Source: a virus. Taken from it: a DNA stretch of 20,358 nucleotides. The notes beneath the pieces are model-generated. The model saw nothing but the letters and a program-made list of their open reading frames with translations. It had not been told where the DNA came from and did not search any database. Location of the stretch: the IMG/VR virus record IMGVR_UViG_3300010354_008521, positions 1-20,358 of that record. One strand, 5' to 3'. The position numbers and the translations under genes are program-made. Shown here one piece after another: positions 1 through 20,358 of the stretch (within the stretch, counting starts at the first letter, position 1; every line of letters begins with the position of its first letter).

Positions 1-243
1 CATAAATCTCTGCTATGGAAACTTTATGCCGGCATGGGATTAGGGATGAATTTAGATTATCAATATGTAGCCGCAGGTAAAAAAGAAAAAGCTAACAAAA
101 TTGAAAAATTACTTGTGGAACTTTATCCTTCAATGAAAATGAATGAAATAAAAATACTGGCTGCGATGATGACTGATGCAGATAAACAAGAATTATTTGA
201 TAAAATGGGATTGGACAAAAAGTCAAGAAAAGAATACGAATGA
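1..243 (+). CDS. Hypothetical protein, 5'-truncated by window edge
   Basis: The frame is open from the first base to the TGA stop, so only the C-terminal 80 residues are seen. An internal ATG at position 34 follows no ribosome-binding site, so I read this as the end of a longer protein. The visible part is lysine-rich and mostly helical in character: a KKEKANKIEKLL stretch, then LYPSMKMNEIKILAAMMTD and a charged C-terminus. I do not recognise the family. The next gene starts inside the stop codon (ATGA overlap), so it is probably the first visible member of the operon that runs to 4595. Helical, DNA-metabolism-type small proteins of T4-like phages are one possibility, but nothing here proves that. 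Confidence 0.6.
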   Translation, partial: HKSLLWKLYAGMGLGMNLDYQYVAAGKKEKANKIEKLLVELYPSMKMNEIKILAAMMTDADKQELFDKMGLDKKSRKEYE

Positions 244-935
244 TAGAACCCGTAGAACAACCTTTTAACTGCAATCACTGCGGCAAGAGTTTTATGAAAG
301 AAAAAACTCTCTATGCTCACATGTGCGAGCCAAAGCGCAGAATCATGCAGAAATCAGAAAAACGTGTTCAAGCAGGATTTTTAGCTTTTAACAGATTTTG
401 GGTTATTTCTCAAGGTAGTAGAAAAGAAAAAACCTATGAAGAATTTTGCGATAGTCCTTACTATAATGCATTTGTAAAATTTGGTAGTTTTATTAACAAT
501 GTAAATCCATTGTATCCAGAAAAATTTATGGACTATGTGATAAAAAGTGGTGTTAAACTTGATCATTGGTGTAGGGATGAATTGTACGAAACGTACCTCT
601 ATGAAATTTTAAAGATTGAACCTGTAGAAGCAGCGGTACAAAGATCTTTACAAACCATGATGCAGTGGGCAGACGAAAATAACGCAAATTTTTCTCACTA
701 TTTTAACTATGCAACTTTAAATAGAGCAGTTTTTGATATCAGAAACGGTAATATCAGCGCCTGGATTGTGCTAAATTCAAGCACAGGCCAAACCATGCTT
801 AACAATATGAGCGACGAACAATTGGATATGATCAGCGCAGTAATAGATGTACAATTTTGGAAGAAAAAATTCAAAGAATTTCCCGCTGATGTAGCATTGG
901 TTAAGGAAATTTGCAAAGAAACAGGAATAAAATAA
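240..935 (+). CDS. C2HC zinc-finger protein of unknown function
   Basis: This encodes 231 residues starting at an ATGA overlap with the preceding gene. The N-terminus carries a single finger: C11 and C14 (CNHCGKSF), then H27 and C29 (AHMC), followed by the basic patch EPKRR. This is a C-x2-C...H-x-C zinc-binding arrangement and suggests nucleic-acid or protein binding. The remaining 200 residues are rich in aromatic residues and Asn, with no signal peptide or membrane segment and no enzyme motif I recognise. It ends by sharing one base with the cupin start (TAATG), so it is translationally coupled on both sides. What it does in an operon of heptose enzymes is unknown. The finger is clear; the function is not assigned. 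Confidence 0.75.
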   Translation: MIEPVEQPFNCNHCGKSFMKEKTLYAHMCEPKRRIMQKSEKRVQAGFLAFNRFWVISQGSRKEKTYEEFCDSPYYNAFVKFGSFINNVNPLYPEKFMDYVIKSGVKLDHWCRDELYETYLYEILKIEPVEAAVQRSLQTMMQWADENNANFSHYFNYATLNRAVFDIRNGNISAWIVLNSSTGQTMLNNMSDEQLDMISAVIDVQFWKKKFKEFPADVALVKEICKETGIK

Positions 936-1306
936 TGGTGCAGAAGAAAACACAATTACATGGGTTAGTACCTAAGGGTTGGGGTAGTGAGCTCATATGG
1001 TGCAGTAATGAAAAATACTGCGGAAAGATGATGAATTTTCGCAAAAACGCAAAATTTAGTATGCATTTTCATGCGGAAAAGGACGAAACTTGGCACGTTT
1101 TAAGCGGAAAATTTTTAGTGCGCTATATTGACACAAAGGATGCAAGTCAGCATGAAAAAGAATTAAATGCAGGTGATACTTGGCATAACCCTCCCCTGTT
1201 CCCGCATCAGGTAATTTGCTTAGAAGAGGGCACAATTATCGAAGTTAGCACTCCAGATAGCGTGGAAGACAACTATAGAGTCATGCCAGGAGACAGCCAA
1301 AAATGA
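935..1306 (+). CDS. Cupin-fold sugar-isomerase-like protein
   Basis: The ATG at 935 overlaps the preceding TAA by one base; an upstream TTG in frame is less likely. The 123-residue product begins with a GWGSELIW element typical of sugar-phosphate isomerase-like cupins. It then has the metal-binding cupin motif HFHAEKDETWHVLSG (H-x-H, then E, then H in WHV) and a second motif around NPPLFPHQV, which supplies another His. That supports a single-domain metal-binding cupin, probably acting on a sugar or nucleotide sugar. It lies directly before an ADP-heptose epimerase homologue, with start and stop codons overlapping (ATGA at 1303). Its role is therefore probably in the same sugar pathway, perhaps as isomerase or epimerase. 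The exact reaction cannot be read from the sequence. Confidence 0.8.
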   Translation: MVQKKTQLHGLVPKGWGSELIWCSNEKYCGKMMNFRKNAKFSMHFHAEKDETWHVLSGKFLVRYIDTKDASQHEKELNAGDTWHNPPLFPHQVICLEEGTIIEVSTPDSVEDNYRVMPGDSQK

Positions 1307-2082
1307 AAATTTTAATCACAGGACATAAAGGCTTTATTGGTAAAAACATGGTTGATGCTCTTAAAGATGAGCACGAATTGAAATTTTACGATTGGGGTGG
1401 AGAACTACCAAATTTACGCGATACAGATATATGTATACATCTAGGTGCTATTAGCAGCACCGTTGAAAACAATGTAGATCGAATCATGGAACAAAACTAT
1501 GATTTCAGTAAATGGCTAGTTGAAGAATGCTGGAGATTTAGGGTACATTTTCAATATGCGAGTTCTGCAAGTGTATACGGGTCTGGCACAAAATTCACAG
1601 AAGATTCTCCGGTAGATCCCAAATCTCCTTATGCATGGAGCAAATATCTGTTTGAAAGATATGTTGAAAAATATACATTAAAATGGGAAATGCCTGTACA
1701 GGGATTTAGATATTTCAATGTCTATGGTCCAAATGAAGGTCACAAAGGTAATCAAAGCAGTCCCTTTGAAAAATTTCGAAAACAAGCTAAAGAAACTGGC
1801 ATTATTGAAATATTTGAAGGATCACATGACTTCTATAGAGACTTTGTTCCTGTTAAAAAAGTTGTAGAAGTGCATAGAAAATTCTTTGGTGTCAATAAAA
1901 GTGGTGTATGGAACATTGGAACTGGCAAGCCTAGATCAATATTATCTATTGCCGAAGAAATTGCGGCAGAAACAGGGGCTATGATCAAATATATACCTGT
2001 TCCTAAAAATCTTGCTGTTCAATATCAAAGTTTCACCTGTGCAGATTTAACAAAGTTAAAATCTACCATACCCTATGACTAA
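1303..2082 (+). CDS. hldD: ADP-heptose 6-epimerase-like protein (HldD/RfaD family)
   Basis: This 259-residue protein is an extended short-chain dehydrogenase. The NAD(P)-binding GxxGxxG is G7-G10-G13 (GHKGFIG), the catalytic Tyr-Lys pair is Y110 and K114 (SPYAWSKYLFERYV), and the active-site serines lie in YASSASVYG. GFRYFNVYGPNEGHKG near residue 134 and the C-terminal QYQSFTCADLTKLK closely match the HldD subgroup, which interconverts ADP-D-glycero- and ADP-L-glycero-D-manno-heptose. That is more specific than a generic epimerase call. The enterobacterial enzyme is about 310 residues; this one stops soon after the ADLTKL element, so the C-terminal tail is missing. The HldC- and HldA-like genes follow with overlaps, giving the last three steps of ADP-heptose synthesis in one operon. 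Substrate specificity remains an inference from motif similarity. Confidence 0.87.
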   Translation: MKILITGHKGFIGKNMVDALKDEHELKFYDWGGELPNLRDTDICIHLGAISSTVENNVDRIMEQNYDFSKWLVEECWRFRVHFQYASSASVYGSGTKFTEDSPVDPKSPYAWSKYLFERYVEKYTLKWEMPVQGFRYFNVYGPNEGHKGNQSSPFEKFRKQAKETGIIEIFEGSHDFYRDFVPVKKVVEVHRKFFGVNKSGVWNIGTGKPRSILSIAEEIAAETGAMIKYIPVPKNLAVQYQSFTCADLTKLKSTIPYD

Positions 2083-2476
2083 AGTTATTGTCAATGGTAC
2101 ATTTGATATTTTACACGTTGGACATCTCAAAATGCTTCAGCAAGCTAGAAATATCAAAGACAGTTATGTTTTAGTATTGATAGACAGTGACGACAGGGTT
2201 AAAGAGTTAAAAGGCAATAACAGGCCCATAAACTCGCAAACAGAAAGAAAGACAATGCTTGAATCACTGCGCTATGTTGATGAAGTAAAAATATTTTCAA
2301 GTTCAGACGAACTTGTAAGTATGATAAAAGAATATGCTCCGGACGTAATGGTCAAGGGCAGCGATTACATTGGTAAACCCATAATTGGTGAACAGCACTG
2401 TAAAGAAATACAATATTGTAATTACTTAGATGGATATTCAACCACAAACAAAATTCAAAATATTATTAGTCGGTGA
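2075..2476 (+). CDS. hldC: Heptose-1-phosphate adenylyltransferase-like (HldC / RfaE domain II)
   Basis: This encodes 133 residues, overlapping the end of hldD by eight bases. The nucleotidyltransferase signature is near the N-terminus: GTFDILHVGHLKML, with HVGH at residues 14-17. KGNNRPINSQTERKTML, LRYVDEVKIF, APDVMVKGSDY and the C-terminal GYSTT follow in the order seen in the adenylyltransferase half of bifunctional HldE/RfaE. Related cytidylyltransferases such as TagD share the HxGH motif but not the GYSTT ending, so heptose-1-phosphate adenylyltransferase is the better call. In E. coli this domain is fused behind the kinase domain. Here it is a separate gene placed before the kinase, with a 47-base overlap into it. 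It is expected to be a soluble cytoplasmic enzyme. Confidence 0.85.
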   Translation: MTKVIVNGTFDILHVGHLKMLQQARNIKDSYVLVLIDSDDRVKELKGNNRPINSQTERKTMLESLRYVDEVKIFSSSDELVSMIKEYAPDVMVKGSDYIGKPIIGEQHCKEIQYCNYLDGYSTTNKIQNIISR

Positions 2477-3188
2477 TTATTGCACCGATGAATATATTAT
2501 TGGAACCTGTGACAGGTTAAGCCCTGAGGCACCTGTGCCTGTGATTAAAATAGTAGAAAGGTATACTGGCCCCGGTATGGCCGGAAATGTGAAAGCAAAC
2601 TTAGACAAGTTGGGTACAGACGTAGATTTTGTAACAGCAGAAGCAGTTATTACGAAAACAAGATATATTGATCAAAGATCTAGACAACATCTTCTAAGAG
2701 TAGATTTAGAACCAAAGATTTTCTCATGGAACCGTAAAGTTCCGCAAGCATTAGACAAGTACGACTGTGTTGTAATATCAGATTACAACAAAGGATTTTT
2801 ATCTTACGAAGATATCGAATATCTAATTCAAAATTATAAAGGTCCAATTTTTATTGATACTAAAAAGCCAAATCTATCTCGCTTCAACGGGGCCTTTATA
2901 AAGATCAACGAATTAGAAAATAGAAATAAGACATCTTCAAATTCCAATATGATTGTTACACTTGGTAGTCGTGGTGCTATGTATGGAAACAAAATATTTC
3001 CCACCAAATCCGTAGAAGTTGTAGATGTTTGCGGATGCGGAGATACATTTTTAGCAGCACTAAGTTACCAATACCTAGTGACAAAATCTATCAACGAAGC
3101 TATTATATTTGCTAATAACGCATCTAGCATTACCGTTCAGAAAGAAGGTAACTACGCTCCTACACTGACGGAAATTCAAAATGCCTGA
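2430..3188 (+). CDS. hldA: Heptose-7-phosphate kinase-like PfkB protein (HldA / RfaE domain I)
   Basis: This 252-residue PfkB-family kinase begins at an ATG inside the 3' end of hldC. The N-terminal VGDYCTDEYIIGTCDRLSPE then APVPV is characteristic of the RfaE kinase domain. GPGMAGNVKANLDKLG is the substrate-binding glycine region, HLLRVDLEPK matches the family's conserved L-R-x-D segment, and the ATP/anion-hole motif is VDVCGCGDTFLAA, with D205 as catalytic base (GCGD in place of the usual GAGD). The enzyme is shorter than the roughly 315-residue bacterial kinases. Segments are missing after DKLG and before the MIVTLGSRGAM strand, so it is a compact form. With HldC and HldD it would complete conversion of heptose-7-phosphate to ADP-heptose. 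GmhA and GmhB homologues are not seen here and may come from the host or elsewhere in the genome. Confidence 0.83.
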   Translation: MDIQPQTKFKILLVGDYCTDEYIIGTCDRLSPEAPVPVIKIVERYTGPGMAGNVKANLDKLGTDVDFVTAEAVITKTRYIDQRSRQHLLRVDLEPKIFSWNRKVPQALDKYDCVVISDYNKGFLSYEDIEYLIQNYKGPIFIDTKKPNLSRFNGAFIKINELENRNKTSSNSNMIVTLGSRGAMYGNKIFPTKSVEVVDVCGCGDTFLAALSYQYLVTKSINEAIIFANNASSITVQKEGNYAPTLTEIQNA

Positions 3189-3750
3189 TATTGATATTGA
3201 TTTTGCAGACAGAACAAAAATACTTGATATTATCAAACACGTTCCTGCTACCTTAGAAGATGGCAGGAAACATAATACAGGCGTTTATTGTCAGCAAATT
3301 CCTGTTAATCCAATAACAGGTCAAGCAAGCATAGATTATAATGTTGCTGAAGAGAGAGGATATTTTAAAATAGATTTTCTCAATGTTGGCATATATCAAG
3401 ATATAAAAGACGAAAATCATTTAAATAAGTTGTTGGAGACAGAACCGCTATGGCAGCTTTTACAACACGAAGAGTTTGTAAATCAATTATTTCATTTGAA
3501 CGGTCATGGGGATGTACTGAAAAAGACCTGCCCAACTTCCGTGGAACAATTAGGTGCAGTCCTAGCAATGATACGCCCGGCCAAACGCTATCTGATTGGG
3601 AAAGACTGGACGACGATCATGAGCGAAGTATGGATCAAGCCAGAGACTGGTGAATATTACTTTAAAAAAGCACACGCAATAAGTTATGCTATGGCTGTTA
3701 TAGTTCATATGAATTTGCTTTGCGAAAAAATAAGTTACGATTACTCATGA
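3181..3750 (+). CDS. Miniature DnaE-like (C-family DNA polymerase palm) protein
   Basis: This 189-residue protein opens with PDIDIDFADR, the palm motif of bacterial DNA polymerase III alpha; D3 and D5 correspond to the first two catalytic aspartates. RKHNTGVY (from residue 29) matches the conserved HAGGVV region. YFKIDFLNVG places D65 where the third palm aspartate sits. WQLLQHEEF, then PTSVEQLGAVLAMIRP, and YFKKAHAISYAM (from residue 160) match the later DnaE elements FQLES, the RPGP region and FNKSHAAAYA. The PHP exonuclease domain, most of the fingers, the beta-binding region and the OB fold are absent, against about 1,160 residues for E. coli DnaE. It overlaps hldA by eight bases. It could be an active minimal nucleotidyltransferase, a decoy or a degenerate remnant. 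The homology is clear to me; the function is open. Confidence 0.8.
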   Translation: MPDIDIDFADRTKILDIIKHVPATLEDGRKHNTGVYCQQIPVNPITGQASIDYNVAEERGYFKIDFLNVGIYQDIKDENHLNKLLETEPLWQLLQHEEFVNQLFHLNGHGDVLKKTCPTSVEQLGAVLAMIRPAKRYLIGKDWTTIMSEVWIKPETGEYYFKKAHAISYAMAVIVHMNLLCEKISYDYS

Positions 3751-4595
3751 TATCTAACTACAAAAGATACTTTGCATTTGGATGCAGTTATGTTAACTAT
3801 GGTTGGGGTACATTACCAGATTTAATTGCAGCTAATTTTGAAAAATATTATAATTTTGGTCAAGGTGGAGCATCAAATACTCTTATTTTGTCTAGACTAA
3901 TTGAAGCAAACGATACATTTCAATTTAATCCAGAGACAGACTTTATAACAGTGGGAATTACAGGATTTGGTAGATTTAGTATACTAGATCGAGATTATCC
4001 AAGATCATGGATTACTAGCGGCGATACTATTCCTAACGATCCTACCGTCGATATCGAAGATCATCAACCTGAACATGATTGGAGAGCAAAACTTTTTGCT
4101 AAAGAGTTAGATTCCTATGCTTGGTGTGTACAACGATCCCACGATGCAGTTCAATCAATTAGACATATTCTTCAAAACACCAAAGTAAACTACTGTATGT
4201 ACCCGTCAATAGATAATTTGTTATTCACTTATAGTTTTGACACGAAAAAAACGTATAAAAATTATTTTAATCTCACGCCTTTTTATCAAGAAATGGCACA
4301 GAAGATACACAATTTGTATGACGTAAAAGAAAGCCTTGACGAATTTGTTAGAATAAACAAATTGTTAAAAGGAGTCAAATATGATAACGGAGAATTTAAC
4401 GGTCACCCAAGTCCTCTCTGTCATTATCTATATCTACAAAAACATTTTCCTCTGTTCAATACAGAAAAAGCTTTGCAACGATTTAATTTTTTAGAACAGA
4501 TTTTTTGTAAAGAAAGTCACAGTGAGCAAGTAGATCAATTTACTAAAAAGTTTAGTTTGATATATAGAGACAAAAATATAAATTCCTATTATTAA
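3747..4595 (+). CDS. SGNH/GDSL-type hydrolase-like protein
   Basis: I chose the ATG at 3747 because it forms an ATGA overlap with the preceding stop; the 282-residue product then begins immediately before the fold's first strand. Block I is FAFGCSYVNYGW with S14 as likely nucleophile, block II is NFGQGGASN, a strand DFITVGITGFGRF follows, and the C-terminal block is NGHPSPLCHYLY with H220. In most SGNH enzymes the last block is DxxH or DGH; here the Asp position is Asn (N218), so activity is not certain. There is no signal peptide, so it is probably cytoplasmic. Proteins of this type often remove acyl groups from glycans, which would fit the sugar genes upstream. It ends tail-to-tail with a minus-strand gene, the stop codons interlocking. 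Confidence 0.72.
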   Translation: MISNYKRYFAFGCSYVNYGWGTLPDLIAANFEKYYNFGQGGASNTLILSRLIEANDTFQFNPETDFITVGITGFGRFSILDRDYPRSWITSGDTIPNDPTVDIEDHQPEHDWRAKLFAKELDSYAWCVQRSHDAVQSIRHILQNTKVNYCMYPSIDNLLFTYSFDTKKTYKNYFNLTPFYQEMAQKIHNLYDVKESLDEFVRINKLLKGVKYDNGEFNGHPSPLCHYLYLQKHFPLFNTEKALQRFNFLEQIFCKESHSEQVDQFTKKFSLIYRDKNINSYY

Positions 4596-4975
4596 CCTCG
4601 AACGGTCTTTACTTTTCTTATTAATTGTATCGATTTTCTCTTAATTCTTTTTTCAGCAATGCTGCTGAGATTTACTACGGGACCAAATACCAGCTTAACA
4701 TCTTTTGCGTTAAAGGTTTTTACAGCAAATTTGAAATTCTGCATTTCTTTTTTAAGAAATATATTAATGGGTATTTTTCTGTTACTTTCCCACCACCAAG
4801 TTTCCCCTAATTCTAAAAATATGCGTTTTTGATCCTGTGTCTTTAACTCGCTTATATCGTAGATTGTAGCGATTTGATTGTCAAAATTGATTATAATGCC
4901 TACATATTCCGAATCAGCTACTTTGATGCAGGATATAAATGGGTGGTCGTCTTGAAAGCTGATATTAGATGGCAT
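4592..4975 (-). CDS. Hypothetical protein, conserved-looking, 127 residues
   Basis: I start this at the ATG giving MPSNISFQDDHPFISC; the frame remains open further upstream, but that would run into the divergent late promoter. The product alternates beta-strand-like segments (YVGIIINFDNQIATIYDI) with charged stretches and ends very basic (EKRIKRKSIQLIRKVKTVRG). A WWWE motif lies in the middle. I see no signal peptide, membrane segment or family motif that I recognise. It is a single gene facing the SGNH gene, whose stop codon interlocks with its own (TTAA at 4592-4595), and it diverges from a virion protein gene 20 bases away. No clear ribosome-binding site or TAAATA box precedes it on its own strand. 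Confidence 0.6.
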   Translation of the reverse strand: MPSNISFQDDHPFISCIKVADSEYVGIIINFDNQIATIYDISELKTQDQKRIFLELGETWWWESNRKIPINIFLKKEMQNFKFAVKTFNAKDVKLVFGPVVNLSSIAEKRIKRKSIQLIRKVKTVRG

Positions 4976-4981
4976 TTTTAT

Positions 4982-4990
4982 CAATAAATA
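4982..4990 (+). promoter_or_regulatory. T4-type late promoter (CAATAAATA)
   Basis: AATAAATA resembles the T4 late -10 box TATAAATA. Exactly five bases separate its last A from the ATG at 4996. With T4 geometry, where the box ends at about -6, transcription would start on the A of the ATG. No Shine-Dalgarno sequence is present. Confidence 0.7.
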
Positions 4991-4995
4991 TACAT

Positions 4996-5835
4996 ATGCA
5001 AACTTTACCAATCTATTTATATCCAAATACCTATAGCGTTATACTAGATTTGGACAGCACTATCCTAGGAGTAAATCGTGTTATGTATCAAAATGATCTC
5101 AAATTACAGAGAGGTGTAAAAAACTCTGTAAAAATACAGTTTAAAAACAGTGATCAGAAAAGAATACGTGTTTATTCCACCGGAACTTATGTATTCAATA
5201 TGTTTGATATAGCCAGCAAACAGTTAGTAAGTCAAAAACCTTTACAGATAATAGATGACGGAGTTACAACAAGCACAAAAGGATTGGCGGTTTTAAATCT
5301 TATTGAATCAGATACTATTGGTTTATCAAAGTCTGCTTATAATTTTAGCATAACCTATCTTGATCCAAATGATAACACAGTAAACCCTGCTTATGCAAAT
5401 ACCTATTATGGTATGCTAGGCACAGCTTACTTAGGCAACGACGCATATCCAGAACTTAAAGATAGTCAGGATGTAATTTCATTCAATCAAGTGTTAAATG
5501 TAACAACTAATCTATACGAATGGAAAAGCGGCGACACTTATTCTTATCCAGAACTCACTACCAGCAATTCTGTGCATACAGCAGGAATTTATTTGACTGG
5601 ATACAGAGGTACATTAAAAATAGAAGGTACATTATCAAATCAACCAAACGATTCGAATTACTCTCTAATTAAAACACTAGATTACACAAACTTTACCGGA
5701 GTAGATTATTGTAATTTTTCTGGTGTTTATTCATATATTAGATTTATTTTTATACCTGCAGTCAGACCAGGAGATAGTACCAACGACGATCCTAGTTATT
5801 TCGGATCTTTTGACAAAATACTCTACAGAAGCTAA
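4996..5835 (+). CDS. Probable virion structural protein
   Basis: This 279-residue protein starts at the ATG five bases after a late-promoter box. It begins LPIYLYPNTYSVILDLD and is rich in Tyr, Ser, Thr and Asn, with a beta-strand pattern throughout (for example KIQFKNSDQKRIRVYSTGTYVF and TAGIYLTGYRGTLKIEG). There is no catalytic motif, signal peptide or membrane segment. This composition and the late promoter fit a baseplate, neck or tail-associated protein of a T4-like virion. I cannot match it to a specific T4 gene product. It is followed after only nine bases by the primase gene, an unusual pairing of a late structural gene with replication genes, so read-through transcription of primase at late times is plausible. 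Confidence 0.65.
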   Translation: MQTLPIYLYPNTYSVILDLDSTILGVNRVMYQNDLKLQRGVKNSVKIQFKNSDQKRIRVYSTGTYVFNMFDIASKQLVSQKPLQIIDDGVTTSTKGLAVLNLIESDTIGLSKSAYNFSITYLDPNDNTVNPAYANTYYGMLGTAYLGNDAYPELKDSQDVISFNQVLNVTTNLYEWKSGDTYSYPELTTSNSVHTAGIYLTGYRGTLKIEGTLSNQPNDSNYSLIKTLDYTNFTGVDYCNFSGVYSYIRFIFIPAVRPGDSTNDDPSYFGSFDKILYRS

Positions 5836-5844
5836 ACTTATAGA

Positions 5845-6843
5845 GTGAACGAAATTCAATCTGCTATCCTTAGTTTACTGCCAGCCAAGCGTAAATCTAC
5901 TCCCAGCGGCTGGACCAGTTTTAATGCTGTGTGTTGTCATCATAACGGCGAATCAGCAGATAACAGACAACGTGGCGGGGTACTTGTAAATTCTGAGGGC
6001 GGTATCCAATACCATTGTTTTAATTGTAATTTTAAAGCAGGGTGGTCGCCCGGTAAACTACTATCATCCAATACTAAAAAATTACTGCATTGGCTGGGAT
6101 TAGGCCAAACTGACATAAGCAAACTAGGGTTGGTTGCACTAAGATTGAAAGATGATCAACCAATTAGTAAAAAAGAACTGAGATTTGAACTTGAAGAAAG
6201 ATCACTCCCTGACAATACCCAAAGCATTGATCGATGGCTAGAAGAAGGGTGTAACGATCCTGATCTTGTTGCGGTTATTGATTATGTAGTTAACCAGCGT
6301 CAAATGAAATGGGATTGGTATAAATGGCACTGGAGTGCAACACCAGGATATAGAGATAGAGTAATTATTCCGTTCTATCAAGACGCAAAAATTGTAGGAT
6401 ATACAGGTAGAAAAATTGGCAGTGGTCGTCCAAAATATTTGGCAGATACACAGCCGGGCTACGTTTTCAATTTAGATCAGCAAAGTGATGAGAGAGAATA
6501 TATAATTGCGGTTGAAGGACAGTTTGACGCCATTGCTATAGATGGCGTTGCTTTCATGCATAATGAGCCAAATGATATTCAGTGTGCAAGAATAATTGCT
6601 TTAAACAAAGAAATAATTGTCGTTCCCGATAGAGATCGCGCCGGAGCCAAAATATTAAATGCAGCAATAGAGCATGGTTGGAGTGCAAGCATGCCGCCGT
6701 GGGAAGATGACATAAAGGATGTTGCGGATGCAGTAAAACGGTACGGCAGACTTTACGTGCTAACTACTATATTGCATTATAAAATTTCAGGTGATTTAAA
6801 ATTGAATCTATTAAAGAAAAAGTTGGAATATTTAAATGAGTAA
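5845..6843 (+). CDS. DNA primase, T4 gp61-like (DnaG-type)
   Basis: This encodes 332 residues starting at a GTG (MNEIQSAILSLLP) nine bases after the previous stop. An N-terminal zinc-binding segment uses CCHH around residues 30-33 and CFNC at 58-61. The toprim catalytic domain is clear: E224 in AVEGQFDAIAID and D262/D264 in VVPDRDRAG. Between them lies the core strand region DRVIIPFYQDAKIVGYTGR. T4 gp61 is of similar length, 342 residues. The protein would synthesise RNA primers for lagging-strand synthesis together with the helicase encoded immediately downstream, whose start overlaps this gene's end by eight bases. The annotation as primase is secure from the toprim plus zinc-finger arrangement; assignment to the gp61 group rests on length and the neighbouring gp41-like gene. 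Confidence 0.92.
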   Translation: MNEIQSAILSLLPAKRKSTPSGWTSFNAVCCHHNGESADNRQRGGVLVNSEGGIQYHCFNCNFKAGWSPGKLLSSNTKKLLHWLGLGQTDISKLGLVALRLKDDQPISKKELRFELEERSLPDNTQSIDRWLEEGCNDPDLVAVIDYVVNQRQMKWDWYKWHWSATPGYRDRVIIPFYQDAKIVGYTGRKIGSGRPKYLADTQPGYVFNLDQQSDEREYIIAVEGQFDAIAIDGVAFMHNEPNDIQCARIIALNKEIIVVPDRDRAGAKILNAAIEHGWSASMPPWEDDIKDVADAVKRYGRLYVLTTILHYKISGDLKLNLLKKKLEYLNE

Positions 6844-8278
6844 AACTAATTACAATTACGATATGCAGAAATTGTATCTAGAAATGTTTCTCAGCGATGC
6901 AGAAACGTTTACTCGTTGTCAAAATATTTTTAGTCCGCAAAATTTTGATCAGAAACTGCAGGATACAGCAGAATTCATCACCACTTATGTGGACAAATAC
7001 AAGACTATGCCTGAAGCCAATATAGTGAATACTGCTTGCAGCGTTGAACTTAATCCTGTTGCACTACCCAAGGAACATTATAATTGGCTGTTGAATGAGT
7101 TTGAAAATTTCAGTAGGCATAAAAGCCTTGAGAGAGCAATTCTTAAAAGTGCAGACTTGCTGGAAAAAGGAGATTATGGTCCTGTAGAAAAGCTTGTTAA
7201 GGATGCTATTCAAATTAGCCTAAACAAGAACATGGGCACAGACTATTGGGAAGATCCTAGAGCAAGATTAATGAAACTCAAGGAGAATAACGGTCAGGTC
7301 AGCACAGGTTGGCCCACTGTTGATAAAAAACTCTATGGCGGTTTCAAACGCGGTGAACTCAATATCTGGTGTGCTGGATCAGGTGGTGGTAAGTCTCTAT
7401 TTCTTGCCAATCAAGGACTTAACTTTGCACTGGCTGGACTGAATGTAATTTATTTTACATTTGAGCTAAGTGAAGAACTAGTCAGTATGAGACTAGACAG
7501 TATGGTCACTGGCACTGCTACTAGAGAAATTTTTAAGAATCTTGACGATGTTGAAATGAAAGTTAAGATGATGCGTAAGAAAGCCAGTGAGATACAGGTT
7601 GTATACATGCCCTCAGGCAAAAACTGCAACGACCTTAGGTCCTATCTAAAAGAATATCAAGTTAAATTTGGCAAAAAGCCTGACGTAATTCTAGTAGACT
7701 ATTTAGATCTAATGATGCCTTTGAGTATCAAAGTAAGTCCCAGCGATCTGTATGTCAAAGACAAATATGTGTCAGAAGAACTACGAAATCTAGCAATGGA
7801 AACGCAATGTGTAGTTGTGACTGCAAGTCAGTTGAATAGAGCAGCAGTTGAAGAAATTGAATTCGATCACAGTCATATTTCAGGTGGATTGAGTAAGATT
7901 CAGACTGCTGACAACGTAATTGGCATTTTTACAAGTCGTGCTATGCGTGAACGTGGTCGTTATCAAATTCAGTTTATGAAAACACGTAGCAGCAGCGGTG
8001 TGGGACAAAAAGTTGAATTAGACTTTAACATAGACACACTGCGTATCACAGATCCTGGTGAGGAAGAAGCTGAAGCAAATCTAAGTCAAATGCGTTCAAA
8101 TTCTAATAATAATATCATGCAAGGCTTACGTAGAACCAGTGTAGTGAGCAACACAGCTACCGAGCAAGAATCTGTAGATCCCACTCAGGGAGTGTCTATA
8201 AACAAACTAAAATCTAAAAATCAATCAGCGCCGCTGATTAGATCCTTCTTAACTGATATTAGTCCAGAAAAAGATTAA
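6836..8278 (+). CDS. Replicative DNA helicase, T4 gp41-like (DnaB family)
   Basis: This 480-residue protein matches the size of T4 gp41 (475). An N-terminal helical domain of about 130 residues is followed by the RecA-like motor: STGWPTVDKKLYGGFKRGEL leads into Walker A, AGSGGGKS (residues 180-187). Walker B is VILVDYLDLM near residue 283, the glutamine-containing motif is VVVTASQLNR, and the arginine/loop element is KTRSSSGVG. These are the DnaB-family motifs in their normal order. It would form the hexameric 5'-3' helicase at the fork and recruit the primase encoded just upstream. The tail after about residue 410 is polar and low in complexity. The gene ends tail-to-tail with the YqgE-like gene, the two stop codons sharing TTAA at 8275-8278. 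Confidence 0.94.
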   Translation: MSKTNYNYDMQKLYLEMFLSDAETFTRCQNIFSPQNFDQKLQDTAEFITTYVDKYKTMPEANIVNTACSVELNPVALPKEHYNWLLNEFENFSRHKSLERAILKSADLLEKGDYGPVEKLVKDAIQISLNKNMGTDYWEDPRARLMKLKENNGQVSTGWPTVDKKLYGGFKRGELNIWCAGSGGGKSLFLANQGLNFALAGLNVIYFTFELSEELVSMRLDSMVTGTATREIFKNLDDVEMKVKMMRKKASEIQVVYMPSGKNCNDLRSYLKEYQVKFGKKPDVILVDYLDLMMPLSIKVSPSDLYVKDKYVSEELRNLAMETQCVVVTASQLNRAAVEEIEFDHSHISGGLSKIQTADNVIGIFTSRAMRERGRYQIQFMKTRSSSGVGQKVELDFNIDTLRITDPGEEEAEANLSQMRSNSNNNIMQGLRRTSVVSNTATEQESVDPTQGVSINKLKSKNQSAPLIRSFLTDISPEKD

Positions 8279-8826
8279 AAATACGATTTAACTTTAATTT
8301 GTATGGATTGCTGCAAACAAGCTTCCCATAGAATATCGTGATCTGTATTGAACACGTTGTCGATGTCTGCAGGTAATATTTCCCATTTAAAGGGATCTAA
8401 TGGGTCTCTTTCTTTACCAAGGTGTTTGTCTAATCTGCCTTTATCAAACAGCCAATATCCTGCACAGGCCTTGAGATAAGCCGGACCTTCATCTTGAGCT
8501 ATAGCCATTAAGATGCTAATATCATGTGTAACACCTATGCTGTTTGTTAAGGGTATGGTACCAACCCCTCTCCAATCTAAGCTATGGATAATATGCACCT
8601 TGTCCACAGCAATATTACCGCCGTACCATATAGGGTCATTACCGTAATACTGAATATTTAAATTTCTAGCAATTGAAGATAGTGTGTTGTCCGTCTGTAA
8701 CTTGTTTATTTGCAATGCTATACTAACGTCTTTTGTATGGCTTAAGCATAACAAAACAGCCCGAGATAGATCATCTTCTGGGTTAGTAGGATTAGCTATT
8801 AATAAATTTCCTGCATAATTTTTCAT
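8275..8826 (-). CDS. YqgE/AlgH (DUF179) family protein
   Basis: This 183-residue protein matches the landmarks of the YqgE/AlgH family. The N-terminal NLLIANPTNPEDDLSRAVLLC corresponds to the family's start where D-P-x-F-x-R-S-V occurs. IWYGGNIAVDKVHIIHS fits the GGP...D-x-x-x-x-x-H segment, AGYWLFDKGRLDKHL the GYAGWGPGQLE segment, and WEILPADIDNVF the W-x-x-x-PAD-x-x-x-x-F ending. Family length is about 185 residues, so this is full length. The bacterial protein's biochemical role is poorly understood; AlgH was linked to alginate regulation. I infer a phage copy of a host gene. It is transcribed alone, divergent from the nucleotidyltransferase, across a palindromic promoter region. Confidence 0.8.
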   Translation of the reverse strand: MKNYAGNLLIANPTNPEDDLSRAVLLCLSHTKDVSIALQINKLQTDNTLSSIARNLNIQYYGNDPIWYGGNIAVDKVHIIHSLDWRGVGTIPLTNSIGVTHDISILMAIAQDEGPAYLKACAGYWLFDKGRLDKHLGKERDPLDPFKWEILPADIDNVFNTDHDILWEACLQQSIQIKVKSYF

Positions 8827-8835
8827 ATAACTTCA

Positions 8836-8850
8836 TTGTATTTAATACAA
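8836..8850. repeat. Palindrome between divergent promoters
   Basis: TTGTATT and AATACAA are perfect inverted arms around a single central T. The palindrome contains the minus-strand TTAAATA box and overlaps the start of the plus-strand CAATAAATA box, so one short element could serve both divergent genes or bind a dimeric regulator. Confidence 0.6.
8839..8845 (-). promoter_or_regulatory. Late promoter-like box (TTAAATA) for the YqgE-like gene
   Basis: Read on the minus strand, TTAAATA ends 12 bases before the ATG at 8826. It lies inside the palindrome at 8836-8850. The longer spacing predicts a leader of about seven bases, without a Shine-Dalgarno site. Confidence 0.45.
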
Positions 8851-8856
8851 TAAATA
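8848..8856 (+). promoter_or_regulatory. Late promoter (CAATAAATA)
   Basis: The box is identical to those at 4982 and 12162. Seven bases separate it from the ATG at 8864, predicting a leader of about two bases. There is no Shine-Dalgarno site. Confidence 0.65.
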
Positions 8857-8863
8857 CAACAAT

Positions 8864-9562
8864 ATGCTATTACGAGAGTTTGAACTACCCGTAGGACAAA
8901 ATGTTGTGTTAAATCCCAAACTATGGGATAAGGATTCTCTTAAGGGAGAAATAAAAACCGCCCTGTTGCGTATAGCTAAAGACTTTTTAGAATATGTAGA
9001 TGTGCCAGTTAAAGTAATAGACATTGTGATTGCTGGCGGCAATGCCAACTATACCTATACCAATAAATCAGATTTAGATCTACATATAATCGCAGATGTA
9101 GACTCTACTCCTTGCGACAGAGAAGCAATGGAGCTATTTGATACTAAGAGATTGCTGTATAAAAGAGATCACGATATCACTGTTAAAGATATTCCTGTAG
9201 AACTTTATATAGAAGATGTTAAAACACCTGCTGTCAGCGCAGCCTATAGTTTGTTGACCAACAAATGGGTTAGAGAACCAGAAAGAAAAACAGTCAGCTA
9301 TGATCAAAAAGCAGTGAGCAAAATGGTTAAACTTTGGAAAACTGTTTTCAAAGGTGCAATAAGAACAGGCGATTTACAAACCTGCCGCAATGTGTTAAAA
9401 TTGTTAAGGGAGTTTAGAAAAAAAGGTTTAAAAACTGCGGACGGAGAATACAGCGTTCCAAACCTAGTTTACAAAAGCCTTAGAAACGATCAATCTCTTG
9501 AAGGTCTAGTAACATTAGTTAATAAATTACACGACAGAGAACTTAGTCTAAAAGAACAATGA
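8864..9562 (+). CDS. Nucleotidyltransferase-fold protein
   Basis: This encodes 232 residues. The Pol-beta-type nucleotidyltransferase signature is AGGNANYTYTNKSDLDLHI: a G-G/S helix start at residues 58-59, then D70 and D72 as metal-binding acidic residues. VELYIED (about residue 112) supplies the third acidic position. The C-terminal half is helical and basic (KMVKLWKTVFKGAIRTGD, LLREFRKKGLK), possibly for RNA or nucleotide binding. The substrate is not evident; relatives include tRNA-modifying enzymes, antibiotic adenylyltransferases and MNT antitoxin-like proteins. Its stop overlaps the start of a nucleotidase-like HAD gene (ATGA), so the two probably act in the same process. It is transcribed from a late-type promoter. 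Confidence 0.8.
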   Translation: MLLREFELPVGQNVVLNPKLWDKDSLKGEIKTALLRIAKDFLEYVDVPVKVIDIVIAGGNANYTYTNKSDLDLHIIADVDSTPCDREAMELFDTKRLLYKRDHDITVKDIPVELYIEDVKTPAVSAAYSLLTNKWVREPERKTVSYDQKAVSKMVKLWKTVFKGAIRTGDLQTCRNVLKLLREFRKKGLKTADGEYSVPNLVYKSLRNDQSLEGLVTLVNKLHDRELSLKEQ

Positions 9563-10086
9563 AAGAACTATATATTCCAACCCTATATATAGATATGGAC
9601 GGGGTTGTTGCGGACTTTAACGGATTTGCGTCAACTGTTTTAAGAGAACCTGTAGATGCTTCTACAGAAAAGTGGACGACAGAGCAATGGAACAAACTGA
9701 GATCTCATCCCGGCCTCTACAAGCATCTACCAAAAACAGCCAAAGCTGACGAAGTAGTTAATCTAGCTAGAAAGTTTAGAAATTATTTAGGTTGGCGTGT
9801 CTACATGTTAACAGCGGTGCCTAAAGCCAACGATGTACCTGATGCTTTTTCAGACAAGATTTACTGGATGCTAAAGCATTATCCGGATATTGCAGTAAGA
9901 TTTGGTCCTTTTGCCAAAAACAAAAAAGATCATTGTCGACCTGGAGATGTGTTATTTGATGATCGTCCTAGCAACTGCGAGGAGTGGATTCAGGCGGGAG
10001 GCCGAGCAATCCTAGCCAAAGATCTGGATCGTGCAGTATTAGAATTGAAAGAATTGTTTGAAGATGAACGTCAATATGATACATGA
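9559..10086 (+). CDS. HAD-family 5'(3')-deoxyribonucleotidase-like phosphatase
   Basis: This 175-residue protein has HAD motif I at YIDMDGVVADF, with D12 as nucleophile and D14 as acid/base. Motif II is in YMLTAVP, motif III is the Lys-rich FAKNKKDHC, and motif IV is VLFDDRPSN with the paired aspartates. The spacing and the LTAVP segment fit the NT5C group of 5'(3')-deoxyribonucleotidases, which dephosphorylate deoxynucleoside monophosphates. GmhB, the heptose bisphosphate phosphatase missing from the sugar operon, is also a HAD enzyme. This protein lacks GmhB's zinc-binding cysteine cluster, so I do not assign that role. It is coupled by ATGA overlap to the nucleotidyltransferase upstream. 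Confidence 0.83.
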   Translation: MKELYIPTLYIDMDGVVADFNGFASTVLREPVDASTEKWTTEQWNKLRSHPGLYKHLPKTAKADEVVNLARKFRNYLGWRVYMLTAVPKANDVPDAFSDKIYWMLKHYPDIAVRFGPFAKNKKDHCRPGDVLFDDRPSNCEEWIQAGGRAILAKDLDRAVLELKELFEDERQYDT

Positions 10087-10140
10087 TTCTATAAATTCAA
10101 TGTTTTGGTAATTGATATTTACCCAAAGCTAAGTATTGAT

Positions 10141-11211
10141 ATGAATAAACTAAAGATTTGTGTTTACGCTATCTGTAACGGTGAGCGTCATTTTATACCT
10201 AGATGGATTGAAAGCGCAATGCCCGCAGATTATATTGTAATTTGCGATACAGGCAGCAAGGACGGCGCAGGAGAACTTGCCAAAACGTTGGGGGCAACAG
10301 TCTATAATATTTCCGTTAATCCTTGGAGATTTGACATTGCAAGAAATACAGCGGTAAGTTTATTGCCAGAAGATGCAGATGTCTGCATAAGCTTAGATAT
10401 AGACGAAATATTGCAGCCAGGATGGCGCGAAGAAATTGAACGTGTTTGGATTAAAGGTGAAACCAATAGACTAAAATACATGTTTGATTGGGGTGCAGGG
10501 ATTCCTTTCTATTATGAAAAAATTCATGCAAGACATGGCTTTGTATGGAAAAATATCATTCACGAAGTTGTAGCAGCAGATCCAAGAACTGTAGAGAAAT
10601 GGGCCACTACTAATTTTCTTCTAGCAATTCATAGACCAGATCCTACTAAACCTCGCAGTCAATACATGCCTATGTTAGAAGCGGATGTGAAGGATAATCC
10701 TTACAATCCTCGTAACAGTTTTTATTTTGCAAGAGAATTAACCTTCCATAGTCGCTGGGAAGAATGTATTAGAGAAGTAGAAAGATATCTTAAACTTGAC
10801 AACACTTGGAAGAGTGAAAGAATGTACGCACTGCGTATACAGGGACAGGCTTATAGTGAATTGAAACAGTTTGATTTAGCCCTGCAAAGTTATTTAAAAT
10901 CTGTAGAAGAGTGGCCTCTCAGCAGAGAACCTTGGATCGATCTTGCCACTCACTATCTCATGCACAGCAATTTTCAACTTTGTCTTGAAGCAGCAGAAAA
11001 AGCCATTGCAATCACAGACAGAGAAAATACTTACACCGTTGATCCTAGTGTGTGGGGAGGAAAGGCGTGGGACATGGCAGCATGGTGTTGTTGGAACTTA
11101 GGAATTTTTGACAAGGCATATGAATACGGATCTAAGGCTGCAGAACTAGATCCCGCTGTTGAACGTTACAATTTCAATCTACAGTTTTATAAAAGCAAGG
11201 TGCAGCAATGA
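10141..11211 (+). CDS. Glycosyltransferase family 2 protein with C-terminal TPR-like repeats
   Basis: I start at the ATG at 10141, which places KLKICVYAICNGERHFI at the N-terminus; a TTG 36 bases upstream is less likely. The first 230 residues form a GT-A domain: VICDTGSKDGAGELAK is the nucleotide-sugar-binding strand and helix, and ISLDIDEIL holds the metal-binding D-x-D (D86, D88). FDIARNTAV is also typical of this family. From about residue 200, paired helices such as NSFYFARELTFHSRWEECI and QGQAYSELKQFDLALQSYLK are TPR-like. The product has 356 residues, a common length for such proteins in marine T4-like phages. The acceptor could be a virion protein, DNA or host glycan, and ADP-heptose made by the upstream operon is a possible donor. 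That link is speculation. Confidence 0.85.
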   Translation: MNKLKICVYAICNGERHFIPRWIESAMPADYIVICDTGSKDGAGELAKTLGATVYNISVNPWRFDIARNTAVSLLPEDADVCISLDIDEILQPGWREEIERVWIKGETNRLKYMFDWGAGIPFYYEKIHARHGFVWKNIIHEVVAADPRTVEKWATTNFLLAIHRPDPTKPRSQYMPMLEADVKDNPYNPRNSFYFARELTFHSRWEECIREVERYLKLDNTWKSERMYALRIQGQAYSELKQFDLALQSYLKSVEEWPLSREPWIDLATHYLMHSNFQLCLEAAEKAIAITDRENTYTVDPSVWGGKAWDMAAWCCWNLGIFDKAYEYGSKAAELDPAVERYNFNLQFYKSKVQQ

Positions 11212-11501
11212 AATCTTTTTTAAACAAGATTAAAGAATTTTGGGTTAAAAGTTATACCAGTGATAGAAAAGCATTCTATCTAGAAATGGTTGCCAGCATA
11301 CTGGTAGTCATCAGCACAACCAGCATTGCTGTAACAGCAGACAATCCTCCCATGCATCTAATCTATCCTGTTACCTTTGCTAGTGCTCTAGTTAGTATAT
11401 GGGCCTATATTAGACGCGGTGTAGCATGGCCTTTGCTAATAACTACCTACTTTAGTTTTGTGCATATATTTGGATTTGGTAGAGCTCTGGGTTGGTGGTA
11501 A
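11208..11501 (+). CDS. Small membrane protein with three predicted segments
   Basis: This encodes 97 residues, overlapping the glycosyltransferase stop by ATGA. After a basic N-terminus (MKSFLNKIKEFWVKSYTSDRK) there are three hydrophobic stretches: around residues 27-43, 50-67 and 74-95, separated by short polar loops with a DNPPM and an IRRG sequence. The protein ends in GRALGWW. It resembles small sugar- or nicotinamide-transporter-like membrane proteins only in outline; I do not assign a family. It opens a run of four small membrane or membrane-anchored products (to 12097), which together suggest a lysis or envelope role. The three segments were read from hydrophobicity by eye. Confidence 0.7.
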   Translation: MKSFLNKIKEFWVKSYTSDRKAFYLEMVASILVVISTTSIAVTADNPPMHLIYPVTFASALVSIWAYIRRGVAWPLLITTYFSFVHIFGFGRALGWW

Positions 11502-11504
11502 ATA
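11499..11504 (+). promoter_or_regulatory. Late promoter (GTAAATA) overlapping preceding stop codon
   Basis: TAAATA begins in the TAA stop of the preceding gene and ends five bases before the ATG at 11510. Predicted +1 is the A of the ATG. No Shine-Dalgarno sequence is present. Confidence 0.6.
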
Positions 11505-11509
11505 CTCAT

Positions 11510-11743
11510 ATGCAGAAACTACTCGAACAAATCAAAAGCATGCTGGCAGATGGCCATGATGCTGGTTCTATAAGCAGCAAGCGTGTGGTGACATTTTTGG
11601 CATTTACACTTTGCGCATTTGGTTTTTTGGTTGATCTTTTCAGTAACTTTCAAATTACTCAGACACTTTATGATAGTATGATGTGGATTGTGATTGCAGG
11701 TTTAGGCTTTACAGCCAGCGAAAAGTTTGCTAAGAAATCTTAA
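11510..11743 (+). CDS. Holin-like small membrane protein
   Basis: The in-frame TTG and GTG upstream are rejected; ATG at 11510 lies five bases after a TAAATA box. The 77-residue product has a polar N-terminal helix (MQKLLEQIKSMLADGHDAG) and then SSKR before a first hydrophobic segment, VVTFLAFTLCAFGFLVDLF. A short loop and a second segment, MMWIVIAGLGFTA, follow, ending in a charged SEKFAKKS tail. Two segments with both ends charged is the topology of class II holins, and small late membrane proteins of this kind are common holin candidates. No endolysin gene is in the window, so lysis function is inference. It could also be a structural or superinfection-related membrane protein. Confidence 0.68.
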   Translation: MQKLLEQIKSMLADGHDAGSISSKRVVTFLAFTLCAFGFLVDLFSNFQITQTLYDSMMWIVIAGLGFTASEKFAKKS

Positions 11744-11776
11744 GAATAATCTGCATTAACCTGGAGGGCTATAAAT

Positions 11777-11878
11777 ATGTTGGCATTTTTATTAGGTGCA
11801 GCAGTGGGTTTACTAGTAGGTTGGTACTTTCCGGCGCCGGCCTTTGTAGCAAACTTACTTGCTAAATTTAAAAAGTAA
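11777..11878 (+). CDS. 33-residue single-span membrane peptide
   Basis: This very small gene is supported by a strong Shine-Dalgarno site (GGAGGG at 11763-11768, eight bases before the ATG) and by its fit between two genes. The peptide is MLAFLLGAAVGLLVGWYF then PAPAFVANLLAKFKK: one hydrophobic span with glycine spacing, then a short basic amphipathic tail. That is the outline of a small inner-membrane peptide. ATAAATATG at the start resembles a late box but lies too close to be used for this ORF. The gap to the lipoprotein start is nine bases, with the next Shine-Dalgarno overlapping this stop. Function is unknown; a lysis accessory or toxin-like role is possible. Confidence 0.62.
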   Translation: MLAFLLGAAVGLLVGWYFPAPAFVANLLAKFKK

Positions 11879-11887
11879 GGAGATAAT

Positions 11888-12097
11888 ATGTTTAAGTTTG
11901 TTGCAGTATCATTGGTAGCTCTTTCATTAGCGGCTTGTGGCGCTAAGGAAGAAGAAGTTGCTCCTGCAGTTGAAGCAGCTCCGGCTGTTGAAGCTGCTCC
12001 AGAAGCAGCAGTTGAAGTTCCAGCTGAGGGCGTATCAGCCACAGCAACCGAAGCAGCACCAGAAGGTGTTGACGGTGGAACAGCAGCTCTACCATAA
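11888..12097 (+). CDS. Small Ala/Glu/Pro-rich lipoprotein
   Basis: A strong AAGGAG precedes the ATG. The 69-residue product has a classic lipoprotein signal: MFKFVAVSLVALSLAAC with lipobox LAAC, so Cys17 should be lipidated and the rest exported. The mature part is only 53 residues and low in complexity, made of degenerate units such as VEAAPAVEAAPEAAVEVPAEG, with no Lys beyond the first few residues and a strong negative charge. The DNA shows the same tandem unit (GTTGAAGCAGCTCC-like). Its composition and Shine-Dalgarno differ from the surrounding late genes, suggesting acquisition from a host genome. An outer-membrane spanin or a superinfection-exclusion lipoprotein would fit the lysis-like neighbourhood; neither is proven. 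Confidence 0.78.
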   Translation: MFKFVAVSLVALSLAACGAKEEEVAPAVEAAPAVEAAPEAAVEVPAEGVSATATEAAPEGVDGGTAALP

Positions 12098-12120
12098 TAG
12101 ATAGATAATATCTAAAATCA

Positions 12121-12156
12121 ATAATCGAGGGTCGCAAGGCTCTCGATTATTTTTTT
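12121..12156 (+). terminator. Intrinsic terminator with GCAA tetraloop
   Basis: ATAATCGAG (12121-12129) pairs perfectly with CTCGATTAT (12142-12150). The stem continues through G-U, G-C, U-G and C-G pairs to a GCAA (GNRA-type) loop at 12134-12137. Seven T residues follow at 12150-12156. It closes the small membrane-protein cluster. Confidence 0.93.
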
Positions 12157-12161
12157 ACCTT

Positions 12162-12170
12162 CAATAAATA
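12162..12170 (+). promoter_or_regulatory. Late promoter (CAATAAATA)
   Basis: This box lies just after the terminator and exactly five bases before the ATG at 12176, again predicting +1 at the A of the start codon. No Shine-Dalgarno site is present. Confidence 0.7.
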
Positions 12171-12175
12171 ACTGT

Positions 12176-12352
12176 ATGCAGCAGAGAGAATTCTTAAAAC
12201 TTGAAATATGGTTAGATAACCAATACTACGACAAAATTGATGTAGATGTTAATGGTTATAACATTGCTGTACTATTAAAAGGATTCAAAGATAAAATGTC
12301 TGTGGGTTTAATACCCTATGCAGAAAAAATAGAGTTTAGAAAAGCACTATGA
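12176..12352 (+). CDS. 58-residue hypothetical late protein
   Basis: This short gene begins MQQREFLKLEIWLDNQYYD and ends in EKIEFRKAL. It is supported by its late promoter at the standard five-base spacing and by ATGA overlap with the glycine-rich gene that follows. The peptide is mixed alpha/beta in character with alternating hydrophobic residues (KIDVDVNGYNIAVLLKGF), no signal peptide and no membrane span. Because it sits first in a late transcription unit with a probable fibre protein, a small virion or chaperone-type component is plausible, but I do not recognise a family. Confidence 0.7.
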   Translation: MQQREFLKLEIWLDNQYYDKIDVDVNGYNIAVLLKGFKDKMSVGLIPYAEKIEFRKAL

Positions 12353-13104
12353 CTGTTACAGCCCCAGCTAGCCTTACAAAAATTAAAACTGAATTTGGCG
12401 GTCCTAATGATTTGAGTGCTTACGTTAGAGGTGGTACTTATGTTGCTGCAACTCGTCCTGCGGCAAGTTTACCTGACATACCTATTAATACTGCCGTAAG
12501 TGAGACCGAGGCTGGACTGGCTATAAGTCAGTTTGAAGGCCTATCATCATTTATAGGGTCATACGAAACTTACGTTGGTGGAACTACCGGTGTTACAACC
12601 ACAGCACCTGCAGGTGCAAGTTATGCAACAATAGAATTGTGCGGCGCTGGCGGTGGTTCAACTAATGCGGGTGGAGGCGCTGGCGGTGGTTACATAAGAA
12701 AAACCATTGCTGTTACGGGCGGGGTTACACAAATTAGTATTGATTACGTAGGATTTTTTGGCAGTTTTAGTGCCGGCAGTGTTGCTGGAGATGGACAGGC
12801 TACTTATGTTACAGCCAACGGGATAACTTATATAGGCTATGGTGGACAAGGAGGAAGAAGCAATTGGGCAACTCCTGCACAAGGGGGTACAACCTCTGGA
12901 AACGGCGATGTCAATGTCGACGGATTTCCGCAGAATCAAAACTTTAATGGTAAGGGTGGCGGTTATAATGAAAACTTCTTTCCCAGAGATACACCCAATA
13001 ATCCTTCATACTCTTTTGGAGCAGAAAGAGGCGCTGGGGTGTTTGCCAGTTTTACTGGCGAATGTCCTTATAACTGCGGCTGTGCGGTAATTACTTGGTA
13101 TTAG
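12349..13104 (+). CDS. Glycine-rich probable tail fibre / adhesin protein
   Basis: This 251-residue protein is translationally coupled to the 58-residue gene. The N-terminal 85 residues are Thr/Ala-rich and resemble a virion attachment segment. After TTTAPAGASYATIELCGAG comes a glycine-rich domain, with GGGSTNAGGGAGGGY followed by IRKTIAVTGG and further clusters (GYGGQGG, GKGGGYNEN, GAERGAG). The C-terminus is Cys-containing (GECPYNCGCAVITWY). Glycine-rich segments of this kind form surface-exposed loops in phage receptor-binding proteins, for example the T4-group gp38 adhesins, although I do not claim direct homology. The late promoter and lack of enzyme motifs agree with a structural role. 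It faces a minus-strand gene, with stops overlapping at 13101-13104. Confidence 0.72.
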   Translation: MTVTAPASLTKIKTEFGGPNDLSAYVRGGTYVAATRPAASLPDIPINTAVSETEAGLAISQFEGLSSFIGSYETYVGGTTGVTTTAPAGASYATIELCGAGGGSTNAGGGAGGGYIRKTIAVTGGVTQISIDYVGFFGSFSAGSVAGDGQATYVTANGITYIGYGGQGGRSNWATPAQGGTTSGNGDVNVDGFPQNQNFNGKGGGYNENFFPRDTPNNPSYSFGAERGAGVFASFTGECPYNCGCAVITWY

Positions 13105-13451
13105 TTACCAAGACCACTGATTATAAAACTATTCATGGTGCCGTTTGATCCTAAGATGAATTCCCCTTTAGATTCATCACCAATGTTAACACCGTACTTC
13201 CAATCGCGCTCTAAACTAATAACTTTAACTGTGCTAGCACTAACAGAAGTATCTGTTCCAACGTAGGTGCTCCAATCTATGGTTTGAGGATAACCACAAA
13301 ATGTAATTTCACCGCTGTAACCCTGTGTGCTTAGCCAAGACAGGAATTCTACAGAATATTGCGATTCTATAATGGCACCGGTTTGTGTAAATCCCTGACT
13401 GTTTTTTAAATTAATCAGGTTTAATGCGTTGTTTTTTATTTGATCATGCAC
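13101..13451 (-). CDS. Hypothetical protein with GTG start, 116 residues
   Basis: The frame has no early ATG; a GTG lies at 13451, exactly five bases after an AATAAATA box on the same strand. That spacing is the strongest support for this start. The product begins VHDQIKNNALNLINLKNSQGF if read literally. It continues with beta-rich, Gly/Ser/Thr-rich sequence (SVEFLSWLSTQGYSGEITFCGYPQTIDW, ESKGEFILGSNGTMN). There is no signal peptide or membrane span and I recognise no family. Facing the glycine-rich gene with interlocked stops, and under late control, it may be a small virion or adhesin-associated protein. Confidence 0.65.
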   Translation of the reverse strand: MHDQIKNNALNLINLKNSQGFTQTGAIIESQYSVEFLSWLSTQGYSGEITFCGYPQTIDWSTYVGTDTSVSASTVKVISLERDWKYGVNIGDESKGEFILGSNGTMNSFIISGLGN

Positions 13452-13456
13452 AAGCT

Positions 13457-13464
13457 TATTTATT
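13457..13464 (-). promoter_or_regulatory. Late promoter (AATAAATA), minus strand
   Basis: The box ends five bases before the GTG at 13451. It diverges from the TTAAATA box at 13471-13477, with only six bases between the two. Confidence 0.62.
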
Positions 13465-13470
13465 AATCAT

Positions 13471-13477
13471 TTAAATA
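13471..13477 (+). promoter_or_regulatory. Late promoter (TTAAATA)
   Basis: Nine bases lie between this box and the ATG at 13487, predicting a leader of about four bases. No Shine-Dalgarno site is present. Confidence 0.5.
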
Positions 13478-13486
13478 CTATCAGCA

Positions 13487-13780
13487 ATGAAACTCACTGT
13501 AGGTCAAGATCTTCAACCCGTATACGATCTAATCTTTAGAGTCAAAAGAAACTTCCCTCATCATTTTAGTAACATAAAAACAGTAATACACAATATAGAT
13601 CGTTACATTGGTCAGTATAACAATAATCTATGGTTATACAGTCGTAAACCCTGCGACAAGTACAGGGAAGCGGCCCAACAAGATCTAGACAATATTTCCA
13701 AACTGCTTACAGCATTGGAACGTGCGGAAATGATAGGCTATCTCAGCGGTGAAAGCCGGGCGCGCAACGATTTATTTTGA
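13487..13780 (+). CDS. Hypothetical helical protein, 97 residues
   Basis: The product begins MKLTVGQDLQPVYDLIFRVKRNF and is predominantly helical, with a central aromatic and Asn-rich segment (DRYIGQYNNNLWLYSRKPCDKY) and a C-terminal helix LDNISKLLTALERAEMIGYL. It has no membrane segment and no motif I recognise. It is expressed from its own late-type promoter and runs convergently into the minus-strand gene ending at 13772, overlapping it by nine bases. Single-gene late units of this type alternate in strand through 12.3-14.6 kb. Confidence 0.65.
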   Translation: MKLTVGQDLQPVYDLIFRVKRNFPHHFSNIKTVIHNIDRYIGQYNNNLWLYSRKPCDKYREAAQQDLDNISKLLTALERAEMIGYLSGESRARNDLF

Positions 13781-14263
13781 TGTGCTGCCTCTAGCGGCCC
13801 ACTTGCCCACAGCGTCACTCCACAGTGCGCGACTGAAACTGTTATTGCTAGCAATGCTTCTCATCTGAACCATAGACACCTGCGTGTTATAGAGTTTTTG
13901 CCAACTTCTGTTCAATCTATCTAGTACTGCATCTAAAGTGGGTTCATTGGCAGAACCGTAGAGGTCCTTAACCATGGCACGGAACAGTTCTTGAGGAGGC
14001 GGCGGATTTTCTCTATCATAGTGAACAGTGCGTGTGCTGACCACTTCCAATTCACGAATCAACACTTCACTGACGCGGCTCTTAAGCTGCGCACCCAATT
14101 TGCGAAAAGCAAATCTGCGCTGATCGGCATCCAAGTTTTTGTTCTTTATAAACTTAGCCACTGCCTGCATAAGCTCCAAATAACCCATGTTGTCATCGTA
14201 GAAAGGACTGTCCTCAAATTCCTTGTAGAGGTCGCGTCCCGTCTGAAATTCTGCGCTACGCAT
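13772..14263 (-). CDS. Hypothetical protein, 163 residues
   Basis: The ATG at 14263 follows a TAATAAATA box by eight bases. The protein is helical and highly charged: RSAEFQTGRDLYKEFEDSPF, then DADQRRFAFRKLGAQLKSRV, and NSWQ-like segments around RLNRSWQKLYNTQVSM. It ends basic (GKWAARGSTSK). I see no enzyme motif, signal peptide or membrane span. The many Arg, Gln and Asp residues and higher GC content mark the beginning of a region with different word usage from the left two-thirds of the window. A small structural or assembly protein is possible, but no family is assigned. Confidence 0.65.
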   Translation of the reverse strand: MRSAEFQTGRDLYKEFEDSPFYDDNMGYLELMQAVAKFIKNKNLDADQRRFAFRKLGAQLKSRVSEVLIRELEVVSTRTVHYDRENPPPPQELFRAMVKDLYGSANEPTLDAVLDRLNRSWQKLYNTQVSMVQMRSIASNNSFSRALWSDAVGKWAARGSTSK

Positions 14264-14271
14264 ACAGTGAG

Positions 14272-14280
14272 TATTTATTA
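14272..14280 (-). promoter_or_regulatory. Late promoter (TAATAAATA), minus strand
   Basis: The box lies just downstream of the TAA stop of the preceding minus-strand gene. Eight bases separate it from the ATG at 14263, predicting a leader of about three bases. Confidence 0.6.
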
Positions 14281-14282
14281 AA

Positions 14283-14573
14283 TTAGATGTATTGGTCTAC
14301 CAGTGAGCCTGCCCAATAGGCATACTTGTAGCTCCAATAGGCCTGCTGTCGGTCTAAGGCCATGTACTGACGATTTTCTTCTAGTTCTTTGACCATCACT
14401 CGCAGTTCTTCTCTTCGTTGCTCTTCCTGGTACTTTTCCAGTCTCAACTGCTGCTGTCTCTGCTGCTCACGCTGCTGTGCCAGCAATCTAGTTTCTAGTT
14501 CATCCTGCGCTTGATTAAATCGTTCAGTGAAATTTAATCTAGGTGTAGGTACAAAGGGTATGGGTGTGATCAT
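14283..14573 (-). CDS. Gln/Glu/Arg-rich coiled-coil protein, 96 residues
   Basis: The frame remains open upstream, but the ATG at 14573 is chosen because a TTAAATA box ends exactly five bases before it and the upstream gene's stop lies five bases away. The product begins MITPIPFVPTPRLNFTERF and then becomes a long coiled coil, with RLLAQQREQQRQQQLRLEKY at its centre and continued Glu/Arg heptads. It ends in an aromatic-rich YWSYKYAYWAGSLVDQYI. No signal peptide is present. A coiled-coil rod with an aromatic tip could be a small structural or scaffolding component. Low complexity makes homology hard to judge. Confidence 0.65.
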   Translation of the reverse strand: MITPIPFVPTPRLNFTERFNQAQDELETRLLAQQREQQRQQQLRLEKYQEEQRREELRVMVKELEENRQYMALDRQQAYWSYKYAYWAGSLVDQYI

Positions 14574-14577
14574 AACA

Positions 14578-15333
14578 TTATTTAATCCATTGGCTAAAGT
14601 CGGGTTGTCTAAGTCTAAACTCCTGTGTCCACAGACCTCTGCAGACCTTAATGCCTTCACTGCGCAGCAGTTTGGCCAAGGTCAGATCGGGATGCAGTCC
14701 AACTCCTGAACAGAATGCTGCAGCTCTATGTTCAATGCTGTTCACTGTGTTTATGGCCAAGCTGCTGCCCATAAAAAGCACGTCACTGAAATACTGCTGC
14801 ACACTGCGCTCACTGTCCCATTCTAAGCAACCCGGATCTCTGGGACCATCTGCTATGGTAATCACTTGGGGATTCACTGTGGCAAGATCTAGGTTGCGAT
14901 CAAAAGCAGCATCAGGTCTGGCTTTGATCACAAGATCATAGGCACCATGTTCAGCTTCCCACTGCTCTCGCTGTGCGCCTACCATGCTCCATCCCCTCCA
15001 CATGGTATAGACACTGCGCAGATCACAATGTTCAGCCACAATGCCCTGAGGCACAGTGATCACAGGTCTAGGTGCAGCTGAGTATGTGACCACACTGTGA
15101 TGGCTAGGTAGATTGCTGCGAAATTTGGCAAGTACAAAGTCTCTATCTGGCAGATCGCGCCATGTATCAGGTATGAGATCCCACCACCGCCAACTCAGGC
15201 TATCGGGTCTGGGATTCTGCTGCCAAAACACTATGTGCCATTCCACTGAATCCGCACCCACTAATTGATCAGCAAATTTCCCAACCAACTCACAGACACG
15301 GGGCTGGCCGCTGATTTCCACAGCAACCTTCAT
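14578..15333 (-). CDS. Putative glycosyltransferase (SGQPR family)
   Basis: This 251-residue protein begins MKVAVEISGQPRVCELV. The I-S-G-Q-P-R opening is typical of a family of putative glycosyltransferases often found in viruses and in bacterial surface-polysaccharide loci. Further support is EWHIVFWQQN, the central YDLVIKARPDAAFDRNLD (acidic residues in the place of a D-x-D motif) and LEWDSERSVQQYFSDVLFMGS. There is no membrane segment or signal peptide. The gene diverges from a radical SAM gene, a pairing that could act on one substrate such as a modified glycan. Its GC content and word usage (frequent CAG and CTG) differ from the heptose operon. The exact donor and acceptor cannot be read. 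Confidence 0.75.
   Translation of the reverse strand: MKVAVEISGQPRVCELVGKFADQLVGADSVEWHIVFWQQNPRPDSLSWRWWDLIPDTWRDLPDRDFVLAKFRSNLPSHHSVVTYSAAPRPVITVPQGIVAEHCDLRSVYTMWRGWSMVGAQREQWEAEHGAYDLVIKARPDAAFDRNLDLATVNPQVITIADGPRDPGCLEWDSERSVQQYFSDVLFMGSSLAINTVNSIEHRAAAFCSGVGLHPDLTLAKLLRSEGIKVCRGLWTQEFRLRQPDFSQWIK
14579..14585 (-). promoter_or_regulatory. Late promoter (TTAAATA) overlapping glycosyltransferase stop codon
   Basis: The box spans the end of the upstream gene, whose TAA stop at 14578-14580 uses its last bases. Five bases separate it from the ATG at 14573. Confidence 0.6.
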
Positions 15334-15438
15334 AGATTGCGGGCCTCTACAGCTATTTTACGCTGATTGGAAATTTGCTGTGTTATGTTTCGCATAAACT
15401 AGGACCTGAGTGCAATTGCATGTAAATATCTAATCTGT

Positions 15439-15444
15439 TATAGC
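15439..15444 (+). promoter_or_regulatory. Possible sigma70-like -10 for the radical SAM gene
   Basis: TATAGC lies 17 bases after a weak -35 (TTGCAT at 15416-15421). Transcription would begin about two bases before the ATG at 15453. A TAAATA at 15423-15428 lies in the spacer, and a TTATG/CATAA inverted repeat lies further upstream. Support is weak. Confidence 0.3.
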
Positions 15445-15452
15445 AGTATTTA

Positions 15453-16691
15453 ATGAACAAAACTGACCTACTGACCAAAAGTAAAACCTTCTGCATGTTT
15501 CCCTGGCTGCACCTATTTGTGTCTCCCAGAGGCACAGTCTATCCCTGCTGCAGTCACAGTCAGAGAACAGAGGCTTTTGGCAACACAAAAACGCAGGCAC
15601 TGGCCGATGTGTTTAACAATGAACAGATGCGCACACTGCGCATGAACATGCTTGAGGGCAAGCCCAGCCCAGTCTGTGAAATGTGCTATACCTTTGAACG
15701 CAGGGGCGCGCACAGTTACAGACAATTTGCCAACGAACGATTTGGAGAAGAATTTCACAGTGTGGTTCCTTCCACGCTGCCAGACGGTAGAGTGCCCGAC
15801 TTTCGCATGCTCTACATTGACGTGAGATTCAGCAATCTCTGCAACTTCAAGTGCAGAACCTGCGGTGTGGAATACAGCAGTCAGTGGGCCACAGAAACCA
15901 AGTTAGTGAACAAGCAGAAAGCAAAGCCCAACACAGATCCCACACTGCTGCATGCAGATCCATCAGGTAAACTGCTGAGAGAAATTGCACAGCATCTAGA
16001 CCATGCCAAAATCATCTACTTTGCAGGCGGGGAGCCCATGATGATGGAGGAACACTATGAAATCCTGCAGCAGTTAATCGCCCAAGGCCGTAGAGATATC
16101 ACACTGCGCTACAATACCAATGCCAGCAGCTTTAAGTTCAAGGACAGAGACATCTGGCAGCTATGGCAGCAGTTTGATAGAATTGAAGTTAGTGCCAGCA
16201 TAGACCACTACGGCGAACGTGCAGAATATATACGCACAGGCACAGATTGGGCTGCTGTGGAAAGCAATTTGATCTTGTTGAGACAGCAACCAAACATAGA
16301 CTTCCAGATCAACACAGTGCTCAGTGTGTTTAACTATGCCACACTGCCAGAGTTCTATCAGTATTTGGTGGATAGAGACCTATACAGGCCTACTGATCGC
16401 TTTCACTTCATGGTGAACACAAACTATCCAGAATTCTACAGTGCAGCAGTGCTGCCTAGATGGATCAAAACAGCTGCCACCGAGAAAATACTGGCGTTGA
16501 GAGATTGGGCCAGACAGCAGGACAACTGGAGCATGGTCAGTAACCTAGAGCACGGTGTCCAGCATGCCAACTCAGAGCATACCTGGGTGCAGCATAGAGA
16601 TCGATTGAGAACACTGACTAGAGAATTGGATCAAATTAGAGGCACAGATGTGGTGAAGACATTTCCTGAATTGAGATCCCTATGGCGCTAG
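15453..16691 (+). CDS. Radical SAM protein with N-terminal SPASM/twitch-like cysteine domain
   Basis: This 412-residue enzyme has the radical SAM [4Fe-4S] motif at C130-x3-C134-x2-C137 (SNLCNFKCRTCGVEY) and the GGEP motif later (YFAGGEPMMMEEHYEIL). Before it lies an auxiliary cysteine region: CMFPWLHLFVSPRGTVYPCC (C14, C32, C33), a GN, and CEMCY (C75, C78). That pattern is the SPASM/twitch signature, which usually follows the radical SAM core but here precedes it. Such proteins use SAM radical chemistry on peptides or sugars, often with a second iron-sulphur cluster. The gene is monocistronic and divergent from the SGQPR glycosyltransferase. No precursor peptide gene is evident nearby. The substrate is unknown. 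I consider the family assignment secure. Confidence 0.9.
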   Translation: MNKTDLLTKSKTFCMFPWLHLFVSPRGTVYPCCSHSQRTEAFGNTKTQALADVFNNEQMRTLRMNMLEGKPSPVCEMCYTFERRGAHSYRQFANERFGEEFHSVVPSTLPDGRVPDFRMLYIDVRFSNLCNFKCRTCGVEYSSQWATETKLVNKQKAKPNTDPTLLHADPSGKLLREIAQHLDHAKIIYFAGGEPMMMEEHYEILQQLIAQGRRDITLRYNTNASSFKFKDRDIWQLWQQFDRIEVSASIDHYGERAEYIRTGTDWAAVESNLILLRQQPNIDFQINTVLSVFNYATLPEFYQYLVDRDLYRPTDRFHFMVNTNYPEFYSAAVLPRWIKTAATEKILALRDWARQQDNWSMVSNLEHGVQHANSEHTWVQHRDRLRTLTRELDQIRGTDVVKTFPELRSLWR

Positions 16692-16707
16692 GCGGAACCC
16701 ACCTCTC

Positions 16708-16740
16708 TTCTGCGCGAAGCGCAAAGCGGTTTACGCAGAA
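16708..16740 (+). other. Alternative RNA hairpins after the radical SAM gene
   Basis: TTCTGCG (16708-16714) can pair with CGCAGAA (16734-16740). TGCGC (16711-16715) can instead pair with GCGCA (16719-16723) around a GAA loop, and GCG (16726-16728) with CGC (16734-16736). The first two structures exclude each other. No U-tract follows (AAAATTTCACC), so it is not a standard terminator. Confidence 0.4.
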
Positions 16741-16813
16741 AAATTTCACCATAATTCTATACTATTATAATAATCAGTGTAAAATACAGTGATATCAAGA
16801 GATAATCTAAAAA

Positions 16814-17038
16814 ATGGTAATAAGCACTCAGCCCTCAAGCCTACGTGAATTAGGACAAACTGAAGAACCCCGTCTCTACAGCATAAGCATACCCACTCCA
16901 CAGGGTGAGCAGAACTGGCTGAGAGTGCGTAAATGGTGTCATGAACAATGCCAAAGCCCTTATAGATACGAAGGTGAAGGAGCGTTTACCTTTGCTGGTG
17001 AAAAAGACTATGCACTGTTCTTGCTGACTTGGGCATAA
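16814..17038 (+). CDS. Small hypothetical protein, 74 residues
   Basis: The ATG at 16814 has no good Shine-Dalgarno; a TATAAT lies about 45 bases upstream but lacks a matching -35. The product is MVISTQPSSLRELGQTEEPR, then PTPQGEQNWLRVRKWCHEQC and a C-terminal GAFTFAGEKDYALFLLTWA. A central Trp-rich helix followed by a hydrophobic ending with a F-x-x-E/D-x-D-Y-A-L-F pattern looks like a small alpha/beta fold. The next gene's product ends its fold similarly (TLRTEITEQQYTILCLQW), so the two may be distant paralogues. Function is unknown. The short size, phage context and tandem arrangement suggest host-takeover-type small proteins. Confidence 0.6.
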   Translation: MVISTQPSSLRELGQTEEPRLYSISIPTPQGEQNWLRVRKWCHEQCQSPYRYEGEGAFTFAGEKDYALFLLTWA

Positions 17039-17056
17039 CGCTGCGCGACGACAGCA

Positions 17057-17335
17057 ATGATCATAGAATGGCAGCTATGGAGTGGTGCAGGCGGTTTGGC
17101 CGCTCAAATGGGTCATAGCCGTGTAAAGGGTCAGTTAGACAGAATAGCAAAACAGCACAAATGGCAGTTAACACTGCACAAGGGCCCTGATAGATTCACA
17201 CTGCGCACAGAGATAACAGAGCAGCAGTATACCATACTGTGCTTACAGTGGAAAATTAGCTATAACTACGAAAAGTGGCGTGTGGTAGAACACAATAGCA
17301 GCAGCAAGGATGTAAATCGCAAGTCTGAAACGTAG
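17057..17335 (+). CDS. Small hypothetical protein, 92 residues
   Basis: This starts 18 bases after the preceding gene, without a clear Shine-Dalgarno. The product is MIIEWQLWSGAGGLAAQMG, followed by a basic SRVKGQLDRIAKQHKWQLTLHK, a strand FTLRTEITEQQYTILCLQW and a charged C-terminal tail rich in Ser and Lys. It has no membrane segment. The arrangement of a Trp-containing helix followed by a beta strand ending in L-x-W resembles the product of the preceding gene (LFLLTWA). I assign no family. The 84 bases that follow, up to the minus-strand oxygenase, contain no further gene or clear terminator. Confidence 0.6.
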   Translation: MIIEWQLWSGAGGLAAQMGHSRVKGQLDRIAKQHKWQLTLHKGPDRFTLRTEITEQQYTILCLQWKISYNYEKWRVVEHNSSSKDVNRKSET

Positions 17336-17419
17336 AGTCCATGTGCGAGCTGAGCCATGACGTAGACCACATTGCGAACAGCGTAGCATATAAGATATTT
17401 ACACAGAAAAATAAAAGAA

Positions 17420-17914
17420 CTAGTGTATTTCAAAGGTAAGATGCAGTCTATAGTCATAACCTGAATTAACAAAGGTATGATAGTGTGAGTTGTTTACTAT
17501 ATAAACTGCTCCTGTAGCGGGTAGATGAAATGCACGATCTTCATAGACAAATCTTGCACCTTCGTTGGTTATTAAAGGTATATGCAAACACACACGGCCC
17601 CTATCACAATGCCAATTGTAAGCGCAGTTTGGATGTATACTTCTATAGTTAACACTGTTAAAGTTTAGATAACGTTGAAGATGATTGGCCACAGTGAGTG
17701 TGTAGGGCATGAACTTTATGTGTTCTTTATACACTGAATTAAACTGTAGATTATGACGTAGTTGAACGGGTATGCGGGCTAGAACACCGTCATCTGAGCC
17801 TCCAAGCCATGGTTGCATGAGAGGTTGAATCTGCGCAGCGTACTCACTGAGTAATTGCTGAAGATCCACTGAATAATCAGCTAGAGGCTCTATATACTGT
17901 ACTGCAGGCAGCAT
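17420..17914 (-). CDS. 2-oxoglutarate/Fe(II)-dependent oxygenase (Asp/Asn beta-hydroxylase-like)
   Basis: This 164-residue double-stranded beta-helix protein has the iron triad: H102-x-D104 (YNWHCDRGRVCLHIPL) and a distal His (H146 in NNSHYHTFVNSG). R156 (YDYRLHLTFEIH) is positioned to bind 2-oxoglutarate. The H-x-D...H...R arrangement and the P-L near the HxD motif fit the aspartyl/asparaginyl beta-hydroxylase branch. The likely reaction is hydroxylation of a protein or small-molecule substrate. It begins at an ATG exactly five bases after a GTAAATA late box, so it is expressed late. Oxygenases of this type are recurrent in marine T4-like phages. The substrate is unknown. Confidence 0.85.
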   Translation of the reverse strand: MLPAVQYIEPLADYSVDLQQLLSEYAAQIQPLMQPWLGGSDDGVLARIPVQLRHNLQFNSVYKEHIKFMPYTLTVANHLQRYLNFNSVNYRSIHPNCAYNWHCDRGRVCLHIPLITNEGARFVYEDRAFHLPATGAVYIVNNSHYHTFVNSGYDYRLHLTFEIH

Positions 17915-17919
17915 AGCAA

Positions 17920-17926
17920 TATTTAC
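17920..17926 (-). promoter_or_regulatory. Late promoter (GTAAATA), minus strand
   Basis: The box ends five bases before the ATG at 17914. Immediately upstream lies the CTATATAGACCG end of the nearer direct repeat copy. Confidence 0.65.
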
Positions 17927-17931
17927 TAGCC

Positions 17932-17974
17932 CGGTCTATATAGCAACCAAAAAAATTGCTGCGCAAAATTTTTT
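17932..17974. repeat. Direct repeat, copy 1
   Basis: Plus strand: CGGTCTATATAG, then an A-rich stretch, then TGCTGCGCAAAATTTT. The same three modules in the same order occur 80 bases further on. Inner palindromes are CTATATAG and TGCGCA, and A-tract and T-tract flanks can pair. Confidence 0.75.
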
Positions 17975-18011
17975 AGAGTGGGAATTGTTGAGGGTGGGGA
18001 GTTTTGCAGAT

Positions 18012-18051
18012 CGGTCTATATATAGGGCAAAAATCTGCTGCGCAAAAATTT
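18012..18051. repeat. Direct repeat, copy 2
   Basis: CGGTCTATATATAG, an A-rich spacer, and TGCTGCGCAAAAATTT match copy 1 with two to three small indels. The surrounding 17915-18157 stretch (243 bases, the longest without a gene) shows no convincing ORF. A TTGACA on the minus strand near 18130 has no paired -10. Confidence 0.75.
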
Positions 18052-18157
18052 CATGGTTTGGAGATCTCGGCCCCTGGTGATCTAGTCTAACTGGGGTGGT
18101 TTGGCAAGCCCCTTTTTAAATTTTTGTCAAGTTTTTTAATTTACAACCCCAGGGCCC

Positions 18158-18439
18158 TCAGTCCTCACCCCTGGCCAGGATTTCTTTTATCTCCTTCATG
18201 TCCACGGGCTGACCCCTGCGAGCCATCCTTACCAACTCTCTCAAGCGCAGCAGATCATCCTTGCGCAGTTTGGTGATCAAGTCCAGTGCATTGGCCCCAC
18301 CTTGGCGCGTTGCTGCTAGGTCCCATAGCAGCAGCAGCACAAGCATGGCCCAGAACTGTATAGTGGTAGCAGGGTACACTAGGCTAAAGCAATAGCCTAG
18401 TGCAGCCGCGCATACTAATCTTTGTAGCAATGCATTCAT
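18158..18439 (-). CDS. Small membrane protein with cytoplasmic basic tail, 93 residues
   Basis: The ATG at 18439 is chosen because a TAAATA box ends five bases before it; the frame is open further upstream within the ATPase gene. The N-terminal half holds two hydrophobic segments (LVCAAALGYCFSLVYPA and FWAMLVLLLLWDLA). The second half is charged and helical (LDLITKLRKDDLLRLRELVR, then VDMKEIKEILARGED). Two segments with an extended basic helix suggest a membrane-anchored protein with a cytoplasmic interaction domain. It lies directly downstream of the AAA+ ATPase on the same strand, nine bases away, so the two may be functionally linked, although they appear to use different promoters. Confidence 0.7.
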   Translation of the reverse strand: MNALLQRLVCAAALGYCFSLVYPATTIQFWAMLVLLLLWDLAATRQGGANALDLITKLRKDDLLRLRELVRMARRGQPVDMKEIKEILARGED

Positions 18440-18444
18440 GCAGT

Positions 18445-18451
18445 TATTTAC
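18445..18451 (-). promoter_or_regulatory. Late promoter (GTAAATA) overlapping the ATPase stop codon
   Basis: The TAA stop of the AAA+ gene forms the first bases of TAAATA. The box ends five bases before the ATG at 18439. This would allow late expression of the membrane protein independent of the early ATPase promoter. Confidence 0.6.
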
Positions 18452-19296
18452 TTGCGACGCATACAGGTAGTACGCGCCATGCTCTGCCACCCGTCCGGAA
18501 AGCTCTTGCGCAGGTCCGCTATCTTCAGTACCATGCGTAGACTTAGTTCACGGATACGATCCGCATTGTGCTCCACATAGTCAATGATCTCCTGCTTCTC
18601 TGACTGTTCGAACTCATACTCCTGCAGCATGCCGTCATTAACGATCTGACGGATACGCAGCAGTTTTTCGCGTGTGGTATCCATCTGCAGATCAATGTAG
18701 TGACAGCGGCTTTCCAGTGCGTCCAAATGATCCCTGAGCTTCTTGCTGCGCACATGCTCAAACTTGATGTTGGTAATGAACACAGCGCCTGCTGAGAACT
18801 CAAAGCGCGGCGGTATGCCCTCAGTACGCAGCAAGCGGCTGTCCGTGTTCCAGCTGATCCAACGGCGCTTGCTTGAATCCAACGCTGCTTTGAGGATGTT
18901 CAAGCTGAGGTCTTCCATAAGCACACTATCACAGTCGTCGAACACTATGACATTGCCTCGGTCCTTGTACTCAAACAGTTTGGCGTAGAGTCCCAAGGCA
19001 CTCATTGCGCCTTTCACAATCTCATACTTGGGCTTGCGTTGTGCTATGGTGTTGAACAGATCGTCCTTTTGCAGTACGTCCTCTACGCCGTAGCTCTTGC
19101 CTACGCCCGGGGGACCACTGACGATAAGTGCTCGCACATCACCCTTCTTTACAGCGCGGGTCATGTCCGTGAGAATCCGGAAACGTTCCCGCAATCGTTC
19201 CACAATTGCTTCGTCCGTTTCACCTGCTACTTCCTGCTCACGTTGGCGAATTGCATCCGTGTCAAATTCAATGATTGTTGCTTTTTCTTTGGCCAT
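18448..19296 (-). CDS. AAA+ ATPase
   Basis: Two in-frame ATGs are possible (19302 and 19296). The second is chosen because AAAGGAG ends seven bases before it, while only one base separates it from the first. The 282-residue product has Walker A GPPGVGKS at residues 61-68, Walker B VIVFDDCDS (D120, D121), a sensor-1-like VFITNIKF with Asn, and arginines in the second half (LRDHLDALESRC) in positions for an arginine finger. These are AAA+ features. There is no DNA-binding domain or protease domain, and no signal peptide. Similar stand-alone AAA+ proteins occur in T4-like phages, with unknown roles. It is driven by a perfect sigma70 promoter, so early expression by the unmodified host polymerase is expected. 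Confidence 0.88.
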   Translation of the reverse strand: MAKEKATIIEFDTDAIRQREQEVAGETDEAIVERLRERFRILTDMTRAVKKGDVRALIVSGPPGVGKSYGVEDVLQKDDLFNTIAQRKPKYEIVKGAMSALGLYAKLFEYKDRGNVIVFDDCDSVLMEDLSLNILKAALDSSKRRWISWNTDSRLLRTEGIPPRFEFSAGAVFITNIKFEHVRSKKLRDHLDALESRCHYIDLQMDTTREKLLRIRQIVNDGMLQEYEFEQSEKQEIIDYVEHNADRIRELSLRMVLKIADLRKSFPDGWQSMARTTCMRRK

Positions 19297-19321
19297 TGCC
19301 ATGCTCCTTTATGTTGTAGAT

Positions 19322-19350
19322 ATTATACAGTCTGGGAGCCAAACTGTCAA
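19322..19350 (-). promoter_or_regulatory. Perfect-consensus sigma70 promoter
   Basis: On the minus strand, TTGACA (19350-19345), a 17-base spacer and TATAAT (19327-19322) match the bacterial consensus at all twelve positions. It precedes the AAA+ ATPase with a leader containing a strong Shine-Dalgarno site. Confidence 0.93.
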
Positions 19351-19352
19351 GT

Positions 19353-19386
19353 AAAAAAACAGGGCGGGATGTTTAGTCGCCGCCCC
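19353..19386 (-). terminator. Intrinsic terminator, minus strand
   Basis: On the minus strand GGGCGG (19385-19380) pairs with CCGCCC (19367-19362) around a 12-base loop. TG and seven T residues (19359-19353) follow. It ends the transcript of the 63-residue gene and lies immediately before the sigma70 promoter of the AAA+ gene. Confidence 0.78.
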
Positions 19387-19438
19387 AAAAAAGAGGAACT
19401 AGTTGAGCAGTTTTGGGAGGTGCTCAGCTCCTATGGAG

Positions 19439-19630
19439 TTAACCGTAGAGCGCGTTGTTGCGGACCACGTTGTTCTTCCCAGTGACCAAGCCGTTGATTC
19501 CCTTCTCGGAAATCGTGCGGCGCAGGCCACCACTCTCAGTGCCGTAGCCACTCAGCATACGAGCAACGGCTCGCTGACTGGTGAAGCGACGGATCTGCTT
19601 GCTGTTGGGGAACTTAACGAAAATACCCAT
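19439..19630 (-). CDS. Small basic hypothetical protein, 63 residues
   Basis: The ATG at 19630 follows AGGAG by eight bases; a TTG six bases upstream is less likely. The product begins MGIFVKFPNSKQIRRFTSQR and continues with SGYGTESGGLRRTISEKGI and GLVTGKNNVVRNNALYG. It is rich in Arg, Lys, Gly and Asn, with no hydrophobic segment, so it is probably a small cytoplasmic nucleic-acid- or protein-binding factor. It is expressed from its own sigma70-type promoter, and is followed by a good intrinsic terminator, so it forms a stand-alone early unit. Such short early genes in phages often modify host functions, but I cannot assign one. Confidence 0.7.
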   Translation of the reverse strand: MGIFVKFPNSKQIRRFTSQRAVARMLSGYGTESGGLRRTISEKGINGLVTGKNNVVRNNALYG

Positions 19631-19678
19631 TGTCAATACTCCTAACTTTGCTGTGGTGTTTAACTAATCAACCCGTGT

Positions 19679-19707
19679 ATATTACTATCAAGGGCCACGG
19701 GCGTCAA
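19679..19707 (-). promoter_or_regulatory. Sigma70-type promoter
   Basis: TTGACG (19707-19702), 17 bases, TAATAT (19684-19679) on the minus strand. The match is good at -35 (5 of 6) and moderate at -10. It drives the 63-residue gene. Confidence 0.7.
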
Positions 19708-19725
19708 CCCCTAATTTACCAAACT

Positions 19726-19962
19726 TTATTGCAGCGTTGCGACGTCAACCCGCGCCAACCGCTGCACCATATTTCGATTGTTGCTGATCGCATCCATCAT
19801 GAGGTTGTAGTCCTCCTCATTCAGCGTGGTGCGGTAGATGCTGGCACCGATCGTGACCAGTGCAGCCGCTACTTCAAAGGGTGAGCGACCTGATGCTATC
19901 TTGCCTGAAGCCAAATCGCTGATGTCGTTGTAGGTTTCGTCTAATGTGTCTTTGCTGTCCAT
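19726..19962 (-). CDS. Small acidic hypothetical protein, 78 residues
   Basis: The product begins MDSKDTLDETYNDISDLASG and continues as amphipathic helices (SPFEVAAALVTIGASIYRTTL, then NEEDYNLMMDAISNNRNMVQRL). It ends VDVATLQ. It has no transmembrane segment or recognised motif. The AGGAG lies about 13 bases before the ATG, a little long, and lies between the -35 and -10 of a promoter located right after the tRNA gene. If transcription starts from that promoter the Shine-Dalgarno would not be in the message, so translation could be either leaderless or dependent on read-through from the tRNA side. Confidence 0.7.
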   Translation of the reverse strand: MDSKDTLDETYNDISDLASGKIASGRSPFEVAAALVTIGASIYRTTLNEEDYNLMMDAISNNRNMVQRLARVDVATLQ

Positions 19963-19968
19963 ATGTGT

Positions 19969-19996
19969 AGTATAACTCCTTTGTGTTAGTTGTCAA
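19969..19996 (-). promoter_or_regulatory. Sigma70-type promoter directly after tRNA-Lys
   Basis: TTGACA (19996-19991), 16 bases, TATACT (19974-19969) on the minus strand. TTGACA begins one base after the encoded CCA of the tRNA. Predicted start of transcription is at about the ATG of the 78-residue gene. Confidence 0.65.
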
Positions 19997-19997
19997 T

Positions 19998-20073
19998 TGG
20001 TGGGTCCTGTGAGATTCGAACTCACGACCAACAGATTAAAAGTCTGCTGCTCTACCGACTGAGCTAAGGACCC
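19998..20073 (-). tRNA. tRNA-Lys (UUU anticodon), CCA encoded
   Basis: The minus strand reads GGGTCCTTAGCTCAGTCGGT at the 5' end, with the anticodon loop CTTTTAA (UUU) and the T-arm GTTCGAATC. The seven-base acceptor stem GGGTCCT pairs with AGGACCC, and the discriminator A is followed by a genomic CCA (20000-19998). All arms are intact, so it should be functional. It would decode AAA and AAG lysine codons, which the AT-rich left region uses heavily. Its first ten bases overlap the end of the upstream CDS. Confidence 0.97.
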
Positions 20074-20267
20074 TCATGTTCTTGCCTCATGGCCCTTAGG
20101 ACTTTTGTGCCCTCGGTCTTTAACCATTTCTCAAACGCATCGCGGTCCACATCTATGGTCTGCATGGGCGTGAAAGTCACGATGGCAAATCCTAGCTTCC
20201 GTGCTTGCTCAGTGAGCTCGCGGACCCTGCGGTAGTCTTCTAAATTAGCTACCACAGGGTCCGTCAT
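20064..20267 (-). CDS. Small hypothetical protein overlapping tRNA-Lys, 67 residues
   Basis: The ATG at 20267 follows a CAGGAG by seven bases; an in-frame ATG 48 bases upstream lacks such a site. The product, MTDPVVANLEDYRRVRELTE at the N-terminus, has a first helix, then FAIVTFTPMQTIDVDRDAFE, and a C-terminal basic helix KWLKTEGTKVLRAMRQEHEGP. It has no membrane segment or family motif. Its last codons and TAG stop are read from the first ten bases of the tRNA-Lys gene, so the message and tRNA must come from the same or competing transcripts. The GC content and Shine-Dalgarno use match the other early-type genes here. Confidence 0.72.
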   Translation of the reverse strand: MTDPVVANLEDYRRVRELTEQARKLGFAIVTFTPMQTIDVDRDAFEKWLKTEGTKVLRAMRQEHEGP

Positions 20268-20358
20268 GTCAGGCTCCTGTCCAGCGGGTGGATGACCAAT
20301 CCTGCTGCAGGACATTGCCCCGCCGGAAGTTCTTGGCAGGGCTTGCCCAACTTGCGGC
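20264..20358 (-). CDS. Possible 3' end of a gene running off the right edge
   Basis: One minus-strand frame is open from the window edge to a TGA at 20266-20264, which would form an ATGA overlap with the 67-residue gene. A second frame is also open to a TGA at 20271-20269. The 31 or 29 visible residues show no motif, so I cannot choose between the frames. Confidence 0.25.
   Translation of the reverse strand, partial: RKLGKPCQELPAGQCPAAGLVIHPLDRSLT

Follow-up and report, generated by a model that had tools for sequence, protein, structure and literature searches.

A jumbo-phage gene cassette, probably for ADP-heptose, with a cupin as the likely counterpart of GmhA

A jumbo-phage gene cassette in an IMG/VR fragment of 20,358 bases (the whole stretch analysed, termed the window) is quite likely a cargo module producing ADP-L-glycero-beta-D-manno-heptose in the infected cell, in which a small cupin takes the isomerase step of GmhA; all of the enzyme activities are predicted ones, that of the cupin above all. 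The cupin would convert sedoheptulose 7-phosphate to D-glycero-D-manno-heptose 7-phosphate, which the HldA-like kinase would turn into the 1,7-bisphosphate. The 7-phosphate would then be removed by a phosphatase from outside the cassette (the host's, or GmhB or a mini-HAD protein in other phages), the HldC-like enzyme would form ADP-D,D-heptose, and the HldD-like epimerase would change the D,D into the L,D form of ADP-heptose. A sequence-only reading had described HldD-, HldC- and HldA-like genes with overlaps behind a cupin at 935-3188 as the three terminal enzymes of the pathway. The open reading frames, the overlaps and the three identities stand, but the cupin was passed over, which is probably the missing first enzyme, so that four of the five steps, and not just the three terminal ones, would be covered by the cassette.

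The four cassette genes are arranged head to tail on the + strand and overlap (ORF list), and the two flank genes form the edges of the cassette site:

240-935, + strand: upstream flank gene, left edge of the cassette site; C2H2 zinc-finger-like N-terminus, phrog_11058
935-1306, + strand: cupin, 123 aa; proposed sedoheptulose-7-phosphate isomerase, isofunctional with GmhA
1303-2082, + strand: HldD-like ADP-heptose 6-epimerase, 259 aa
2075-2476, + strand: HldC-like heptose-1-phosphate nucleotidyltransferase, 133 aa
2430-2476, + strand: out-of-frame HldC/HldA overlap of 47 nt, the HldC end (GYSTTNK...) and the HldA start (to KILLVG) lying on the same DNA
2430-3188, + strand: HldA-like (PfkB) heptose-7-phosphate kinase, 252 aa, shortened
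3181-3750, + strand: downstream flank gene, right edge of the cassette site; 189 aa, small DNA-polymerase-like protein, phrog_11778

The junction overlaps are, in order, 1 nt (upstream flank gene and cupin), 4, 8, 47 and 8 nt (HldA and the gene at 3181), and the HldC-HldA overlap measures at least 47 nt in 75 of the 76 pairs counted. The polymerase-like neighbour gave no match at E 0.1 in a PDB search. The cassette has no phosphatase gene, and no GmhA or GmhB open reading frame was found in the 20,358-base window, in agreement with the sequence-only reading. Among virus records, the GmhB profile TIGR00213 gave matches in 2 of 20, below its cut-off, and the GT9 heptosyltransferase profile PF01075 exceeded its cut-off in only 2 of 17.

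The cupin and its companions

The protein belongs to the cupin superfamily, as recognized from the barrel in its AF2 model (mean pLDDT 92.5) and in the fold search, from the metal-ligand pattern H44, H46, E51 and H91, and from its matches to PF07883 (31 bits, over the cut-off) and PF01050 (23.4 bits). Across 299 cupin loci, a number that includes overlapping contigs, the four ligands are conserved in 99-100%, together with K14, W16, G17, E19, Y28, C29, K31, S42, K49, E103, S105, D112 and R115. By fold and profile the cupin stands apart from GmhA, a SIS-fold protein (TIGR00441), with which it shows no profile similarity (hhalign probability 0.1%); by its position and partners in heptose gene clusters, it occupies the place of GmhA, as is seen from the in-place exchange described below.

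The cupin is the most constant companion of the HldD-, HldC- and HldA-like genes, and the linkage is near-universal. Among 82 viral loci fetched via the kinase, HldC is present in 78, the cupin in 74, HldD in 54 and GmhA in none, while the 80 loci listed via the mini-HAD contain HldA in 73, the cupin in 73, HldC in 67 and GmhA in none (strict cuts in both sets). Within 50,697 phage records, the cupin and the kinase occur in 35 each, and 31 records have both. Three of the four cupin-only records, derived from two phages, have the cupin adjoining a kinase of the HddA type (278.8 and 286.7 bits; of the two Bellamy records, one was inspected). No HddA was found in five cupin-only records, and L486 and L488 carry the cupin without the kinase, although these contigs are short (5.0 and 12.6 kb). 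The heptose kinases that the cupin accompanies belong to two unrelated families: HldA, of the ADP-heptose route, and HddA, of the GDP-heptose route, two routes with the GmhA step in common. A fusion scan disclosed one cupin-HldC fusion (L068), the sole one of its type, besides 23 HldA-HldC open reading frames. In cellular genomes, one GTDB scan yielded six relatives, of which the near-identical L175 and L176 are located on phage-like contigs, and within one order the cupin was present in 1 of 194 genomes, the seed itself. Judged from the gene exchanges between related phages described below, the family is probably a mainly viral sedoheptulose-7-phosphate isomerase that substitutes for GmhA.

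Exclusion and in-place exchange of cupin and GmhA

Among 160 kinase loci listed, the cupin lies within 6 kb in 46 and GmhA in 61, both in none and neither in 53. The 80 loci listed from the HddA seed comprise 21 with the cupin, 37 with GmhA, none with both and 22 with neither (one-sided Fisher p 1e-7), and the 80 listed from the full-length HldA seed comprise 25, 24, 0 and 31, respectively (p 1.5e-5), where both p values overstate independence since the loci are related; on quickly built kinase trees, whose branches are long, parsimony needs no fewer than 4 and 5 state changes. These counts require at least 100 bits for the cupin and at least 60 bits for GmhA; accepting a cupin match of any strength was rejected because the 40-50-bit matches in L477, L524, L544 and G248 belong to another cupin family. 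A laxer count gives, among the loci listed, 31 with the cupin, 25 with GmhA and none with both in the full-length-HldA set, and 21, 37 and none in the HddA set. Over whole records, GmhA is also present in 1 of 55 cupin-bearing ones, namely L329.

The exchange can be followed at the DNA level in L333 and L334, which are 83% identical before the gene and about 80% identical beyond it, one carrying GmhA (204 bits) and the other the cupin at the same place just after iscU-iscA. Similar breaks separate L327, L323, L340 and L315 from L333, L329 and L364. The clear in-place exchanges all belong to the HddA route; in the short-kinase group of the window, the linkage with the cupin is seen and no exchange with GmhA was observed. 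Taken together, the exclusion and the in-place exchange indicate that GmhA appears to have been replaced by the cupin rather than simply left to the host.

The opposite possibility, that host GmhA supplies heptose 7-phosphate to a cassette making ADP-heptose while the cupin acts later or beside it, as an epimerase or a heptose modifier, is considered unlikely. Gram-negative hosts with heptose LPS do possess GmhA, public records label the cupin as a cysteine dioxygenase or a nucleotidyltransferase, and one record harbors cupin and GmhA together. The fold search is likewise unspecific: the neighbours of the cupin include aldose-ketose isomerases (archaeal phosphomannose isomerase, Z 14.3; D-lyxose isomerase, Z 13.8), and CapF, quercetinase, KdgF and others score similarly. 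However, a later role would leave unexplained both the exclusion with its in-place swaps and the pairing of the cupin with two unrelated heptose kinases. Moreover, the LPS of cyanobacteria, to whose phages the mini-HAD clusters below belong, is described as devoid of heptose (PMC4390846), and the control genome of Synechococcus elongatus gave no match in the gmhA search.

To our knowledge, the first step of manno-heptose synthesis is known only from SIS-fold GmhA. If the cupin is indeed the isomerase, two unrelated enzyme folds would carry out this step, and a widespread phage gene, at present under the two labels mentioned above, would gain a function. NDP-heptoses are also reported as immune agonists (PMC11461863), which would make viruses producing them end to end matter beyond phage biology.

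Kinase, nucleotidyltransferase and epimerase

The three remaining proteins match the heptose families that were expected from the sequence-only reading, each below its curated NCBIfam equivalog threshold: the HldD-like protein TIGR02197 (E 1.2e-65, 221.8 bits against 274.6), the HldC-like protein TIGR02199 (E 2.9e-32, 111.5 bits against 181.5) and the HldA-like protein TIGR02198 (E 1.5e-44, 152.4 bits against 345). These matches are far beyond chance. The motifs EGHKG, GYSTT and DRLSPE followed by APVPV, which that reading had pointed out, are all present. The kinase opens with DRLSPEAPVPV (HldA-type DRxSPEAPVPV) and keeps the PfkB active site (N160xxE163 and GCGD205), in which N160, E163, G202, G204 and D205 are invariant; its AF2 model has a mean pLDDT of 95.3, and the seven best Foldseek matches are all HldA of Burkholderia cenocepacia (4e8y/4e84). 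Alignment of the HldC-like protein with E. coli HldE reveals HxGH (H14-x-G-H17) and a C-terminal GYSTTNK (GxSTT), with a Tyr in place of the STTR5 arginine, which is described as a hallmark of CTP/UTP use (PMC11573728). The HldD-like protein finds 1eq2 as its best PDB match (E 1.5e-46), and its residues aligned with E. coli HldD are invariant: GxxGxxG (G7, G10, G13), the Tyr-x3-Lys pair Y110/K114, and K148, the Lys of EGHKG. Neither a lost active site nor a closer kinship with unrelated nucleotide-sugar enzymes, the outcomes that had been named beforehand as speaking against the assignment, appeared.

As all three enzymes fall below the equivalog cut-offs and come from broad families (PfkB kinases, cytidylyltransferases and SDR epimerases), they might act on another sugar phosphate to give a different NDP-sugar, with the cupin as its isomerase. 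This is very improbable in our judgement: the best family and PDB relatives of kinase and epimerase, and the best fold matches of the kinase, are heptose enzymes, and GmhA, with which the cupin is exchanged, has sedoheptulose 7-phosphate as its known substrate. The HldD-, HldC- and HldA-like genes of the window together probably make ADP-heptose.

The shortness of kinase and epimerase remarked on earlier is real. Relative to E. coli HldE, the kinase lacks about 26 residues after residue ~64 in the alignment, and the 82 related viral kinases share this short form, the distance between first strand and stop being 238-261 codons (median 245). That the cassette is decaying cargo with an inactive kinase is scarcely credible, for although both enzymes are shorter than their E. 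coli counterparts and the cassette is missing at this site in 46 of 65 relatives of the window, the short form with invariant active-site residues is kept in all 82 kinases and the reading frames are intact in the window and in L012, whose kinase is 92% identical.

Relation to known systems

The heptose cassette as such is already known, since cyanomyoviruses carry it as the T4-GC 304-308 cluster (PSSM2_309-313 in P-SSM2; also S-CAM1, S-CAM3, S-SSM7 and Sf-FS3). Adjoining HldC-, HldA-, cupin and HldD-like genes and the same shortened kinase are common to this cluster and the window. The cyanophage cluster additionally contains a HAD protein of about 110 aa labelled phosphoheptose isomerase and often adjoins tail-fibre genes, whereas the window has the order cupin-HldD-HldC-HldA, lacks the HAD gene and places the cassette beside replication genes.

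The labelled protein (T4-GC 306) was rejected as a GmhA because it bears the HAD pattern DxDxT...K...DD. The capsule phosphatase profile TIGR01689 matched in 9 of 9 proteins (best E 3.8e-9), the first member reaching 35.2 bits against a cut-off of 162, and 9iqw and 1xpj were retrieved from the PDB. By sequence, the cyanophage "phosphoheptose isomerase" is a HAD phosphatase, and the label would, for no fewer than the nine proteins tested, denote a phosphatase; it may originate from a mini-HAD-GmhA fusion, for which L304 is the sole example in the fusion scan. A gene of this name has been used as a marine-phage marker (PMC9238414). We find it fairly likely that the viral cupins are the sedoheptulose-7-phosphate isomerases of phage ADP- and GDP-heptose routes, non-homologous to GmhA and exchanged with it several times, and that, together with the mini-HAD phosphatase, they would render cyanophages self-sufficient for ADP-heptose in hosts with heptose-free LPS, for the virion or the infected-cell surface.

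Tang et al. (2024, Science), as presented in PMC11461863 and PMC11573728, found functional heptose enzymes in organisms that include viruses and observed ADP-heptose formation in assays; the commentary on it describes the phosphatase as absent in viruses, and the accessible text of neither article mentions a cupin isomerase. The notion of cupins as sugar isomerases in general goes back to Iyer et al. (2021, PMC7824862), who recorded in cyanophage clusters cupin-fold sugar isomerases, PfkB kinases, nucleotidyltransferases, epimerases and HAD phosphatases. In their accessible text on the jumbo-phage sugar clusters, the word heptose does not occur and neither a GmhA replacement nor a step is named, so the specific assignment given here goes further. 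Known cupin isomerases, the archaeal phosphomannose isomerase (7zvm/7zvy) and D-lyxose isomerase (7nzo/2y0o), share the single cupin barrel with the window cupin at Z 13.7-14.3 and 14-22% identity, act on hexoses or pentoses, and are equalled in score by other cupins. Finally, the E. coli pathway has its kinase, nucleotidyltransferase and epimerase motifs in common with the window, whereas HldE is there one fused protein with the kinase first in place of separate genes, and GmhA (SIS) and GmhB (HAD) are separate proteins in a pathway without a cupin.

The heptose genes of the window

The run of heptose genes that the sequence-only reading had placed at 935-3188, with an overlap at every junction, was recovered as four plus-strand ORFs, three of them named after their best NCBIfam families, between two flanking genes:

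240-935: upstream flank gene, C2H2 zinc-finger-like start, phrog_11058
935-1306, plus strand: cupin gene, ORF
1303-2082, plus strand: HldD-like gene, ORF
2075-2476, plus strand: HldC-like gene, ORF
2430-3188, plus strand: HldA-like gene, ORF
3181-3750: downstream flank gene, 189 aa, DNA-polymerase-like, phrog_11778

The 47 nt at 2430-2476 are read in two frames, once for the end of the HldC-like protein, including its STT motif, and once for the start of the kinase; 75 of 76 HldC/HldA pairs keep an overlap of at least 47 nt. The assignment to HldD, HldC and HldA held in that each Hld family was the top NCBIfam match, but the scores (221.8, 111.5 and 152.4 bits, respectively) all lay below the curated cut-offs (274.6, 181.5 and 345), and the enzymes are therefore termed "-like". 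Alignment with HldE and HldD of E. coli K-12 revealed that the kinase keeps NxxE and GxGD, the transferase HxGH and STT, and the epimerase GxxGxxG, Tyr-Lys and the EGHKG lysine; catalytic roles among these residues are assumed by us from the families.

The kinase is indeed shorter than its bacterial version, lacking about 26 residues beyond position 64 and some 20 around position 170 relative to E. coli HldE, and the same two deletions are present in phage relatives. Structure prediction, proposed earlier as a check, put HldA at the head of the kinase's fold matches: the top seven Foldseek matches of the AlphaFold2 model (80 sequences, mean pLDDT 95.3) were seven chains of B. cenocepacia HldA (E 3e-20 to 3e-17), followed by ribokinase (E 6e-14). 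The transferase carries Tyr at the position where the promiscuity motif STTR5 carries Arg, which makes ADP-heptose the product that would be expected from the cassette.

The window is a virus fragment of 20,358 bases from IMG/VR. Its replicative helicase (6836-8278) shares about 49% identity with its nearest relatives; since these come from jumbo phages, Pseudomonas phage PA5oct and Agrobacterium phage Atu_ph07 among them, the source is probably a jumbo myovirus rather than a cyanophage. The window also harbors an AlgH-like protein (8275-8826), an NT5C-type nucleotidase (9559-10086), a TPR protein with a weak GT2 domain (10105-11211), a SPASM radical SAM protein (15453-16691), an Asp/Asn hydroxylase-like protein (17420-17914) and tRNA-Lys(ttt) (19998-20073).

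The cupin and GmhA

GmhA is the first step common to the ADP- and GDP-heptose routes, whose kinases, HldA (PfkB) and HddA (GHMP), are unrelated. The cupin (123 aa in the window) accompanies both kinases. Among viral loci fetched with the window kinase (L012-L093, n=82), 74 carry the cupin and 78 HldC; among those fetched with the mini-HAD, a small cyanophage protein discussed below (L094-L173, n=80), cupin and HldA each occur in 73. An alignment led by the cupin of phage Bellamy fetched 79 loci (L187-L265; an 80th, L107, was already counted elsewhere), with HldA in 57, HddA in 5 and neither in 17, several of which end at a contig edge. Cupin and kinase each occur in 35 records of the annotated phage collection and have 31 of these in common. 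The four cupin-only records represent three phages: Bellamy (two records, one of them read), SynMITS9220M01 and AG-345-E15. In the first two phages, the cupin adjoins an HddA-like kinase, which scores 278.8 and 286.7 bits against a cut-off of 600, and an HddC-like transferase, HddC being the second-best family in SynMITS9220M01.

Cupin and GmhA exclude each other in two scans of 80 loci each, fetched blind to the isomerase and counted at strict cuts (cupin at least 100 bits, GmhA at least 60). The HddA-seeded set (L309-L388, 6-kb flanks) gave cupin in 21, GmhA in 37, both in 0 and neither in 22, and the set seeded with full-length HldA (L389-L468) gave 25, 24, 0 and 31 (31 cupin and 25 GmhA at laxer cuts); the one-sided Fisher p values, 1e-7 and 1.5e-5, treat loci as independent and ignore relatedness. 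Of 35 GmhA-seeded loci (L274-L308), 18 had a heptose kinase, none of them with the cupin. As a control, GmhB was found with GmhA in 12 HddA-set loci and with the cupin in 7 HldA-set loci (laxer cuts), so both cluster kinds have other genes in common. Avoidance by lineage is also seen for some other pairs: GmhA and HldD co-occur in 2 loci of the HldA set (p 0.0017), cupin and GmhB in none of the HddA set (p 0.019).

Whole records, hand-picked from the fetched loci and including some near-copies, gave a similar picture: a single record, L329, accounts for the only cupin-family gene among 35 records that combine GmhA with a heptose kinase and for the only GmhA among 55 with cupin and kinase (E limits 0.01 or 1e-5, depending on batch). 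A 50-bit cupin match in another GmhA record is a different cupin. Nine HddA records had neither gene nearby; five carry the cupin farther off, and among the remaining four, L344 has a GmhA-like gene elsewhere (60.6 bits) and a kinase identical to that of cupin-bearing L343.

Moreover, the two genes are exchanged in place. The DNA of contigs L333 and L334 is 83% identical over a 4.8-kb stretch spanning hddA, iscU and iscA, after which L333 has GmhA (7769-8353, or from an internal ATG; TIGR00441, 204 bits) and L334 the cupin (7761-8195) plus one further ORF, and identity picks up again at 80% beyond. The HddA-like kinase adjoins iscU and iscA in both (L333 5989-8353, L334 5989-8920), and the additional ORF encodes 242 aa. 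Alignment breaks around the same genes were found for L327 against L364 and L329, and for L323, L340 and L315 against L333. Parsimony on quick kinase trees gave at least four changes between cupin and GmhA for HddA, on a long-branched tree, and at least five for HldA, on laxer labels. The window cupin shares 35-39% identity with the swapped ones.

The proposed function of the cupin, a sedoheptulose-7-phosphate isomerase replacing the SIS-fold GmhA, rests on this exchange and not on fold. Cupins include aldose-ketose isomerases, and the model (72 sequences, mean pLDDT 92.5) is a single cupin barrel, with Z scores of 14.2-14.3 to archaeal phosphomannose isomerase and 13.7-13.8 to D-lyxose isomerase, although many other cupins score equally; Pfam gave weak matches to the same two enzymes. 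Conservation across 299 loci is 99-100% for three lysines, one arginine and the metal pattern, residues that would suit a sugar phosphate.

Fusions among these genes are cupin-HldC in L068 (6314-7102) and a short HldA-HldC, kinase first, in L175 (6763-7902), a phage-like contig binned as Neomarinimicrobiota. Marinoscillum pacificum has a close homologue of the cupin (55% identity to the window's) on a 133-kb contig (L178, 9986-10372); heptose genes are absent from the 20-kb locus, and no clear GmhA was found in that genome.

Insertion site and host

The downstream flank protein begins with PDIDIDF and ends with FKKAHAxxYA, which we take to resemble fragments of DNA polymerase III alpha; a PDB search at E 0.1 gave no match. 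It neighbors the cassette in 28 loci, and at least 586 viral stretches encode homologues. Of 80 loci fetched through it (79 new plus L027), 65 had more than 3.5 kb upstream. Cassette genes are absent in 46 of the 65, where the zinc-finger and polymerase-like genes are often adjacent; 13 carry HldA, HldC and cupin (ten also HldD), five a cupin match without HldA (one with HldC) and one HldD alone. Three of the cupin matches without HldA belong to another cupin family (L477, L524, L544; 40-48 bits). Because most relatives (compared among L470-L548) have the site without it, the cassette is accessory cargo here. Record L477 (357 kb) has HldA, cupin and a GmhB-like gene at a different location, and no GmhA match was found in it.

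Cyanobacterial LPS is described as free of heptoses and KDO in a review (PMC4390846), and gmhA had no match in the control genome of Synechococcus elongatus; a phage in such hosts needs its own first step. The host of the window phage may possess GmhA.

Comparison with cyanophage cassettes

Cyanophage cassettes contain a protein of about 110 aa (T4-GC 306) labelled "phosphoheptose isomerase":

L002 13312-13656 and cyanophage homologues: miniature HAD phosphatase (mini-HAD)

Its identity as GmhA was ruled out by HAD motifs and phosphatase matches. All nine aligned copies carry the motifs DIDxTIC and TxR, a K and an end resembling IDDK or IEDK, and match the TIGR01689 capsule phosphatase, and the profile retrieved 9iqw (E 1.9e-17) and 1xpj from the PDB. 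No gmhA match was obtained at E 0.01 in eight complete cyanophage genomes. The mini-HAD is read here as a candidate for the phosphatase that the cyanophage cassette would otherwise lack. In L304, a domain of this type is fused to GmhA (7656-8486) and adjoins an HddA-like kinase. Commenting on Tang et al. 2024, PMC11461863 describes the phosphatase as absent in viruses, and a gene named phosphoheptose isomerase has served as a marine-phage AMG marker, according to PMC9238414.

The cupin as a sedoheptulose or heptose isomerase, or as a non-orthologous GmhA, was not found in searches of open-access papers. Matches for a cupin with GmhA deal with cold-active enzymes and common bean, and those for a cupin with sedoheptulose-7-phosphate with M. 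tuberculosis gene transfer. In PMC7824862, sugar isomerases of the cupin fold and sugar phosphatases of the HAD type are suggested for cyanophage clusters generally, heptose not being mentioned there.

The cassette itself is known from cyanophages. A tblastn search of 50,697 phage records with the window kinase matched 35; the names of 27 include Synechococcus, Prochlorococcus or cyanophage. Heptose genes have already been described in print for cyanophages (PMC7378029), as has rfaE for pelagimyophages (PMC7029224). P-SSM2 clusters HldC-, HldA- and HldD-like genes with "phosphoheptose isomerase" and "cysteine dioxygenase", the latter being the cupin; S-CAM1, S-CAM3, S-SSM7 and Sf-FS3 carry the same set, with insertions in some, whereas S-SM2, P-TIM68 and Sf-CH8 have different orders or no detected HldD. 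The window probably holds an ADP-heptose cassette of a known kind, new in its probable non-homologous isomerase, the cupin.

Follow-up and report, generated by a model that had tools for sequence, protein, structure and literature searches.

A split minimal form of the DNA polymerase III (Pol III) alpha subunit was described in 2021 for the group 2.2 jumbo phages by Iyer, Burroughs and Aravind (PMC7824862), who suggested that it works together with the family B polymerase (PolB) or in repair and that it is of an ancestral form, offering it as a model for the Pol III module in its ancestral state. By contrast, the full-length Pol III alpha enzymes of group 3.2 jumbo phages (e.g., phage G; PHROG 405) carry an N-terminal PHP domain and are host-like in sequence and architecture (PMC7824862). 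Genome papers on the phages CBB and Atu_ph07 also noted Pol III alpha, the one in CBB being truncated (172 aa). Our search of the open-access literature, which did not cover subscription papers, found no published experimental work on the proteins of the split enzyme.

Here, we analyzed a 20,358-nucleotide stretch of viral DNA (the window; IMG/VR record IMGVR_UViG_3300010354_008521) that carries a gene of this type at 3181-3750. Compared with the group 2.2 split enzyme, no difference of substance was seen, the window protein being a metagenomic example with its N-terminal piece off the fragment. The split polymerase is already known, and the window protein adds a new sequence to that published kind and not a new kind of system. 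What is added here is the split point at residue level, the complementary mapping of the pieces on solved chains, counts of their co-occurrence, the equivalence to H760 of E. coli DnaE, and an estimate of selection. A C-family polymerase reduced to about 360 residues on two chains would mark out the minimal catalytic core of the bacterial replicase, and it would raise the question of why phages with PolB keep one.

The 189-residue ORF and its correspondence to DnaE

The ORF at 3181-3750 (+) runs from an ATG to a TGA and encodes 189 aa. Its ATG falls within the final codons of a heptose-kinase-like gene (2430-3188), and its 3' end shares 31 bases with the next ORF if that ORF starts at the TTG at 3720. 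A sequence-only reading of this DNA had described a 189-residue protein with all three catalytic aspartates, and the coordinates, the start and stop, and D3, D5, and D65 were all found to be as described. The features of the ORF are as follows.

3181..3750, + strand: putative C-terminal subunit of a split minimal DNA polymerase III alpha (PHROG 11778), 189 aa; from PHROG and profile matches, alignment, and model
3187..3195, + strand: D3-I4-D5 in PDIDIDF, catalytic aspartates 1 and 2 (E. coli DnaE D401 and D403); from a 45-sequence alignment, with DxDxD in 88/88
3271..3288, + strand: HNTGVY motif (E. coli DnaE KHAGGVV 510-516, or HAGGVV 511-516); H31 and G34 invariant
3367..3381, + strand: K63-I-D65-F-L in KIDFLN, with the third catalytic aspartate (E. 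coli K553 and D555); invariant
3487..3579, + strand: reduced fingers, from LFHLNG (FQLES-like) to IRP; I131, R132, and P133 invariant, aligned by hhalign to E. coli DnaE 529-642
3661..3690, + strand: FKKAHAISYA with H165 (E. coli DnaE H760, the proposed steric gate); H165 invariant

Each motif named in the sequence-only reading could be matched to an E. coli DnaE counterpart, PDIDIDF to MPDFDVDF (399-406), KIDFLN to KFDFLG (553-558), LFHLNG to FQLES (609-613), IRP to FRPGP (638-642), and FKKAHAISYA to NKSHSAAYA (757-765), and the order of the motifs is the same in both proteins. H760, which lies in the last of these motifs, has been proposed as a steric gate and is said to be invariant across Pol III alpha proteins (PMC8485763).

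A Pfam scan of the ORF returned nothing at E ≤ 1, and the family assignment therefore rests on PHROGs and profiles. PHROG 11778, annotated as "DNA polymerase," matched the protein with an E-value of 7.6e-62 (residues 3-183, profile positions 8-194 of 197), while PHROG 405 (full-length DNA polymerase) gave a weak match (E 2.5e-4). When the PDB was searched, the single sequence reached only an E-value of 0.67 and the profile 3.3e-4. Considering the two PHROG matches together with at least 555 relatives in IMG/VR and 63 phage records matched by tblastn (a few of those listed being shorter, apparently partial sequences), the likeness to DnaE is, as judged by sequence comparison, not due to chance. 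The origin from a C-family (DnaE) palm and fingers, also proposed earlier, agrees with these matches and with the motif correspondence. The window protein has a full-length profile match like other members of PHROG 11778 (RaK2 ORF124, GAP32_282, and Atu_ph07 gp074) and shares its neighbors with those of RaK2 and GAP32, and it is 36-51% identical to the cultured-phage members in the alignment.

With bacterial DnaE (2HNH, 5LEW, and 2HPI), the window protein shares the motif order, the equivalents of D401, D403, D555, K553, and H760, and a predicted fold that lies on DnaE 401-784, and with the full-length phage enzymes of PHROG 405 it shares the C-family catalytic core. Unlike bacterial DnaE, it has only 189 aa and lacks the N-terminal palm as well as most of the thumb and fingers. 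Mapped on DnaE, it begins at the equivalent of residue 399 and has little of what lies from the PDFDVDF region to 509 (the thumb region) or from about 643 to 750 (the fingers). The PHP, OB-fold, and clamp-binding regions are missing, in agreement with the losses listed in the sequence-only reading. A full-length bacterial DnaE or PolC unites a PHP domain, a complete palm, a thumb, fingers, a clamp motif, and an OB fold in a single chain, and the window protein does not have this set.

The window protein and its relatives (C-pieces) are uniform in length (185-232 aa stop-to-stop). Residues D3, D5, D7, H31, G34, K63, D65, I131, R132, P133, and H165, among others, are invariant in 45 aligned C-pieces, and both DxDxD and KxDxL are kept in all 88 examined, so the aspartates do not vary freely across relatives. 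The dN/dS ratio had a median of about 0.11 and a maximum of 0.17 (49 unsaturated pairs). This conservation indicates that the C-piece is a functional protein under strong purifying selection, and the earlier argument against simple decay held.

A separate gene for the N-terminal palm in related genomes

PF07733 (Pol III alpha) matched a separate small ORF in 11 of 12 related phage genomes, the twelfth being a partial contig of 164 kb. Counted from the ATG, these N-piece ORFs encode about 166-182 aa. The nucleotide-binding motif GxGRGS was found in all N-pieces (86/86, IMG/VR relatives included), which close with a conserved ..EF[LF] motif at the stop or no more than 2 residues from it. The N-piece can be aligned with E. 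coli DnaE as far as residue 393, after which DnaE runs on as PERVS-MPDFDVDF, the latter from 399; by this alignment, the split point falls between residues 393 and 399 of E. coli DnaE, a few residues ahead of the first catalytic aspartate. The first reading of the protein as a lone palm remnant is therefore not supported, since the related genomes encode the missing N-terminal palm with GxGRGS in a gene of its own. The 172-aa Pol III alpha of CBB is probably an N-piece too, since the N-piece search matches a CBB gene annotated as DNA polymerase III alpha. A split intein was considered and rejected, as the polymerase motif borders lie no more than a few residues from where the pieces start and stop, with no room left for intein sequence.

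The two pieces occur together in 59 of the 60 listed phage records with a C-piece, the exception (PP728206) being a 109-kb partial-length record. The records inspected are those of jumbo phages (Atu_ph07, Phosso, Cassandra, RaK2, GAP32, Vibrio 2.275.O, SCTP-2, and XacN1). The distance between the two genes is 15 kb in XacN1, 30-44 kb in Vibrio 2.275.O, RaK2, GAP32, and Cassandra, 116 kb in SCTP-2, and 183 and 224 kb (shorter arc) in Atu_ph07 and Phosso, respectively. Among 185 loci, each with 6-10 kb flanks, there was neither a fused gene nor a locus holding both pieces, and a search of the related genomes for the fingers family PF17657 gave no extra piece, both matches lying within the C-piece itself. 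From these relatives, we infer that the phage of the window also has an N-subunit gene, outside the 20-kb fragment.

AlphaFold2 models were made of the window protein (pLDDT 86.1) and of the N-piece from an IMG/VR relative, L137 (pLDDT 93.7), and compared with solved structures by VIA-align. On the 2HNH chain, the N-model was placed on 271..393 (Z 10.4, rmsd 2.9, 100 aligned) and the window-protein model on 401..784 (Z 7.8, rmsd 6.6, 178 aligned); on 5LEW, the corresponding stretches were 303..413 (Z 12.0, rmsd 2.3, 96 aligned) and 419..811 (Z 7.8, rmsd 6.0, 185 aligned). Since the two models lie on successive stretches of the same solved chains, the pieces cover adjoining parts of one polymerase. 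The predicted fold of the window protein matches Pol III alpha, as the earlier reading had anticipated: the top 13 rows were all C-family (Z 4.8-7.8), and the next, unrelated, had a Z of 2.8. With a Z below 8 and a high rmsd, this model supports rather than proves the C-family assignment, which is carried by the sequence evidence. Such values would perhaps be unsurprising where a portion of the palm is modeled apart from the remainder. Foldseek E-values were weak for both models (best 8e-3 and 1.3e-2). Residues 1-60 of the N-piece (L137 9995-10174) were confidently predicted and hardly reached by the solved-structure rows that VIA-align listed.

Gene neighborhood and replication genes of the relatives

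Downstream of the split-polymerase gene, the window contains the following genes, given as context only.

4592..5026, - strand: conserved convergent neighbor, phrog_11637, syntenic with RaK2 ORF125w
4969..5835, + strand: virion structural protein-like neighbor (phrog_14467)
5845..6843, + strand: DnaG/gp61-type primase
6836..8278, + strand: DnaB/gp41-type replicative helicase

A similar order, with the C-piece followed by a short convergent gene, one or two genes, the primase, and the helicase, is found in the annotations of Phosso, Cassandra, RaK2, GAP32, and the Vibrio phage, and the correspondence to RaK2 was checked pairwise; in XacN1, the order around the C-piece differs. PolB was present in 12/12 related genomes, which bears out the remark in the sequence-only reading that a C-family protein is unexpected where a B-family polymerase is used. 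The DnaN clamp domain PF02767 was found in none of these 12 genomes. The DnaQ-type exonuclease family PF00929 was found in 6/12 only and is, by that test, not an obligatory partner; RaK2 (L084 1-542) and GAP32 (L085 1-568) have a DnaQ-like exonuclease gene a few genes upstream of the C-piece.

On its other side, the split-polymerase gene adjoins a heptose-type sugar cluster (911-3188) with a cupin, an HldD-like epimerase, and HldE-like functions split into two genes, an adenylyltransferase (2075-2476) and a PfkB kinase (2430-3188), which match only parts of the bacterial profiles. A functional link to these genes was rejected, the sugar genes not being beside the C-piece in annotated jumbo phages. 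They look incidental, since the conserved neighbors are phrog_11637, the virion protein, the primase, and the DnaB/gp41 helicase.

Between the split-polymerase gene and phrog_11637, a 291-aa ORF (3720-4595) had no Pfam match and PHROG E-values of 0.19 or worse, and there is no annotated gene at the counterpart site in RaK2 or GAP32. At 240-935, the window encodes a phrog_11058 protein whose N-terminal part has a motif resembling a C2H2 zinc finger (E 0.0035, short of the Pfam cut-off). An AAA+-like protein (18448-19302, - strand; phrog_1250) has weak clamp-loader similarity, and a tRNA-Lys(TTT) lies near its gene, at 19998-20073. The G+C content climbs from about 35% in the first 6 kb to 50% in the last 2 kb, which could be due to the genes present, to recently acquired DNA, or to a chimeric contig.

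The proposed two-protein polymerase and its alternatives

We consider it quite probable that the two proteins come together to form a single C-family active site and serve as an accessory polymerase beside PolB. A T4-related jumbo phage would thus have a miniature C-family polymerase in two parts: the product of 3181-3750 would be the C-terminal subunit, binding metal and template, and another gene, located elsewhere in the genome, would provide the N-terminal palm subunit, whose GxGRGS loop would bind the triphosphate. Joined non-covalently, the subunits would form one palm with reduced fingers, in which the dNTP would be held between the loop of the N-subunit and D3, D5, D65, and H165 of the C-subunit, and the assembled pair would add nucleotides to a primer. 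As neither piece shows a PHP domain, an OB fold, or a clamp motif, and there is little thumb, the enzyme would probably be of low processivity and may work beside the phage PolB, e.g., in primer extension, gap filling, or repair.

The computed support for the pairing consists of homology, complementary mapping, co-occurrence, invariant active-site residues, and purifying selection; the conserved replication-gene neighborhood and the independent publication of the split were also counted in favor of a two-protein polymerase. Counted against it were the weak Foldseek E-values, the high rmsd of the C-model, the lack of a fused gene among the 185 loci, and the PolB in every related genome, with which a second polymerase is not obviously needed. 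More speculatively, the pair (~170 + ~190 aa) might be the smallest C-family polymerase known, able to work with hardly any thumb and in the absence of PHP, OB domain, and clamp motif, and might have a dedicated job beside PolB, such as RNA-primer extension before hand-over or gap repair. In Bacillus subtilis, DnaE extends RNA primers before hand-over to PolC.

The same genes could also be read as a regulator that does not polymerize, with the two pieces assembling into a nucleotide- or primer-terminus-binding replisome subunit whose catalysis is lost or vestigial. The absence of the thumb, most of the fingers, and the clamp motif from the C-piece, the PolB in all 12 related genomes, and the adjoining replisome genes would all fit such a subunit, yet the invariant metal-binding aspartates, the H760-equivalent histidine, and GxGRGS are not obviously required for binding only, and we regard this reading as unlikely. 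Far less probable is an inhibitor or decoy of host Pol III built from a DnaE fragment, a role for which the sequence-only reading had proposed an inhibitor. The C-piece is DnaE-like and phage-encoded, as this would predict, but dominant-negative action would presumably need no catalytic residues, the clamp- and tau-binding regions, possible means of competing, are missing from the sequence, and an N-piece partner co-occurs. Just as improbable is a stand-alone minimal nucleotidyltransferase working without the N-piece, one of the roles offered by the sequence-only reading: although the three catalytic aspartates are all in the C-piece, the triphosphate-binding GxGRGS element sits in the N-piece, the two co-occur in nearly all listed records, and the published unit is a two-protein split polymerase (PMC7824862). 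That the gene is a decaying fragment of a captured host dnaE, as its 189 aa against the 1160 aa of DnaE might suggest, is effectively refuted by the large number of relatives, their uniform length, the low dN/dS, and the invariant active site.
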